Source: Brevundimonas sp. M20
GTDB lineage: Bacteria; Pseudomonadota; Alphaproteobacteria; Caulobacterales; Caulobacteraceae
Assembly: GCF_006547065.1 (NCBI RefSeq)
Contig: NZ_CP041243.1
Span: forward strand, 1,069,001 to 1,133,000
Reading direction: 5' to 3'
DNA: 64,000 nt
Within the stretch, counting starts at the first letter, position 1; every line of letters begins with the position of its first letter. Under the pieces are notes generated by a model that saw nothing but the letters and a program-made list of their open reading frames with translations, ran no database searches and was not told where the DNA came from. Positions 1 to 64,000 of this stretch are shown in pieces. A program made the position numbers and the translations under genes.

Positions 1-930
1 ATGAAGGCGTTCGACGCCTCGCCGCACGGCCTGCCGTACCGCTATGTGAACCTGAAGACGGGGGCTGTGCGCGATCCGGAGACCAATCTGGCCGAGATCG
101 GCACCTATGCGACCGAGTTCGGGGTTCTGGGCCAGTTGACCGGCGACGACCGCTACTATGCGGCGGCCAAGCGGGCGATGAAGCACGCGCTGGACATGCG
201 GTCGGACAAGGGGCTGATGGCCGCCAACATCCACGCGGAGACGGGGCTGTTCACCAGCCGCAACGCCTCGATCGACGTCTATGCGGACAGCTTCTACGAA
301 TATCTGTGGGACAGCTGGGAGCTGTTCGGCGACACGGACATGAAGCGCTGGGCCGAGGAGTGCATGGGCGCGATGGTGGCCCATCAGGGCAAGCGCTTCG
401 ACGGCCGCCTGTGGTTCCCCATGGTCGACTATGAGACCGCCGAGACGACCGCGTATTCGCAGACGGTGCTGGGCGCCTATCTGGCGGGGCTGCTGGGACA
501 GGTGGGGCTGAAGACGGCGGGTGACGACTTCCTGGCGACCTATACGGAGATGCAGGAGCAGTACGTCATCATCCCGGAATCGACCGACGTGCGGACCCGC
601 ACCCCGCGCGGCAAGGGCACCGGCCTGCGCCCCGAGTTCGCCGACGCCTGCCTGAACCTGTGGCTGGGCGACCGGGACGAGCGCTATCGCGTCCTGACGG
701 CGCTCCACTATCAGCACATGAAGGCGACCTCGAAGGCGGCCTTCGGCTACACCTCGCTGGCCGACATCACGACCCGGCCGATGGCGCAGGGCGACAACTG
801 CCCCGGCTACTGGTGGTCGGAGCAGATGAAGTACTACTTCATCATGTTCGCCGAGCCGAAGCGGATCGACCTGGACCGGCTGCAGTTGAGCACGGAGGCG
901 TGCGTGCTGAGGGGGTTTGTGCGGGGGTGA
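1..930 (+). CDS. GH47-type alpha-1,2-mannosidase, C-terminal part (5' end outside window)
   Basis: Glycoside hydrolase family 47 enzymes are inverting, calcium-dependent alpha-1,2-mannosidases. The 309 visible residues run through the (alpha/alpha)-barrel: an NLAEIGTYATEFGVLGQLTGD stretch near residue 30, LRPEFADACLNLW near 210, and STEA near residue 298, which matches the C-terminal Thr-containing calcium site of the family. Full members are about 450-500 residues, so the ATG at base 1 is probably internal and the gene starts upstream of the window. A GH92 mannosidase lies 0.7 kb downstream on the other strand, so a mannan or mannosylated-glycan degradation locus is likely. Family assignment is firm; substrate is inferred. 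Confidence 0.85.
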   Translation: MKAFDASPHGLPYRYVNLKTGAVRDPETNLAEIGTYATEFGVLGQLTGDDRYYAAAKRAMKHALDMRSDKGLMAANIHAETGLFTSRNASIDVYADSFYEYLWDSWELFGDTDMKRWAEECMGAMVAHQGKRFDGRLWFPMVDYETAETTAYSQTVLGAYLAGLLGQVGLKTAGDDFLATYTEMQEQYVIIPESTDVRTRTPRGKGTGLRPEFADACLNLWLGDRDERYRVLTALHYQHMKATSKAAFGYTSLADITTRPMAQGDNCPGYWWSEQMKYYFIMFAEPKRIDLDRLQLSTEACVLRGFVRG

Positions 931-955
931 GGAGCCGCGCGTCTCGTCCGGCTCG

Positions 956-1261
956 TCAGGCGGGGTCCAGCGCCCTGTCAACTGCTCCCGGGTCATTTTC
1001 GATCACGGCCAGGAGGACGCGGGCTGCGGGGTCGGGTTTACGACGGTCCTGTTCCCAGCCCTCCACGGTTCGAGCCGGAATGCCGAACCGGGCCTCAAAT
1101 TCCTTGGGGCTCTTCGCAACGGACTTGCGGATGGCTTTGATCCGTTCGGGTGACATGGGGTCGATATGACGTGACGCCAGCGTGACCTCGCCCTTGCGGT
1201 GGGCGATGGCTTCCCGGAGAGCAGCCTCGATCTCCAGACCTGTAGCGGTGCGCTTGGTCAC
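956..1261 (-). CDS. HigA-type antitoxin with HTH domain
   Basis: This 101-residue protein has a helix-turn-helix in its second half (SPKEFEARFGIPARTVEGWE, about residues 51-70), typical of the short Xre/HigA-like antitoxins that bind DNA and neutralise a RelE-fold toxin. It starts with GTG, and the GTGA overlaps the stop codon of the toxin gene just upstream, so the two are translationally coupled. Toxin-first order is the hallmark of HigBA-type modules. The protein is expected to repress its own promoter at the palindromes at 1596-1644. The C-terminal end after VLLAVIENDPGAV is short and featureless. Confidence 0.85.
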   Translation of the reverse strand: MTKRTATGLEIEAALREAIAHRKGEVTLASRHIDPMSPERIKAIRKSVAKSPKEFEARFGIPARTVEGWEQDRRKPDPAARVLLAVIENDPGAVDRALDPA

Positions 1262-1587
1262 TTGAGCAACTCCTTGATCAGAGCCTTGAACATCTTGAGC
1301 TCGTCGGCCGACAAGTCGTCCTTGTCGACTTTGGGGTAGGCGGTCAGCAGATAGGCCTGATCTTCGCCTATCAGCACATAGTAGATCGTTCTGCCGCCGC
1401 CGCTCTTTCCAGCCGCGCCGTAGGCAAAGCGCATTTTTCGAAGACCGCCTGAGCCCTTGATGAGGTCGCCAGTCTCCGGATTAGCGGCGATCATGGGCTC
1501 GATGGCATCCAGATCGGCCTGTGAAGCCCCGAGCTTCGCCAGCCGTTTCAGCCCCTTCTCGTAACTTTTGGTTCGAAAGAAATCCAT
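1258..1587 (-). CDS. RelE/HigB-family toxin
   Basis: A small basic protein of about 109 residues with the RelE/HigB-like order: an N-terminal helix (KSYEKGLKRLAKLG), a central GGLRKMRFAY strand, then GGGRTIYYVL and a C-terminal YLLTAYPKVDKDDLS segment. Such toxins are usually ribosome-dependent mRNA interferases. The ATG at 1587 is chosen; an in-frame TTG two codons upstream (1593) is possible, but no ribosome site favours it. It is the first gene of a two-gene operon with the antitoxin. The pair lies alone between two mannosidase genes, which suggests a mobile stability module inserted there. Activity is inferred from family only. Confidence 0.85.
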   Translation of the reverse strand: MDFFRTKSYEKGLKRLAKLGASQADLDAIEPMIAANPETGDLIKGSGGLRKMRFAYGAAGKSGGGRTIYYVLIGEDQAYLLTAYPKVDKDDLSADELKMFKALIKELLK

Positions 1588-1595
1588 GATCAATA

Positions 1596-1644
1596 TACGC
1601 CCTTGACGTATTTGGGATCAATCATTTTGTGCGTCATTGACGCA
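1596..1644 (-). promoter_or_regulatory. Paired palindromes: likely toxin-antitoxin operator
   Basis: Two related inverted repeats precede the toxin gene. TGCGTCATTGACGCA at 1630-1644 is perfect (7-bp arms, 1-nt centre). TACGCCCTTGACGTA at 1596-1610 is an imperfect version. Similar spacing and the shared TTGACG(C/T)A half-site fit autorepression by the antitoxin-toxin complex. Confidence 0.6.
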
Positions 1645-1652
1645 TTTTGTCC

Positions 1653-3989
1653 CTAGCCTCCATACTCCGTCATCGCATACGGCCGTTCCGCCGCCGTGGT
1701 CCCCCAGACGAGGTTCGGCTCCGTCCCCATCACGAAGTGCAGCGTGCCGCCGGCCTGAATCTCGTCGTGGCCGATCCAGGTGCGGTTCAGCGGACGACCG
1801 TTCAGGGTGACCGACTGGACGTAGAGGTTCTCGTCCGCCAGTCCCTCGGTGGAGATGATGAAGCGATTGCCATTGGGCAGGTTCAGCACCGCGCGATCCA
1901 CGAACGGGCGGCCGATCACATACTGACCCGAGGCGGGGGTGACCGGATAGAAGCCCAGCGCCGTGAACATCAGCCAGGCCGACATCTGGCCGACGTCGTC
2001 ATTGCCCGCCAGACCCGCCGGACCGGCGTGATACTGGGTGTCCATGATCTGCTTCAGCCGCGCCTGCGTGCGCCAGGGGGCGCCGGCGAAGACGTAGGCA
2101 TAGGCCGAGTGATGGCTGGGCTCGTTGCCGTGGATGTACTGGCCGATCAGACCCGCGATGTCCTCGGCGTGGGAGTAGTCCAGCCCGGTGTTGTCGTAGT
2201 CGAACATGGCGTCGAGCTTGGCGACGGTCGCTTCGTCGCCCCCCATGGCGGTGACCAGCGCGGCCATGTCCTGCGGCACGAACCATGAGTACTGCCAGGC
2301 GTTGCCCTCGGTATAGTCCGAGCCGTAGTTGATGGCGGTCGGGTCGAAGGGCGTGCGGAAGGTCCCGTCGGCCAGACGGGCCCGGACGAAGCCGGTCTCC
2401 GGGTCGAAGGTGTTGCGCCAGAAGCCCGCGCGGCGGTCGAAGACGGCCTGCACGTCGGAGCGACCCAGCCGCTGGGCCATGCGGGCGATGGTCCAGTCGT
2501 CGTAGGCGTATTCGACAGTCTTGGACGCGGCCTCGGGCTCGCGGTCGATCGGCACCCAGCCGAGGTCCATATAGTCGCCCAGACCGCCGTAGGGACGGTA
2601 GGTGGCGCTGGCGGTCATGGCGTTCAGCGCGGCCTCGCCGTCGATGCCCTGCACGCCCTTCAGATACGCATCCGCGATGACCGGGACGGCGTGGTAGCCG
2701 ATCATGGTCCAGGTCTCCTGACCCGCGAAGGACCAGACCGGCAGGATGCCGTAGGGGCTGACCTGCTGGGCCGCGATCAGGGAGTTGACCATGTCCGCGT
2801 TGCGGCTGTCGGGCTGTACGAGCGTCAGCAGCGGATGCTGGGCGCGGAAGGTGTCCCACAGGCTGAAGGTCGAGTGGACGGTGAAGTCCGACTGGTGGAC
2901 GGCATTGTCCGGCCCGCGCCAGCGGCCGTCCACGTCGCCGTGCACCGAGGGCGCGATCAGCGAGTGATACAGGGCGGTGTAGAGACTGGTCCGCATCTCC
3001 TCGGGCGCCTCGATCTCGACCGCCTGCAGCGCGTCGGACCATGCGTTGCGACTGGCGGCGCGGACGGCGTCGAAATCAAAGGCGCCGCCTTCGGACTCCA
3101 GATTGCGGAGAGCGCCGGCCTCATCGACCGAGGAGACGGCGACCTTGACCATCAGGGGGCCGGTGATCTGGCCGAAGTCGAAGGCGGCCTCGAGCTGGCG
3201 GCCCTGCACCTGCGCGCGGTCCGTCATATCGCGGCCCGGCTGACGGAAGCCGCGATACGGAACCTCTGTGTCGCGATCCTGAAGCTGGTAGCCGACCAGC
3301 GGCTTGGAGAAGCGCATGGCGAAATAGAGCTGGCGGCCGGGCGCCCAGCCGCGCGTTTCGCGGAAGCCGGTGACGGCGCCGTCCGGATGCACCCGGATGC
3401 GCGACCACAGCACCTTGCCCGGGTAGTCATAGATGGACGGGCGGAAGTCCAGCAGGATCCGGGCGGGCTGGGACCGGGGGAAGCTGTAGCGATGCAGGCC
3501 GACGCGAACGCCGGCGGTGAGTTCGGCGCGCACGCCCGAGTCGGTCAGGCTGACGGCGTAATAGCCGGGCTCGGCCCGTTCGGAGGCCTTGTTGTAGCGG
3601 GAGCGATAGCCCGAACCCGGCTGGGCCGGGTCGCCCGCATCCCAGCGCACCTCACCCGAGATCGGGGTGATCAGGACGTCGCCCAGATCCGAATGGCCGG
3701 TGCCGGAGAAATGGGTGTGGGAGAAGCCGAGGATGGTCGGGTCGTCATAGCGATAGCCCGCGGCCCAGTCGTAGGACTGGCGGAAGGGGCGGAAGTCGGT
3801 GTCGGGGCTGAGCTGCACCATGCCGAAGGGGGCGACGGCGCCGGGGAAGGTGTGCCCCTTGCCCGCCGTGCCGATGAAGGGATCGACGGCTTCATAGGGC
3901 GTGGGCGGGGCAGGGGGCGCTTCCTGCGCCGTGGCGCAACCGCCCAGCGCGAGGGTCGCGAACACAGCCGTCAGTCCGAGATGCCGCAT
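1653..3989 (-). CDS. GH92 alpha-mannosidase, lipoprotein
   Basis: A 778-residue member of glycoside hydrolase family 92, calcium-dependent exo-alpha-mannosidases common in glycan-utilisation loci. The N-terminus carries a lipobox (ALGGC, cysteine near residue 18), so the enzyme should be anchored to a membrane. The family start is clear at DPFIGTAGKGHTFPGAVAPF. Near residue 620 is HGNEPSHHSAY and near 663 GNDDVGQMSAW, the two conserved motifs that hold the acid and base residues. Start ATG at 3989 has GGAGG about 9 nt upstream. With the GH47 gene it suggests processing of alpha-linked mannose from yeast mannan or N-glycans. The exact linkage cannot be read from sequence. Confidence 0.92.
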   Translation of the reverse strand: MRHLGLTAVFATLALGGCATAQEAPPAPPTPYEAVDPFIGTAGKGHTFPGAVAPFGMVQLSPDTDFRPFRQSYDWAAGYRYDDPTILGFSHTHFSGTGHSDLGDVLITPISGEVRWDAGDPAQPGSGYRSRYNKASERAEPGYYAVSLTDSGVRAELTAGVRVGLHRYSFPRSQPARILLDFRPSIYDYPGKVLWSRIRVHPDGAVTGFRETRGWAPGRQLYFAMRFSKPLVGYQLQDRDTEVPYRGFRQPGRDMTDRAQVQGRQLEAAFDFGQITGPLMVKVAVSSVDEAGALRNLESEGGAFDFDAVRAASRNAWSDALQAVEIEAPEEMRTSLYTALYHSLIAPSVHGDVDGRWRGPDNAVHQSDFTVHSTFSLWDTFRAQHPLLTLVQPDSRNADMVNSLIAAQQVSPYGILPVWSFAGQETWTMIGYHAVPVIADAYLKGVQGIDGEAALNAMTASATYRPYGGLGDYMDLGWVPIDREPEAASKTVEYAYDDWTIARMAQRLGRSDVQAVFDRRAGFWRNTFDPETGFVRARLADGTFRTPFDPTAINYGSDYTEGNAWQYSWFVPQDMAALVTAMGGDEATVAKLDAMFDYDNTGLDYSHAEDIAGLIGQYIHGNEPSHHSAYAYVFAGAPWRTQARLKQIMDTQYHAGPAGLAGNDDVGQMSAWLMFTALGFYPVTPASGQYVIGRPFVDRAVLNLPNGNRFIISTEGLADENLYVQSVTLNGRPLNRTWIGHDEIQAGGTLHFVMGTEPNLVWGTTAAERPYAMTEYGG

Positions 3990-4058
3990 ATGGGAAAGCC
4001 TCCACCCGTGAACGGCACGGAAACTAGGCAGGTTGGCCGCCGGAGGGAAGGCGGTGGG

Positions 4059-4607
4059 CTATCCGGCGTCGCGGATTTCGGGCGCGCGGGTCAGCAGGAA
4101 GAAGAAGGGGGCGGGCATGTCCCGATAGTCCATCAGTCCCATGACCCGGTTCTGGTCTACCCAACGGAAGTGATCGATGATCGGCAGGCCGTCGTAGATC
4201 ATCGCCGCCGAGACTTTTGAGCCCCACTGGGCGAGGCGAAGGCGAGCGCCGGGGCGGTGCGTGGACAGCAGCGGCAAGAGGACGGCGACCGCCTGTCGGG
4301 CGGCGGCGGCGCGCGCGAGCCGCGGCGGCCGCAGGATGAGGCTGTAGGGGATGCGGGCCGCGGCCACGGACAGGGTTCCGAAGCCGTGACGGAACAGCAG
4401 GGGATCAACCGTGTCGGGATCGCGGAACCGTTTGCCCCGCCACCCATGGTATTCGAGCAAACCGTCGAGGGGATGGCCGCTGGGCAGTCCCGCGCCGTCC
4501 CACGTCCCCTGCAGCGCCTCCACCGGACTCGCGGGCAGGTGATCAAAGACCGCACCGGCGGTCTCTGGTCTTACGCCCTGTTTCAACCAGGCGTCCAACG
4601 CGTCCAA
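4059..4607 (-). CDS. GXWXG/DUF4334 domain protein
   Basis: The protein has the GXWXG signature (GTWDGAGLPSGHPLDGLLEY), followed by a DUF4334 half (MIYDGLPIIDHFRWVDQN, then a conserved MGLMDYRD segment). The two domains occur together in small proteins of unknown function, often beside redox or lipid genes. I chose the TTG at 4607 because AGGGAGA sits just before it; a TTG at 4637 would add ten residues without a ribosome site. It lies 76 nt downstream of the tetR gene on the same strand and is probably cotranscribed with it. No catalytic role is assigned. Confidence 0.75.
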   Translation of the reverse strand: MDALDAWLKQGVRPETAGAVFDHLPASPVEALQGTWDGAGLPSGHPLDGLLEYHGWRGKRFRDPDTVDPLLFRHGFGTLSVAAARIPYSLILRPPRLARAAAARQAVAVLLPLLSTHRPGARLRLAQWGSKVSAAMIYDGLPIIDHFRWVDQNRVMGLMDYRDMPAPFFFLLTRAPEIRDAG

Positions 4608-4683
4608 GCCGGTCTCCCTGTTTACGCCGGTATCCAACGCCAGCGGGAGGAAGACGATCCTGACCGTCCGGGCGGGCGAGCGG

Positions 4684-5295
4684 TCAGACGGCGTCGGGCT
4701 TCAAAAGGAAATGAGGCAGCAGGCCCGCTATGATCTGGCGGCCGGATTCGTCGTCCTGATCCAGCATTTTGCGCAGCGGGGGGCCGATCAGGGCTTCGCC
4801 GAACGCGCTGACGGCGATGAAAAGCACCGCCGCCGGAATGCGGGTATGGGCCTGACCGTCGGGATCGCCGAGCTTTTCCCGCACCGCGTCCACCAGATTG
4901 GTCACGGCGTCGCGCACCGGATCGAGGTGTGACAGGTCGCCCCGAAGAACGATCCAGGCGGCCAGCTTCGCGGCGCCGCCCCTGTCGAAGGCGTCGAAGA
5001 CGGCGTTGATCAGCTCCAGCGGAGCGCCCTCGTCCGTCCGAAGCCGGGCGATCGCCGCATCGAGCGCCTGGGCCAGGTCGGACACCATCGACCCCATAAG
5101 GGCCGATTGCAGGCCGGCGGCGGAGCCGAAGTGATGGATGAGGTTGGCGTGGCTCATGCCGAGGTCGTCCGCGACGGCCTTGAGCGTCACTGCGTCAGGA
5201 CCGCCGTCCAGCAGGCGTCGCCGCGCGAAGACCAGGGCTTCGGAGCGGGCTTCATCAGGCGTGCGCCGCCGACGTCCAGAGGCTACTATTGACAT
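4684..5295 (-). CDS. TetR-family transcriptional regulator
   Basis: A 203-residue protein with a TetR-type N-terminal helix-turn-helix (DAVTLKAVADDLGMSHANLIHHF, about residues 38-60). The C-terminal ligand domain is all-helical and ends with a hydrophobic AAVLFIAVSAFGEAL helix. It is divergent from the Coq4-like gene, and its start codon lies 3 nt from the palindrome at 5298-5310. Autoregulation and control of the divergent coq4-DUF2147-ligase genes are likely. The ligand is unknown; the neighbouring acyl-CoA ligase suggests a lipid or acyl-CoA, which is inference. Confidence 0.9.
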   Translation of the reverse strand: MSIVASGRRRRTPDEARSEALVFARRRLLDGGPDAVTLKAVADDLGMSHANLIHHFGSAAGLQSALMGSMVSDLAQALDAAIARLRTDEGAPLELINAVFDAFDRGGAAKLAAWIVLRGDLSHLDPVRDAVTNLVDAVREKLGDPDGQAHTRIPAAVLFIAVSAFGEALIGPPLRKMLDQDDESGRQIIAGLLPHFLLKPDAV

Positions 5296-5297
5296 CT

Positions 5298-5310
5298 ATG
5301 TAAGTTACAT
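5298..5310. promoter_or_regulatory. Palindromic operator in tetR/coq4 divergent promoter
   Basis: ATGTAAGTTACAT is a perfect 6-1-6 inverted repeat placed just upstream of the tetR start and before the divergent gene. Position and symmetry suit a TetR dimer site. A further half-site-like CATGTAG follows at about 5312-5318. Confidence 0.55.
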
Positions 5311-5354
5311 CCATGTAGATAGCGATGGTTAAGCTCAGCCCCCGGAGAGAGCAA

Positions 5355-6152
5355 GTGACAGCCGAATTGTTGGTCGATATGGCGGACCTTCGCCGCCCCG
5401 GTCATCCGGCGACGCGGGCGTCCACGCGGCTGAAGCCGCGTCGCGTCGAGCCGCTGCGCGCGCTCAAGGCCTTGAGACGTCTGATCGCCGACAAGGAGGA
5501 CACCACCCAGGTGTTCGAGATCATGAACGCTCTGGCCGGCGGTTCGCTGCGCCGGGGCTACCAGAGGCTCCTGGAGGATTCCGAGGGCGCCCGGCAGGCC
5601 TTCCTGATGGGGGAGCTGGCGGACCGACTGCAGGACCGCGAGTGGCTGGAGACCTTGCCCGCGGACAGCGTCGGGGCGGCGTACCTGGCCTTCATCGACG
5701 AGCGTAACCTGTCCGCCTATGGTCTGGCCGACGAAAGCCGCAAGGTGGCCGATACCGAGATCGAGGCGGCGCATCCGCATGCCTGGTACGCGAGACGCCT
5801 GCGTGATGTGCACGACATCTGGCATGTCCTGACCGGTTACCGCACCGATGCCCTGGGCGAGGCCTGCGTGGTCGCCTTCTCCCTGCCGCAGACGCGCAGC
5901 CCGGGGTTCGGGTTGATCGCGGCGGGGGTGGCGATCCAGTTCGCCCGGGCGCGCACGGGGCATCCCTGCGCCCGGTCCGTGCTGGAGGCGTTCGGACGAG
6001 GACGACGCGCGGCCTGGTTGCCCGCGCTTGATTATGAGGCCCTGCTGGCCGAACCGCTGGTCGCCGCGCGGACGCGGCTGGGGCTGGCGGGGGCGACGCT
6101 CTATGATCGGGTGCCGCCCGAGTTCCGTAACGCCTACCACGGGGCCGCCTGA
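5355..6152 (+). CDS. Coq4-family protein (ubiquinone biosynthesis)
   Basis: The protein carries the Coq4 signature HDxxH-x11-E intact (HDIWH with the Glu twelve residues after the second His), within HDIWHVLTGYRTDALGEA. In eukaryotes Coq4 acts in ubiquinone synthesis, and this motif binds a metal ion. The GTG at 5355 is preferred because GGAGAG precedes it by 6 nt; an upstream in-frame ATG at 5325 has no such site. The stop codon overlaps the next start by one base (TGATG). Placement in a TetR-controlled cluster with a ligase, rather than with other ubiquinone genes, raises the alternative of a specialised quinone or lipid role. Confidence 0.8.
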   Translation: MTAELLVDMADLRRPGHPATRASTRLKPRRVEPLRALKALRRLIADKEDTTQVFEIMNALAGGSLRRGYQRLLEDSEGARQAFLMGELADRLQDREWLETLPADSVGAAYLAFIDERNLSAYGLADESRKVADTEIEAAHPHAWYARRLRDVHDIWHVLTGYRTDALGEACVVAFSLPQTRSPGFGLIAAGVAIQFARARTGHPCARSVLEAFGRGRRAAWLPALDYEALLAEPLVAARTRLGLAGATLYDRVPPEFRNAYHGAA

Positions 6153-6577
6153 TGCGAGCGGTTCTGCTGGCCGGCCTCGTTCTCTTCGCCGTTCCGTCCG
6201 CGGCCGCGGCGCAGGAGGCGTCAGTCCTCGGGCGTTGGCGCACGCCGGCCGAGGGCGGGGTGGTTGAAATTCACCGGTGCGGCGCCGCCCTGTGCGGACG
6301 GCTGGTGGACGCCGCCCCTCTGCGTCGGAATGCGGATCAGCGGGATGTCCGCAACCGGGACGCCGCCTTGCGGAACAGGCCTCTGCGCGGGGTGCTCGTG
6401 TTGAGAAATTTCACCGGCGGTCCGGACGAGTGGCGCGGCGGTCCCCTGTATGATCCCAACAGCGGCCAGACCGCCGAGCGCGGCACGCTGACCCTGACGG
6501 CGCCGGACAGGCTGGCCGTGCGGGGCTGCATCGCGCGGGTTCTGTGCCGGACGCAGACCTGGCGGCGGGCGGACTAG
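6152..6577 (+). CDS. DUF2147-family secreted protein
   Basis: A 141-residue protein with a clear signal peptide (LLAGLVLFAVPSAAAAQ, cleavage near residue 21). It then has the DUF2147 pattern: VLGRWRTPAEGGVVEI, a CGAALCGRLV turn with two cysteines, GGPLYDPNSGQT, and a terminal RGCIARVLCRTQTWRR. DUF2147 proteins are small periplasmic beta-barrel-like proteins of unknown function. The ATG overlaps the stop of the Coq4-like gene, and the next gene overlaps its 3' end, so it sits within a tight operon. Confidence 0.8.
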   Translation: MRAVLLAGLVLFAVPSAAAAQEASVLGRWRTPAEGGVVEIHRCGAALCGRLVDAAPLRRNADQRDVRNRDAALRNRPLRGVLVLRNFTGGPDEWRGGPLYDPNSGQTAERGTLTLTAPDRLAVRGCIARVLCRTQTWRRAD

Positions 6578-8328
6578 GGCCGGCGCGGGTGGACGGAGCG
6601 ACCGAGGGCGACGATGCGCTGTGGGCGCGACGCTTCTGGACAGACCATTATCGGGCGGACGTGCCCGTCTGCATCCTGGAAGAGTTGTCACGACAGCCTC
6701 GCCTTGACGATCTCTTCGCGGCCGATGCGCAGCGGTTCAGCGAGCGGACCGGCTTCGTCAGCCTGGGCAGCGGCCTGACCTACGGCAGGGCCCTGGCCGA
6801 AGCGCGCGCCTTCGCCGGCTGGCTGCAGTCCATCGGGGTGGAACCCGGCGCCCGCGTGGCGCTGATGATGCCCAACTGCCTGCAGTATCCGGTCGCCCTG
6901 TTCGGGGTGCTGATGGCCGGCGCGGTCGTGGTCAACGTCAACCCGCTCTATACCGCCCGCGAACTGCGTCACCAGCTGGCGGACAGCGGCGCCTGCGTGG
7001 TCGTCGCGGCGCGCCTGTTCGCCGGGACGCTGGCGGAGGGGGTGGCGGGAACGGACGTGCGCCGGGTCGTGCTGACGGGTCTGGGCGATCTGATGCCGGC
7101 GCCCAGGCGATGGCTGGTGAACGCCCTCGGCGGTCGCGCCGCCTCCGCGCGATGGACCGGCCCGGTCGCGGCTGAACCGTGGCGGCGGGTGCTGGCCCGG
7201 GGTCGGGCCGCCGGCTATCGCCGGGCGCCGCGCGAGGCGGATGATCTGGCCTTCCTGCAATACACGGGCGGAACGTCGGGGACGGCCAAGGGCGCCATGC
7301 TGAGCCACCGCAACGTCGTGGCCAATGTGCTGCAGGGGCGCGCATGGGTGATGCGGCAAATCCCGCCGGAGACGGCGGTGAGCAATGTGACCCTGCTGCC
7401 GCTTTACCATATTTTCTCACTGACGGCGAACCTGCTGATGTTCACGGGCGTGGGCGGTCGCAATGTGCTCATCGCCAATCCGAGGGATGCGCGACTGGTC
7501 AACCTGATCCTGGCGCGCGAGCGCTTCGCTGGTCTGGCCGGGCTCAACACCCTGTTCGCGGGACTGCTGGCGACCCCGGCGTTTCGCCGACGGGATTTTT
7601 CGGATCTGAAGCTCACCATCGCCGGAGGCATGGCCACCCAAAGCGCTGTCGCCCGGGCGTGGGAGGCCGTCACCGGGGCACCACTGGTGGAGGGATACGG
7701 GCTGACGGAATGTTCGCCCATCGTCTGCATCGGCCACGTCGATCTGGACCGGCCGGACTCGATGGGGTTCGACGGAACGGTCGGACGGCCGGTTCCGTCC
7801 ACCGAGGTCCGCATGCGTCGCGCCGACGGAAGCTGGTGCGGCGTGGAAGAGCCGGGCGAGCTTTGCGTGCGCGGTCCTCAGGTCATGACGGGATACTGGA
7901 ACCGACCGCAGGATACGGCGGCGATCCTGTCCGGCGACGGCTGGCTCGGAACCGGGGACGTGGGGGTCATGCTGGCCGACGGGCGGGTCCGGCTGGTGGA
8001 TCGGTTGAAGGACATGATCCTGGTGTCCGGGTTCAACGTCTATCCCAGTGAGATTGAGGACGTCGTCGCCGCCCATCCCCTGGTGGCGGAGGTGGCGGCG
8101 CTCGGCCTGCCGGATCCGGTGCAGGGGGAGCGTGTGAAGATCGTGGTCGTGCCGAGATGCGAGACCCTGAACGAGGCGGAGCTGCTGCGCCACTGCCGCG
8201 CCCATCTGACCGCCTACAAGACGCCGAGAGTGGTGGAGTTTCGATCAGAGCCCTTGCCGCGCAGCGCGGTGGGCAAGCTGTTGCGTCGCGATCTGGTCGT
8301 CAGTCCTGAGCGTTCGGACGGCGACTGA
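6544..8328 (+). CDS. Long-chain acyl-CoA ligase (FadD-like)
   Basis: An AMP-forming acyl-CoA synthetase of 594 residues. It has the adenylation P-loop YTGGTSGTAKGAMLSHRN near residue 240, VEGYGLTECSPI near 380, a WLGTGDVG segment, and DRLKDMILVSGFNVYPSEIE with the late PRSAVGKLLRR lysine. The overall match is to FadD, which activates medium- or long-chain fatty acids. The GTG at 6544 overlaps the previous gene by 34 nt; GTG at 6589, just after that gene's stop, is an alternative that loses 15 poorly conserved residues. Chain length and true acid substrate cannot be deduced. It is the last gene of the coq4-like operon and converges with the flavin dehydrogenase. Confidence 0.88.
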   Translation: MPDADLAAGGLGPARVDGATEGDDALWARRFWTDHYRADVPVCILEELSRQPRLDDLFAADAQRFSERTGFVSLGSGLTYGRALAEARAFAGWLQSIGVEPGARVALMMPNCLQYPVALFGVLMAGAVVVNVNPLYTARELRHQLADSGACVVVAARLFAGTLAEGVAGTDVRRVVLTGLGDLMPAPRRWLVNALGGRAASARWTGPVAAEPWRRVLARGRAAGYRRAPREADDLAFLQYTGGTSGTAKGAMLSHRNVVANVLQGRAWVMRQIPPETAVSNVTLLPLYHIFSLTANLLMFTGVGGRNVLIANPRDARLVNLILARERFAGLAGLNTLFAGLLATPAFRRRDFSDLKLTIAGGMATQSAVARAWEAVTGAPLVEGYGLTECSPIVCIGHVDLDRPDSMGFDGTVGRPVPSTEVRMRRADGSWCGVEEPGELCVRGPQVMTGYWNRPQDTAAILSGDGWLGTGDVGVMLADGRVRLVDRLKDMILVSGFNVYPSEIEDVVAAHPLVAEVAALGLPDPVQGERVKIVVVPRCETLNEAELLRHCRAHLTAYKTPRVVEFRSEPLPRSAVGKLLRRDLVVSPERSDGD

Positions 8329-8342
8329 TCGATGCCCGGCGC

Positions 8343-10019
8343 CTAGAGATCGACGCTCATGGCTCGGCCGGCGGCGCGCCCGGTGAAGATGCATCCGCCA
8401 AGGAAAGAGCCTTCCAGCGCATTGTAGCCATGGGCGCCGCCGCCGCCGAAGCCGGCCGCTTCACCGGCGGCGTAAAGACCCTCGAACACAGAGCCGTCGG
8501 GGCGCAGAACACGGCTGTCGAGGTCTGTTTGCAGACCACCGAGGCTCTTGCGCGTCAGAATGCGAAGACGGACGCCGATCAGGGGACCGGCGGCGGGATC
8601 CAGCAGGCGATGAGGGCGGGCGACCCGCGCGAGGCGGTCGCCAAGATAGCGCCGCGCATCATGGATGGCCCGCACCTGAACGTCCTTGGAGAAGGGGTTT
8701 GAGAATTGACTGTCGCGGGCCTCGACCTGACGACGCACCAGCGCCGGGTCCAGCAGGGGCTGGGCGGTCAGGGCGTTCATGCGTTCGACAAGGGTGTCCA
8801 GATCGTCGGCGACCACGAAGTCCTCGCCCTGGCGCTTGAAGGCCTCTACCTCCGGCGTCGCGCCCGGGGCCAGCCGGGTTCGCAGAACCTCCAGCCAGCG
8901 GCCTGACGTGAGGTCGGCGTTCTGCTCGGAGCCGGAAAGGGCGAATTCCTTTTCCAGAATGGCCTGGGTGAGGATGAACCAGGAATGGTCGTAGCCAGCC
9001 AGGTCCGGCGTGGTGCGCAGATGCCGAAGGGTCGACAGGGTGTCGAACCCGGGCAAGGCCGGGGCGGGGAGGCGGCGGCCAAGGGCGTCCAGCCAGAGCG
9101 CCGACGGGCCGGGCAGCACACGGATCGCGTGGCGCGGCCAGACCGGGTTCCAGTTCTTCAGGCCCTCGACGTAGCACCACAGGCGATCCTGGTTCACGAC
9201 ACGCGCCCCCGCGTCTGCGGCGATGTCCAGCATCCGGCCGTCAACATGGGCGGGCACACCGGTAAGCATGTCGCGAGGGGGACGCCCCAAACGATCTGGC
9301 CAGTGGCGACGAACCCGCGCGTGGTCGCCGCCGATACCGCCCGTCGCCAGCAGAACAACCGGAGCCGAGAGATTGAATGCGCCGGTGACGCGTCTGTTGG
9401 TGGGGGCGCCCCTCGGCGCGGCGTCCGGCGCGAGGCGAACGCCCTCTACACCCGTAACGCGCCCGGCCTCGATCGTCAGGGTGTCGACGCGGCAGCGATG
9501 GTGAAAGGTCAACAGACCGCGCGTCTCGGCCTCGCGCGCCCGCGCGACGAGCGGCGCGGTCACGCCGGTCCCTGTACCCCAGGCGACGTGGAAGCGAGGG
9601 ACGGAGTTGCCGTGACCGTCGGCGCGGCCATCGCCTCGTTCAGCCCACCCCACCATAGGGGTCAGACGTATGCCGCGGCTCCGAAGCCAGCGGCGCTTCT
9701 CGCCGGCGGCGAACTCCACATAGGCGCGGCCCCAGCGAACAGCCCAGACGTCATCGGCCAGCGCCCCGCCGAGGCGGTCCCAGCCCGCGCTTCCCGACCA
9801 GTCGGACCAGGCCAGGTCGAACGAGTCACGGACGCCAAGTCGTCGCTGCTCCGGGCTGTCGACGAGGAACAGTCCGCCGAAGGACCACCAGGCCTGACCG
9901 CCGAGATTGGCCGGGGTCTCCTGGTCGACGAGGGCGACCCTGCGTCCCGCCGTGGTCAGCTCATCGGCCGCGACGAGGCCTGCCAGACCTCCGCCCACGA
10001 TGATCGCATCCGGCTCCAT
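8343..10019 (-). CDS. FAD-dependent dehydrogenase (flavocytochrome c/3-ketosteroid dehydrogenase-like fold)
   Basis: The N-terminal AIIVGGGLAGLVAADEL is a GxGxxG dinucleotide-binding fold. Near the C-terminus, GVFEGLYAAGEAAGFGGGGAHGYNALEGSFLG is the second FAD-contacting region (described here in outline: AAGEAAG, then GGGGAHGYNALEG) seen in fumarate reductase and 3-ketosteroid dehydrogenase relatives. The start at 10019 is chosen because the Rossmann motif follows directly; an upstream extension to 10097 would run across the palindromic operator. It is divergent from a large TonB receptor, so uptake and oxidation of the same compound is a reasonable guess. Substrate unknown; electron acceptor probably quinone or flavoprotein. 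Confidence 0.8.
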   Translation of the reverse strand: MEPDAIIVGGGLAGLVAADELTTAGRRVALVDQETPANLGGQAWWSFGGLFLVDSPEQRRLGVRDSFDLAWSDWSGSAGWDRLGGALADDVWAVRWGRAYVEFAAGEKRRWLRSRGIRLTPMVGWAERGDGRADGHGNSVPRFHVAWGTGTGVTAPLVARAREAETRGLLTFHHRCRVDTLTIEAGRVTGVEGVRLAPDAAPRGAPTNRRVTGAFNLSAPVVLLATGGIGGDHARVRRHWPDRLGRPPRDMLTGVPAHVDGRMLDIAADAGARVVNQDRLWCYVEGLKNWNPVWPRHAIRVLPGPSALWLDALGRRLPAPALPGFDTLSTLRHLRTTPDLAGYDHSWFILTQAILEKEFALSGSEQNADLTSGRWLEVLRTRLAPGATPEVEAFKRQGEDFVVADDLDTLVERMNALTAQPLLDPALVRRQVEARDSQFSNPFSKDVQVRAIHDARRYLGDRLARVARPHRLLDPAAGPLIGVRLRILTRKSLGGLQTDLDSRVLRPDGSVFEGLYAAGEAAGFGGGGAHGYNALEGSFLGGCIFTGRAAGRAMSVDL

Positions 10020-10083
10020 GAGAACGCCCCGCTCGCTGGTCAAAATTAACACCAATGTCAGTAGCGAGGGTGTCGGTTTCGCC

Positions 10084-10110
10084 GACATTAATGTCAATAG
10101 ATATTGACAT
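10084..10110. promoter_or_regulatory. Overlapping palindromes between divergent dehydrogenase and receptor genes
   Basis: GACATTAATGTC (10084-10095) is a perfect palindrome. It overlaps ATGTCAATAGATATTGACAT (10091-10110), which has 9-bp arms and a 2-nt centre. Both share TGTCA half-sites, and TTGACA within them could serve as -35 elements. This is a likely regulator site for the divergent genes; it does not match the tetR palindrome at 5298. Confidence 0.55.
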
Positions 10111-10234
10111 GATCGTCAGTAGTGCGAAGCTGGTCGCAACTGCCGGTGGTCCCGTCCCGCCGAGCGGCGAAACATGAGGCGGGAGGAAACGACATCAGCG
10201 CCGTTGGGGAACGGCGCGCCTTGGGAGGGATCTG

Positions 10235-13234
10235 ATGGCTTCACAGGCCTGTATTCGCGCGCGTCTGGCGCTGACCGTGTCCGCCGTCGCCCTGGTGTTC
10301 GGGGCAGGCCAGGCTCTGGCCCAGTCCGCCCCCCAGCCCGCAACGCCGCAGGATGATGCAACTGCAACGGTCATCGACGATGTGATCGTCACGGCCCAGA
10401 AGCGGGAGCAGTCCGTTCAGGATGTGCCGATCGCGGTGACGGCCCTGACGTCCGAGGTGCTGGATTCGCTACGCATCGAGGGCGGATCGGAGCTGTTGCG
10501 GGCGGTGCCGAACGTCAGCTTCTCGAAATCAAACTTCAGCATGTACAATTTCTCGATCCGGGGGATCGGGACCAAGGCCGTGTCAGCCTCCAGCGACCCG
10601 GCGGTCGCTGTCAGCTTCAACAACACGCCTCTGATCCGGAACCGGCTGTTTGAGCAGGAATACCTGGACGTTGATCGGGTCGAGGTGCTGCGGGGACCGC
10701 AGGGCACTCTCTATGGCCGCAACGCCACCGGCGGCGTGGTCAACATGTTCCCGAATCTGCCGGTCGGGCGCCATGAGGCCTTTGTGCTTGGGGAGGCCGG
10801 CAACTACGGCTCCCTGCGCGGACAGGCGATGCTCAATATTCCGCTGGGCGACACCTTCGCCATCCGCGCGGCCGGTTCGTTCACCCAGCGCGACGGCTTC
10901 GATTACAACAGTTTCAACGATACACACGTCAATGACCGGGATCTGTGGTCGACCCGGTTGTCCGCAGCCTGGACGCCGACGGACAATTTCCGCGCCAACC
11001 TGATCTGGGAGCATTTCGAGGAAGACGACAACCGGTCGCGCACGGGCAAGCAGCTTTGCACCCGCGATCCGGGGCCCGCGACGCTCGGGTCGGTGAACGT
11101 GCCCGCCGGTCTGATCCGTAACCAGCTCAGCCAGGGCTGTATGCCGGGCTCGCTCTATGACGACGCCGCGTTCGGCGCCCCCAACGGCGGGTCTCTGGCC
11201 TACATCCGCTTCGCCAGCTCCAATATCGGCCTGGGCTGGAACTCGGCGACCAATCCCCGGGTCCGGGTGTATCCGATACCGCTGGGCACGGACCCCTATG
11301 AGGGGGTCACCCAGTCGCGCGATCTGCGGGAGATCGCGACCAGCTACGATCCGGTCTTCCGGGCCGCCAATGACGTGGTTCAACTGAATATGTCGCTGGA
11401 TCTGGGCGACACGCTGACCTTCCATTCGCAGACGGCGTGGTCAGCGGACGACTACTACGCCTCCCAGGACTATGCCCGGTACGTCTCGAACCCGATCTTC
11501 GTGGACTCCTCCAACCTGTTCAACACGGCGCGCCAGCCGATCACCTCGCCGATCTCGCCGGGCGGCGTGTTCACGGACCCGCAGCTGGGAGCGTCAAACC
11601 GCATGCTGTCCGTGGACATGAGCCGCTCGGACAACAGGCAGTGGTACCAGGAGTTTCGCCTCCAGTCGGACATGGACGGACTGTTCAACTTCAGCGTCGG
11701 CGCCAACTATCTCGATTTCAAATCGCAGGACGACTACTTCGTCTTCAACAACGTCTTCACCCTGATCGCGCAGTACTGGTACAATCAGGACCTCACGACA
11801 GCGAACACCGGGCTGCGGCCGTTGGTCTGCGACGCCAGCGTCGCTCGCGAATGCGTCTATGTGGACCCGAACCCGCTCGACGCGCTCGGCGAGGACGGCC
11901 ACAACTATTTCCGCAGCAAGAACCAGGTGCACACCCGGTCATGGGCCGTCTTCGGGGAGGGCTACTGGCAACTGGCGCCCGAACTGCGTTTGACGGCCGG
12001 GCTACGCTACACCGTCGATCGCAAGGTCACCACCCCCTATCCCAGCCAGTTGCTGATGGGGGCGGAGCTGAACGGGACGCCTGGCTCGTCCTCCGGCGGG
12101 TACGTCCGCCAGGACTATCCGGCCCTGCCGGACGTTGAGCAGGAATGGGATGCCGTCACCGGTCGGCTCGTGGTCGACTGGTCGCCCGATCTCTCGTTCA
12201 CCAATGACACCCTGATCTATGCGTCGTTGTCCCGCGGCTACAAGGGCGGAGGCACCAACCCGCCGCGGATGGAGATCAATCCCACGGTCGTTCAGTACCA
12301 GCCGTTGGCCGGCACCTTCGAGCCGGAATATGTCACGGCGATCGAGATCGGGGCCAAGAATACCCTCCTGGACGGCACGCTGCGGCTGAACACGACGGCC
12401 TTCTTCTACGACTACGAAGACTATCAGGTCTCCCAGATCGTGGACCGCATCTCCCTGAACGAGAATTTCGACGCCCGGATCTGGGGGGTGGAGATCGAAG
12501 CGCTGTGGCGGCCGGTCGAGCGTTTGCAACTGGACGCCAATTTCGGCTGGCTGAACACCCGGCTGGCCGACGGCTCGCAGTCCATCGATGTGATGGATCG
12601 GACCCAGGGCAATGCCGACTGGACGGTGCTGCGGCCCTGGATCCAGGTGCCGTCCAACTGCATCGCCCCGACGCGTTATGTGGAAGCGATCCTTAACCGG
12701 TATGTGTCGCCGACGGACCAGACCCAGCTGGCGCTGAGCGCCCTGTGCGCGGGATCCAGCCGGTTCGGCACCTTCGACCCGTCCTTCCCGTCCACCATCC
12801 CTTTCTACAGCCTGTACGGGTTCACCTATAATCCGCTGCTGGAGGCCCCCAACGGCGGGCGTGGATTCATGGCGGACGTGGGCGGCAACGAACTGCCCAA
12901 CTCTCCGAACTGGACGCTGAACCTGGGCGTTCAGTACACCTTCGCCCTGCAGCAATGGGACCTGACCGTTCGCGGGGACTACTACCGCCAGGGTGAGAGC
13001 TGGGCGCGGATCTACAACACTGAATATGATCGGCTGAAGGGGTGGGACAACGCCAACCTCTCCGTGTCGCTGTCCCATCCGGACGGGTTCACGATCGAGG
13101 CCTACGTCAAGAACGTCTTCGACGAGACGCCGATCACAGACGCCTTCACCAACAGCGATGACACCGGACTGACGACCAATGTCTTCACCCTCGACCCGCG
13201 CCTGATCGCGGTGCGGTTCAGCCGGAGATTCTGA
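10235..13234 (+). CDS. TonB-dependent outer-membrane receptor
   Basis: A 999-residue receptor with signal peptide (LTVSAVALVFGAGQALAQ), a TonB-box-like DDVIVTAQKRE near residue 48, plug domain with VEVLRGPQGTLYGRNATGGVVN near 150, and a long beta-barrel ending in LDPRLIAVRFSRRF with a terminal Phe, as outer-membrane barrels do. The plug style (SVQDVPIAVTALT) is that of the sphingomonad/caulobacter receptors often found with catabolic genes. GGGAGG lies 6 nt before the ATG. It is divergent from the flavin dehydrogenase across palindromic sites, which suggests joint control. The ligand is not known; a hydrophobic or steroid-like compound is a guess from the neighbours. Confidence 0.93.
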   Translation: MASQACIRARLALTVSAVALVFGAGQALAQSAPQPATPQDDATATVIDDVIVTAQKREQSVQDVPIAVTALTSEVLDSLRIEGGSELLRAVPNVSFSKSNFSMYNFSIRGIGTKAVSASSDPAVAVSFNNTPLIRNRLFEQEYLDVDRVEVLRGPQGTLYGRNATGGVVNMFPNLPVGRHEAFVLGEAGNYGSLRGQAMLNIPLGDTFAIRAAGSFTQRDGFDYNSFNDTHVNDRDLWSTRLSAAWTPTDNFRANLIWEHFEEDDNRSRTGKQLCTRDPGPATLGSVNVPAGLIRNQLSQGCMPGSLYDDAAFGAPNGGSLAYIRFASSNIGLGWNSATNPRVRVYPIPLGTDPYEGVTQSRDLREIATSYDPVFRAANDVVQLNMSLDLGDTLTFHSQTAWSADDYYASQDYARYVSNPIFVDSSNLFNTARQPITSPISPGGVFTDPQLGASNRMLSVDMSRSDNRQWYQEFRLQSDMDGLFNFSVGANYLDFKSQDDYFVFNNVFTLIAQYWYNQDLTTANTGLRPLVCDASVARECVYVDPNPLDALGEDGHNYFRSKNQVHTRSWAVFGEGYWQLAPELRLTAGLRYTVDRKVTTPYPSQLLMGAELNGTPGSSSGGYVRQDYPALPDVEQEWDAVTGRLVVDWSPDLSFTNDTLIYASLSRGYKGGGTNPPRMEINPTVVQYQPLAGTFEPEYVTAIEIGAKNTLLDGTLRLNTTAFFYDYEDYQVSQIVDRISLNENFDARIWGVEIEALWRPVERLQLDANFGWLNTRLADGSQSIDVMDRTQGNADWTVLRPWIQVPSNCIAPTRYVEAILNRYVSPTDQTQLALSALCAGSSRFGTFDPSFPSTIPFYSLYGFTYNPLLEAPNGGRGFMADVGGNELPNSPNWTLNLGVQYTFALQQWDLTVRGDYYRQGESWARIYNTEYDRLKGWDNANLSVSLSHPDGFTIEAYVKNVFDETPITDAFTNSDDTGLTTNVFTLDPRLIAVRFSRRF

Positions 13235-13236
13235 GG

Positions 13237-13262
13237 CCTGCCGATCCGTTCGCAGGTTTTTT
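13237..13262 (+). terminator. Probable Rho-independent terminator
   Basis: CCTGC(c)GA pairs with TCGCAGG (one bulge) and is followed by TTTTTT at 13257-13262, directly after the receptor stop codon. Confidence 0.5.
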
Positions 13263-13421
13263 GACACAGGGGTTTGAACGACCGGCGAGTCCGGCCTCAA
13301 GATCGGCTGCGCTCAAATCAAGTCACTGAAATTAAACAATTAATTGGGTTGACTCTTCGCGTTATTGGCAACTTTATGTAGGCGCTCCAACGAGGGGCTC
13401 ACGTAAAACGGGAGGACTACC

Positions 13422-13901
13422 ATGATCCGGAAACTCGCCTTCACCGCCGCCGCCCTCGCCAGCCTGACGATGGCGTCGCCGACCTTCGCCCAGACCTTCT
13501 CGCCCAGCTCGGGCGCGCTGTCGGGCTCCGGGAATGTCGATCTGCAGCAGACCGCGACCCTGAACTGCGACGTCGATGTCGATGTCGCTTCGATGGGGTC
13601 GACCAGCGCCACCATCACCACCCGCGATATCTACGCCGGCGACTTCCTGTGCTTCGTCGTCGCGCCCTACGGCACCTGGAATCTGGCCGTGGTGCCGGGC
13701 TACACGGACCGTATCGCCCTGACGATCGGCGCCAACACCATCGCCAACAAGCCGTGCTACGACACCATCATCGTGGCCTGGAGCAATGCCACCAAGGAGA
13801 TCACGTTCAACAACGACGTGCTCGATCCGGTGACGCCCGGCGATCCGGTTTGCACCATCCTGAGCGGTGCGATCTCCATCCCGGGCCTGACTATCCTCTG
13901 A
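13422..13901 (+). CDS. Secreted PraB-like protein
   Basis: A 159-residue exported protein: signal peptide LAFTAAALASLTMASPTFA, then a Ser/Thr-rich beta-strand pattern starting QTFSPSSGALSGSGNVDLQQ. Four cysteines are spread as LNC, FLC, KPC and PVC, and IIVAWSNATKEITFNN precedes the end. This pattern resembles the family of PraB, a secreted protein reported to promote alkane oxidation in Pseudomonas; I recognise it from the N-terminal and AWNNAT-like motifs, not from an alignment. GGGAGG precedes the ATG. It lies 4 nt from the next receptor-like gene, so the two are probably one operon. Function remains unproved. Confidence 0.55.
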   Translation: MIRKLAFTAAALASLTMASPTFAQTFSPSSGALSGSGNVDLQQTATLNCDVDVDVASMGSTSATITTRDIYAGDFLCFVVAPYGTWNLAVVPGYTDRIALTIGANTIANKPCYDTIIVAWSNATKEITFNNDVLDPVTPGDPVCTILSGAISIPGLTIL

Positions 13902-13905
13902 GCGA

Positions 13906-16158
13906 GTGAAGTTTCACTCCCCGATCCCGCAGACTTGCCGGGCGCCTCGTGCGCCCGGCATTTTCCTGCGTGCGGCGAGGGGCCGAGGATTGGCGGGGCT
14001 CCTGCTGGCAAGCGCAGGCGTCGGGTTGGCGAGCGGCGGCGCGGCGAAGGCGGAGCCGGAGGGCCGTGCCAGCCCGCCACAGGCGCACCCCCGGGCCGTC
14101 GCGGACCCGCATTCCCGCAACGTCACGGTGCTGGAGGAGGTGATCGTCGAAGGGCGGCGCGGTGCGACGGAGTTCACACCCGAGCGCGAGTTCGACGCCG
14201 AAGAGATCGATCGCCTGGGGGCGTGGAACATCGGCGAGGTCATCGCCCGGCTGGGGGAAACGCTGGGCCCGGACGAACCGCCGGTGGTCATCATCAACGG
14301 GCGGCGGATTCTTGATCCCCGGAACTTCACGGGATTCCCGGCGGAAGCCCTGTCCCGTATCGAACTTCTGCCGCCCGAGGCCGCCGCGCGCTATGGCGAG
14401 GATCCGGGCCGACGGGTGCTCAATGTGGTTCTCGTTCCCGAGTTTCACAGTCGGGACGGCATGGCGGCGGGCTGGCGGCCGACGGCCGGGGGCGCTTCCG
14501 GGGTGAACCTCGATCTGCGCCAGTCCTCGATCCAGGAGGACGACACGCGTCAGTATGGGCTGCAGGCCGGACGCGACACCGCCCTGCAGGCGGCGGAGCG
14601 CGCCGGCACAACGTCGGACGGGAACAGGACCCTGCGGCCTGAAACCCGCAACATGACCGTCAATCTTGCTGGGACCGGCACGGTCGAAGCTTGGGCCGTA
14701 TCGCTCAACGGGACGCTTTCGGGCCGTCGGGAGCGCTTTGACGTGGCTTTGGACGGCGTCACGTCCCCGCTCGAGCAAAGCGCGGAGACCCTGGCCCTGA
14801 ACGCCAGCGTAGGCGGGGAGGCGGGCGGCTGGACCGTGAGGGCAGGGCTGGACGGGCTGCTGGCGGAGACCCGGCAGTCCGGGGCTGCGCCTCTCGACGC
14901 GACGACCACGGGGCTGGCGGCTCACGTCACGGCCGATCGCCGGGTATTCGCCTTGCCGGCCGGGCCCGCGACCCTCACCCTTTCCGGGCGATGGAACCGG
15001 ACCGAAACCCGGACCGAGACGCCGGAGGGAGCGCAGGAACGGTCCGCCGGGGGGCTCGACGTTCGCGCCGGACTGGGCCTGCCCCTGTCCCGCGCCGCCC
15101 GACGCGGGCGCGGAGGGACGACCGGGTCTCTCGGTGACGCCGCGCTGACCCTGGGCGGACGTCTGCGTGATGCGAACGCCTCGGATCTGGAGGGAGGGTT
15201 GAACGCCGCTCTCAGTTGGTCGCCCGTGAGAGGTGCTCGCTTCACCGCCCAGTGGGCGGGGTCCACGGACAGCCCTTCGGATGAGCAGCGGCTGGCGCCC
15301 GTTGTGTTCGGGGCGCCGCAGACCGTGTTCGATCTGCAGGCCGGGGAGGCCGTGGACATCGTCCCTGTGCTGGGCGGCAATCCGGACCTGCGCAATCAGA
15401 GGCAGGATCGTCTTGCCGCGTCGATGACGCTCGGCCCGTTCACGCCGTGGCGTCTGCAAGGCAATCTTTCGTGGGTCAGGCAGGACACGTATGACGCCAT
15501 CGGCGCCGTGCCGGCGCTTTCGCCCGCGGCCGAGGCGGCCTTCCCGGACCGGTTCATCCGCGACGGCGCCGGGCGGCTCGTTCGCATCGATCAACGCCCG
15601 ATCAATCTGGACCGGGTGCAGACCGAGACCCTGTCCTGGACGCTGAACATGACCGTGCCGCTGGGCGAGGGGAGAGGGGACGCCCTTCAACTGGGCGTCG
15701 GACAAAGCCGCCGACTGGTGGATCGCGTCGTTCTGCGGGCCGACTACCCGCTTCTGAATCGCCTTGACGGGGACGGTGGAAGCGGCGTCGCCGATCAGAT
15801 GAACCTCCGGGCTGATGTTCGGCTCGGGCCGTGGACCACCAATCTGGAGGCGCGACGACGGGAGCCGACGCGCGTGCGACGGATGGTCGGGCAGGATGGG
15901 CCGGATGATCTCCGACTGGACGCCTTCAATACGGTCGATCTGAAGGTCGGCTACCGGCTGGAGCGGCTCAGCACGACAATGGACGAGGGGCCGGCGCGAC
16001 GGGATCCGGGTCTGCGCCTCGAGCTCGAGGTCACCAACCTGTTCGACACCCGGCAGACGGCTCGGCTCGGTGACGGCCGTTCCGCTCCGGGGTACGGCCG
16101 GGATGTCACGGACCCGCTTGGACGCACGGTCCGGGTAACGCTTCGAAGTCGCTTCTAG
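13906..16158 (+). CDS. TonB-dependent receptor-like outer-membrane protein
   Basis: 750 residues. After a long cationic N-terminus with a membrane-like GLAGLLLASAGVGLASGG segment comes a plug-like part: VLEEVIVEGRR (TonB box region), PPVVIINGRRI and ALSRIELLPPEAAARYGED. The remainder has alternating strands typical of a barrel and ends VTLRSRF with a terminal Phe. The plug is short and the barrel has few long extracellular loops, unlike the 999-residue receptor upstream. The start is uncertain; the signal peptide could begin further in. Its operon partner is the PraB-like secreted protein 4 nt upstream, so it may be the receptor or export/anchor partner of that protein. Confidence 0.7.
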   Translation: MKFHSPIPQTCRAPRAPGIFLRAARGRGLAGLLLASAGVGLASGGAAKAEPEGRASPPQAHPRAVADPHSRNVTVLEEVIVEGRRGATEFTPEREFDAEEIDRLGAWNIGEVIARLGETLGPDEPPVVIINGRRILDPRNFTGFPAEALSRIELLPPEAAARYGEDPGRRVLNVVLVPEFHSRDGMAAGWRPTAGGASGVNLDLRQSSIQEDDTRQYGLQAGRDTALQAAERAGTTSDGNRTLRPETRNMTVNLAGTGTVEAWAVSLNGTLSGRRERFDVALDGVTSPLEQSAETLALNASVGGEAGGWTVRAGLDGLLAETRQSGAAPLDATTTGLAAHVTADRRVFALPAGPATLTLSGRWNRTETRTETPEGAQERSAGGLDVRAGLGLPLSRAARRGRGGTTGSLGDAALTLGGRLRDANASDLEGGLNAALSWSPVRGARFTAQWAGSTDSPSDEQRLAPVVFGAPQTVFDLQAGEAVDIVPVLGGNPDLRNQRQDRLAASMTLGPFTPWRLQGNLSWVRQDTYDAIGAVPALSPAAEAAFPDRFIRDGAGRLVRIDQRPINLDRVQTETLSWTLNMTVPLGEGRGDALQLGVGQSRRLVDRVVLRADYPLLNRLDGDGGSGVADQMNLRADVRLGPWTTNLEARRREPTRVRRMVGQDGPDDLRLDAFNTVDLKVGYRLERLSTTMDEGPARRDPGLRLELEVTNLFDTRQTARLGDGRSAPGYGRDVTDPLGRTVRVTLRSRF

Positions 16159-16357
16159 GGGCAGGCCCCGCCATCGGTCCGACAGGGGCTGAAGCCGGCC
16201 GACCTGTAACAGCTCAGGGGGCGCGCTGGTGGAAAGCCTCCAGCGCCGCACAGGCGGCGTAGGGGCCGCTTCCGGTCTTTCAGGCCCCGGGGCTCATGAC
16301 AAAGGGCCGTCGCCGGAGCGACAGAACCTTCAAGTCATCGGAAGTAAAGGGAAACGA

Positions 16358-16433
<76 letters not shown>

Positions 16434-16609
16434 GAACTCATCGTCTTCACGCTGACAATCGGTGGGGACCGCGTCGGCGAGGGGCGGGAGATAGAGGCTC
16501 GCTTCGCAGAACGCAAGCGGCTTTTGCGTGTCCGTATCGGTTTGTCGCAGGAGCGGTTAGGTTCGCTGCGGAATCAGCCGCCGGGGAGCGGCGCAGGGGA
16601 GACGCAGAT

Positions 16610-18025
16610 ATGGCCTTCTGGAACCGCCGCCGCTCGATTGACGCGATGCTGGCGCCGCATGACGGGCCCGCGCTGAAGAAGACGCTGGGCTGGCCGCACC
16701 TGATGGCGCTGGGCGTCGGGGCCATCGTCGGCACGGGCATCCTGACCCTGATCGGCGTGGGCGCCGGACTGGCGGGCCCGGCTGTCCTGATCAGCTTCGC
16801 GCTGGCGGGTCTGGTCTGCGCCTGCGCGGCCTTGGCCTATGCGGAACTGGCGACCATCATGCCCGCCTCGGGCAGCGCCTATACCTACTCCTATGCCGCG
16901 CTGGGCGAGATCTTCGCCTGGATCGTGGGGTGGAGCCTGATCCTCGAATACTCGCTGGTGGTCTCGGCCGTGGCCGTGGGCTGGTCGGGCTATGCTGTGC
17001 CCTTCCTCGCCGGATGGGGGATCGATCTGCCGACGGCCCTGACGGTCGGGCCGCACGTCGCGGGCGGACTGATCAACCTGCCGGCGGTCTTCATTATCGC
17101 TGTGGTGACCGGCCTGCTGTTGCTGGGCACCCGCGAGAGCGCGACGCTCAACGCCATTCTGGTGGTCATCAAGATCGCGGCGCTCGTGGCCTTCGTGGCC
17201 ATCGCCTTGCCGAAGTTCGACACGGCCCACTTCAGCCCCTTCATGCCCAACGGGTTCGGCGCGCCCTTCGTGCAGACCGGGGTCATGGCGGCGGCGGCGA
17301 TCATCTTCTTCGCCTTTTACGGCTTTGACGCCATCGCCACGGCGGCGGAGGAGACCAAGAAGCCGGAACGCGACCTCGCCATCGGCATCGTCGGTTCGAT
17401 GGTGATCTGCACCGTGCTGTACATCGCCGTCGCGGCCGCCGCGATCGGCGCGGCCCCGGTGGCCTCGTTCGCCGACAGCCCTGAGCCGCTGGCTCACATC
17501 ATGCGCGGGCTGGGGCAGGGCGTGGCGGCCCAATGGATCGCCGCCGCCGCCGTGGTGGCTCTCCCGACCGTGCTGCTGGCCTTCCTGTTCGGCCAGAGCC
17601 GCATCTTCCTGGGCATGTCGCGCGACGGCCTGCTGCCGAGCCGTCTGGCGAAGATCTCGAACCGGGGCGTGCCGGTGGTGGTGACGGTCTTCACCGCCAT
17701 CGTCGTGGCCTTCCTGGCGGGGATCATGCGGCTGGACGAACTGGCCTCGCTGGCCAACGCCGGCACGCTGATGGCCTTCATGGCCGTGGGCGTCAGCCTG
17801 ATCGTGCTGCGCATCCGGGAGCCGAACCGTGTGCGGAAGTTCAAGGCCCCGCTGTGGTGGCTGGTCGGCGGTATCGCCATCGTCGGCTGCATCACCTTCT
17901 TCCTGAGCCTGAAGGGTTCGACCCAGCTGTACTTCCTCGGCTGGAACGGGCTGGGCCTGGTGATCTATCTCGTCTGGTCGTCGCGGAACTCGCGGCTGGC
18001 CAAGGGCGAGGAGGCCGAGGGCTGA
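16610..18025 (+). CDS. APC-superfamily amino-acid permease
   Basis: A 471-residue transporter with about 12 membrane segments. It starts LKKTLGWPHLMALGVGAIVGTGILTLIG, whose GxGAIVGTGI is the substrate-binding first helix of APC transporters. YAELATIMPASGSAYTYSYAALGE and FFAFYGFDAIATAAEETKKPERD, also present, are characteristic of the cationic amino-acid transporter/YfnA subgroup. It should import amino acids with protons across the inner membrane. The stop codon overlaps the start of the Hpt gene by one base. Which amino acid it moves is not visible. Confidence 0.9.
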   Translation: MAFWNRRRSIDAMLAPHDGPALKKTLGWPHLMALGVGAIVGTGILTLIGVGAGLAGPAVLISFALAGLVCACAALAYAELATIMPASGSAYTYSYAALGEIFAWIVGWSLILEYSLVVSAVAVGWSGYAVPFLAGWGIDLPTALTVGPHVAGGLINLPAVFIIAVVTGLLLLGTRESATLNAILVVIKIAALVAFVAIALPKFDTAHFSPFMPNGFGAPFVQTGVMAAAAIIFFAFYGFDAIATAAEETKKPERDLAIGIVGSMVICTVLYIAVAAAAIGAAPVASFADSPEPLAHIMRGLGQGVAAQWIAAAAVVALPTVLLAFLFGQSRIFLGMSRDGLLPSRLAKISNRGVPVVVTVFTAIVVAFLAGIMRLDELASLANAGTLMAFMAVGVSLIVLRIREPNRVRKFKAPLWWLVGGIAIVGCITFFLSLKGSTQLYFLGWNGLGLVIYLVWSSRNSRLAKGEEAEG

Positions 18026-18378
18026 TGGCGCGTCGGGACCTGTCGGGCGCGGTCGACTTCTCCGTTCTGGAGCGGATGACCGGCGGCGAGGACGCGATCA
18101 CCGACGAGGTCCTGGGCCTGTTCGGCCAGCAGGCGGCCCTGTGGTCGCCGATGCTGGATATCCGTGAGGAAGGCTGGCGCGACGCCGTGCACACGATCCG
18201 GGGCGCGGCCTCGGGCATCGGGGCGGATGCGCTGGCGCAGGCCTGCCGGACGGCGGAGGCGGCGCAGAAGGCCGAAGCGCCGCCGTTGCTGGACCGGGTC
18301 AGGGATCAGCTGGAGATCGCCCTGAGCGACGTGGCGGCGTACCGGCACGAGATCATGCTGCGGAGTTTGAGGGGCTAA
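18025..18378 (+). CDS. Histidine phosphotransfer (Hpt) domain protein
   Basis: A 117-residue, helical protein that is essentially one Hpt domain. AVHTIRGAASGIGADALAQAC contains the expected phosphorylatable His (about residue 56) with the usual small residues two turns later. Such proteins relay phosphate between a hybrid kinase and a response regulator in the cytoplasm. The ATG overlaps the permease stop (TGATG), so it is cotranscribed with an amino-acid permease, an unusual pairing. No kinase or regulator gene is adjacent. Confidence 0.75.
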   Translation: MARRDLSGAVDFSVLERMTGGEDAITDEVLGLFGQQAALWSPMLDIREEGWRDAVHTIRGAASGIGADALAQACRTAEAAQKAEAPPLLDRVRDQLEIALSDVAAYRHEIMLRSLRG

Positions 18379-18417
18379 CTGCCGCCGGCGCCCCTCCACC
18401 ACGCTACGCGCGGTCCC

Positions 18418-18435
18418 CCTCCCCCAAGGGGGAGG
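18418..18435. repeat. GC-rich intergenic palindrome
   Basis: CCTCCCCCAAGGGGGAGG is a perfect hairpin lying between the convergent Hpt and chorismate mutase genes, where it may act as a two-way terminator. Its core is like the palindromes at 19825, 19980, 22345 and 22485. Confidence 0.55.
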
Positions 18436-18440
18436 AACGC

Positions 18441-18797
18441 TTACGTCCGTGTCTTGTCCCAGACGCTGAACTCGTGGGCGATGCAGCGGTCCACGAGGGT
18501 GCGCCAGACCGGCTCGGCGATGTCGGCCGAGAGGCCGGCGGGTCCGGCGGCGGCGAGCACCTTGGCGACCACATCCTCGATGCGGGCGTCGTCATGGACG
18601 ACGTCGCGGCTGGGCTTGATACGCGCGGCGGCGTGCATGTAGCGCTGGCGCTCGGCCAGCAGGGTGACGAGCGCGCGGTCCAGAGCGTCGACGCCGTGGC
18701 GGACCTCGGCCATGGTCAGGCAGTCTTCCGGGGCGACGCGGGCGTCGATGGGGACGATCACGGGGGAATCAGCCGACAAAGGCGCGCTCCAGAACAT
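18441..18797 (-). CDS. Chorismate mutase type II (AroQ class)
   Basis: A 118-residue, all-helical protein of the AroQ family. The core runs CLTMAEVRHGVDALDRALVTLLAERQRYMHAAARIK, covering the first helix with the conserved Arg and the VDALDRALVTLLAER pattern. It ends with ADIAEPVWRTLVDRCIAHE. It converts chorismate to prephenate in Phe/Tyr synthesis; the close relative PchB (isochorismate-pyruvate lyase) is less likely without siderophore genes nearby. The ATG at 18797 overlaps the upstream fpr gene by 29 nt; a GTG at 18761 would remove the overlap and leave the core intact. Confidence 0.82.
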   Translation of the reverse strand: MFWSAPLSADSPVIVPIDARVAPEDCLTMAEVRHGVDALDRALVTLLAERQRYMHAAARIKPSRDVVHDDARIEDVVAKVLAAAGPAGLSADIAEPVWRTLVDRCIAHEFSVWDKTRT

Positions 18798-19593
18798 AGT
18801 CGCCGGGCTCGGCGTTCGAGCCCTCTTTCAGGCCGTAGGTTTCGAGCAGTTCGCCCGTTTCCTTGATCATGGCCATCGAGCCGCACAGCATGACGCGGTC
18901 GGTGTTGGGCGAGAAGCCGATGGGCAGTTGCAGGTCGGCGAAGACGTCGCCGGACTTGATGCGGTCGGTGATCCGACCCGGCGTTTCGAACTTCTCGCGG
19001 GTGACGGTCGGGTAGTAGACCAGCTGGGCCTTCGCCTCATCGCCGACCAGCGGGTCCTCGTGGATGCCGTGGGTGAAGAAATCGCGGTAGGCCAGGTCGG
19101 CCACGTTGCGCACGGTGTGGCAGACGATGACCTGACCGAAGCGGCTGTAGGTGTCCGGGTCGCGGGCGACGCTGAGCCAGGGCGCGAGCCCCGTGCCGGT
19201 GCCGATCAGCCAGAGGCGCTCGCCGCCGGTCAGGGCGTCCAGCACCAGGGTTCCGGTCGGCTTCTTGCCCATCAGGACGGTGTCGCCCGGCTGGATCTTC
19301 TGCAGGCGCGAGGTCAGGGGACCGTCGGGCACCTTGATGGAGAAGAACTCCAGCTCCTCGTCCCAGTGCGGGGAAGCGATGGAGTAGGCCCGCAGGACGG
19401 GCTTTCCCGCCATTCCGTCTTTGGCCTCGCCGGGCAGGCCGATCATCACGAACTCGCCCGAACGGAAGCGGAAATCCTCCGGACGGCGGATGCGGAAGCT
19501 GAACAGCTGATCGGTCCAGTGGTGGACGGTCAGAACCTCAAGCTCATGGAAGGGCGAGGCCTTGGCGGGGGGAGGGGCGACGGCGTCGGTCAT
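18769..19593 (-). CDS. fpr: Ferredoxin-NADP(+) reductase
   Basis: A 274-residue FAD/NADP enzyme of the bacterial Fpr type, moving electrons between NADPH and ferredoxin or flavodoxin. FAD-binding RAYSIASP and the nucleotide-binding LWLIGTGTGLAPWLSVARD are clear; CGSMAMIKE and a C-terminal VLERAFVG follow, as in FprA proteins. The ATG at 19593 is chosen because the family begins just after it; the longer frame upstream covers an operator-like repeat. It overlaps the chorismate mutase gene at its 3' end. The GTGCACTC repeat upstream is a possible redox-linked control site. Confidence 0.92.
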   Translation of the reverse strand: MTDAVAPPPAKASPFHELEVLTVHHWTDQLFSFRIRRPEDFRFRSGEFVMIGLPGEAKDGMAGKPVLRAYSIASPHWDEELEFFSIKVPDGPLTSRLQKIQPGDTVLMGKKPTGTLVLDALTGGERLWLIGTGTGLAPWLSVARDPDTYSRFGQVIVCHTVRNVADLAYRDFFTHGIHEDPLVGDEAKAQLVYYPTVTREKFETPGRITDRIKSGDVFADLQLPIGFSPNTDRVMLCGSMAMIKETGELLETYGLKEGSNAEPGDYVLERAFVG

Positions 19594-19660
19594 TGCCGCG
19601 CTTATTACGGCGCGCCGCGCCGGGGGGGAAGGGCGGCGGTGTCGCGCCGTCGGAGCGAAA

Positions 19661-19697
19661 TGTGCACTCGGAAAAAAATGGAGTGCACATCGTGCAC
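19661..19697. promoter_or_regulatory. Inverted repeat upstream of fpr
   Basis: TGTGCACTC (19661-19669) and GAGTGCACA (19681-19689) form perfect 9-bp arms with an 11-nt spacer, and a third GTGCAC lies at 19692-19697. The site is 70 nt before the fpr start. An unidentified dimeric regulator is likely. Confidence 0.5.
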
Positions 19698-19824
19698 TTT
19701 TTCGCGTGAGGCGGGGCGTGCGGGGGTGGCTCAACCGGTGGAGAGCGTATTCGACGGCGATGTCAAAGACCGGAACGCAGTCTGACATACGGGTGCGTCA
19801 AATTTGGACGCAGGGCGTAATCTT

Positions 19825-20000
19825 CCCTCTCCCATGGGGAGAGGGTGGGGCCCGCCGACGAAGTCGGTGGGAGGGTGTGGGGGTCGAATGGCGAAAGGCC
19901 CGGCGCGGGCGGCTCTGGTGATGTTTGTGGCCGTCTGTGTAACCCCACACCCTCCCACGCCTGACGGCGCGGGCCCCTGCCCCTCCCGACGGGAGAGGGG
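19825..20000. repeat. Head-to-head copies of a GC-rich palindromic element
   Basis: The first copy begins CCCTCTCCCATGGGGAGAGGG (19825-19845; shown here as arms CCCTCTCCC and GGGAGAGGG) and ends near GGGAGGGTGTGGGG. The second copy is inverted, beginning CCCCACACCCTCCC and ending CCCCTCCCGACGGGAGAGGGG near 20000. The two align along most of their length when one is reversed. They occupy the leader region of the DPP-IV gene. Confidence 0.65.
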
Positions 20001-20067
20001 CGCTGGACTGGAGGGAGTTCCGTCTCTAGCGTCCGGGTCCGGTTCAAAAATCCATCGTCGGGCGTTC

Positions 20068-22338
20068 ATGCGTAATCTTCTGCTGGCCTCCACCCTGCTT
20101 GTGGCGACGCTGTCGCCGTTCACCGCCGCGATGGCCCAGCAGGCGTCCGCGCCCGCAGAGGCGCCGGCCCAGAGCGCGATCCTGACGCCGGAGCGGGTGT
20201 TCGCGAATCCGTCGCTGGCGGGGCCGGTGGCCAAGGGCGTCAGCCTGTCGCCGGACGGTGAACTGGTCGCCTTCCTGCGCTCGCGCGAGGACGACGTGGA
20301 GGTGCAGGACCTGTGGGCCGCGCCGACGGGCGAGGGCGAGCCGTTCAAGCTGATCGACGCGCGGGCGCTGGTCCCCGACGCGGGCGAACTGTCGGAGGCC
20401 GAGAAGGCCCGACGCGAGCGCATGCGCATCAGCGCGCGGGGCGTGGTGGAGTACTCGTGGGACGAGCAGGGCCGCTATATCCTGGCGCCGCTGGAAGGCG
20501 ACATCTTCCTGGCGACCCGGGCTGACGGTTCTGTGCGCCGCCTGACCGAGACGGAAGCCGACGAGATCGACGCCAAGGTGTCGCCGCAGGGCAATTTCGT
20601 GTCGTGGGTCCGGGATCAGGATCTGGTCGTCTATGATCTGGCGACCAACACCGAGACAGCGATCACCGCCGACGGCGACGGGCTGAAGACCTGGGCGACG
20701 GCCGAGTTCATCGCGCAGGAAGAACTGGATCGCGACACCGGCTACTGGTGGAGCCCGACCGAGCGCTACATCGCCCTGCAACATACAGACGAGAGCACGG
20801 TCGACATCATTCCGCGTCTGGACATCACCGGCGGCGGGGCGACGACAGTGGAGCAGCGCTATCCGCGCGCGGGTCGTCCGAACGCGGTGGTCGAACTGTA
20901 TGTGCACGACCGCCAGACCGGGAACCGGATCAAGGTCGATCTGGGCCCGAACACCGACATCTATCTGGCGCGGGTGAACTGGTCGTCGGACGGCAGCGTG
21001 CTGTACGTCCAGCGCCTGTCGCGGGACCAGAAGACGCTGGACCTGCTGAGCGTCGATCCGGCCACGGGCGCGTCGCGCGTGATCGTCAGCCAGACGTCAA
21101 ACGCCTGGGTGCCGCTGAGCCACGACTTCCGCGCGCTGGAAAACGGCGACTTCATCTGGTCGACGGAAGAGACCGGCTGGAAGCATCTGTATCTGTACAA
21201 CCGCGACGGCCGCCGCCTGCGGGCGATCACCCGGGGTGAGTATCCGGTCAAGGGTCTGGCGGGCGTGAACCAGCGCACGGGCGAGGTCTTCTTCACCGCC
21301 TCGATGCGGGACGGACGCGAACTGCCGATCGAGCAGCAGCTGTTCCGCGCGAGCCTGCGCCGGACGGTGACGCCGGTGGCGATCACCTCTGCCGGGGGCT
21401 GGTGGGGCGCGTCGATGAACCGGACGGGCACGGCCTTCGTCGGCACCTACACCGACCTTAACACGCCGTCGCAATCGGCCCTGTATCGCGCTGATGGAAC
21501 GCGCATCCGCTGGATCGAGGAGAACCGTCTGGAGCCGGGGCATCCGGCCTATCCGTTCGCGTCGCGCCGGGGCGAGGTGACCTTCGGCACGCTGGAAAGC
21601 CATGGCGAGACCCTGGTCTGGCAGATGACGACGCCGCCCGGTTTCGACCCGACGAAAACCTATCCGGTGGTCATGCAGGTGTATGGCGGACCGTCGGGCG
21701 GCGGGGTGAAACGCGGCTGGCAGTCGTCAACCAATCAACTGTTGACCGAGGCCGGATACATCGTCTTCCGCCTCGACAACCGGGGAGAGGGCGACCGCTC
21801 GGCTGCGTTCAAGCAGGCCCTGTATCTGAAGATGGGACAGCCTGAGATCGAGGATCAGGTTCTGGCGGCTGACTATCTGAGATCATTGCCTTTTGTGGAC
21901 GATGCCCGCATCGCCATGATGGGCTGGTCCTACGGCGGCTTCATGACCCTGATGGCGGCGACGGAGCCGCGGATGGGGCTGGCCGGGGCGCTGGCGGGCG
22001 CGCCGCCGACGGAATGGGGCCTGTACGATACGGCCTATACCGAGCGCTACATGTCGACGCCGGAGCTGAACGTCGAAGGCTATGCCGCCTCGGACGTCAT
22101 TCCGCGCCTGCCGAACCTGACCGGGCGGCTGCTGCTGATGCACGGCATGGCCGATGACAATGTGATCCTCGAGAACTCGACGCGGGTGATCAACGCCCTG
22201 CAGCAGAACAGCCAGCCGTTCGAGCTGATGCTGTATCCGGGTCAGCGCCACGGAGTGCGCGGCAATGAGCGTCAGCTGCAGCAGTGGCGGACGTATCTGG
22301 ACTTCCTGGACCGGACCATCGGGACGCGGTCGCATTGA
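20068..22338 (+). CDS. Dipeptidyl peptidase IV-type serine peptidase (S9)
   Basis: A 756-residue exported peptidase that removes X-Pro or X-Ala dipeptides from N-termini. A signal peptide (LLLASTLLVATLSPFTAAMAQ) is followed by an eight-bladed propeller, with the DPP-IV double-Glu motif AQEELDRDTGYWWSP. The alpha/beta-hydrolase domain carries the catalytic triad: Ser in GWSYGG (about S621), Asp in HGMADDNV (about 696-697) and His in QRHGV (about H728). The ATG at 20068 is used because the signal peptide begins there; a longer frame extends back through the palindromic repeats and is rejected. It is followed by a secreted amidase; both would feed peptide or amide scavenging with the permease upstream. 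Confidence 0.95.
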   Translation: MRNLLLASTLLVATLSPFTAAMAQQASAPAEAPAQSAILTPERVFANPSLAGPVAKGVSLSPDGELVAFLRSREDDVEVQDLWAAPTGEGEPFKLIDARALVPDAGELSEAEKARRERMRISARGVVEYSWDEQGRYILAPLEGDIFLATRADGSVRRLTETEADEIDAKVSPQGNFVSWVRDQDLVVYDLATNTETAITADGDGLKTWATAEFIAQEELDRDTGYWWSPTERYIALQHTDESTVDIIPRLDITGGGATTVEQRYPRAGRPNAVVELYVHDRQTGNRIKVDLGPNTDIYLARVNWSSDGSVLYVQRLSRDQKTLDLLSVDPATGASRVIVSQTSNAWVPLSHDFRALENGDFIWSTEETGWKHLYLYNRDGRRLRAITRGEYPVKGLAGVNQRTGEVFFTASMRDGRELPIEQQLFRASLRRTVTPVAITSAGGWWGASMNRTGTAFVGTYTDLNTPSQSALYRADGTRIRWIEENRLEPGHPAYPFASRRGEVTFGTLESHGETLVWQMTTPPGFDPTKTYPVVMQVYGGPSGGGVKRGWQSSTNQLLTEAGYIVFRLDNRGEGDRSAAFKQALYLKMGQPEIEDQVLAADYLRSLPFVDDARIAMMGWSYGGFMTLMAATEPRMGLAGALAGAPPTEWGLYDTAYTERYMSTPELNVEGYAASDVIPRLPNLTGRLLLMHGMADDNVILENSTRVINALQQNSQPFELMLYPGQRHGVRGNERQLQQWRTYLDFLDRTIGTRSH

Positions 22339-22344
22339 TGATCT

Positions 22345-22369
22345 CCCCTTCCCCTCGAGGGGGAAGGGG
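22345..22369. repeat. GC-rich palindrome / possible terminator after DPP-IV gene
   Basis: CCCCTTCCCC and GGGGAAGGGG are 10-bp arms around TCGAG, 6 nt after the peptidase stop codon. No T-tract follows, so repeat element is preferred to a classical terminator. Confidence 0.5.
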
Positions 22370-22384
22370 CGGGGGGATGGGGTG

Positions 22385-24118
22385 ATGGCAGTGATGATCC
22401 AGATATTGCGCGCGTGGCTCGGCCTTCGGTTGGACGGAGCCTTTGGTGATCCATCCGGACGCAGACTGCCTCCACCCCTCCCAACCCTCCCCCTCGAGGG
22501 GAGGGCTTTGGCGGGGGCGGCCGCGGCGCTGGTGATGCTGGCGGCGGGGACGGCGCAGGCGCAAAGCCGCGAGCCGCCGCTTATCATAGTGACCGCTAAG
22601 GACTTCGATCCAGCTAACTTCCGGCCGTACCAACAGGGCGCCATCAACGAAGCAGACCCGCTACCACAATCGCTGAGTCTCCCGGAGGCTCGAGCCTACA
22701 TCGACGCCAATAGTGGCACTGGCCTCGTATATCGTTTGACGGAACGGGTAGAACAGGCGGCGCAATACAACAGCGTTGTCGCGATGAACGGCGATGCGCT
22801 GGATATAGCTGCTGCCCAGGATCACACCGAGCATGTGTTCACGCCGCTACTCTGGCAGATCCCAGTCCTGTTGAAGGACAACATCGACGCGGTAGAATTC
22901 CATACGACGGCGGGGTCGCTGGCGCTGGCGGAGAATGCGCCGGGCCGGGACGCGCCGCTGGTGACACGTCTGCGCGACGCCGGGGCGATCATCCTCGGCA
23001 AGACCAATCTGTCCGAATGGGCCAACATCCGTTCGTCGAACTCGATCAGCGGGTGGAGCGCGGTCGGGGGGCAGACGCGCAATCCCTACGACCCGGAGCG
23101 GACCCCGTGCGGGTCGTCGTCGGGCAGCGCGGTGGCGGTGGCGATCGGGCTGGCGCCGGCGGCGATCGGAACGGAGACGGACGGGTCGATCACCTGTCCG
23201 GCCTCGGTGAACGGGATCGTCGGATTCAAGCCGACCGTCGGGCTGGTGTCGCGCACCCATATCGTGCCGATCAGCCATTCGCAGGACACCGCAGGCCCGA
23301 TGACGACCACGGTCGAGGATGCGGCTCGCATTCTGACCGTGATCGCGGGGAGCGACCCGCTGGATGCGGCGACGGCCGAGGCGGATGCGCGCAAGGTGGA
23401 CTATCGCGCGGCGCTGGACGCCGGGTCCCTGCGCGGGGCGCGGATCGGGGTGCTGCGCTATCTGCTGCCGTCCTATTCGGAGGAGACGCGCGAGGTGTTC
23501 GAGCGGTCGTTGCAGGTCATGCGCGACGGCGGGGCCGAGATCGTGGACGTGACCGAGCCGCCCGCCGACTGGCGCAATCTGGGGACCTGGGAGCTGCAGG
23601 TCCTGATGACCGAGCTGAAGGTCGATCTGAACGCCTATCTGGCCTCGACAGACCCGGAGCAGGTGAAGACCCGGACGCTGGCCGATGTGATCGCCTTCAA
23701 CGCCGCCGAGCCGCGCGAGACGGTGCTGTTCGGACAGGAACTGTTCCTGCGCGCCGAGGCGACGACGGGACTGGAAGACCCGGTCTATGTACACGCCCGC
23801 GAAAGCTCGCTGCGGGCCGCGGGGTCCGACGGGATCGACCGGATGATGGCGGACCACAGTGTCGTGGCCCTGATCGCGCCGACCACCTCGCGCGCCTGGA
23901 CCAACGACCGCGAGGACGATGACGACATGCAGGGTTCGGCCAGCCGTCTGGCGGCCATCGCCGGCTATCCGCACCTGACCGTGCCCATGGGCCTTGACCG
24001 GGGCATGCCGGTGGGGCTGAGCGTCATGGCCGGCAAGTGGGAGGACGCGAAGGTCCTGTCGCTGGGCTATGCGTTCGAGCAGCTGACGCAGGCGCGGCGG
24101 GCGCCGGAGGGGCGGTAG
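22385..24118 (+). CDS. Exported amidase (amidase signature family), mosaic N-terminus
   Basis: An amidase-signature hydrolase with the Ser-cisSer-Lys triad: Lys in VLLKDNID (about residue 163), and the CGSSSGSAVAVA loop with GTETDGSITCPAS (about 243-265). The C-terminal MGLDRGMPVGLSVMAGKWED is typical. The N-terminus is odd: the ATG at 22385 gives 37 residues of repeat-derived sequence (PPPLPTLPLEGRALAG) before the hydrophobic AAAALVMLAAGTAQA. The next 110 codons use ATA, GTA, CTA and TTG unlike the rest of the gene. The normal LHGIPVLLKDN is LLWQIPVLLKDN. Start uncertain; activity should survive since the triad is intact. Substrate unknown. Confidence 0.85.
   Translation: MAVMIQILRAWLGLRLDGAFGDPSGRRLPPPLPTLPLEGRALAGAAAALVMLAAGTAQAQSREPPLIIVTAKDFDPANFRPYQQGAINEADPLPQSLSLPEARAYIDANSGTGLVYRLTERVEQAAQYNSVVAMNGDALDIAAAQDHTEHVFTPLLWQIPVLLKDNIDAVEFHTTAGSLALAENAPGRDAPLVTRLRDAGAIILGKTNLSEWANIRSSNSISGWSAVGGQTRNPYDPERTPCGSSSGSAVAVAIGLAPAAIGTETDGSITCPASVNGIVGFKPTVGLVSRTHIVPISHSQDTAGPMTTTVEDAARILTVIAGSDPLDAATAEADARKVDYRAALDAGSLRGARIGVLRYLLPSYSEETREVFERSLQVMRDGGAEIVDVTEPPADWRNLGTWELQVLMTELKVDLNAYLASTDPEQVKTRTLADVIAFNAAEPRETVLFGQELFLRAEATTGLEDPVYVHARESSLRAAGSDGIDRMMADHSVVALIAPTTSRAWTNDREDDDDMQGSASRLAAIAGYPHLTVPMGLDRGMPVGLSVMAGKWEDAKVLSLGYAFEQLTQARRAPEGR
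22485..22505. repeat. GC-rich palindrome inside the amidase 5' region
   Basis: Arms CCCTCCCC and GGGGAGGG flank a CTCGA centre, with CCTCCACCCCTCCCAAC just before, the same flank type as the copies at 18400 and 19930. Here the element is in frame and encodes part of the N-terminus. Confidence 0.55.
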
Positions 24119-24165
24119 GCTCCACGGGCGGCGGGGGAATGCCGGTTGGCGGCGGTGCGGGGGAA

Positions 24166-24260
24166 GTGATTGGTGATTGGTGGGTGGCCGCTGAACCGCC
24201 CGTGGGCCATGGCCCGCTGGCCGCGATGCCGTGAACCACCAATCACCAGTCACCAATCAC
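24166..24260. repeat. Long inverted repeat with GATTGGT units
   Basis: GTGATTGGTGATTGGTGGG (24166-24184) is mirrored by ACCACCAATCACC and AGTCACCAATCAC (24235-24260), enclosing a GC-rich centre with GGGCCATGGCCC. The RNA would fold into one long hairpin. It lies between the amidase gene and the broken iron permease gene. Confidence 0.6.
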
Positions 24261-24332
24261 CTCTCCCGGCGCCTTCCCGGCCGCAGCGCGCCCGGTCGAA
24301 GCAACCTTCACCGTTCCACGAGGTTTCGCCGT

Positions 24333-24578
24333 CATGGAAAAGCTGTTCATCCGGTTGGGGACCTTGACGGCGAAGATCGCGGGCAAGCCGTGGACGTTTC
24401 TGGCCTCATCGGCATCGAACACCTGACCGACGAGGAGCTGGACGCCATCCTGAAGGACGTCGAGGCGCGCGGACGGGCGGTGCACGGGGGCAAGCCTGCG
24501 GGGCCGATCAGGGGGCGGCCCGGGAAGCGCGTCGAGGACCTCGAGGCCGCGAGCAGCAAGGTCGGCAAGCCCGCTTGA
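24333..24578 (+). pseudogene. Low-affinity iron permease family remnant with internal deletion
   Basis: The first reading frame from ATG 24333 gives MEKLFIRLGTLTAKIAGKPWTFLAS, the start of small low-affinity iron permease-family membrane proteins. It then stops at 24425. In another frame the same stretch continues as GLIGIEHLTDEELDAILKDVEARGRA and runs to 24578, which matches the usual C-terminal end of that family. The middle, with the membrane helices, is missing. The two halves meet within about 15 bases near 24398-24412. I read this as an internal deletion plus frame change. Family recognition is from memory of the end motifs; a homology search would settle it. Confidence 0.65.
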
Positions 24579-24809
24579 TCCGGCGGCGCCGCCTTAATTC
24601 GCGTCTGAAACGAAACCTGAGGTCGTTCATGTAGTTGGCGGTTTCGTGACGGTTTTAAGTCTTAAGAAAGTCTTGAAATCCAATGGGTCGCCAGTAAAAA
24701 CTCGGTCTCAAGGGGGATGGTCGCCACAATTGAAATGTGGTCCGGCCCCGGAGCATTTGCACCGGGCGGCCTTTCCGCGTCCGGCTTCTGAACAGACCGA
24801 GGACGCATC
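24579..24809 (+). promoter_or_regulatory. Upstream region of the RTX nuclease gene
   Basis: No gene is visible. AAGTCTTAAG and AAGTCTTGAA are a close direct repeat at 24657-24677, AT-rich against its surroundings, and a possible activator or promoter site. GAGGA precedes the ATG at 24810. Confidence 0.35.
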
Positions 24810-27800
24810 ATGACCCTGGCCGCCGGCGATATCGCGATCATTTCGATGAACGCGGACACCACCAAGACGTTCGCATTCGTCGTTCTGGTCGACATCGCGC
24901 CGGGGGAGGTGATCAAGTTCACCGACAACGGCTGGCTGAGCACCGGAAGTTTCCGGACCGGCGAGGGCACGATCACCTGGACGGCCCCGGCGGGCGGCGT
25001 CGCGCGCGGCACGGTCATCACCATCGACACGACCTCGACCGTCTCGACGGTGAACGTCGGCACGGTCAGCGATAGCGGCGACGTCAACTTCGCCACCAGC
25101 GGCGACCAGATCCTGGCCTATCAGGGCGCGGATAACAGCCCGACCTTCCTGTACGCGGTGAACAACGAGGCGACCGGCTGGCAGACCACGGCGACCAATA
25201 CCAACACCTCGGCCCTGCCGCCGGGGCTGGTGGAGGGCACGACCGCCATCGCCCTGAACGAGATCGACAACGCCGCCTATTCGGGCAGCGTGTCCGGCAC
25301 GCGCGCCGAACTGCTGGCCCTGATCGGCAACCAGAGCAACTGGGCCGTGAGCGACACCGTCAACCAGACGCCTCCGGGCAGCTTCAGCGTCGGCGGCAGC
25401 ATGGCCTTCTCGATCGGCGATGCGAGCGTGACCGAGGGCGACGCCGGAACGGTGACGATGACCTTCACCGTCACCCGCACCAACGGGACGGGCGCCGCGA
25501 CGGTGGACTGGGCGACCTCGGATGGCACGGCGACGGCGGGGGCGGACTATGTGGCGGGCTCGGGCACGGTGAGCTTCGCCGACGGCCAGACCAGCGCGAC
25601 CATCACCGTGACGGTGAACGGCGACACAGCGGTCGAGGGCGACGAGACCCTGAACATAACCCTGACCAACCCGTCGACCGGCACCATCGCCGACGGCGCG
25701 GGCGAGGGCACGATCAACAATGACGACGTCCCCGCCGGGTCGGTGACGCCCTTCATCAACGAATTCCACTACGACAACGCCGGCACTGACACCAACGAGT
25801 TCATCGAGATCGCGGGCAGCGCGGGCACCAACCTGAGCGGCTGGGCGCTGGTCCTGTACAACGGTGGCAACGGCCAGTCGTATTCGACGATCAACCTGTC
25901 GGGCACCTTCGCCGACATGCAGAACGGCATGGGCGTGCTGAGCTTCGCGGCCACGGGCATCCAGAACGGTTCGCCGGACGGCATCGCGCTGGTGAACGTC
26001 GCGACCGGACAGGTGGTCGAGTTCATCAGCTACGAAGGCGTGATGACCGCCACCAACGGCCCGGCCGCCGGCATGACCAGCGTCGATGTGGGCGCGGGCG
26101 TGGAAGAGCCCGGCGACGCCAACGGCACCTCGATCAGCCGCGTCGGCATCGGCGGACAGGACAACTTCACCTGGCAGGTGGTCACGGGCGGCGACACCGC
26201 CGGTGCGATCAACACCGGCCAGACCTTCACCCCGGTGGTGTCGGTGGGTGACGCCACCGTCGCCGAGGGCGACAACGGTACGAGCCTGATCACCTTCACC
26301 GTGACCCGCACGACCGCGGACGGCGCGGCGACCGTGGACTGGTCGACGCAGGACCCGATCCCCGGGAACGGCACGGACGCCAACGCCGGCGAGGACTATG
26401 GCCGCGCCAACGGCACGGTGACCTTCGCTGACGGCGAGTTGACTGCGACCTTCACCGTGACGGTCTTCGGCGATGTGACCCCTGAACTGACCGAGCATTT
26501 CGAAGTCCAGCTGTCGAACCCGACCGGCGGTCTGGTGATCGGCGACGGCGTCGGCATCGGCGCCATCAACAACGATGACGCGACCCCGCCGACGGTGTCG
26601 GTCGCCGATGTGTCGGTGGTCGAGGGCGACAGCGGAACGGTCACCCTGACCTTCACCATCACCCGCGCGGGCGGCACGAGCGCCTTCAGCGTCGACTACG
26701 CGACGCTCGACGGCACGGCGACGGCCGGTGAGGACTATGCCGCCGCCTCGGGCACGCTGAGCTTCGCGGACGGCCAGATGACCCAGACGGTGACGATCAC
26801 CGTCAACGGCGACACCGCCTCGGAAGCCACCGAGCGGTTCACCCTGAACCTGTCGAACGCGACCAATGACGCGGTCATCACCGACGGCGCGGCGACGGGC
26901 GTGATCACCAACGACGACCTGACCGCCATCTATACGATCCAGGGCGCGGGCCACATCTCGACCTATGTCGGCGAGGAAGTGACCACGACCGGCATCGTGA
27001 CCGCCATCGACAACAACGGCTTCTACATCCAGGACCCGAACGGCGACGGCGACCGTCGCACCTCGGACGCCATCTTCGTTTCGACCGGCACGGCGCCCAC
27101 GGGCATCGTGATCGGCAGCGCCGTGACCGTGTCGGGCGTGGTGCAGGAGTCCATCGGCGCGGCGGGCAACCTGAGCACCACCCAGATCGCGGCGGGCGTG
27201 AACGGTCTGAACTACGCCGCCAACGGCACCGGCACGGTGCAGATGACCTACATCGGCAACGGCGTGGGCGAGTACCAGGCGCCGACGGCGCTGGTCGACG
27301 ACGACAACTTCACCTCGTTCGACCCGGAGACGGACGCCATCGACTTCTACGAGTCGATGGAAGGCATGCTGGTCACCGTGCGCGACGCGCAGGCGGTGTC
27401 GGACACGGCCTCGGGCTCGACCTACGTCGTGGCCAACTCGGGGGCGAACGCCACCGGGATGAACGACCGGGGCGGCATCACCAACTCGGCCGGCGACTTC
27501 AACCCTGAAGCCCTGATCATCTACGACGACTCGACCATCTCGGGCGCCTATTCGCCGAACCACACGGTCGGCGACCGGCTGGGCGATGTGAGCGGAGTCA
27601 TCAGCTACTTCGGCGGCGAATACGAGCTGATCGTGCGCGACCCGGTGACGGTCGTGCAGGACGTGACCGCCACGGCCGAGACCACCGATCTGGTGCAGGC
27701 CGACACGGGCGCCAACGAGCACCTGACCATCGCAAGCTACAACGTCGAGAACCTGGACCCGGGCGACGGCGCGCGGATCACCGAGCTGGCGCTGGACATC

Positions 27801-30398
27801 GTCAACAACATGGGCACGCCGGACATCATCGGCCTGATCGAGGTGCAGGACGGCAACGACGGCACCCTGTCGGGGCAGGCGTCGGCGCAGGCCCTGATCA
27901 ACCAGATCGTCGCCAACGGCGGCCCTACCTACGTGTACGTCGAGGTTCCGCCCGCGTCGGAAGGCTCGTCCGGCGGTGAGGCCGGCGGCAACATCCGCAA
28001 CGGCTTCCTCTACAACCCGGACCGCGTGGACTACGTCAACGGTTCGGCGGTGGCCCTGCTGGACCCGGCCTTCACCGGCAGCCGCAAGCCGCTGTCGGCC
28101 CAGTTCGAGTTCAACGGCGAGATCATCACCGCCCTGTCGATCCACTCGACCTCGCGCATCGGCTCGGACCCCTACATGGGTTCGACCCAGCCGCCCGCGA
28201 ACGCCGGTGAAGGCGGTCGTCTGGCCCAGTCGCAGGCCATCGAGGCCTATCTGGACAATCTGCGTCTGGTCGATCCGAATGCGCACATCGTGGTGTCGGG
28301 CGACTTCAACGCCTTCTATTTCGAGCAGTCGGTCTCGTTGCTGGAAGACGGCGGCCTGAACAATCTGTGGAGCCTGCTGCCGGAAGAGGAGCGCTACTCC
28401 TACGTCTTCGGCGGCAACTCGCAGACGCTGGACCACATGCTGGTCTCGGGTTCGCTGATGAACGGCGCCCAGTTCGACGGGGTGCACATCAACACCTTCA
28501 TGGCCGATCAGGCGAGCGACCACGACGCCCTGCTGGCGCAACTGGTCGTGGTCGGGGCGGGCAACAACCTCGTCACCGGCACGGCGGGCGCCGACACCAT
28601 GGCCGCGCTGGCCGGTAACGACACCTATGTCGTCAACCATGTCGGCGACGTGGTGACCGAAGCCGGGAACGCCGGTACGGACACGGTCCGGGCCTCGATC
28701 TCCTACGCCCTGACCGCCAACGTCGAGAACCTGGTCCTGACCGGAACGGCGCTGAACGGCACGGGCAACGCCCTGAACAATATCATCACCGGCAACGTCG
28801 GGAACAACGTCCTTAACGGCGGCGACGGCGACGACCTGCTGGTCGGTCTGGACGGGGTGAACAGCCTGATCGGCGGCGCGGGCGTCGACACCATCAGCTA
28901 TGCGCTGGCGACGGCCGGGGTCGATGTGCGCCTGAACGGCAACGTCACCCGCGACAACGGCATGGGCGGCACGGACACCCTGTCGGGCATCGAGAACGTG
29001 ACCGGGTCGGACCACAACGACACCCTGATCGGTTCGAGCCTGAACAACGTCCTCGCCGGCGGTCTGGGGCGGGACGTCCTGCTGGGTCTGGCGGGCAATG
29101 ACACCCTGATCGGCGGCGACGGCGTGGCCAACGAACTGTACGGCGGCGCGGGCGACGACCTGTATGTCGTCACCACCCAGGACTCGATCGTGGAACTGGC
29201 GGGCGAGGGCGTCGACACCGTCCAGACCAACCTGACCAACCTGACCCTGAGCGCCAACGTCGAGAACCTGACCTATACGGGCTCGGCGGCGTTCAACGGC
29301 GTAGGCAACGCGTCGGACAACACGATCCGCGGTGGCGTGGGCGCTGACATCCTGAACGGGGCGGACGGCAATGACGTGCTGGCCGGCGGCGCCGGGGCGG
29401 ACATTCTGGTCGGCGGCGCCGGGTCGGACACGGCGGACTATTCGGGTTCGACCGGCGCTGTCAGCGTCCGTCTGGCCGGTCAGTTCGCCTTCGACGACGG
29501 CTTCGGCGCGCGTGATGTCTATTCGTCGGTCGAGAACGCCACGGGCTCGGCCTTCGACGACCTGCTGTTCGGCTCGTCGGGCGACAACGTCCTGAACGGC
29601 GGTCTGGGCGCGGATACCCTGCTGGGGCTGGACGGCAACGACACCCTGATCGGCGGTGATGGCGCGGCCAACACCCTGCAGGGCGGTCTGGGCGACGACA
29701 TCTATGTCGTCACCGCCAACGACACCGTGACCGAGTTTGTCGGCGAGGGTATCGATACCGTCCGCACCAACCACGGCAGCTATGCCCTGGGCGCAAACCT
29801 TGAAAACCTCGAGTACATCGGGTCGGGCGCCTTCCAGGGTACGGGCAACGGCCTGAACAACGTCATCATCGGCGGCGCGGGCAACGACTTCCTGATCGGC
29901 GGCGGCGGCAATGACACCCTCAACGGCGGCCTCGGCTCCGACACGGTGGTGCTGCGCGGCGTCGCGGGCGAGTATCAGGTCACCCATCTGGGCGGCGACA
30001 GCTATCAGGTGGTGGACACGGTCAACGGCCGCGACGGCACGACCATCGTGACGGGGGTCGAGCAGCTCCAGTTCTCGAACATCACCGCCTTCCTGTCGCC
30101 CATCTCGTTCCCCGCCCTGTCGGACAAGGCGGGCGCAGGGCCGCAGGTGCAGCCGACGCCGGCGGACGACGACTTCCTGCCGGTGGGCGGCAAGGCCGCG
30201 GGCGAGCCGCTGGTCCTGCCGGGCTCGGACGACCTGTATGTCTTCGACAAGCACGCCGGAGACGCGCTGGTGCTGCCGGGCGTCGATGATGCGGGCGGAC
30301 CGGACTTCAGGGTCGTGCCCGATCTGTCGACCTGGAACACCCACGGCGATCACAGCCTGCTGCTGCCGAACCCGGCGGACGAGCTGCTGGGCGCCTGA
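24810..30398 (+). CDS. Giant RTX extracellular nuclease (ExeM-like, type I secreted)
   Basis: An 1,861-residue protein with no signal peptide. Order: N-terminal lamin-tail-like region (1-200); Calx-beta near 200-300 (SVTEGDAGTVTMTFTVTR); lamin-tail domain near 311 (FINEFHYDNAGTDTNEFIEI); Calx-beta near 475 and 594. An OB-like segment near 707 (VTTTGIVTAIDNNGFYIQDP) precedes an endonuclease/exonuclease/phosphatase domain (971-1245) with IASYNVENL, IIGLIEVQ, VSGDFNAF, TLDHMLVSG and SDHDALL, the metal and catalytic residues. Calcium-binding RTX nonapeptides (GGDGDD, GGAGDD, GGGGND) fill about 1250-1720, and the acidic C-terminus fits a type I secretion signal. It should degrade extracellular DNA or nucleotides for nutrient or biofilm purposes. 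No ABC/HlyD secretion genes are adjacent. Confidence 0.9.
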   Translation: MTLAAGDIAIISMNADTTKTFAFVVLVDIAPGEVIKFTDNGWLSTGSFRTGEGTITWTAPAGGVARGTVITIDTTSTVSTVNVGTVSDSGDVNFATSGDQILAYQGADNSPTFLYAVNNEATGWQTTATNTNTSALPPGLVEGTTAIALNEIDNAAYSGSVSGTRAELLALIGNQSNWAVSDTVNQTPPGSFSVGGSMAFSIGDASVTEGDAGTVTMTFTVTRTNGTGAATVDWATSDGTATAGADYVAGSGTVSFADGQTSATITVTVNGDTAVEGDETLNITLTNPSTGTIADGAGEGTINNDDVPAGSVTPFINEFHYDNAGTDTNEFIEIAGSAGTNLSGWALVLYNGGNGQSYSTINLSGTFADMQNGMGVLSFAATGIQNGSPDGIALVNVATGQVVEFISYEGVMTATNGPAAGMTSVDVGAGVEEPGDANGTSISRVGIGGQDNFTWQVVTGGDTAGAINTGQTFTPVVSVGDATVAEGDNGTSLITFTVTRTTADGAATVDWSTQDPIPGNGTDANAGEDYGRANGTVTFADGELTATFTVTVFGDVTPELTEHFEVQLSNPTGGLVIGDGVGIGAINNDDATPPTVSVADVSVVEGDSGTVTLTFTITRAGGTSAFSVDYATLDGTATAGEDYAAASGTLSFADGQMTQTVTITVNGDTASEATERFTLNLSNATNDAVITDGAATGVITNDDLTAIYTIQGAGHISTYVGEEVTTTGIVTAIDNNGFYIQDPNGDGDRRTSDAIFVSTGTAPTGIVIGSAVTVSGVVQESIGAAGNLSTTQIAAGVNGLNYAANGTGTVQMTYIGNGVGEYQAPTALVDDDNFTSFDPETDAIDFYESMEGMLVTVRDAQAVSDTASGSTYVVANSGANATGMNDRGGITNSAGDFNPEALIIYDDSTISGAYSPNHTVGDRLGDVSGVISYFGGEYELIVRDPVTVVQDVTATAETTDLVQADTGANEHLTIASYNVENLDPGDGARITELALDIVNNMGTPDIIGLIEVQDGNDGTLSGQASAQALINQIVANGGPTYVYVEVPPASEGSSGGEAGGNIRNGFLYNPDRVDYVNGSAVALLDPAFTGSRKPLSAQFEFNGEIITALSIHSTSRIGSDPYMGSTQPPANAGEGGRLAQSQAIEAYLDNLRLVDPNAHIVVSGDFNAFYFEQSVSLLEDGGLNNLWSLLPEEERYSYVFGGNSQTLDHMLVSGSLMNGAQFDGVHINTFMADQASDHDALLAQLVVVGAGNNLVTGTAGADTMAALAGNDTYVVNHVGDVVTEAGNAGTDTVRASISYALTANVENLVLTGTALNGTGNALNNIITGNVGNNVLNGGDGDDLLVGLDGVNSLIGGAGVDTISYALATAGVDVRLNGNVTRDNGMGGTDTLSGIENVTGSDHNDTLIGSSLNNVLAGGLGRDVLLGLAGNDTLIGGDGVANELYGGAGDDLYVVTTQDSIVELAGEGVDTVQTNLTNLTLSANVENLTYTGSAAFNGVGNASDNTIRGGVGADILNGADGNDVLAGGAGADILVGGAGSDTADYSGSTGAVSVRLAGQFAFDDGFGARDVYSSVENATGSAFDDLLFGSSGDNVLNGGLGADTLLGLDGNDTLIGGDGAANTLQGGLGDDIYVVTANDTVTEFVGEGIDTVRTNHGSYALGANLENLEYIGSGAFQGTGNGLNNVIIGGAGNDFLIGGGGNDTLNGGLGSDTVVLRGVAGEYQVTHLGGDSYQVVDTVNGRDGTTIVTGVEQLQFSNITAFLSPISFPALSDKAGAGPQVQPTPADDDFLPVGGKAAGEPLVLPGSDDLYVFDKHAGDALVLPGVDDAGGPDFRVVPDLSTWNTHGDHSLLLPNPADELLGA

Positions 30399-30422
30399 AT
30401 CCGGATGTGAGGCGCAGGGGTG

Positions 30423-32195
30423 TCAGCGCCCCTGCCGGCTCCGGATCAGGTCCATGATGAGATCGGCCGCCTGTTCGCAGGAGCAGGCGGTCGTATCAAT
30501 CCGGAGGTCCGGCGCTGTCGGCGGCTCATAGGGGCTGTCGATGCCGGTGAAGTTGGCCAGACGGCCCGCGCGGGCCCGGGCGTAGAGACCCTTCACGTCG
30601 CGCGACTCGACGACCGCCAGCGGTGCGTCGATGTGGATTTCCAGAAACTCTCCCGGCGCCATCAGGCCGCGCGCCATCTCCCGTTCGGCGCGGAAGGGGG
30701 AGATGAAAGCCACCAGAACGATCAGGCCCGCGTCGGTCATCAGCCGGGCGACCTCGGCCACGCGGCGGATGTTCTCGACGCGGTCGGCGTCGGTGAAGCC
30801 CAGATCGCGGTTCAGCCCGCCCCTGACGTTGTCGCCGTCCAGCAGGGTGGAGTGCAGGCCCGCCGCGAACAGGCGCTGTTCGACCCGGTCGGCGATGGTT
30901 GACTTGCCGACGCCGGACAGGCCTGTGAACCAGAGGACCAGCGGGTGCTGACCCTTGAGGACGGCGCGGTCCTGACGGCTGACGGAAAGGGGCTGAGGCC
31001 GGATGTTGGTCGCGCGGCGCAGGGCGAAGCGGATCATCCCCGCGCCCGCCGTGGCCGAGGTCATCCGGTCGATCAGGACGAAGCCGCCGAGGTCGCGATT
31101 GTCGTTGTAGGGCTCGAACGGAACCGGGACGTCGAGCGACAGGGTGACGACGCCGATGTCGTTCAGCGCGAGGGTGCGGGCGGCCAGAGCCTCTCCGGTG
31201 TCGGGATCGACGCGGTGTCTGATCTCCATGACGCGGGCCGGGACGGTGGCGGTCCCGATCTTCAGATCATGGGTCCGGCCGGGCAGAAGGGGCTGGTCCG
31301 ACATCCAGACCAGATGGGCCTCGAACTGATCAGCGACGGCGGGCGGGGCGTCGGGCGAGACCAGCCAGTCGCCGCGCGAGACCTCGACGAGGCGGTCCAG
31401 CGTCAGGCTGACGGACGGGCCCGCGCCGGTGACGGTCGCGACGGCGGCCTCGGCGCCCGAGGGCAGGACGCGAACGGGATCGCCGGGGCGGACGGCGCCG
31501 GCGGCGATCCGGCCCGCGAAGCTGCGGTGCTCGCCGTGACGGATGACAGTCTGGACCGGAAGGCGAAAGGGGCTGTCAGTGACGGCGGGGAGGGGCGTGG
31601 CCGCCAGCCACTCCGACAGCAGAGGCCCGTCATGCCAGGACAAGACCGGGTCGCGACGGGTGACGCCCGCGCCGGTCAGGGCGCTGAGCGGAATGGCGGT
31701 GAGATCGATCATAGCGAGCGACGAGGCGAAGGCGCGGAACTCACTTTCGATCCGGTGGAAGGGGGACGAGGCGTGATCGACCAGATCCATCTTGTTGACC
31801 GCCAGCAGGACGCGGCGGACGCCCATGAGGGCCAGCAGGCGAAGATGGCGACGGGTCTGGGGCTGGAGGGTCTTGCGGGCATCAACCAGCACGACAGCGA
31901 CATCGGCGGTGGAGGCGGCGGTGGCCATGTTGCGGGTGTACTGCTCATGACCCGGGGCGTCGGCGAGGATGAAGCGGCGACCGTCTAGGTCGAACGGGCG
32001 GTGGGCCACATCAATGGTGACACCCTGTTCCCGCTCGGCGGCGAGGCCGTCGAGCAGGCGGGACAGGTCCGGGGCGGGGCCGAGGGCGGCGAGTTGGTCC
32101 GCAGGGACGGCGCCCGTGTCGTGGAGCAGCCGACCGATCAGGGTCGACTTGCCGTCATCGACCGAGCCGCAGGCGATCAGGCGAACCGGCCGCAT
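30423..32195 (-). CDS. cysN: Bifunctional sulfate adenylyltransferase subunit 1 / adenylylsulfate kinase (CysNC)
   Basis: A 590-residue fusion. Residues 1-410 are the GTPase subunit of ATP sulfurylase with P-loop GSVDDGKST, DAPGHEQY and NKMD motifs; the C-terminal part from about 425 is APS kinase with GLSGVGKST and DGDNVRGGLNRDLGF. With CysD it makes APS from sulfate and then PAPS. The ATG shares one base with the stop of cysD, so they are coupled. No PAPS reductase gene is nearby, so the product may feed assimilation from elsewhere or sulfation reactions. Converges with the nuclease gene. Confidence 0.95.
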   Translation of the reverse strand: MRPVRLIACGSVDDGKSTLIGRLLHDTGAVPADQLAALGPAPDLSRLLDGLAAEREQGVTIDVAHRPFDLDGRRFILADAPGHEQYTRNMATAASTADVAVVLVDARKTLQPQTRRHLRLLALMGVRRVLLAVNKMDLVDHASSPFHRIESEFRAFASSLAMIDLTAIPLSALTGAGVTRRDPVLSWHDGPLLSEWLAATPLPAVTDSPFRLPVQTVIRHGEHRSFAGRIAAGAVRPGDPVRVLPSGAEAAVATVTGAGPSVSLTLDRLVEVSRGDWLVSPDAPPAVADQFEAHLVWMSDQPLLPGRTHDLKIGTATVPARVMEIRHRVDPDTGEALAARTLALNDIGVVTLSLDVPVPFEPYNDNRDLGGFVLIDRMTSATAGAGMIRFALRRATNIRPQPLSVSRQDRAVLKGQHPLVLWFTGLSGVGKSTIADRVEQRLFAAGLHSTLLDGDNVRGGLNRDLGFTDADRVENIRRVAEVARLMTDAGLIVLVAFISPFRAEREMARGLMAPGEFLEIHIDAPLAVVESRDVKGLYARARAGRLANFTGIDSPYEPPTAPDLRIDTTACSCEQAADLIMDLIRSRQGR

Positions 32196-33091
32196 CAGAA
32201 ATAGCCCTCGCGCTTCCGGCGCTCCATGGCGGCGGGAGCGTCATGGTCGATGGCGCGTCCCTGACGTTCGGAGTTCGGCGCGGCGGCGAGCTCGGCGATG
32301 ACGGCGTCCGGATCAGCGGCCTCGCTCTCGACCGCGCCAGTCAGGGGCCAGCAGCCGAGGGTGCGGAAGCGGACCTGCCGGATCGTCGGGACTTCGCCCG
32401 GACGCGGCGGGAGGCGCGGATGGGCGAGGATCAGGACGCCGTTCCGTTCGACCACGGGACGGTCGGCGGCGAAGTAGAGGTCCGGGACGGCGATCCCCTC
32501 GCGCCGGACGTAGCGCCAGACATCCAGCTCGGTCCAGTTGGACAGCGGGAAGACGCGCAGGGACTGACCGTCGCTGAGGCGGGTGTTGTAGAGGCTCCAG
32601 AGCTCGGGCCGCTGGGCGCGCGGGTTCCAGCCGTGGGCGGCGCCGCGGACCGAGACGATACGCTCCTTGGCCCGGCTGGCTTCCTCGTCCCGACGGGCGC
32701 CGCCGAAGGCCGCGTCGAAGCGACCCGCATCCAGCGCCTGCTTCAGACCCTGGGTCTTCCACAGGTCGGTGTGAACCGCCGCGCCGTGATCGAAGGGATT
32801 GATCCCGGCGGCATGGGCTTCCGGGTTGCGATGGATGATCAGGTCCAACCCCGCCGTCGCGGCGTCACGGAAGGCGTACAGTTCGTCGAACTTCCAGGTT
32901 GTGTCGACGTGCAGGAGGGGAAAGGGCGGCGGTGCGGGATGGAAGGCCTTGCGCGCCAGATGCAGCAGGACGGCGGAGTCCTTGCCTGCCGAGAACAGCA
33001 GGACAGGGCGGGCGACGCCCGCGACCGTCTCGCGGATGATGTGGACGGCCTCGGCCTCCAGCCAGTCGAGAACGTCGTCCTGCAGTCTCAT
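32195..33091 (-). CDS. cysD: Sulfate adenylyltransferase subunit 2
   Basis: A 298-residue PP-loop enzyme: [20 protein letters not shown] is the ATP-binding loop, then [20 protein letters not shown], and a C-terminal [13 protein letters not shown] and ERRKREGYF that close the family pattern. It forms adenylyl sulfate with CysN. I set the start at 33091 because the family begins [21 protein letters not shown]; a much longer frame to 33442 lies over the divergent kinase gene and is not real. First gene of a two-gene cysD-cysNC operon. Confidence 0.95.
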
Positions 33092-33173
33092 GGGATACCA
33101 GTGCAGGTAGAATCGCCCGGCGCCAAGAGCGCGGGGCATGGCGCCGCGTGATCTGACGCGGCAGGGTGCCGTC

Positions 33174-34079
33174 ATGAATACGGGAATCGCTTCTCCGCTG
33201 ATCGCGGGCGTCGAACTGGGCGGCACGAAATGTGTCTGCGTGCTTGCGTCCGGGCCGGACGACATCCGCGATGAGGTGCGCCTGCCGACGACAACGCCGG
33301 AGGAGACCCTGGGCGCGATCCGGGCGGTGCTGGAGCGCTGGGCCGCGGGGCCAGGCTTCGCCGCCATCGGTCTGGCCAGCTTCGGGCCGGTGGAGCTGGA
33401 CCCGAAGTCGGACAAGTACGGGCACATCACCGAGACGACCAAGCTGGCCTGGCGCTGGGCCAGCCTGAATGTGCTGCATGAGGGCTTCGGCGTGCCGGTG
33501 GCGCTGGATACGGACGTGAACGGCGCGGCGCTGGCCGAGGGGCGCTGGGGCGCGGCGCGGGGGCTGGACAGCCATGCCTATGCAACCGTCGGCACCGGGA
33601 TCGGTGTCGGCGTGGTGGTCAACGGCCGGACCGTGCGCGGGCTGGGCCATCCGGAACTGGGGCATCTGAAGGTCGGCCGCCTTCCGGGCGATCAGTGGCC
33701 GGGCGTCTGCGCCTATCACGGCGACTGCGTTGAGGGGCTGGCGTCGGGACCGGCGGTCGAGGCGCGGGCGGGCAAGCCCGGTGTCGAGGTGACGCCGGAC
33801 GATCCGGCCTGGGACATGGTCGTGCATGCGCTGGCCGGGATGCTGCACAATCTGGTTCTGACCGCCTGTCCCCAGCGGGTGCTGATCGGCGGTGGCGTGG
33901 CGGACGGCCAGCCCTGGCTGTTCGAGCGTCTGCGCGCCGCGCTGGTGAAAAGCCTCGCGGGCTACGGCGTGGCGGGCGCCATCGCGGCGGACGTGGAGGC
34001 CTACCTTCAGCCGCCGGGGCTGGGGCCGAAGGCCGGTCCGATGGGCGCGATCGCGGTGGGTTTGACGGCGCTGGGTTAG
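33174..34079 (+). CDS. ROK-family fructokinase
   Basis: An ATP-dependent sugar kinase of about 301 residues. [14 protein letters not shown] is the phosphate-binding loop; [14 protein letters not shown] and [16 protein letters not shown] contain the His and three Cys positions of the ROK zinc site, in the fructokinase arrangement. It should make fructose-6-phosphate (some relatives also act on mannose, which would suit the mannosidases earlier in the window). ATG at 33174 is chosen because the P-loop follows soon after; 33138 is possible. Its stop overlaps the stop of dctD (34076-34079). Confidence 0.85.
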
Positions 34080-35413
34080 CGCCGCCGATGCTCGGACGGC
34101 TGGATGCCGTGGCGGGCCATCTTGTCGTAGAGGGTCTTGCGCGGGATCTGCAGGGTCTCCGTGACCCGACGGATATCGCCGCCGTGGGCGGTCAGGGCCT
34201 CGCGGATCAGTTCAGCCTCATAGTCCTGAACCTGTTTTGACAGGCTGCGGTCCGTCTCCAGCCGTTCGGCCGGGGCGGCGATGCCGACGGCGACTTCGCT
34301 GGCGTAGTTGGACAGTTCCCGCAGGTTGCCCGGCCAGTCGTGTTCCAGCAGGCGGCGGCGGATGGCGTGGTCGATGGACGGAATGGGGCGTCCCAGACGA
34401 CGGGCGGCGCGGTCGAGGAAGCGGGCGAACAGGACCGGCACGTCTTCGCGGCGCTCGCGCAGTGGCGGGATACGGACGCGCACCACGTTGAGGCGGTAGA
34501 ACAGGTCTTCGCGCAGGTCGCTCCGCGCGACGGCCTCGGCCGGGTCGGACTTGGTGGCGGCGAGGATGCGCAGGTCCAGCGCGTGGGCTTCGGCCGCGCC
34601 CAGCGGCATGACCTCGCGCTCCTCCAGCACCCGCAGGAGGAGGAGCTGCGCCGCGCGGGGAGCCAGGTCGATCTCGTCGAGGAACAGGCTGCCCTGATGC
34701 GACTGCTCGATCTGGCCCTCGCGGCGACGCAGGGCGCCGGGAAAGGCGCCGGCGGCATGGCCGACCAGCTGGCTCTCAAGACCCTCGTCGCGAAGGGTGG
34801 CGCAGGAGACGGGCACGAAGGGTTTGAGCCGACGGCGTCCGGCGTTGTGGATGGCGCGCGCGACGGCCTCCTTGCCGGCTCCGGTCTCGCCCTCGATCAG
34901 GACATCGACCTCGGCGTCCGAGAGGCGCTGGATGGCGGCGCGGAGGGCGGTGACGGCGCGGCTTTCTCCGCTGAGCGGGATCGACCATTCGTCCTCGACG
35001 GCGAGAGCGGCGAGGCGGCGGTTGTCCAGCACCAGCGCCCGCTTCTCCAGAGCCCGGTGGAGGGTCTCCAGCAGGCGTTCCGGCGCGAAGGGCTTGGCCA
35101 GAAAATCATAGGCTCCGCGCTTCATCACATCGACGGCCTCGGCGATGTCGCCGTGACCGGTCATGACGACGACCGGCAGGTCCGGATCGACAATGGCGAG
35201 ACGGTCGATCACCTGACGTCCGTCCAGACCGGGCATGCGGAGGTCGGTGACCACCACGCCGTCGAAGCGGCCGTCCAGCGCCTTCAGCGCGGCGTCGCCG
35301 GAGGCGAACTCCGATACGGACAAGCCTGCGAGAGACAGGCGCTCGGACAGGGCGGACCGGAAGGCGTCATCGTCCTCGATCAGGGCGATGCGGTTACAGG
35401 GCTGGAAACTCAT
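34076..35413 (-). CDS. dctD: Sigma-54-dependent response regulator DctD
   Basis: A 445-residue NtrC-class activator. The receiver domain has acidic residues at 14-16 and the phosphoacceptor Asp57 (VVVTDLRMPG); the AAA+ domain has Walker A GETGAGKE (175-182), Walker B FLDEID and the R-finger region. A C-terminal Fis-type HTH ends GGDIRRVTETLQIPRKTLYDKMARHG. Together with DctB it should switch on dctA when C4-dicarboxylates are present. One key motif differs: the sigma-54-contact GAFTGA loop reads GAFPGA (Pro225, codon CCC). The start overlaps dctB by 4 nt. Confidence 0.93.
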   Translation of the reverse strand: MSFQPCNRIALIEDDDAFRSALSERLSLAGLSVSEFASGDAALKALDGRFDGVVVTDLRMPGLDGRQVIDRLAIVDPDLPVVVMTGHGDIAEAVDVMKRGAYDFLAKPFAPERLLETLHRALEKRALVLDNRRLAALAVEDEWSIPLSGESRAVTALRAAIQRLSDAEVDVLIEGETGAGKEAVARAIHNAGRRRLKPFVPVSCATLRDEGLESQLVGHAAGAFPGALRRREGQIEQSHQGSLFLDEIDLAPRAAQLLLLRVLEEREVMPLGAAEAHALDLRILAATKSDPAEAVARSDLREDLFYRLNVVRVRIPPLRERREDVPVLFARFLDRAARRLGRPIPSIDHAIRRRLLEHDWPGNLRELSNYASEVAVGIAAPAERLETDRSLSKQVQDYEAELIREALTAHGGDIRRVTETLQIPRKTLYDKMARHGIQPSEHRRR

Positions 35414-37224
35414 TCGGCCTTCGCCAGTACGATCTTGAAGACGGCGCCTTCGGATTTGGGAGAGGGGGCGTGGAGCAGCTCGCCGCCGAAGCCGGCGACG
35501 ATGTCCCGGCTGATGACGAGGCCGAGGCCCAGCCCGTCGCGCTTGTCGGTGGTGAAGGGGGTGAACAGGCGCTCGCGAACCTCCGCCGAGACGCCCCGGC
35601 CGTTGTCGGCCACCTTGATCGTAACCTTGCCGGAGCGGACGGAGACGGCGATCTCGATGACCGGGGCGGCGACGCCGTCGAGCGCCTGAATGGCGTTCTG
35701 GAGCAGATTCAGCACGACCTGTTCGAGACGGTTACGTTCGGCCAGCACTTCAAGACCCTCCGGCGCGCGGGTGCGCTTCAGGGTGATGCCCTGTTCGCGC
35801 AGACGGGGGCTGACCAGCAGCAGGGCGCCGTCGATGGCGGCGTCAACGCCGACAGCCACCGTTCCGGAGCGGGTCTTGCGGGAGAAGGCGCGCAGTTCGT
35901 CGGTGATGGCGCCGACCCGCTGGGTCAGGTCGTTGATCCGGGTCAGGGAGCGGCCCGCCGCCTCGGCGTCCTGGCGATCCAGATAGACGGCGGCGGTGTC
36001 GGCGTGGGTGCGGATGGCGGCGAGCGGCTGGTTGATCTCGTGCGCGACCCCGGCGGCGATCTGGCCCAGGGTGGCGAGCTTGTTGGCCTGAATGAGTTCA
36101 TCCTGAAGGTCCTGACGGCCCTTTTCCAGACGCCGCCGCTCCTCGATCTCGCGGTTGAGCTGATCGTTGGCGGCGCGGAGTTCTGCAGTGCGGGCGTCGA
36201 CGGTGCGCTCCAGCACGATCCGGGCGGCCTCGTCCTCCGCCGAACGGGCGCGGGCGCGCTGGCGGCGGCGCAGCAGAACGCCCGTCAGGCCCGCCAGCAG
36301 GGTGACGCTGAGAAGGGCCAGAACTCTTGCGCTGACCACGGCCCGGGTGACGCCGTTCCCGGCCGGGGAGAGAAGGTGGAGCCGCCAGCCCATCTCGGGG
36401 ACCGGAACGGAGGTTCGGGCGTAGAGATCGGGAGGAGTGTCTTGCGACAGGCGGATCATGCCCGGCTGGAGCGCCTCGAAGGGCAGGGCGGACAGGTCCA
36501 CGCGTCCGGCGGTCTGGTCCACTTCCAGCCGGTGACGGCGATCGGCGGGCAGGGCGCCGGTCGTATGGAAGCGCCACTCCGGTACGGTGGTGATCAGGAC
36601 GACGCCGTCGCCGTCGGTGACATAGGTCGGTTCACCCGACCTGCGCCAGTCGGCCTCCAGCGTATCGAACTCCAGCTTGGCGACGACGACGCCCAGCGGA
36701 CGACCGTCGGCGGCTTCGACCCGGCGGGCGAGATACAGGCCCGGGCGTCCGCTGACGGTGCCGAGGGCGAACAGGCTGGCCTGCCCGTCGCGCATGGCCT
36801 CGGAATAGTAGGGGCGGAAACGATAGTCCGAACCGACGAAACTGATCGGCTGGTTCCAGTTGCTGGCGGCGAGGGCCAGGCCGCGCGCATCCAGCGCATA
36901 GATGACCGCCGCGCGGGTCTCGCGGGCCAGCCCTTCGAGCTTGCGGTTCAGGCGATCCACCCCGGCGGGGGACGGGGTGGCGAGAACCGATTGCAGGTCC
37001 GGGTCCTGGGCCAGGACCATGGGCAGGGAGCGGTGCCGCTCAAGCTCACTGCGCAGGACGGCGGCGTGCAGGGCGGTGGCGGTTGAGGATTGGTCGAGCG
37101 CCTCAGCCCGCGCCTCGCGCCGGGCGAACTCTCCGGCGAGCAGCGTTACGACCCCGGCGACAATCAGCCAGAACAGCGCGAAAAGGCGCCACTGACCCTG
37201 TGCGGAATCGAGAAAACGGGGCAT
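35410..37224 (-). CDS. dctB: C4-dicarboxylate sensor histidine kinase DctB
   Basis: A membrane sensor of about 604 residues. Transmembrane helix near the start (WRLFALFWLIVAGVVTLLAG), a periplasmic double-PAS/Cache domain of about 250 residues, a second helix (VLALLSVTLLAGLTGVLL), then a coiled coil (RTAELRAANDQLNREIEERRR). The H-box AAGVAHEINQPLAAIRTHAD and ATPase boxes NAIQAL, ADNGRGV and GLGLGL complete it. The ATG at 37224 is preferred to a TTG at 37254, which would place a DctD-like site inside the gene. It partners DctD, whose gene follows with a 4-nt overlap. Confidence 0.94.
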   Translation of the reverse strand: MPRFLDSAQGQWRLFALFWLIVAGVVTLLAGEFARREARAEALDQSSTATALHAAVLRSELERHRSLPMVLAQDPDLQSVLATPSPAGVDRLNRKLEGLARETRAAVIYALDARGLALAASNWNQPISFVGSDYRFRPYYSEAMRDGQASLFALGTVSGRPGLYLARRVEAADGRPLGVVVAKLEFDTLEADWRRSGEPTYVTDGDGVVLITTVPEWRFHTTGALPADRRHRLEVDQTAGRVDLSALPFEALQPGMIRLSQDTPPDLYARTSVPVPEMGWRLHLLSPAGNGVTRAVVSARVLALLSVTLLAGLTGVLLRRRQRARARSAEDEAARIVLERTVDARTAELRAANDQLNREIEERRRLEKGRQDLQDELIQANKLATLGQIAAGVAHEINQPLAAIRTHADTAAVYLDRQDAEAAGRSLTRINDLTQRVGAITDELRAFSRKTRSGTVAVGVDAAIDGALLLVSPRLREQGITLKRTRAPEGLEVLAERNRLEQVVLNLLQNAIQALDGVAAPVIEIAVSVRSGKVTIKVADNGRGVSAEVRERLFTPFTTDKRDGLGLGLVISRDIVAGFGGELLHAPSPKSEGAVFKIVLAKAE

Positions 37225-37235
37225 CGGGAGAGTAA

Positions 37236-37283
37236 TGCGGGATTTCGCACACAAGTCCAGAAATGGTGTGCGGAAATCCGCCC
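37236..37283. promoter_or_regulatory. DctD-like upstream activator sites
   Basis: GTGCGGAAATCCGCCC (37268-37283) and TGCGGGATTTCGCACA (37236-37251) each match the rhizobial DctD-binding pattern GTGCGGAAATCCGCAC with one or two changes. They lie 70-115 nt upstream of the putative sigma-54 promoter of dctA and just before dctB, so both genes could be targets. Confidence 0.65.
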
Positions 37284-37350
37284 AGTTTTGAGTTTTTGCA
37301 CCCGCGAAATCGGGAATAAATCAAGCAATGTCAGTGCGGTGATGGATTTC

Positions 37351-37364
37351 GGCCTTCCGCTTGC
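37351..37364 (+). promoter_or_regulatory. Sigma-54 (-24/-12) promoter of dctA
   Basis: GG at 37351-37352 and GC at 37363-37364 have the required 10-nt spacing, within TCGGCCTTCCGCTTGCGA; the -12 TTGC is exact and the -24 element is partial (CGGCC for TGGCAC). DctD-type sites lie upstream. TSS would be near 37376, leaving an 85-nt leader. Confidence 0.55.
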
Positions 37365-37460
37365 GAGGTCGGACCGGGGCTTTCGATAATAGCTCCACGT
37401 CACCGCATCAGACGGTGAACCAATCCGGGACCGGCAAGCGGTCTCACTCGGGAGGGTCTT

Positions 37461-38819
37461 TTGATCCAGATTGCATCCACGCCGGAGGCGGGCGCCGTGC
37501 GCAAGCCTTGGTACCGTAGCCTGTATGTGCTCGTCCTCGGCGCCATCATCGCCGGCGGATTGATCGGCCATTTCTGGCCCGAGCTGGGCAAGGACCTGAA
37601 GCCGCTCGGCGACGCCTTCATCAAGCTGGTGAAGATGATCATCGCTCCGGTGATCTTCCTGACGATTTCAACCGGCATCGCCGGGATGAGCGACCTGAAA
37701 CGCGTCGGCCGGGTGGCCGGCAAGGCCTTCGCCTACTTCTTCGTCTTCTCGACCCTGGCCCTGATCATCGGTCTGGTGATCGCCAATGTGGTGCGTCCCG
37801 GCCATGGGCTGAACATCGACCCGGCGACCCTCGATGCGGGTTCGGTCGCGCAATATGCGCAGGCCGCCCATGAATCGACCATCGTCGGCTTCCTGACCGG
37901 GATCATCCCGACGACGCTGGTGAGCGCCTTCGTCGAGGGCAACATCCTGCAGACCCTGTTCGTGTCGATCCTGTTCGGCCTGTCGCTGGCCATCGTCGGC
38001 GCGCCGGCCCAGCCGGTGGTGCGGGCGCTGGAGTCGCTGAGTCAGGTGATCTTCCGTCTGGTCGCCATCCTGATGAAGGCCGCGCCCATCGGCGCCTTCG
38101 GGGCCTTCGCCTTCACGATCGGGGCCTATGGCCTCGCGTCGATCGCAAACCTGATCGCGCTGATCGCCACCTTCTACCTGACGGCCCTCGTCTTCGTGCT
38201 GGGCGTGCTGGGGCTGGTGGCCCGCGCCAACGGCTTCTCGATCTTCAAGCTGATCGGCTACCTGAAGGAAGAGCTGCTGCTGGTGCTGGGCACCTCGTCT
38301 TCCGAGGCGGCCCTGCCCAGCCTGATGCAGAAGATGGAGAAGGCCGGGGCGCCGAAGTCCGTGGTCGGACTGGTCGTACCGACGGGCTATTCGTTCAATC
38401 TGGACGGCACCAACATCTACATGACGCTGGCGGCGCTGTTCATCGCCCAGGCCATGAACATCGAACTGAGCCTGCAACAACAGATCCTGCTGCTTCTGGT
38501 CGCCATGCTCAGCTCCAAGGGCGCGGCGGGGATCACCGGCGCCGGCTTCATCACCCTGGCGGCGACGCTGGCCGTGGTGCCCGCGGTGCCGGTTGCGGGC
38601 ATGGCCCTGATCCTCGGCATCGACCGCTTCATGAGCGAGTGCCGGGCGCTGACCAACTTCATCGGAAACGCGGTGGCGACCCTGGTCGTCGCGCGCTGGG
38701 AGGGCGAACTGGATCGCGATGCGCTCCATGCCGCCCTTGGATCAAAGCCGGGGGCGCTCGCCGCGTCGCCTGATCCGGCCGCAGGGCCGGGAGACAAGGA
38801 AACCCTGACAGCCGACTGA
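37461..38819 (+). CDS. dctA: C4-dicarboxylate/proton symporter DctA
   Basis: A 452-residue dicarboxylate/amino acid:cation symporter importing succinate, fumarate and malate. Conserved elements include [44 protein letters not shown] (the serine-rich hairpin), [17 protein letters not shown] and [23 protein letters not shown] start is used, with GGAGGG 6 nt before it. Sigma-54 promoter and DctD sites lie upstream, and a TonB receptor gene 33 nt downstream appears cotranscribed. Confidence 0.96.
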
Positions 38820-38852
38820 AGAAACGGCGGGGGCTAAAAGGGAGGAACGGGA

Positions 38853-41800
38853 ATGAAGTCGAGATACAGAAGCGCGCTGCTGGGCGGCGCGGCGGTGCTG
38901 ACGCTGCTGGCCGCGGGCGCCGCGGCTGCGCAGGAGGCGCCGCCGGTCGAAACCGCGCCCGAACAGGACGCGTCCCAGGACGGGGCGGCCCAACTGGGCG
39001 ACGTCGTGGTCGTGGGATCGCAAATCCGCGGCGCCTCGACCACCAACGCCCTGCCGGTCGTGGTGGTCGATCAGGAGCAGATCGACAGCGTCGGCGCGGT
39101 GTCGGGTGACGACCTGCTGCGGTCGATCCCGCAGATGGGCGACGTGCTGTTCGACAGCGCCAACAACCCGCAGACCTCCAACTCGGCGCGCGGCGACGTG
39201 AACTCGGTCAACCTTCGCTCGCTGGGGGTCGGCAACACCCTGGTGCTGGTGAACGGGCGTCGCGTGGTGCAGCACCCGACCAGCCAGGGCACGTCGGACA
39301 CCGGCACGGTGCCGGTGCTGAGCTACAACTCCAACGCCATTCCGGTCGCCGGACTTGAGCGGGTCGAGGTGCTGCTGGACGGCGCGGCGGCCATCTACGG
39401 CGCCGACGCCGTGGCGGGCGTGGTCAACACCGTGCTGCAGGACGACTTCGACGGTTTCACCTTCGAGAGCCGCTACGGCGGCGCCGAGGGCACGAGCATG
39501 CGCGAGCTCGATCTCAACGTTTTCGCCGGCAAGAATTTCGACCGCGGAAATGTCTCGCTGTTCGCCAACTATTCCAGCCGCACCAAGCTGATGGCCGATG
39601 AGCAGGACTTCACCTTCAGCGACGACATGCGGCCCTTCTTCTCGGGCTTCCCGGGCTACGAGACCTCGACCGTGCCGGACGGTCGTTCGTCGCACACGAC
39701 CTGGGCGGCGCTGACGATCGCGCCCGTGACGACGGCGACCCGCCCGCGCTCCAACGGCACGGTCGTGACGACCGCCGCCGGCGCCTTCCACTATCAACCG
39801 GAGAGCTTCGGCTGCGTCGGCGCCGATCTGGGCGACATCTGTCTGGTCAGCGGCGCGGCGGCCTACAACGGGGTGAACCGCGAGATGCGGTTTGATACCC
39901 GCAAGGGCACGACGGTGCGCCCGTCCGTCGAGCGGGCCAACATCTTCCTGACCGGCCACTACGATCTGACGGACAACCTGACCGCCTTCGGCGAGCTGTC
40001 CTTCTATGCGGCTGAAAGTAATGCGATCCAGCCGCCGGTGGTCAATCTGAACGGTCTGTGGATTCCGGCGACCAACTACTGGAACCCGTTCGGTCCGACT
40101 ATGATGAACGGGGCGCCGAACCCGAACCGCCTGCCCAACCTGACCAATGTTCCGGCCTCGGGGCTGGCGGTGCGTCTGGGCAACTACCGGTTCGCGGACA
40201 CGGGCTTCCAGGAGGTGAAGGTCAAGAACTATCAGTCGCGCTTCCTGGCTGGCCTGCGTGGTGAATGGCGCGGGTTCGACTGGGAGGGCGCGCTTCTTTA
40301 CTCCGAGGCCGAGGCCGAGGACATTTCGCCCAACATCAACATGACGGCCTTGCAGGCCCAGCTGGCCCTGTCGACGCCCGACGCCTACAACCCGTTCAAC
40401 GGCGGGTGTGTGGATACGCCGAGCTACAATGACTGCACGCCGTCGTCGCAGGCGGCCATCGACGCCATCGTGTTCGACATGCGTCGCGTCTCGCGCACCA
40501 CGCTGGCGCTGGCCGACTTCAAGATGTCGCGGAGCGACCTGTTCGAACTGCCGGGCGGCCCGGTAGGCGTGGCGATGGGCGTCGAATTCCGTCGTGAAAC
40601 CCAGAGCGACGACCGCGACGAGAACGTGGACGGCACCTTCACCTTCGTCGACATGGTGACGGGCGAGGTCAATCCGTCGAATGTTTCGGCGGTCAGTCCC
40701 AACCCGGACAGCAAGGGTGACCGCACTGTGGCGGGCGCCTTCGTCGAGTTCGCCATTCCGGTCATCTCGCCGGAGATGAACATCCCGCTGGTGCAGAGCA
40801 TCGACGTTCAGCTGGCGGGTCGCTTCGAGGACTATTCGGACTTCGGCTCGGTCGGGAAGCCCAAGATCGCCCTCGCTTGGGATATCGTGGAGGGCCTGCG
40901 GTTCCGGGCCTCGTATTCGGAAGGCTTCCGCGCGCCGAACCTGGAGCAGGTGAACGCAACCCAGTACGCCCGTCTGGCCAGCGCCCCGGACTTCATCCGC
41001 TGTGAAGCGGACATCCGCAACGGCACCATCGCCAACATGACCCAGTGCACCCGCACGGCCAGCGTCTCGCTGCAGATCGCGGGCAACCCCGACCTGAAGC
41101 CCGAGGAGAGCACCAATCAGTCCTATGGTCTGGTCTTCCAGCCGACCTTCCTTCCGGAAGTGCTGGGCGACTTCACCTTCACGGTGGATCGCTGGAAGAT
41201 CGAGCAGGAGCAGATCGTCGGACTGCTGGGCGCCCAGACCGCGCTGGCGTTGGAGTATCTGAACCGGGTGCAGGGCGGGACCAATCCGAATGTGGTCCGT
41301 GCGACCCCGACGCAGGACGACATCGATCTGTTCGACGGCACCGGCCTGACGGCGGTGGGGACGGCGCAAACTATCAGCGACCGGTTCATCAACCTGCTGC
41401 CGCAAACGGCGGAAGGGCTGGACCTCGGCTTCACCTGGGCCAAGCGTCGGACCGAGTGGGGGACCTTCATCTTCCGCGCCAACGCCCAGCAATTGCTGAA
41501 ATTCTCGCGCGCGCCGGGGGATATCGTGGAGTCGCTGTACGCCGCTCGTGAGGCGGGGATCATCAACGCCCTGACCCCGCTGCCGGACTCCAGCCAGCTG
41601 ATCGCGCAGAACGGCCGCCCCGAGTGGAAGGTCAACGCCAGCTTCACCTGGCGGCACGGCCCGTGGCGGGTGGGCGCCTCGACCCAGTACGTCAGCGAGG
41701 TGTTCCAGACGAGCCTGCTGAGCTCGACCGGTCAGGCGTGGAAGGTCACCGACCAGATGACGCTGAACCTGTACGGCCAGTACGCCTTCGACGAGCGTTT

Positions 41801-41945
41801 CGGCGCCGCCTCGGGGACGGATCTGCGTATCGGCGTCCGCGATCTGACGGATGAAGGTCCGTCGCTGGCGGACGGTGGTTATCTCGGTTCAGTGCAGCGC
41901 CCGTATGGCCGCTACTGGTACGTCGACATCTCGAAGACGTTCTGA
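38853..41945 (+). CDS. TonB-dependent outer-membrane receptor
   Basis: 1,030 residues with signal peptide (ALLGGAAVLTLLAAGAAAAQ), TonB-box-like LGDVVVVGSQIRG near 48, plug motifs VLVNGRRVV and LERVEVLLDGAAAIYGADAVAGVVN, and a barrel ending RYWYVDISKTF. GGGAGG precedes the ATG. It follows dctA by 33 nt without a terminator and is closed by a strong terminator at 41963-42007, so both genes may form a dicarboxylate-controlled transcript. The ligand could be a molecule that delivers C4-dicarboxylates, but that is inference. Confidence 0.93.
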   Translation: MKSRYRSALLGGAAVLTLLAAGAAAAQEAPPVETAPEQDASQDGAAQLGDVVVVGSQIRGASTTNALPVVVVDQEQIDSVGAVSGDDLLRSIPQMGDVLFDSANNPQTSNSARGDVNSVNLRSLGVGNTLVLVNGRRVVQHPTSQGTSDTGTVPVLSYNSNAIPVAGLERVEVLLDGAAAIYGADAVAGVVNTVLQDDFDGFTFESRYGGAEGTSMRELDLNVFAGKNFDRGNVSLFANYSSRTKLMADEQDFTFSDDMRPFFSGFPGYETSTVPDGRSSHTTWAALTIAPVTTATRPRSNGTVVTTAAGAFHYQPESFGCVGADLGDICLVSGAAAYNGVNREMRFDTRKGTTVRPSVERANIFLTGHYDLTDNLTAFGELSFYAAESNAIQPPVVNLNGLWIPATNYWNPFGPTMMNGAPNPNRLPNLTNVPASGLAVRLGNYRFADTGFQEVKVKNYQSRFLAGLRGEWRGFDWEGALLYSEAEAEDISPNINMTALQAQLALSTPDAYNPFNGGCVDTPSYNDCTPSSQAAIDAIVFDMRRVSRTTLALADFKMSRSDLFELPGGPVGVAMGVEFRRETQSDDRDENVDGTFTFVDMVTGEVNPSNVSAVSPNPDSKGDRTVAGAFVEFAIPVISPEMNIPLVQSIDVQLAGRFEDYSDFGSVGKPKIALAWDIVEGLRFRASYSEGFRAPNLEQVNATQYARLASAPDFIRCEADIRNGTIANMTQCTRTASVSLQIAGNPDLKPEESTNQSYGLVFQPTFLPEVLGDFTFTVDRWKIEQEQIVGLLGAQTALALEYLNRVQGGTNPNVVRATPTQDDIDLFDGTGLTAVGTAQTISDRFINLLPQTAEGLDLGFTWAKRRTEWGTFIFRANAQQLLKFSRAPGDIVESLYAAREAGIINALTPLPDSSQLIAQNGRPEWKVNASFTWRHGPWRVGASTQYVSEVFQTSLLSSTGQAWKVTDQMTLNLYGQYAFDERFGAASGTDLRIGVRDLTDEGPSLADGGYLGSVQRPYGRYWYVDISKTF

Positions 41946-41962
41946 GACTGAACCGGGCTGAA

Positions 41963-42007
41963 CCGGCGCGGATCGTGCCTCCCCCGATCCGCGCCGGATT
42001 TCCTTTG
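41963..42007 (+). terminator. Rho-independent terminator after receptor gene
   Basis: Perfect 13-bp stem: CCGGCGCGGATCG (41963-41975) and CGATCCGCGCCGG (41985-41997), 9-nt loop, then ATTTCCTTTG. It lies between the receptor and the hydrolase gene. Confidence 0.85.
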
Positions 42008-42019
42008 ATGAGGGTTCCG

Positions 42020-43327
42020 ATGAAACGACTGGCCGCTCTGTTCGGGGGCCTGATGCTGGCGACGCCCGGCCTCGCTGTGGCGCAAGGTGCGGCATCGACC
42101 CCGTCGCCGCTCGAAGCGGTGGAACCGACGCCGATCAACTGTCCGGCCTCCGTGGGGCGGGAGGTGCGTTGCCTTTCAGGCCGGGACGTCAACGGCGCCT
42201 GGTACATCATCGCCATGCCGACGACGTGGAACCGCAAGTTGATCGTCCACGCCCACGGCGGTCCGCGCACCGGCGAGCCCGAAGCTCCGGACTCGCTGGA
42301 GGACCTGGACCGGTTCTCGGTGATGGTGAAGCAGGGTTACGCCTGGATCGGCTCGACCTATCGCCGGGGCGGGTACGGCGTGCGCATGGCCGCCGAGGAC
42401 GCGGACAACAGCCGCAAGATCTTCTGGGCGCGCTTCGGCCGTCCGGCCCGGACCATCCTTCACGGCCAGTCGTGGGGCGGGAACGTCGCGGCGAAGGCGG
42501 CGGAGCTTTACGCCCTCGATATCGAGGGGCGACCCAACTACGATGGCGTCCTGCTGACCAACGGCGTGCTGATGGGCGGGACGAAGGCCTATCAGTTCCG
42601 GGCCGATTTGCGGGCGGTCTACCAGTTCTACTGCGGAAACCATCCCGCGCGGCAGGACGGCGCCTATCCGGTCTGGCAGGGGCTGCCCGCAAACGCGACG
42701 ATGACGCGGGCGGAACTGCGGCGGCGGATCGTGGAGTGCACCGGCGTGGGCTTGTCGCAGCGGGACCGGCGCGCGGACCAGACCCGCAGGCTGCGCGACA
42801 TCCTCGCCGTGACCGGAATCGAGGAGGACGAGCTGATCGCCCACATGACCTGGTCGACCTTCCTGTTCCAGGATCTGGTGCAGAGGCGGCTGGGCGGATT
42901 GAATCCTTTCGACAACAGCCGGACCGTGTACAGCGGCTCTTCCGACGACGCGGCGCTGAACGCGGGCGTGGAGCGGTTCACGGCGGACCCGACGGCTGTT
43001 GCAAGACTGGCCTATGACGCTGATCTGTCGGGGCTTATCGTGGCGCCGACGGTGACGATCCATGCGCGCTACGATCCGACGGTGACCTGGCTGGCGGATG
43101 CTGAGTACGCCCGAACGGTGGCGGCGGCGGGGCGCTCGCATCTGCTGGCGCAGGCGCTGACGGACGAGAACCAGCACAGCAGGCTTCAGGACGGCGGCTA
43201 TCTGACCACGCTGGACGCGCTCGAGCGCTGGCTGGATACCGGACAGCGTCCTGATCCCGCGACCTTCCAGCAACGGTGTCTGACGCTCGCGTCCGCATCA
43301 GCCTGCCGCTTCCTTCCAGCGGGTTGA
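42020..43327 (+). CDS. Secreted alpha/beta hydrolase
   Basis: About 435 residues with a signal peptide (LAALFGGLMLATPGLAVAQ). HGGPRTGEPEAPDS is the oxyanion region, HGQSWGGNVAAKAAEL holds the nucleophile Ser, and IHARYDPTV and DENQHSR give likely Asp and His of the triad. ATG at 42020 is used because AGGG precedes it and because earlier ATGs lie in or next to the terminator. Four or more cysteines in the C-terminal half suggest a periplasmic fold with disulfides. Substrate unknown; esterase or peptidase are both possible. Confidence 0.75.
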   Translation: MKRLAALFGGLMLATPGLAVAQGAASTPSPLEAVEPTPINCPASVGREVRCLSGRDVNGAWYIIAMPTTWNRKLIVHAHGGPRTGEPEAPDSLEDLDRFSVMVKQGYAWIGSTYRRGGYGVRMAAEDADNSRKIFWARFGRPARTILHGQSWGGNVAAKAAELYALDIEGRPNYDGVLLTNGVLMGGTKAYQFRADLRAVYQFYCGNHPARQDGAYPVWQGLPANATMTRAELRRRIVECTGVGLSQRDRRADQTRRLRDILAVTGIEEDELIAHMTWSTFLFQDLVQRRLGGLNPFDNSRTVYSGSSDDAALNAGVERFTADPTAVARLAYDADLSGLIVAPTVTIHARYDPTVTWLADAEYARTVAAAGRSHLLAQALTDENQHSRLQDGGYLTTLDALERWLDTGQRPDPATFQQRCLTLASASACRFLPAG

Positions 43328-43367
43328 CACTCATTGACGGCGGCGATCCGGTCGCCGACGAAAGGGG

Positions 43368-44738
43368 ATGACCTCCCCGTCCTATGTCAGCACCCGTGGC
43401 CGTTCCCAGCTCGTCGATTTCGCCGGGACCGTGATCAACGGCATCGCGCCGGACGGCGGCCTGTTCGCGCCCGCGACCTGGCCGAAGCTGTCGCTGGACG
43501 ATCTGATCGCGGGCGGCGCGGACTATGCGACGCTGGCCGAGCGGCTGCTGACGCCGTTCGTCGGCGAGGGGCTTCCGGCGGGGGCGCTGGCGGCGGCGAC
43601 GCGGCGGGTGCAGGAGCGTTTCCTGCATCCCGACGTGGTCCCGCTGGTCGAGCTGGAGCCCGGCCTGCATGTGCTGGAGCTGTTCCACGGGCCGACGGCG
43701 GCGTTCAAGGACCTGGCCATGCAGCTGGTGGCCGGGATGGCCGAAAGCCTGCTGGCGAACACGGGCGAACGCCTGCTGCTGCTGACGGCCACCAGCGGCG
43801 ACACCGGCGCGGCGGCGGTGAAGGCCTTCGCGGGCGCGGACCGGATTGATCTGGTGGTGCTGCACCCGCTGGGCCGGGTGTCGCCGATGCAGCGGCTGCA
43901 GATGACGACAACCGGTGCGCCGAACGTGCTGAACCTGGCGGTGCGCGGTGACTTTGACGACTGCCAACGGCTGGTGAAAGCCCTGTTGGGCACCCCGGCG
44001 TTGAAGGCGAACCGGCGGGTCAGCTCGGTCAACTCGATCAACTGGGCCCGGCTGTCAGGGCAGGCGCCCTATTACGCGGCGACGGCGGCGAAGCTGGCGG
44101 AGCCCGCGACCTATGTGGTGCCCACCGGAAACTTCGGCGACGCCTTCGCGGGCTGGGTGGCGCGCCAATGCGGCCTGCCGATCGGCGATCTGGTGGCGGC
44201 GACGAACCGGAATGACGCGCTGGTGCGGGCGCTACATACGGGAGTTTATGAGCGGACGCAGGCCGAGCCGACGGCCAGCGTCAGCATGGATGTTCAGGCG
44301 CCCTCGAACTTCGAGCGGCTGGTGTTCGAGGCGACGGGGCGGGATGCGGACCTGACGCGGGGGCTGTTCGAGGACTTCAACAGGGCAGGCCACGTGACCC
44401 TGCCGGGCGACGTGCTGGCGGCCCTGCGGCGCGAGGTGTCGGCGGTCTCGGTCAGCGAGGCGGAGACGGTGGCCGAGATGCAGCGGACCTGGTGCGAGAA
44501 CGGGCGGGTGATCTGTCCGCACACGGCGGTGGCGCTGCATGCGGCGCGGCGGGTCGAACGGACAGGGCCTGTCGTCGCCCTGTCGACCGCGCACCCGGCG
44601 AAATTCCCCGACAGCGTTGAGGCGGCGCTGGGCTTCGCGCCTGAGCGTCCGCCGCAACTGCAAGGGCTGGAGGGTAAGACCGAGCAGTTCGAGACGGTGG
44701 ACGCGACGCTTGAGGCGGTGCTGGCCGCGATCGGTTAA
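43368..44738 (+). CDS. thrC: Threonine synthase
   Basis: A 456-residue PLP enzyme making threonine from O-phosphohomoserine. Start YVSTRGRSQLVDFAGTVING matches the family; Lys114 in HGPTAAFKDLAMQL binds PLP; LTATSGDTGAAAVKAF and VPTGNFGDAFAGW are the phosphate and PLP loops. Its stop codon overlaps that of thrB, which is convergent, so thrC is not in the thr attenuator operon and must have its own promoter. None is clearly visible in the 40 nt before it. Confidence 0.97.
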   Translation: MTSPSYVSTRGRSQLVDFAGTVINGIAPDGGLFAPATWPKLSLDDLIAGGADYATLAERLLTPFVGEGLPAGALAAATRRVQERFLHPDVVPLVELEPGLHVLELFHGPTAAFKDLAMQLVAGMAESLLANTGERLLLLTATSGDTGAAAVKAFAGADRIDLVVLHPLGRVSPMQRLQMTTTGAPNVLNLAVRGDFDDCQRLVKALLGTPALKANRRVSSVNSINWARLSGQAPYYAATAAKLAEPATYVVPTGNFGDAFAGWVARQCGLPIGDLVAATNRNDALVRALHTGVYERTQAEPTASVSMDVQAPSNFERLVFEATGRDADLTRGLFEDFNRAGHVTLPGDVLAALRREVSAVSVSEAETVAEMQRTWCENGRVICPHTAVALHAARRVERTGPVVALSTAHPAKFPDSVEAALGFAPERPPQLQGLEGKTEQFETVDATLEAVLAAIG

Positions 44739-45685
44739 GCCGCCAGCGCGGCCTGTTCGGTCCACCAGTCCAGCCGTCTCAGGAAGGGGGGCGGGTCCTT
44801 GGGCGTCACCAGACGCGTGGGATCATGGAACAGCCGGTCGTGCAGCCGCGTCAGGGTGAAGCGGACTGCGGCGACGGCGCCCAGCGCGGGCAGGGCGGCG
44901 CGTTCGGCCACCGAGAGCGGGCGCACGGACTCATAGCCTGAGCGGAAGGCGGCCAGAGCGGCGGGCAGGGGCAGGCCGTCGGCGTCGAAGCCCCAGGCCG
45001 AAAGGGCGATGGCCAGATCGTAGGCGAGGGCGTCGGTGCAGCCGAAATAGAAGTCGATCAGCCCGCTGGGGGCGTCTTCGTCGAACAGCAGGTTGTCGGG
45101 GAAGTAGTCGGCGTGGATCGGACCACGCGGCAGCCCGGCGGCGGGATCGCCGCTCGCGCCGCTGACCCACGGCGCCATCCGGCCCAGCAGCAGGCGGTCG
45201 TCGGCGTCGGCGCGGGTCAGGCAGCGGTCGAACAGGGCTCGGCGGGCGGCGGGCCCGACCGGGTTGGCGCGCTCCAGCGGGAAGTCGACCGCCGCGAGGT
45301 GCAGGCGCGCCAGCAGGGCGCCGGCCGCGTGCTGATGCTCCAGCGAGGGCTCACGCTTCCAGGCCCCCGGCAGCCATTCGAGGATTGCGGCGGGGCGACC
45401 GTTGAGTTCGCCGACGGCCTGCCCCTGATCATCGAGCACGGCGCGGGCGCAGGGCAGGCCCTTGTCGGCGGCGTGGGCGGTCAGGCCGAGACAGAAGGGC
45501 AGGGAGGCGGCGTCCGTGCGACCCTCGAACAGGGTCAGGACATACCGACCCCGGTCGGTGTCGATGCGGTAGTTGGTGTTCTCCACCCCTTCGGCGATGG
45601 GCGTGAGCGACCGCAGGGCGCCCAGCCCATAGCGGCTAATGAAGGGCTCGGCGTCGGCCTCCTCGACGGGGGTGAAGACGGCCAT
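44735..45685 (-). CDS. thrB: Homoserine kinase (APH-fold type)
   Basis: A 316-residue kinase of the aminoglycoside-phosphotransferase fold used by alphaproteobacteria for homoserine phosphorylation. EGVENTNYRIDTDRGRYVLTLFE is the nucleotide-binding start, PIHADYFPDNLLFDE the catalytic loop, and LIDFYFGCTDALAYDLA the metal-binding motif. It begins 2 nt after the stop of the fused aspartokinase-homoserine dehydrogenase gene and should be cotranscribed with it under the thr attenuator. Confidence 0.95.
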   Translation of the reverse strand: MAVFTPVEEADAEPFISRYGLGALRSLTPIAEGVENTNYRIDTDRGRYVLTLFEGRTDAASLPFCLGLTAHAADKGLPCARAVLDDQGQAVGELNGRPAAILEWLPGAWKREPSLEHQHAAGALLARLHLAAVDFPLERANPVGPAARRALFDRCLTRADADDRLLLGRMAPWVSGASGDPAAGLPRGPIHADYFPDNLLFDEDAPSGLIDFYFGCTDALAYDLAIALSAWGFDADGLPLPAALAAFRSGYESVRPLSVAERAALPALGAVAAVRFTLTRLHDRLFHDPTRLVTPKDPPPFLRRLDWWTEQAALAA

Positions 45686-45687
45686 GG

Positions 45688-47427
45688 TCAGACGGCCTTC
45701 GACAGGCGGGCGGCGGCGAGGTCGGACAGGTCGGCCAGCAGGCTTTCCGCCGTGGCCCAGCGACCGGCGCCGCGGCCGCGACGGCGCACGACCGATCCGT
45801 CCTGCGAGATGACCTTCAAGGCGTTGCCCTCTCCCTTCAGCTCCGCGAACAGCGGGTCCAGCGCGCCCGAGACCAGACGGACGGCGGCGACCAGCTTGCC
45901 GTCTTTCAGCTCGCAGCGACAGAGCTGACGCGAACCGGCGGGCGGCAGGGCGGCGGGGTCCAGAACATCGCGATGAATGGCGACGTCGTCCGGCATCACG
46001 CCGAAGGCTTCGAACGAGAGCAGGCGGACCTTGGCGAGGGCGTCGAGGCCTTGCAGATCGGAGGACGGGTCTTCCTCGGCGAAACCGGCGGCGCGGGCTT
46101 CGGACAGGGCCTGATCGAAGGCGGCGCCTTCGCCGAGACGGGCGAGCATGAAGTTGACGGTGCCGTTCAGCACGGCCTCGAAGGCGACGACCGGAGCCTC
46201 GTCCCGGGCAGCGCGCACGGCCTCGACCATGGGCACGCCGCCACCGACCGAGGCGGACCAGAGCAGTTTCGCGTCGTTGCGAGCCGCCAGTTCGAGCAGG
46301 CCGTCCGGATCGACGCTGACCGCCTGTTTGTTGGCCGTGGCGACATAGACACCGCGCGACAGGGCAGCGGCGATGACGTCGTAGCCGGCTTTCGCCTCCG
46401 AAAGGGCCTCGAGCACAAGATCGGGGTCCCGCTCCAGCAAGGCGACGGGGTTGGACACGAGCAGCGGGGCGAGCTGGGCATCAGATGCGCCGGGGACATC
46501 GCGGGGTTTGGACGGATCGCGGACGAGGACGCCGACGACCTCGACGCGGGGATCGACCAGCAGGCGGGCCAGTGCGCCGCCGCCGACCACGCCGCAGCCG
46601 GCGACGGCCACACGAAGACGACGGTGGGCGGGCGCGGGCTTCGGCGGGGCGCCGACCGGGCCGACGACCGTGCGGTGGCCGTCGAGGTAGTTGCGGACCT
46701 CGACCTTCAGCTTGCGGGCCTCGGCGAGATCGAGCGCGTCCGGCTGGACGAGGCCGCCGCCCAGCGCCTTGGCCTCGGCCCAGCTGGCCTGATCATAGCG
46801 GCGGGCGTCGGGATGGACGTTGGGGTCGCGGTCGTAGAGGCCGTCGACGTCCTTCACCAGCTGGACGCTGTCGAGCTCAAGTTCGGCGGCGAGGAAGAGG
46901 GCCGTCAGGTCCGATCCGCCACGGCCCAGCAGGACGACCTGCCCTTCGGGCGAGACAGCGCCGAAGCCGGGGACGACCACCACTTCATGCTTCAGCAGGG
47001 CGCGGTCGAGGGCGGCGCGGTCCAGCGACAGCGGGCGGGCGTGCTCGCAGGGGCCATCGGCGACGAGGCCCAGCTCCCGGACCGTCAGGGTCGCGGCGCT
47101 GAGACCGACGCGATCGCAGGCCAGGGCGACCAGGGCGGCGGAGCGTTCCTCACCCTGAACCACGTAGGCAGGCAGCAGGCTGTTGTCGTGGGCGAGGCCG
47201 AGGGCGCGGGCCTCGGCGAGCAGGCGGTCCGTTTCACCGGCGAGCGCCGAGACGACGGCGACCACGCGTCGGCCCCGTCGGACTTCGGCGTAGATGTCGG
47301 AGGCGACCTTGGGCGCGTCGGCGGGATCGACCAGCACGGAGCTGCCGAACTTCATCACGACCACCTCGGGCGAGGCGGCGGGGAGGGCGGGTACGGGGCG
47401 TTCGAGGACGGCGAGTTGGGCGTTCAT
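45688..47427 (-). CDS. thrA: Fused aspartokinase-homoserine dehydrogenase, without ACT domain
   Basis: A 579-residue bifunctional enzyme. Residues about 20-265 are an aspartokinase catalytic domain: VVVMKFGSSVLV (KFGG(T/S)S in most), VVPGFGAVSPEGQVVLLGRGGSDLTA and DVDGLYDRDPNVHPDARR. Residues about 270-579 are homoserine dehydrogenase: VAVAGCGVVGGGALARLL, VATANKQAVS, and NGTVNFMLARLGEG with the FAEEDPSSDLQGLDALAKV signature. Usual ThrA/MetL proteins are about 810 residues with two ACT domains between these parts; none is visible here. So feedback by threonine is unlikely at the protein level. ATG at 47427 follows the attenuator. thrB follows 2 nt downstream. Confidence 0.88.
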   Translation of the reverse strand: MNAQLAVLERPVPALPAASPEVVVMKFGSSVLVDPADAPKVASDIYAEVRRGRRVVAVVSALAGETDRLLAEARALGLAHDNSLLPAYVVQGEERSAALVALACDRVGLSAATLTVRELGLVADGPCEHARPLSLDRAALDRALLKHEVVVVPGFGAVSPEGQVVLLGRGGSDLTALFLAAELELDSVQLVKDVDGLYDRDPNVHPDARRYDQASWAEAKALGGGLVQPDALDLAEARKLKVEVRNYLDGHRTVVGPVGAPPKPAPAHRRLRVAVAGCGVVGGGALARLLVDPRVEVVGVLVRDPSKPRDVPGASDAQLAPLLVSNPVALLERDPDLVLEALSEAKAGYDVIAAALSRGVYVATANKQAVSVDPDGLLELAARNDAKLLWSASVGGGVPMVEAVRAARDEAPVVAFEAVLNGTVNFMLARLGEGAAFDQALSEARAAGFAEEDPSSDLQGLDALAKVRLLSFEAFGVMPDDVAIHRDVLDPAALPPAGSRQLCRCELKDGKLVAAVRLVSGALDPLFAELKGEGNALKVISQDGSVVRRRGRGAGRWATAESLLADLSDLAAARLSKAV

Positions 47428-47454
47428 CGGAGGGGCTTTCGAGGAGAGGGGAGG

Positions 47455-47490
47455 AAAAGAAAAACCCCGCCCGGAGCGATCCGGGCGGGG
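47455..47490 (-). terminator. Attenuator terminator of the thr operon
   Basis: Read on the minus strand: an 11-bp stem, CCCCGCCCGGA and TCCGGGCGGGG, with a 4-nt loop, followed by a TTTTTCTTTT tract, about 30 nt before thrA. It follows the leader ORF. The first arm is nearly complementary to bases within the leader ORF (plus-strand 47533-47541), which gives an antiterminator alternative. Confidence 0.85.
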
Positions 47491-47523
47491 TTGGGTTTTT
47501 GCGTTCCTGAGCTTTGGTGCGCG

Positions 47524-47643
47524 CTAACCGTTCCCCGCCGGAGCGGTGATGGTGGTGGTGCCGGTCATACCAATGACGCGCGCGGTCGCGCCGCCGCACG
47601 AGGCGGTCGAGGCGATGGCGATGCGGGCGTCGAGGCGGTTCAC
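47524..47643 (-). CDS. thrL: Threonine operon leader peptide (ThrL-like)
   Basis: A 39-codon ORF with a GTG start (47641-47643) and TAG stop, 34 nt before the terminator hairpin. Its C-terminal 14 residues are MTGTTTITAPAGNG: five threonines and an isoleucine in seven codons, all ACC but for one ATC. The E. coli ThrL peptide has a similar TTTIT...GNG ending. Ribosome stalling at these codons when charged tRNA-Thr or tRNA-Ile is short would free CCGGCGGGG (plus-strand 47533-47541) to pair with the first terminator arm and let transcription reach thrA. The GTG start is inferred; an ATG at 47568 would give only the final 14 residues. Confidence 0.75.
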   Translation of the reverse strand: MNRLDARIAIASTASCGGATARVIGMTGTTTITAPAGNG

Positions 47644-47801
47644 GGCGGACCTGCTCAGTTCAAGTTCAGAACGGAGGCTGACGGACAATCCCCCTCGCCG
47701 TCAACCCGAAAGGTGAAAAATTGCGCGTGACCTGCACCGGTGCGGCCCGGTGAGCACGGCGCGACCCTGTGGCCCGACTGTGAGAAGCAGTGAGACTGAA
47801 T

Positions 47802-47828
47802 TTGACACAGAGAACTTTAGAATACAAA
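47802..47828 (+). promoter_or_regulatory. Possible promoter of the DUF2141 gene
   Basis: TTGACA at 47802-47807 is followed 15-17 nt later by AT-rich TACAAA/CAAAGT, 45 nt before the start codon. Spacing is on the short side. Confidence 0.3.
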
Positions 47829-47872
47829 GTACTCTTCATGAGGCGGGGCTGGCCCGCTTTTGGAGACCTGTC

Positions 47873-48301
47873 ATGAATAAGATCATCCTTGCGGCCTTGG
47901 CCGCCGCATCCTGCCTCGCCGCCGCCCCCGCGCTTGCAGGAGACGTCACCGTGACCCTGACCGGCGTGCAGGCGCGCGGCGGCCAACTGCTGGCCGCCCT
48001 GCAAACGCGGGATCAGTTCCTGCAACCCGCCGGGACCTACGGCGATGTCGTGCGCAATCCGGAGGCCGGGACGGTCACCGTGACTTTCCGCGACGTGGCG
48101 CCCGGCGACTATTCGCTGTCGGTCCTGCACGACGTCGACAGCAACGGGCAAATGAAGATTGAGGGCGGCATGCCGGCGGAGGGCTGGGCCATGGTCAACG
48201 GCGCGGCCCTCCGCGCGGCGCCGACATGGGACCAGGTGAAGTTCACGGTCCCGGCCAGCGGCGACAGCCGCCTGACCGTGCCGATGCAATATCCTCGCTG
48301 A
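47873..48301 (+). CDS. DUF2141-family exported protein
   Basis: A 142-residue protein with a signal peptide (ILAALAAASCLAAAPALAG) followed by a beta-sandwich of DUF2141 type: DVTVTLTGVQARGGQLLAAL, VTFRDVAPGDYSLSVLHDVDSNGQ with the Asp-rich calcium-like turn, and GWAMVNGA. The function of this family is unknown; members are periplasmic or secreted. GGAGA lies 8 nt before the ATG. It is divergent from the thr operon and ends at a bidirectional terminator shared with leuB. Confidence 0.85.
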   Translation: MNKIILAALAAASCLAAAPALAGDVTVTLTGVQARGGQLLAALQTRDQFLQPAGTYGDVVRNPEAGTVTVTFRDVAPGDYSLSVLHDVDSNGQMKIEGGMPAEGWAMVNGAALRAAPTWDQVKFTVPASGDSRLTVPMQYPR

Positions 48302-48308
48302 CGCAGAA

Positions 48309-48338
48309 CGCCCCGCCCCTCGAGAGAGAGGCGGGGCG
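48309..48338. terminator. Bidirectional terminator between DUF2141 gene and leuB
   Basis: CGCCCCGCC (48309-48317) and GGCGGGGCG (48330-48338) form a 9-bp stem with a CCTCGAGAGAGA loop. It is placed 8 nt past one gene and 33 nt past the other, which read towards each other. T-tract is weak. Confidence 0.65.
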
Positions 48339-48371
48339 CTTCAATTTCGGGCTATGCCGATCAGGCCCGGT

Positions 48372-49472
48372 TCAGGCCCAGTGCATCTGGACGCGATGAG
48401 CGGCGGCCCAGTGGATGGCGCGCAGCCCGTCGATCACGGCGTTGGCGGCGGCGCGGGTGCCCAGCTCCCCGCCCAGATCGGCGGTGACGGCTCCGGCTGA
48501 CAGGACGGCGGCGCAGGCGGCTTCGATGGAGCCGGCTTCGTCCTCCAGTCCCAGGCTGTGACGCAACAGCAGGGCGGCGGACAGGATGGTGCCGACCGGG
48601 TTGGCCTTGTCCTGACCGGCGATGTCCGGCGCCGAGCCGTGGATCGGTTCGAACAGGCCCGGACCGCTGGAGCCCAGCGAGGCCGAGGGCAGCAGGCCGA
48701 TGGAGCCGCCCAGCACCGAAATCTCGTCCGACAGGATGTCGCCGAACATGTTTTCGGTCAGGATGACGTCGTACTCGCGCGGCTTGCGGATCAGGTGCAT
48801 GGCCATGGAGTCGACCAAGGCGTGCTCCAGTTCGATACGCGGGAACTCCTCGGCATGGACGCGGCTGACGACCTCGCGCCAGAGGCGGCTGGTTTCCATG
48901 ACGTTGGCCTTGTCGACCGAAGTGACCTTGCCGCGACGCTGCTGGGCGGTCTGGAAGGCGGCGCGGGCGACGCGTTCGATCTCCGGCACGGTGTATTCGC
49001 AAAGGTCGGTGGCGCGGTCGGCGGTGCGGGTCTTTTCCCCGAAATAGATGCCGCCGGTCAGCTCGCGGAAGACGATCAGATCGACGCCCTCGACGATCTC
49101 CTTCTTCAGCGGCGAACGGTGGGCCAGCACCGGCGAGACCTGCAGGGGACGCAGGTTGGCGTACAGGCCCATGGCCTTGCGCAGGCCCAGCAGGCCTTCT
49201 TCCGGACGGCGTTTGCCGCCATCCCACTTCGGTCCGCCCACGGCGCCCAGCAGCACTGCGTCGGCGGCCAGACAGGCGGCGGCGGTTTCCGGCGGCAGGG
49301 GATCGCCCGTGGCGTCGATGGCCGCGCCGCCGATCAGGTGTTCGCTGAAGTTGAAGGTGTGACCGAAGAAGTCGCCGACGACCGTCAGCACGGCCTTGGC
49401 CGCGTGGGTTACTTCGGGGCCGACGCCGTCACCGGGCAGGACGACGATGTCATAGGTCTTGGAGGCGGGCAT
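48372..49472 (-). CDS. leuB: 3-isopropylmalate dehydrogenase
   Basis: A 366-residue beta-decarboxylating dehydrogenase, third step of leucine synthesis. [21 protein letters not shown] starts the family; [11 protein letters not shown], the VDSMAMHLI region with [25 protein letters not shown] (NAD contacts) and the [21 protein letters not shown] motif (metal and NAD binding) follow. It is the last gene of the ilv-leu operon. The ATG overlaps the leuD stop by one base. Confidence 0.97.
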
Positions 49473-50056
49473 CAGACGGTCTCTTTCCGGCGTTCAAAGG
49501 CTTCGATGTCAGGCAGGCGGGCTTGCAGCCAACCGAGGGTGTCGACCCCGTCCAGCAGGCACTGGCGGGCGAAACTCTCCACCGTGAATGCGACAGGCGG
49601 TGCATTGCCGCGCTGGATGGTGGAGGTTTCCAGATCAACCGTGATCGGCTGGTCGGCGTGGGCGGCCAGATCGTCCCAGGTCGCCTGATCGACGACGATG
49701 GGCAGGAAGCCGTTCTTCAGGGCGTTGGAGGTGAAGATGTCGGCGATCTCGGTCGAGACGACGGCGCGGAAGCCGTAGTCCATCAGCGCCCAGGGAGCGT
49801 GTTCGCGCGAGGAACCGCAGGCGAAATTTCTGCCTGCCAGCAGGATGCGGCGCTCGGTCGGGTCGATCCGGTTGAGGATGGCTTCCGGCTTGTGGGAGCC
49901 GTCAGCCTCATAGCGCCAGTCGTAGAAAGCCCATGCGCCCAGACCCTCGCGGCTGGTCGTGCTCAGGAAGCGGCCGGGGATGATCTGGTCGGTGTCGATG
50001 TTCGACTGTGACAGGACCACGGCTTTTGAGGTCAGGGATTTGAAGGGCTCAGGCAT
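49472..50056 (-). CDS. leuD: 3-isopropylmalate dehydratase small subunit
   Basis: A 194-residue subunit that pairs with Leu[15 protein letters not shown] and [27 protein letters not shown] are the conserved substrate-loop motifs of the aconitase swivel domain. It isomerises 2-isopropylmalate to 3-isopropylmalate in the cytoplasm. Its start overlaps leuC by 8 nt, and its stop shares a base with the leuB start. Confidence 0.97.
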
Positions 50057-51506
50057 TTTGGGCTCCTACCGCCTCGCGCGCGGCGCTCGGCTGCTTGAGG
50101 AGGGCGGCCTCCTGCAGAAACACGCGCGGGTCGGTCAGGACACCGGTGATGGCGGTCGCCGCCGCCGTGGCGGGGCTGGCCAGAATGGTGCGCGAACCGG
50201 GGCCCTGGCGGCCTTCGAAATTGCGGTTGGAGGTGGAGACCGCCAACTGGCCCGGAGCCACCATGTCGCCGTTCATGGCCAGACACATGGAGCAGCCCGG
50301 GATGCGCCACTCGGCCCCCGCGTCGGTGAAGACCGTGTGCAGCCCTTCGGCTTCGGCGTCGCGACGGACGGCCTCCGAGCCGGGAACGACCAGCATGCGC
50401 AGGCCCGGCTTCACCTTGCGGCCGCGCAAGACTTCCGCGGCGGCGCGCAGGTCGGGCAGGCGGCCGTTGGTGCAACTGCCGATGAAAACGACATCGACCG
50501 CATGGCCGGTGGTCGCCTCGCCGGGGGTGAAGCCCATATAGGCCAGCGCCTTTTCGCCGGAGGCGTCGTACGGAGCCGGGACGGGCTCGCCGATGGCCGA
50601 GCCCGCGTCCGGGGTGGTGCCCCAGGTCGCCATGGGGCGGATGGCGCCGCCGTCGATGTGGACTTCGGCATCGTAGATCGCGCCGGGGTCGGAGGCCAGC
50701 GACAGCCAGTCGGCGACGGTCTGGTCCCAGACGGCGGTGTCGGGCGCGTGCTTGCGGCCCTTCAGCCAGTTCACGGTGGTCTGATCCGGAGCGATCATGC
50801 CCGCGCGGGCGCCCGCCTCGATCGACATGTTGCAGACGGTCATCCGCCCTTCCATGTCCAGCGACCGGATGGCCTCGCCGGCGTATTCGACCACGAAGCC
50901 GGTGCCGCCGCCGAAGCCCAGACGGGCGATGATGGCCAGCGCCACGTCCTTGCCCGAGACGCCGGGCTGCAGTTGTCCGTCGACGGTGACGCGCATGGTC
51001 TTCGCCTTGCGCTGCAGCAGGCATTGGGTGGCCAGTACGTGGCCGACCTCGGAGGTGCCGATGCCGAAGGCCAGGGCTCCGAACGCGCCGTGGGTGGCGG
51101 TATGGCTGTCGCCGCAGACGACGGTCATGCCGGGCTGGGTCAGGCCCAGTTCCGGTCCCATGACGTGCACCACGCCGCGATCCGCCGAGTCCCAGCCCGC
51201 CAGCGAGACGCCGTGCCGGGCGCAGTTGGCTTCCAGCGTCTCGACCTGCGCCCTGGAGGCCGGCGTGTAGTAGGGGCGCTCGCCGCTCGCGTCCGCGGGC
51301 AGGGTGGGGGTGGAGTGATCCAGGGTGGCGAAGGTGCGGTCGGGACGACGCACCTTCAGGCCCCGGCTCTCGATCTCGGAGAAGGCCTGCGGACTGGTGA
51401 CCTCGTGGACCAGATGCAGGTCGATGTAGAGCACCGCCGGGGCGTCAGGCGTTTCCGCCTGCACCACGTGCCGGTTCCACACCTTCTCGAACAGGGTCTC
51501 AGGCAT
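50049..51506 (-). CDS. leuC: 3-isopropylmalate dehydratase large subunit
   Basis: The iron-sulfur subunit, about 485 residues. [25 protein letters not shown] and [22 protein letters not shown] are classic aconitase motifs; cysteines in SCTN and GCSMC hold the [4Fe-4S] cluster. ATG at 51506 is favoured because GAGG lies 6 nt before it and it just overlaps ilvE; ATG at 51518 would add four residues. It lies between ilvE and leuD in the operon. Confidence 0.97.
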
Positions 51507-52464
51507 ATTCGGCCTCACGCTGCGGAGCCGGGGCGGGGGCGTTGATCGGCTCCAGCCAGTTGTGGCGATCCGGCGTGGCGCCGGTGAACAGGCCGCGGAA
51601 GGCGGCGTTGACCGCCTTGGTCACCGGCCCCGGCCCCGCGGCGCGGGTGGCGATGCCGTCCACGGAGCGGACCGGGGTGATCTCGGCGGCCGTGCCGGTC
51701 ATGAAGATCTCGTCGGCGACATAAAGGGCCTCGCGCGGCAGGATCTGTTCGCGGGTCTCGTAACCCAGACCGCGCGCCAGCTTCAGCACGCTGTCGCGGG
51801 TGATGCCCATCAGGATGGAGGCGGCGGCGGGCGGGGTGATGATCTCGCCGTCCTTGACGATGAACAGGTTCTCGCCGGCCCCTTCCGACAGGCGGCCGTC
51901 GGTGCCCAGGGCGATGCCTTCACCGAAGCCGCCGACCCGGGCTTCGCGCCCGATCAGATAGGACGACAGATAGTTGCCGCCCGCCTTGGCGCCCGAGGGC
52001 ACGGTGTTGGGGGCGATTCGCGACCAGCTGGCCACGCAGGCGTCGACGCCCTTTTCCAGCGCCTCCTCGCCCAGATAGGCGCCCCACGGGAAGGCGGCGA
52101 TGGCGACATCGACGTTCATATTCTGGGGAGAGGGCGTCACCCCCATGCCGCAGGCGCCGAGGAAGGCGATGGGGCGGATGTAGGCGGACTTCAGCCCGGT
52201 TGATCGCACGGTGGCGCGGCAGGCCTCGACCAGCTCGTCGACTGTGTACGGCAGTTCGAAGTGATACATGCGGGCGCTGTCGAACAGTCGGCGCACATGG
52301 TCTGTCAGGCGGAAACCGCAGGGACCGTCCGGGGTGTCATAGACGCGAATGCCCTCGAACACCGAGGTGCCATAGTGCAGGGCGTGGCTCATCACGTGAA
52401 CCTTGGCGTCGGCCCAGGGCGTCAGCTCGCCGTTGACCCAGATATGTTCAGCCAGCGGCTGCAT
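51499..52464 (-). CDS. ilvE: Branched-chain amino-acid aminotransferase
   Basis: A 321-residue fold-type IV PLP enzyme, catalysing the last step of Leu, Ile and Val synthesis. [22 protein letters not shown] opens the family, with [20 protein letters not shown] containing the PLP lysine, [15 protein letters not shown], and [16 protein letters not shown]. The protein is notably close in pattern to the enterobacterial IlvE, as is IlvM of this operon. ATG 52464 is chosen because the fold begins there; its first 17 nt overlap the end of leuA. Confidence 0.96.
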
Positions 52465-53677
52465 ACGCGTACTCCTGTCGGGGGGCGGCGTCCGGGCGCG
52501 AGGCCTCGATGATCGCCAGCAATTCGTGGTCGTTGATCTCGCCGATCTCGTCGGCGCGGCGTTTGAAGCCCGCGAAGGCGGCGGCCAGATGGGCGCCGGA
52601 TACGGGTTGGCCCAGCGCCTCGGCGCGCTTGGCGACCGCATGGCGGCCCGAGTGCTTGCCCAGTACGAACCAGGTGCCTTCGAAGCCGACATCCTGAGGG
52701 CGCATGATTTCGTAGGTCGACGGGTCGGCCATCATGCCGTGCTGGTGGATGCCCGCCTCGTGGGCGAAGGCGTTCAAACCGACGATGGCCTTGTTGCGCA
52801 CGACCGGGGTGTGGGTGATCTCGCTCAGCAGGCGGCTGGCGCGAACCAGATGGGTGGCGTCCACGCCGGTGTGCAGGCCGTAGCGGTCCGACCGGGTGCG
52901 GATGGCCATGACCATCTCCTCGATCGAGGCGTTACCTGCCCGTTCGCCGATGCCGTTGATGGCGCCCTCGACCTGACGCGCCCCGGCTTCGACCGCTGAG
53001 AGGGAGTTGGCGACGGCCATGCCCAGATCGTCATGACAGTGGGCCGAGAAGACCACGTGTGGATGACGCACGCGGACCGCGGCCATCAGGTTGCGGTAAA
53101 TCTCGGCGATCTCGCCCGGCGTGGAGTAACCGACGGTGTCGGGAATGTTCAGGGTGGTGGCGCCCGCGGCGGCGGCGACTTCGCACACCTCGGCCAGGAA
53201 TTCCGGCTCGGTGCGGATGGCGTCCTCGGGGCTGAACTCCACGTCCTCGAAGCGGGTGCGGGCATAGGCGACCGAACGCTCGGCGGCTGCCAGCACCTCG
53301 GCCTTCGACATCTTCAGCTTGGCCGACCTATGGATCGGGCTGGTGCCCAGGAATACGTGGATGCGGCGCTCCTGAGTGCCGCTCAGGGCGCGGTACGCAG
53401 CATCGATGTCGGACTCGTTGGAGCGGGCCAGCGAGCAGAAGACGGGGCCCTCCACCTCGCCGGCCACACGGCGCACGCATTCTTCGTCTCCGGGTGAGGC
53501 GGCGGCGAAACCGGCCTCGACCACATCGACCTTCAGGTCCGCCAGCACGCGGGCCATGCGGACCTTGTCCTCCGGCCCCATGGAGAAGCCGGGCGCCTGT
53601 TCGCCGTCGCGCAAGGTGGTGTCGAAGACGATGACCCGGTTCGGATCGGCGGCGACGGCCTTTTGAACCTTGGTCAT
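52448..53677 (-). CDS. leuA: 2-isopropylmalate synthase, short form lacking the regulatory domain
   Basis: A 409-residue enzyme condensing 2-oxoisovalerate and acetyl-CoA, the committed step to leucine. The TIM-barrel is complete: FDTTLRDGEQAPGFSM (metal Asp), FSAHCHDDLGMAVANSL (metal His pair), NGIGERAGNASIEEMVMAI, and AFAHEAGIHQHGMM. E. coli LeuA is about 523 residues with a C-terminal leucine-binding dimer domain; this protein ends at about the point where that domain would begin (NDHELLAIIEAS, then a short tail). Leucine feedback at protein level is therefore unlikely. The start overlaps ilvM by 4 nt. Confidence 0.9.
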   Translation of the reverse strand: MTKVQKAVAADPNRVIVFDTTLRDGEQAPGFSMGPEDKVRMARVLADLKVDVVEAGFAAASPGDEECVRRVAGEVEGPVFCSLARSNESDIDAAYRALSGTQERRIHVFLGTSPIHRSAKLKMSKAEVLAAAERSVAYARTRFEDVEFSPEDAIRTEPEFLAEVCEVAAAAGATTLNIPDTVGYSTPGEIAEIYRNLMAAVRVRHPHVVFSAHCHDDLGMAVANSLSAVEAGARQVEGAINGIGERAGNASIEEMVMAIRTRSDRYGLHTGVDATHLVRASRLLSEITHTPVVRNKAIVGLNAFAHEAGIHQHGMMADPSTYEIMRPQDVGFEGTWFVLGKHSGRHAVAKRAEALGQPVSGAHLAAAFAGFKRRADEIGEINDHELLAIIEASRPDAAPRQEYAYAAAG

Positions 53678-53937
53678 GCCGCTACCTCAGGATGGAAGGA
53701 CGAGGCGGAAGCGCTGACGCGGGTGACGCCGAACAGCTTGTCGATCTGTCGGCCCAGGGTCCGGGTGCAACGGGCGGCGTCGCGGCCGCGCACGGCCATT
53801 TCGATTCGGCGTGCCGGGCCCTCATCGCGCATGGTGATGCCATCGATGTGGAAGCCGCGACGCTCAACCAGACCGATCAGGCGCTGAAGCGAGCCGTCGG
53901 CGCGATCAATGTTCAGGTGCAGGGTTTCGGTGCTCAT
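53674..53937 (-). CDS. ilvM: Acetolactate synthase small subunit, IlvM type
   Basis: An 87-residue single ACT-like domain: LQRLIGLVERRGFHIDGITM, then RQIDKLFGVTRV. Length and pattern match the IlvM subunit of E. coli acetolactate synthase II, not the larger two-domain IlvN/IlvH subunits that most alphaproteobacteria use. It stabilises and activates the large subunit. It sits 3 nt after ilvG, and its stop overlaps leuA. The missing second domain suggests less valine feedback, as for E. coli isozyme II; this is inference. Confidence 0.85.
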   Translation of the reverse strand: MSTETLHLNIDRADGSLQRLIGLVERRGFHIDGITMRDEGPARRIEMAVRGRDAARCTRTLGRQIDKLFGVTRVSASASSFHPEVAA

Positions 53938-53940
53938 GGC

Positions 53941-55647
53941 TCAGGCGCCTTCCATCATTTCAGCGTTGCTCTTTCCGGGCGGGACCAGCGGCCACACGTT
54001 TTCCCGGGGGTCGATAATCACGTGCGCGAGGCAGGGGCCGTCGGCGGCCAGCAGGCGGGCGATCCCGGCCTGGACCTCCTCGCGTCGGCTAATTCGGAAG
54101 GCTTCGATCCCGAAGGCCTCGGCGACCTTCACGAAGTCCGGATTGTCGGACAGGTCGATCTCCGAGTAGTTGCCGTCGAAGAACAGCTCCTGCCACTGGC
54201 GGACCAGACCCAGGGAGCTGTTGTCCAGCAGCAGAACCTTCACCGGGATGCCGTAGCGGCGCAGGGTGGCCAGCTCCTGCACGTTCATCATGAAGCCGCC
54301 GTCGCCGGCGATGACGACGACCGTGGCGTCCGGATCGGACAGCTTGGCGCCTATACCGGCGGGCAGGCCGAAGCCCATGGCGCCCAGGCCGCCGGAGGTG
54401 ATGTGGGCTTCCGGCTTTGCGAACCGACAGTGCTGGGCGGCCCACATCTGGTGCTGGCCGACGTCGCAGGCGGCGACGAAGTCATCACCGGCGGCTTCCG
54501 AGATCGCCTTCAGCAGGGCCGGGGCGTAGACGCCTTCGCCAGGTGCATCGGCATAGCGGAAGGCGGTGCGCTGAACCCGGCTGGCGCAGTGGATCATCCA
54601 CGGATCAATGGCCGGACCCTTGCCCGCCAGATGGGCGGTCAGGGCCTCGACGCCCGGCGCCAGCTCACCCGCGACCGGAATCCAGGTCTCGCGCAGCTTG
54701 CCGATCTCGGACGCGTCGATGTCGAAATGGATGACGCGGGCGTGGGGGGCGAACTCAGCCAGCTTGCCGGTGGCGCGGTCGTCGAAGCGGGCGCCGAAGA
54801 CGATCAGCAGATCGGCTTCCTGCACGGCCTCGTTGGCCGCGCGCGTGCCGTGCATGCCCAGCATGCCCTGGAAGCCGGGAGCGTCGGTCGGGATCGTGCC
54901 CAGCGCGTTCAGGGTCGCGACCGACGGGATGCCGGTGGCCTCCGCGAAGGCGCGGACCTGCTCTGTCGCGCCGCCGATCTTCACGCCGCCGCCGACATAG
55001 ATCAGTGGCCGTTGCGCGGCGCGGATGGCGTCCGCGGCCGCGGCGATGGCGTCGTGGTCCACCGGAACGACGGTGTTCGGATAGCTGAAGCCGAAGTCCT
55101 CGGTGGTCTGACCGACCTGAACGTCCTTGGGCAGGTCGACCAGAACCGGACCGGGGCGGCCCGAGGCGGCGATATGGAAGGCTTCCTCGATGGCGGCCGG
55201 AACATCGGCCGGATCGCGGACCAGGATGGAGTGCTTCACGATCGGCAGGGTGACGCCCAGGATATCGATTTCCTGGAAGGCGTCGGTGCCCATGACGCCT
55301 TGCGCGACGTTACCGGTGATGCAGACGACCGGGATGGAATCCATCATCGCATTGGCGATGCCGGTGATCAGGTTGGTGGCGCCGGGGCCGGACGTGGCCA
55401 TGCAGACCCCGACCTTGCCGCTGCGACGGGCCCAGGCGTCGGCGGCGAAGGCGGCGGCCTGTTCATGACGGACCAGGATGTGGCGCAGGTTCGATCCGGC
55501 CAGGGCGTCATAGACGGGCATGATCGCGCCGCCCGGATAGCCGAACACGACCTCAACCCCCAGCCGCTCCAGGGTGGAGACGAGCAGGCGGGCGCCGCTT
55601 TTCGGGGCGGCGGCGGGTTCAGACATACGGGCGGCGGAGGCGGTCAT
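53941..55647 (-). CDS. ilvG: Acetolactate synthase large subunit
   Basis: A 568-residue ThDP enzyme that makes acetolactate or acetohydroxybutyrate. VVFGYPGGAIMPVYDAL and HEQAAAFAADAWARRSGKVGV near the start, the FAD-region GMHGTRAANEAVQEADLLIVFGARFDDRATG, and the ThDP motif GDGGFMMNVQELATLRRYGIPVKVLLLDN-type segment (GDGG followed by LLLDN) are all visible. Paired with an IlvM-type subunit, so named ilvG; ilvB is the other possible label. It starts 3 nt past ilvC. Confidence 0.95.
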   Translation of the reverse strand: MTASAARMSEPAAAPKSGARLLVSTLERLGVEVVFGYPGGAIMPVYDALAGSNLRHILVRHEQAAAFAADAWARRSGKVGVCMATSGPGATNLITGIANAMMDSIPVVCITGNVAQGVMGTDAFQEIDILGVTLPIVKHSILVRDPADVPAAIEEAFHIAASGRPGPVLVDLPKDVQVGQTTEDFGFSYPNTVVPVDHDAIAAAADAIRAAQRPLIYVGGGVKIGGATEQVRAFAEATGIPSVATLNALGTIPTDAPGFQGMLGMHGTRAANEAVQEADLLIVFGARFDDRATGKLAEFAPHARVIHFDIDASEIGKLRETWIPVAGELAPGVEALTAHLAGKGPAIDPWMIHCASRVQRTAFRYADAPGEGVYAPALLKAISEAAGDDFVAACDVGQHQMWAAQHCRFAKPEAHITSGGLGAMGFGLPAGIGAKLSDPDATVVVIAGDGGFMMNVQELATLRRYGIPVKVLLLDNSSLGLVRQWQELFFDGNYSEIDLSDNPDFVKVAEAFGIEAFRISRREEVQAGIARLLAADGPCLAHVIIDPRENVWPLVPPGKSNAEMMEGA

Positions 55648-55650
55648 GGT

Positions 55651-56664
55651 TCAGGCGGCTTCCGATTTGGGGGCGTGCAGCCAGGCCATGCGCTCGCGCA
55701 GTTTCGCGCCGGTCCGTTCGATGGGCTGTTCGCCGTCTGCCTTGACCCAGGCGTCGTAGCGGGGCTTGCCCGCCTCGTTCTCGGCGATCCATTCGCTGGC
55801 GAACTGACCCGACTGAATTTCATCCAGAATGGTCTTCATGCGGGCGCGGGTTTCGTCGGTGATGACGCGCGGGCCTGACTTGACCGAGCCCCACTTGGCC
55901 GTTTCCGAGATGAACTCGTTCATCCTGGTGATGCCGCCTTCGTAGAACAGGTCCACGATCAGCTTCAGCTCGTGCATACACTCGAAGTAGGCGATCTCGG
56001 GCTGGTAGCCGGCCTCGACCAGGGTGTTGAACCCGGACATGACCAGCTCCTTGGCGCCGCCGCACAGGACGGCCTGTTCGCCGAACAGGTCGGTCTCGGT
56101 CTCCTCGCGGAAGGTGGTCTCCAGCAGGCCGCCGGTCGCGCCGCCGTTGCCTTTGGCGTAGCCCATGGCGCGGTCGCGGGCCTTGCCGGTCGCATCCTTC
56201 TCGATGGCGAACAGGGAGGGGACGCCCCGGCCGCGCTGGTATTCACGGCGGACCAGATCGCCCGGGCCCTTGGGGGCGACCAGGATGACGTCCATGTCCT
56301 CGCGCGGCGTGATGCGGCCGTAGATGATCGAGAAGCCGTGGGCGAACAGGATGGCGGCGCCCTGTTTGGCGTTCGGCTCGATGATGTCGCGATAGACCTC
56401 GGCCTGGATCATGTCCGGCGTCAGGATGGCGATGATGTCCGCGCCCTTGACCGCCTCGGCGGGTTCGGCGGTCGGGACGCCGTCGGCGGTGGCGTTGCGC
56501 CAGCCCTTGCCGCCTTCGCGGACGCCCGCGACCACATCATGGCCAGAGTCCTTCAGGTTCTGGGCGTGGGCCCGGCCCTGCGAGCCGTAGCCGATGATGG
56601 CGATGCGCTGACCGGCGATGGCGCCGGGGCGAATATCGTCGTTGGTGTAGATGGTGATGGCCAT
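55651..56664 (-). CDS. ilvC: Ketol-acid reductoisomerase
   Basis: A 337-residue class I enzyme. [21 protein letters not shown] is the NADPH-binding loop, [27 protein letters not shown] the conserved middle, and the Mg-binding residues lie in [17 protein letters not shown] and [19 protein letters not shown]. It converts acetolactate products to dihydroxy acids. It starts 3 nt after ilvD. Confidence 0.97.
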
Positions 56665-56667
56665 GGT

Positions 56668-58413
56668 TCAGGCGTCCTCTCGGGCGGCGCGGGTTTCGGT
56701 CTCGGCGGGACGCTGGACCGGGGGCGGGTTGGGAATGGTCACGGCGCCTTGGGCGGCGGAGGCCACCGAGGCGCGGTACTTGGCGAAGACACCGTGCGCC
56801 GGGCGGATGGTGTGTGGGGCGAAGTCCGCCCGGCGCGTCGCCAGATCGACGCCGATGACGTCGATGCGGCGATGGGTGACGTCGATGGCGATACGGTCGC
56901 CGTCGCGGATCAGGGCGATGGGGCCGCCGACAGCGGCTTCCGGCGAGACGTGTCCGGCGACGAAGCCGTAGCTGGCGCCCGAGAAACGGCCATCGGTGAT
57001 CAGGGCGACGTTGTGCACGCCGCGCCCCTTCAGGGCGGCGGTGACCTGCAGCATCTCGCGCATGCCGGGGCCGCCCTTGGGGCCTTCGTAGCGGATGATG
57101 ATGACATCGCCTTCGCCGACCGAACCGTCCTGAACGGCGTGGAAGGCGTCTTCCTCGCTGTCGAAGACACAGGCCGGGCCTTCGAAGCGGTCGACCCTGT
57201 GGCCGGTCAGTTTGATGACCGCGCCGTCCGGGGCGACGTCGCCGTAGATGACGGCGAAGCTGCCGCGATCCATGACGGGGGCGTCGAAGGTGGCGACCAC
57301 CTGCTGGCCCGGGGTCTCCTCGGCTTCGGCGGCCTCGGCGAACAGGCTGCGGCCGGAGACCGTGGGCGCGTTCACGATCTTGCCCGCTTCGGCCATTCGC
57401 TGGGTGACCAGACGGGTGCCGCCCGCGGCGAACAGGTGGGAGGCCAGGAAGCGGCCGCCCGGCTTGAGGTCGCAGATGACGGGGGCGTCGACGCAAGCCT
57501 GATGGCAGTCCTCGACGCCGAACTCGACCCCGGCTTCGGCGGCGATGGCGGTGAGGTGCATGACGGCGTTGGTCGAGCCGCCCGAGGCCGAGACGGCGAC
57601 GGCGGCGTTCCGCAGGCTGGCGCGGGTGATGTATTTGCGGGCGCTATCGCCGGCGAAGACGCGTTCGACGATCAGGCGACCGCAGCGCTCGCCCTCGGCG
57701 GCCTTGGCCGGATCAACGGCGGGGACGTCATTGGCGCCCATCGGCGACAGGCCCATGACCGACAGGGCCATGGCCATGGTGTTGGCGGTGAACTGGCCGC
57801 CGCAGGCGCCGGCGCCGGGGCAGACCGCCGTTTCGACGGCTTTCAGGCCTGCGTCGTCCAGGGCTCCGGCGGCGTGGGCGCCGATGGCCTCGAAGATCTC
57901 CTGAACCGAGACCTCCTTCTGGCCGATGGTCCCCGGCATGATGGTGCCGCCGTAGTAGACCAGCCCCGGGATATCCATGCGGGCCAGCGCCATGGCGGCG
58001 GCCGGTATGGTCTTGTCGCAGCCGACGATGCAGATGACGCCGTCCAGCTGATGGCCTTCGACGGCCAGCTCGATGCTGTCGGCGACGACCTCGCGGCTGA
58101 TCAGCGAGGCCTTCATGCCGGGCGTGCCCATCGAGATGCCGTCGGTCACGACGATGGTGTTGAAGTCGACCGGATAGCCGCCCGCGGCGATGATCCCGGC
58201 GCGCACGTCGGCGGCCAGACGGTCCAGGTGCATGTTGCACGGCGTGACCGAGGACCAGGTGTTGACCACCGCGATCATCGGCTTGTCGAAATCGGCGTCC
58301 TGCATGCCGGCGGCGCGCAGGTAGCTGCGGGCCGCGGCGCGGTTCGGGCCGGCCGTAACCGCGCGACTTCTCGCGTTCGGGGGACGGTCGTTAGAGGTGA
58401 AATCTTGCGTCAT
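56668..58413 (-). CDS. ilvD: Dihydroxyacid dehydratase
   Basis: A 581-residue iron-sulfur dehydratase that makes the branched 2-oxo acids. Cluster cysteines are in [27 protein letters not shown] and [41 protein letters not shown] closes the family pattern. ATG at 58413 is chosen; a further upstream TTG lies within the attenuator terminator. It is the first enzyme gene of the nine-gene ilv-leu operon, preceded by a leader ORF and terminator at 58451-58666. Confidence 0.97.
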
Positions 58414-58450
58414 TGCGAAGGGTCGTTCCGGAGGTGTCCGGATCGCGCAC

Positions 58451-58483
58451 AACAAAAAACCCGCTTCCTGGTTGGAAGCGGGT
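58451..58483 (-). terminator. Attenuator terminator of the ilv-leu operon
   Basis: On the minus strand: ACCCGCTTCC and GGAAGCGGGT make a 10-bp stem with a 5-nt loop, followed by TTTTTTGTT, 40 nt before ilvD. The first arm also pairs, with one bulge, with GGAGCGGTGTGG near the end of the leader ORF (plus-strand 58529-58540), so an antiterminator form is possible. Confidence 0.8.
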
Positions 58484-58513
58484 GGCTGCGGGCGATCCTG
58501 ATTTTGCGTTAGG

Positions 58514-58666
58514 TCAGGTCACGTGCGTCCACACCGCTCCAGTAAGGAGGGCGAGCGATACAGCGATAATAAGGGTGTTCAGGGCCAGTTGGACCGAGGG
58601 CGCACGCGTGGCCGCGATCGCCTTGGCGGCGCTCTTGCGGTCAACGATGTGGACGCGATTGGCCAC
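58514..58666 (-). CDS. ilvL: Branched-chain leader peptide (IlvL-like)
   Basis: A 50-codon ORF with GTG start (AGGAG 6 nt before) ending 30 nt before the terminator stem. Its second half holds [19 protein letters not shown]: about ten Leu, Ile and Val codons in 19, using CTT, ATT and GTA, which are otherwise rare in this GC-rich genome. That is what a ribosome-stalling leader for Leu/Ile/Val should look like. It might instead be a small membrane peptide, since the same segment is hydrophobic, but position and complementarity with the terminator argue for attenuation. Confidence 0.65.
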
Positions 58667-58722
58667 GGGGGCTCCTGTTCAACGCCGTTAAGAAACCATG
58701 CCTCGCTGCGCCGCACAAGACC

Positions 58723-58745
58723 GTTAAGCAAAATTCTTGCTCAAC
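58723..58745. promoter_or_regulatory. Imperfect inverted repeat upstream of the ilv-leu leader
   Basis: GTTAAGCAA (58723-58731) and TTGCTCAAC (58737-58745) are 9-bp arms with one mismatch around AATTC. A second small palindrome, ACCAAGTTGGT, follows at 58744-58754. These could be regulator sites or lie near the operon promoter. Confidence 0.4.
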
Positions 58746-58821
58746 CAAGTTGGTAGGGACCGGTTTGCGCAGAAAATCACCGATGTCCGCAGCGGGATTT
58801 TCACGTGCGGCAGGTGTGGAA

Positions 58822-58846
58822 TTTGCGAGTGATTATCGCTATTCAC
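58822..58846. promoter_or_regulatory. Fur-like site upstream of tonB
   Basis: The 25-nt AT-rich stretch contains TGCGAGTGATTATCGC and then TATTCAC, similar to the TGCGAAT-rich Fur boxes of caulobacters. It is 62 nt before tonB. The match is partial. Confidence 0.35.
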
Positions 58847-58907
58847 TGCCCATGTTTTCGTTCCCCGCCCCGCGATCCGCACGCCTGACAAGTGACGACT
58901 GACGGAC

Positions 58908-59708
58908 ATGGCGGCGATCCCTCTCACAGGCAGGCCGGAGCCACAGTCGCAACAGGCGAAGGGCCACCGCGGTGGCCGGTTCGCGGCCTATGGCATCGCG
59001 GCGGCGGCCCATGCCGGTCTGGTGATGCTGATCGGCCTGCAGGCGGCGCCGTCGTCGGACGGAGGGGCGGCTCCGGTGATCAATCTGATGCTCGAGCCCT
59101 CGCCGCGCTTCGACTCCGAGACGCCGCCCGCCGTCGCTTCCATGGCTGAGCAGGAGGCGCCGGCTGCGGCGCGGCCCCAGCCGGTGGCCGCACCGCTACG
59201 TCTCCGTCAGACGATCTCCTCCATTCCGTCCGACCTGACCCTGCCGCCGCCGGTCAAACTCAACGAGCCGACCCCTCGCGTTCACAACGCCCGGGACACC
59301 GGGGATCGGCAGGGGACAGCGCGTAACGCCGAGGGAGCCGGTTCAGGGCCGATATCGGCGGACGCTTCCCTCAACGGGGCCACGCAGGGCGGCGGGGGGC
59401 AAGCGCTGGGCGCCGCCGCCGCCGCCGACACGGACGTCTACTTCGCCCGGGTGCTGGCCTGGATCGAGCAGCACAAGCGCCATCCCGGCGACGCACAGGG
59501 CTTGGTGACCGTCAGCTTCCGGCTGGATCGCCGCGGGCGGGTCAGCGGCCTGCGTCTGGTGCGGTCCAGCGGTGTTCGGGCGCTGGACCGGTCGGCCATG
59601 GATCAGATCGCGTCGACCCAGCCGTTCCCGCGCCCGGAGCCCGGAGCCCGGTGGGCGTCGCGGGAGTTCACGGTGAACATGGACTACCGGACCCGTCCGG
59701 GGCGCTGA
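58908..59708 (+). CDS. tonB: TonB family energy-transducing protein
   Basis: A 266-residue inner-membrane anchored protein: one hydrophobic segment (AAYGIAAAAHAGLVMLIGLQA, about 25-45), a long Pro/Ala-rich periplasmic linker, and a C-terminal TonB domain (VYFARVLAWIEQHKRHPGDAQGLVTVSFRLDRRGRV outline, with GVRALDRSAMDQIASTQPFPRPEPG). It couples proton-motive force from ExbBD to outer-membrane receptors. No exbB/exbD genes are adjacent. It converges with the peroxidase gene at 59718 and is probably iron regulated along with the receptor beyond. Confidence 0.85.
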   Translation: MAAIPLTGRPEPQSQQAKGHRGGRFAAYGIAAAAHAGLVMLIGLQAAPSSDGGAAPVINLMLEPSPRFDSETPPAVASMAEQEAPAAARPQPVAAPLRLRQTISSIPSDLTLPPPVKLNEPTPRVHNARDTGDRQGTARNAEGAGSGPISADASLNGATQGGGGQALGAAAAADTDVYFARVLAWIEQHKRHPGDAQGLVTVSFRLDRRGRVSGLRLVRSSGVRALDRSAMDQIASTQPFPRPEPGARWASREFTVNMDYRTRPGR

Positions 59709-59717
59709 TCCACAACC

Positions 59718-60884
59718 TCAGAGCGTCTCCAGGAAGGCGACGAGGTCGTCGATCTCTTCCTCGGTCAGGTTCAGCGGCTGCAGCATAGGGTCGGTCCTGG
59801 GGAACAGGGGATCGTGCTCCTGCGCGGCCGTCGGACGCGGATGGGCGCCGCCGGCGTTGTAGAAGCGGACGATGCCCTCAAGGCTCGGGAACAGACCGTT
59901 GTGCATCCAAGGTCCTGTACGCGATGTGCTGAGCAGGCTTGGCGTGCGGAAGGCGCCCACATCCCGCGCCAGCCCCGTGACCTCGTATCGACCCAGATCC
60001 TCGCGCTCGCGGCCGTAAAAGGTCAGGCCGAGATTATGGAACTTGCCGTCGCTGAACACCGGGCCGCTATGGCAACTGGCGCAGGCGGCCTTGGTGCGGA
60101 ACAGGTGCAGGCCGCGCAACTGCTGGTCATTGAGTGCGCTCCGCTGGCCATCGATGAAACGTCGCCACCGGACCTGACCGGGGCGCAGGTTTCGCTGGAA
60201 GGACGCCAACGCCTTGGCGATCCGGTCGATGGTGACGGTTTCGTCTCCGAAGGCCTTGCGGAAGTCTTCGGCGTAGGACGGTTCGGCCGCGATCCGGGCC
60301 TCGATCTCGGGCAGGGCGCCGGCCATCTCCAGCGGATCGACGATGGGGTGCAGGCTCTGGGCTTCGAGCGTGTCGGAGCGTCCGTCCCAGAACAGCACCG
60401 GCATGTGACCGGACGCCGCCACGGAGGGGGAGTTGCGCCGTCCGCGCCGGCGATCATGGCCAAAGGAGGTGCGCAGGCCGTCGGCGAAACCGAGCTCGCG
60501 CGCATGGCAGGATGCGCAGGCGATCTGACCGGAGGCTGAAAGGCGGGGGTCATCGAACAGGCGTTGGCCCAGCGCGACCTTTTCCGGCGTCGTGGGATTG
60601 TCGGCGGGAGCGGGCGCCGGGGGCAGGGGACCGAGTTCCGTGAAAGCCGCGCCGTCCCTCAGGACAGGCGCCGGCCAGGTCTCTGGCGCGCCCGAATAGG
60701 CCGCGCGCAAGTCTTCCGCCGTCGGGTGTTCGGGCAGTACGAGCCGGATCGGCGCCGCGCTTTCCTGAGCGCGCACGCCGTCGAACGCCCACGCCCCGGC
60801 GATCAGGCTGATCGCCAGGACGAGGGACGCCGGAACGGCGCTTCCAGGAATGGTCTTCAGTAGCGGAATTTGACCGAAACCCAT
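59718..60884 (-). CDS. Di-heme cytochrome c peroxidase / MauG-family protein
   Basis: A 388-residue exported di-heme protein. Signal peptide ends near DGVRA. Heme sites are ACASCH (about residue 119) and ACASCH (about 240); RRNSPSVAASGHMPVLFWDGRSDTLEAQ and RTPSLLSTSRTGPWMHNG, also present, are family signatures. Members reduce peroxide or, as in MauG and MbnH, oxidise protein Trp/Tyr residues. I took the ATG at 60884, which overlaps the receptor gene by 28 nt; a longer frame is a shadow. Coupled to a TonB receptor, so a role in processing an imported or surface ligand is possible. Confidence 0.9.
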   Translation of the reverse strand: MGFGQIPLLKTIPGSAVPASLVLAISLIAGAWAFDGVRAQESAAPIRLVLPEHPTAEDLRAAYSGAPETWPAPVLRDGAAFTELGPLPPAPAPADNPTTPEKVALGQRLFDDPRLSASGQIACASCHARELGFADGLRTSFGHDRRRGRRNSPSVAASGHMPVLFWDGRSDTLEAQSLHPIVDPLEMAGALPEIEARIAAEPSYAEDFRKAFGDETVTIDRIAKALASFQRNLRPGQVRWRRFIDGQRSALNDQQLRGLHLFRTKAACASCHSGPVFSDGKFHNLGLTFYGREREDLGRYEVTGLARDVGAFRTPSLLSTSRTGPWMHNGLFPSLEGIVRFYNAGGAHPRPTAAQEHDPLFPRTDPMLQPLNLTEEEIDDLVAFLETL

Positions 60885-63388
60885 GCGTTGCGACCCAGCT
60901 GATAGGGCTGGCTGGTCGACTCGTAGTCCTGATTGAGGACTGTGTTGAAGACGTTGTTGACCCGGGCGTCCACGCTGACCGTGCCCCAGGGCGTGCGGGC
61001 CACTTCGGCCTCCACGCTCAGGTTCACATCCACCGAGTCGGAGAAATCGACCTTGTCGTAGACGTCGTAGTTCGTGCCGCCGACGTTGATGTTCACGCCG
61101 GTGTCGGCGACCACCTCGATGCCCTGACGGTAGCGGGCGTTGACGTTGGTGCGGACGCGGCCGTCGAGCCAGCGCGCGCTCCAATCGCCGTTGAGGATGA
61201 AGGGCGAGGCGTAGTCCTCGAGCTGGTTGTCCGACAGGGCCTGGATCAGGTCGACCACCTGGCCCCGGTAATAGACCATCACGCCCGACAGCTCGACCTC
61301 GTCGGACATATCGAACAGGCTGAGGTTGGTCGCGTCGGTGTGCGAGAAATTGGTGCTGAAGGTCAGGGTGTGATCCGCGCCGATCGGGCGGGTGTATTCC
61401 AGTGACAGGCCCTTGTAGCTGCGCTCGCCGTCATTGGCGCCGTAGTAGACCGAGCGGGTCGCTGTGGTGCCGGTTTCCCTGTCGTATATCTCGGTGAAGC
61501 GGACCGAACGCGAGATCTGGTCGCGGCCTTCGCGGATGACGCCCTTGACGCGGTACTGACCGCCGATCCAGCCCAGCGGCCCGGTCAGGGCCAGGGTGGC
61601 TTCGTCAGAGTAGGGAGTGTCCAGACCAAGGCCCGAGTAGCGGTTGCTGTCGGTGTGGTTGGTCAGCACCCAGTTGTCGCTCCAGCGACGCTCGGTCCCG
61701 ACGATGGTCGGGGTGCGAGTGTAGGTGCGGGTCACCCCCGCGCCCTCGCGCAGGGCGTAACCGACGAAGCTGCGGTTATAGTAGCGGTTCAGGCCCGCCG
61801 TGACGTTGATTCCGGCCCACGGCAGGTCACGCGACACCGACAGGCGCGGCGCGATGTTGTGGTTGTCCAGGAAGGTCTCGTGATCGTAGCGCAGGCCGGC
61901 GCGGATATCGAAGCCGGCGACATCAAACTGATACTCGGCCCACAGGCCGTAGGAGTTGATCTCCGCGTTGGCGTCGAAGGCGCCGTAGCGCAGCTGGGTC
62001 GTCAGGGCGTAGGCCCCGTTGCGGCAGGCTAGGCTCTCGCCGAGCGTGCAGACGGTGTTGACGTTGATGTTGGCGCTCAGGTGCGAGATGAGCTCCTGCG
62101 GCCGCTCGCGGTGCGCCTGAATGTTCGAGATTTCGAACCCGCCGGCGAGATTGCCGAAGCCCAGCGGCTGCTCCCACTCGCCCTTCAGCGTCGTGGCCTG
62201 CTGGTCCTGATAGAAGTCACCCGCGGCGCCGATCGTGCATGACGATCCGGTCGAACAGCCGGTCATGCCGGGCGCGGAGCTGGAGATGTTGAAGGTGCCC
62301 CAGGGGGCGTCGCGGTCGTTGTCGGTGTCCGCGTGGGTGAGGTCGAGGCTCCAGATCGCGTCGCCGCGCGTGCCGTCCAGACCGAGACGGGTCGTCAGGC
62401 CGCCGCCGTTCGAGATGATCTGGTTGTCGTAGGCGGTGTTGGTCTGGCGGGCCTCGCTCTCATAGGGGGCGTAGGTCACCTGACCCGTCAGCTGGATCGA
62501 GTCGGTGAGATCGTACTCGCCCTTGAGCAGATAGTTCTCGGCCTTGCTACGTTGGCCCCATTCCCCCCACGCGGTGTAGAGGGCGCCGGGGAAGTTGGTC
62601 ACCGTGGCGTTGGTCTGGTTGTAGCCGGCCAGCAGTCGCAGGCGCTCATTGATCGGCAGATCGGCGTTGAAGCCGAAGCGCTCCTTCTCGAACTTCGGTT
62701 CAGCCGGGCGGGCGCCCGAGCCGTAGCTGTCGCGGGCCAGCTCGGACATCCGGTACTCGGCCATGCCGTCGCTGGTCATGCCGTAATAGGTCTGGAAGCC
62801 GAAGGAATGCGCGGGCGCGCGGGTGTTGATCTCGACGACGCCGCCCTGGAAGTCTCCGTAGCGGGCCGAGATGTTGGAGTCGCGAACCGTCAGGTCGCCG
62901 ATCAGACTGGTGTCCACCCAGTGCGTCTGGGCCGAGGCCGCGGCGACACCCGTACCGGTGAAGTCGCCCGGAAGCGCGTCCTCGTCGTAGCTGTAGTTGT
63001 TCACCCCCACGCCATCGAGGATGAACAGGTTGTCGTTCACCGATCCTCCCGAGATGGAGAGGGTCTCGGGGCGCAGGTCCTGAAGCGCCTCCCGGGTCGC
63101 ATTGCCCGCCGAGTTGCTGAACTGGGCCGTCGGCAGGATGCGCAGGATGCTGTTCACATCGCCGGACCCGGGCGCACGGCTCCGGATCGTTTCGAAATTC
63201 AGGGTGGTGGAGCCGGACTCGCCGCCCGAGCCATAAACCGGCGCGGCCGGCGGCGTGGTCGTGGTGTCATCCACGACCACCGTCGGAACAGCCTGGGTCG
63301 ACGGCGCCGCGGTCTGCGCCGCGGCGATGCCTGCGTGAGTGAAAAGGGCCGCCGCCGCTGCGGAGGAAAGGAGATGACGCGTGATCAT
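60857..63388 (-). CDS. TonB-dependent receptor, probably Fur-controlled
   Basis: 843 residues: signal peptide (LLSSAAAAALFTHAGIAAAQ), a plug-like domain without an obvious TonB box but with ILRILPTAQFSNSAGNATREAL, LSISGGSVNDNLFILDGVGVNN and ISARYGDFQGGVVEINTRAP, then a barrel ending AWVSVKFRY. A Fur-like site lies 50 nt upstream, and the di-heme peroxidase gene overlaps its end. TonB follows on the opposite strand. Metal or metal-chelate uptake is the likely role; the ligand is unknown. Confidence 0.9.
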   Translation of the reverse strand: MITRHLLSSAAAAALFTHAGIAAAQTAAPSTQAVPTVVVDDTTTTPPAAPVYGSGGESGSTTLNFETIRSRAPGSGDVNSILRILPTAQFSNSAGNATREALQDLRPETLSISGGSVNDNLFILDGVGVNNYSYDEDALPGDFTGTGVAAASAQTHWVDTSLIGDLTVRDSNISARYGDFQGGVVEINTRAPAHSFGFQTYYGMTSDGMAEYRMSELARDSYGSGARPAEPKFEKERFGFNADLPINERLRLLAGYNQTNATVTNFPGALYTAWGEWGQRSKAENYLLKGEYDLTDSIQLTGQVTYAPYESEARQTNTAYDNQIISNGGGLTTRLGLDGTRGDAIWSLDLTHADTDNDRDAPWGTFNISSSAPGMTGCSTGSSCTIGAAGDFYQDQQATTLKGEWEQPLGFGNLAGGFEISNIQAHRERPQELISHLSANINVNTVCTLGESLACRNGAYALTTQLRYGAFDANAEINSYGLWAEYQFDVAGFDIRAGLRYDHETFLDNHNIAPRLSVSRDLPWAGINVTAGLNRYYNRSFVGYALREGAGVTRTYTRTPTIVGTERRWSDNWVLTNHTDSNRYSGLGLDTPYSDEATLALTGPLGWIGGQYRVKGVIREGRDQISRSVRFTEIYDRETGTTATRSVYYGANDGERSYKGLSLEYTRPIGADHTLTFSTNFSHTDATNLSLFDMSDEVELSGVMVYYRGQVVDLIQALSDNQLEDYASPFILNGDWSARWLDGRVRTNVNARYRQGIEVVADTGVNINVGGTNYDVYDKVDFSDSVDVNLSVEAEVARTPWGTVSVDARVNNVFNTVLNQDYESTSQPYQLGRNAWVSVKFRY

Positions 63389-63788
63389 GGATGCACCCCG
63401 AACTTTGAGGCCGCCGGGTTATCCGTGCTTATGTGAATTTGCAAATCATTATCATAAAATCGACCCGGAGCGGCGCGGGCCGTGGTCCGGTATCAATCCC
63501 GGCGTGTGAGGGGGGCTGTTTCGCGCGTTGACGGCCCGAGCGGTCGGGCAAACCGGTGAGAACCGAAGACCGCTGCGATGTGTCGGCTGTGGAACTGACG
63601 GCGGGAGCGCCGGTGCGGGGGGGGGGCTGCTCCGAACCGGTCCTTCGGTCAGGGCCTGCAGATTCTTTTGAGGCAAGCGGCGGGCGGCGGCGTCTTACCC
63701 GGTGAGACCTTACAGGCCCTCTGTGCGTTACCTCGCGCCCAGCCCCGGCTACTTCTGCCCGGGGGCGGTCCAAAGAGATGTTGATGTG
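63389..63788. other. Intergenic region with Fur-like site; no gene seen
   Basis: TTTGCAAATCATTATCATAAA at 63438-63458 (positions given, key core ATCATTATCAT) resembles a Fur box and fits control of the receptor. The remaining 300 bases have no convincing ORF or repeat; the frames present there are high-GC shadows without a family pattern. Confidence 0.5.
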
Positions 63789-64000
63789 ATGAAGACCTCG
63801 ACGCCCAAATCGGCCTATCTCCGATGGCTCTCCGGAGCAATGAGCCGTCCCGCCGGCGCAGCCCGGGTGCTGGATGCGCCCGATGACCTCGTTCTGGGCT
63901 ACGCCACCGGCTACGACGCGGCGATGATCGCGCCCTTCGTGCGGTCGCTGCGGGCGGTTTTCGACGGCGCCGTCGCCCTGGTGGTGGATCGCCGCGCCGA
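63789..64000 (+). CDS. Unrecognised protein, N-terminal part (runs off window)
   Basis: About 70 residues are visible from ATG 63789. They include DDLVLGYATGYDAAMIAPFV, then a helix and FDGAVALVVDRRA. The alternating strand-helix pattern suggests a Rossmann-like start, perhaps a glycosyltransferase-type protein, but I do not recognise the family. An out-of-frame ATG just upstream is followed at once by a stop. The gene continues beyond the window. Confidence 0.5.
   Translation, partial: MKTSTPKSAYLRWLSGAMSRPAGAARVLDAPDDLVLGYATGYDAAMIAPFVRSLRAVFDGAVALVVDRRA

Follow-up and report, generated by a model that had tools for sequence, protein, structure and literature searches.

A threonine-codon leader and probable transcription attenuator before an ACT-less aspartokinase-homoserine dehydrogenase gene in Brevundimonas

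The fused aspartokinase-homoserine dehydrogenase (AK-HSD) gene of Brevundimonas sp. M20 is preceded by a short threonine-rich leader ORF, an intrinsic terminator and a helix alternative to it, and the same arrangement stands before nearly every fusion of this kind examined in the genus. Sequence comparison makes it very likely that this leader is a ribosome-mediated transcription attenuator, which would turn the thr operon on when threonine is short. Attenuation of thr operons has long been known and is classical in Gammaproteobacteria. The present leader is a new example of this kind of switch, in a host group and on an enzyme, an AK-HSD without ACT domains, for which Rfam misses it. The window, meaning the whole stretch of 64,000 nucleotides that was analysed, comes from a genome of 3.3 Mb, and Brevundimonas belongs to the Caulobacterales. 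The features of the locus are collected in Table 1.

The leader ORF runs for 39 codons from a putative GTG start at 47643 to TAG at 47524 on the minus strand and would encode the peptide MNRLDARIAIASTASCGGATARVIGMTGTTTITAPAGNG. Its threonine block, ACCGGCACCACCACCATCACC (47565-47545), holds five ACC codons, and six further codons follow before the ORF ends. The earlier note, which had the ORF end in a run of Thr and Ile codons, was therefore right about the ORF and the block but not strictly about the ending. Downstream of the putative -35 box TTGAC there is a -10-like stretch (~47680-47669), and a sigma-70 consensus scan of the leader locus returned zero sites. The terminator stem (47492-47463) has 13 bp, 10 of them GC, and is followed by TTTCTTTTCC. 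A strong terminator before the thr gene had been claimed and is present, although its distance from the leader stop is 31 nt (33 nt when counted to CCCC) and not 34 nt. A terminator scan of 47300-48000 gave 5 terminator-like sites against 0.5 expected from shuffles, all 5 being overlapping readings of one hairpin on both strands. In the ORF tail, GGCGGGG (47539-47533) can pair with CCCCGCC (47490-47484) through 7 contiguous GC pairs plus a bulge; this complementarity to the first arm of the terminator had been described as complete save one base, which was the less apt wording. The predicted antiterminator rod continues through the window spacer with GGUU:AACC, GCG:CGC and a small inner hairpin, and GGUU consists of the last Gly codon and the first base of the stop codon. 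The parts that define an attenuator are found at this locus: a leader ORF rich in codons for the product, an intrinsic terminator ahead of the structural gene and, going by geometry and predicted folds, a mutually exclusive antiterminator that stalling would free and a ribosome at the stop would mask.

Table 1. Features of the leader, its RNA elements and the neighbouring thr genes in the window
Feature	Position	Strand	Basis or remark
Leader ORF	47524..47643	-	Putative GTG start, TAG stop, 39 codons
Control codons ACC GGC ACC ACC ACC ATC ACC	47545..47565	-	Thr counts and composition in relatives
TTGAC, putative -35 box	47700..47704	-	Promoter role putative; TTGAC present in relatives' leaders
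Antiterminator 5' arm GGCGGGG, within ORF tail	47533..47539	-	Column conservation and recoding test
Terminator 5' arm / antiterminator 3' arm CCCCGCC	47484..47490	-	Fold and conservation
Middle helix of predicted antiterminator rod, GGUU	47526..47529	-	Pairs with 47497-47494
Partner AACC of middle helix	47494..47497	-	Predicted rod fold
Possible protective hairpin (1:2), CCGC-TCCG-GCGG	47535..47546	-	Overlies antiterminator arm; predicted in full-length fold
Intrinsic terminator, 13-bp stem, T-rich tail	47463..47492	-	Stem scan and fold
AK-HSD fusion (controlled gene), 579 aa	45688..47427	-	Pfam; no ACT domain found
thrB, homoserine kinase, directly downstream	44735..45685	-	NF003558, 307.2 bits, cut-off 271
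thrC, threonine synthase, convergent	43368..44738	+	TIGR00260, 229.8 bits, cut-off 167.1

The strongest argument for a functional leader comes from the relatives. I searched 131 genomes of the genus, of which 87 gave a near-full-length match to the fusion (at least 57% identity) and three a partial or split one, and the 5' region was read for 87 of these 90 fusion loci (L008-L049, L052-L096). In 86 of the 87 the elements stand in the same order, first an ORF rich in Thr, then the tail arm and last a terminator hairpin; the sole fusion without a leader is L094 (G065). To compare leaders and controls by a fixed rule, I counted Thr in the last 18 codons before the stop that precedes the G-rich arm and T run. 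The count is 3-9 for the 86 leaders, with 85 at 4 or above, and 0-3 for 36 control upstream regions, with 35 at 2 or below. As controls I used L094, fusions from other genera (L097-L111) and, from the same genus, 20 HSD genes that stand alone (L112-L131). If any 10-codon window is allowed, one control (L099) reaches 5 Thr. This retention of the Thr codons, the alternative stem and the terminator hairpin, the first two of which the earlier note had made a condition of its reading, backs its view that the logic of thr attenuation, here ribosome-mediated, probably applies in an alphaproteobacterium. Furthermore, TTGAC lies 60-280 nt upstream of the leader stop in all 86 leaders, and GTG is the first in-frame start past that box in 69. 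Measured from that start, the leader ORF has a median length of 43 codons (four of the 86 have fewer than 30), with TAG as the stop codon in 69 and TGA in 17. Coding constraint is little evident in the N-terminal half, a clear third-position excess being confined to clade GP.

An RNA model built from the 86 leaders (R1) outlines the distribution of the element. Among 299 genomes of the family it scored 77.5-105.2 bits in 52, all of this genus, with weaker matches in 25 others. The window's own genome has one strong match and no other at E<0.08, and 337 genomes of the class gave two matches besides the window. Eighteen weak matches were fetched, L169, L172, L175, L177, L179, L180 and L186 among them. 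By eye, L174, L178, L181, L182 and L184 looked like chance matches or plain terminators, and the match in G514 (L197) looked like chance. Two other kinds of candidate leader were noticed along the way: L173 (G294, genus g6) has a His-rich leader, HHHGCHHH, and a terminator-like hairpin before a hisS-type gene, and L176 and L185 (genus g14) each have, ahead of a terminator-like hairpin, a short ORF in which four Ile codons stand in a row. Six other genera were inspected by eye at one HSD locus each, one of these loci being a truncated 345-base piece; here the HSD gene closely trails another gene, and no thr leader was seen between the two.

Across the 86 leaders there is hardly any variation in GGCGGG, the arm of the ORF tail, or in CCCGCC, the arm of the terminator: every column of the GGCGGG core is kept in at least 84, and four of its six columns in all 86. 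The tail pairs with the terminator arm more strongly than synonymous recodings do, at p ≤ 0.05 in 69 leaders and at p ≤ 0.2 in all 86 (window, p 0.02), with a mean energy of -20.0 kcal/mol against -12.8 for random synonymous recodings. Thus the antiterminator arm is conserved past the needs of the peptide. The fold of the antiterminator spacer is likewise better than that of dinucleotide shuffles (p ≤ 0.05 in 71 of the 86, mean z -2.8; window, p 0.03). Since RNAalifold across all 86 leaders together gave only a weak 6-bp consensus, the clades were folded separately. With transcripts cut before the 3' arm, the consensus fold is the antiterminator in all six clades (76 of the 86 leaders). At full length it is the terminator with the protective hairpin in four of the six, while in clades GP and TGA2 it is the antiterminator, which counts against the model. 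The putative protective hairpin is stronger than in synonymous recodings (p ≤ 0.05) for 57 of the 86 leaders; the window's own p is 0.38.

Pair counts are less telling. The outer antiterminator helix has 0 pairs with two-sided change in the 86 leaders, and covariation is uninformative there because the core is nearly invariant. For the protective hairpin, 8 cells show two-sided change at one pair, but in sequences where another hairpin register is likelier, and a slid control gives 13, so this count lends no support. In the terminator, one pair shows two-sided change in two cells, barely above controls. Terminator hairpins are imperfect, such that 26 of the 86 leaders fail a strict mismatch-free scan; terminator cells are paired in 91.2% overall, and one pair is mismatched in 44 of 77 distinct rows. 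As a separate observation, the GCG/GCGC right after the leader stop (window 47523-47519; alignment A1 columns 41-43) is nearly invariant (80, 86 and 81 of the 86 leaders). Some of these bases are paired in the predicted antiterminator rod, which accounts only partly for this degree of conservation.

How such a leader might work can be laid out as follows. As RNA polymerase transcribes the leader, a ribosome would translate its 39 codons. With ample charged threonyl-tRNA, the ribosome would reach the TAG and mask GGCGGGG; CCCCGCC would then pair with its 3' partner, the terminator would form, and AK-HSD-thrB would go untranscribed. When threonyl-tRNA is scarce (and perhaps isoleucyl- or methionyl-tRNA too), the ribosome would stall on the ACC run and leave GGCGGGG open to pair with CCCCGCC, closing the longer antiterminator rod (GGUU:AACC, GCG:CGC and the inner hairpin) and allowing read-through. 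The small hairpin after the Thr codons may close the antiterminator arm if a ribosome is absent. In an equilibrium model of the RNA before the 3' arm exists, the mean antiterminator probability varies with the position of the ribosome: it is 0.87 for the first Thr codon, 0.90 for a middle one, 0.61 for the last and 0.00 for the stop, the final value being true by construction because the tail is masked. For the window leader, the value for the last Thr codon is 0.00 in the same model. Without a ribosome the mean is 0.91, which argues against a simple default-off reading without kinetics; default termination would thus need kinetic folding. The predicted energies of the window leader, -46.0 kcal/mol for the terminator state and -40.5 for the antiterminator state, also mean that the choice would have to be kinetic. 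Known attenuators do choose their fold kinetically.

The gene under this putative control starts at 47427, 35 nt past the terminator and 96 nt past the leader stop. Its product has the Pfam domains AA_kinase, NAD_binding_3 and Homoserine_dh, and Pfam found no ACT domain in either half. Because thrC is convergent, it lies outside the attenuated operon. Elsewhere in this genome, a separate aspartokinase does carry ACT domains (L051), and a second HSD carries none (L050). The latter (G000:C1, ~649.9-653.6 kb) comes after metB and a metX-like gene (named by eye), and the met operon that holds it is headed by a SAM-I riboswitch (L198:1290-1414, minus strand). The N-terminal stretch of the L050 HSD looks by eye like an aspartokinase remnant, and no kinase domain was found in it by Pfam. 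A second HSD was found in nine fusion genomes, eight of which belong to the ten-genome window clade; two of the matches in this clade hold an in-frame stop, and its other two genomes, for which no second HSD is listed, have a completeness of 87 and 95%. On the opposite strand, upstream of the thr leader, a SAM-I riboswitch occurs in 31 of the 32 long loci outside the window clade (L018-L049, the exception being L043) and in none of the ten loci of the window clade. Among five short loci scanned (~600 bases), it is present in L054, L056, L059 and L065 and not in L092. In the one locus checked, the divergent riboswitch (L024:950-1066, minus strand) precedes metX. Just upstream in the window, 48372-55650 on the minus strand holds an amino-acid synthesis cluster, named by eye as leuB, leuD, leuC, ilvE-like, leuA and ilvH/ilvB-like.

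A sceptic might see here no more than an ordinary terminator that ends an upstream transcript, next to an ORF that is Thr-rich by chance. Strong terminators near gene starts are common, and the window's Thr block taken alone is not extreme: in its 11-codon block, 4 Thr correspond to a binomial P of only 0.0017, uncorrected for the choice of place, and on that density a chance origin is modestly unlikely. It is the conservation in relatives, not the density in the window alone, that excludes a chance origin of the block, since 86 of 87 relatives combine the block with the arm and the terminator hairpin, a combination that the fixed rule finds in none of the 36 controls. The nearest upstream minus-strand gene, leuB, moreover ends at 48372, ~880 bp away, with a plus-strand ORF between. 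Given the conservation, an ordinary terminator beside a chance ORF is very unlikely. Somewhat less remote, though still improbable, is a leader that acts mainly on translation, through coupling to AK-HSD, or in trans, through the terminated RNA or the peptide, as rnTrpL and peTrpL do in Sinorhizobium. Roles in trans for attenuator RNA and peptide are indeed reported in an alphaproteobacterium in the available parts of PMC7298713 and PMC10117765. However, the N-terminal half of the peptide is highly variable here whereas the Thr block and the RNA arms are kept, and between the leader stop and the AK-HSD start, 96 nt apart, stands the terminator. Transcription attenuation by a translating ribosome is therefore the reading I retain.

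Which amino acids this attenuator would read is a question of codon composition. I took 32 representatives that share less than 70% identity and counted their codons -18 to -9 (320 codons); the counts are corrected for descent solely through that choice of representatives. Thr makes up 52.8% of this control block, Gly 15.6%, Ile 11.6% and Met 10.9%, together 91%, compared with 5.1, 8.7, 3.05 and 1.7% in seven window genes (2816 codons). The 86 leaders spell Thr as ACC 439 times out of 469, the window genes 100 times out of 144. One reading of these figures is that the leader senses Thr, Ile, Met and perhaps Gly tRNAs jointly, that is, the products of homoserine and threonine; this would be compatible with a Thr attenuator and broaden its signal, and I consider it possible but doubtful. 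Ala is rare in the control block (1.6%) although it is as near to ACC by mutation as Ile, and a second HSD was not found in most fusion genomes, so that methionine would depend on AK-HSD too. On the other hand, the protective hairpin may be what keeps some of the Met codons constant (alignment A1 columns 13-15). Furthermore, the drop in Met codons expected in the window clade, given the second HSD in eight of its ten genomes, was contradicted (13% there against 7.2%). Glycine is made mainly from serine in most bacteria. The threonine attenuator remains the preferred reading, with or without these additional amino acids.

In the literature searched I found no paper on a thr attenuator of Brevundimonas or the Caulobacterales, though the main comparative study (Vitreschak 2004) lies outside that scope and may list one; none appears in the available parts of PMC2965389 or PMC1273637. 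The available text of a survey of Rfam elements suggests that four amino-acid leaders may be gammaproteobacterial in origin, with few transfers (PMC3766115). A thr attenuator that Rfam misses, before 86 of 87 fusions examined in an alphaproteobacterial genus, instead suggests independent invention, and surveys based on Rfam-type models would undercount such attenuators. A wider proposal, which I offer tentatively and think rather unlikely, is that a lineage-specific thr attenuator replaced the lost allostery of an ACT-less AK-HSD, reads Thr, Ile and Met jointly and, in most relatives, faces a SAM riboswitch (before metX where checked). If this were true, control of the homoserine branch point would, in most of the relatives seen, rest with two RNA sensors placed back to back. 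The leader also offers a case in which a replacement of allosteric by transcriptional control could be tested.

Among known systems the closest in logic is the thr leader of Gammaproteobacteria, and the comparison draws on the sequence of ThrL and the layout of the thr operon in that group. Both would combine a Thr/Ile-rich leader ORF with a mutually exclusive antiterminator and terminator before an AK-HSD gene and thrB. The window leader would act like the gammaproteobacterial one, yet it is outside the Rfam Thr_leader family. The Rfam covariance model that the earlier note had suggested as a check (RF00506) gives the window leader 19.3 bits (E 1.4), short of the gathering cut-off of 55; at gathering thresholds Rfam finds one tRNA only in the whole window, and Thr_leader has zero matches at E ≤ 1 in 14 further loci. 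The ThrL-like peptide end seen in the earlier note is not supported: the GNG ending is absent from most relatives in the genus, AGNG occurring in 2 of the 86 leaders against AGTG in 50, AGRV in 27 and others in 7, and the likeness thus looks coincidental. The AK-HSD of the Brevundimonas-type leader, in addition, differs in having no ACT domains.

Also close are the Thr/Lys leaders before asd in Alphaproteobacteria (g14, G495 and Sinorhizobium SEP5), which likewise have a Thr-rich leader and a terminator-like hairpin before an aspartate-family gene; those of g14 and G495 were found with R1 itself. In four loci (L170, L171 and L183 in three g14 genomes, L196 in G495), Thr-rich, Lys-bearing leader ORFs and terminator-like hairpins stand directly before asd, identified by NCBIfam in two cases and by eye in two. 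They are likely Thr/Lys attenuators, and differ from the window leader in the gene, in their additional Lys codons and in their R1 scores (31.6-52.9 bits against 77.5-105.2 in the window genus). In the window's own genome, the 685 bases read ahead of asd showed no leader. For S. meliloti SEP5, the available text of PMC10117765 gives six Thr and three Lys codons, proposes a Thr/Lys leader and names the gene aspartate dehydrogenase; my guess is that this gene is asd. Finally, the ilv leader of Caulobacter crescentus, a member of the same family as Brevundimonas, is described in the available parts of PMC4117421, where the word threonine occurs 0 times in the main text. It resembles the present leader in relying on ribosome-mediated attenuation through a leader CDS, and differs in its Ile/Val codons and in the operon that it serves, ilv.
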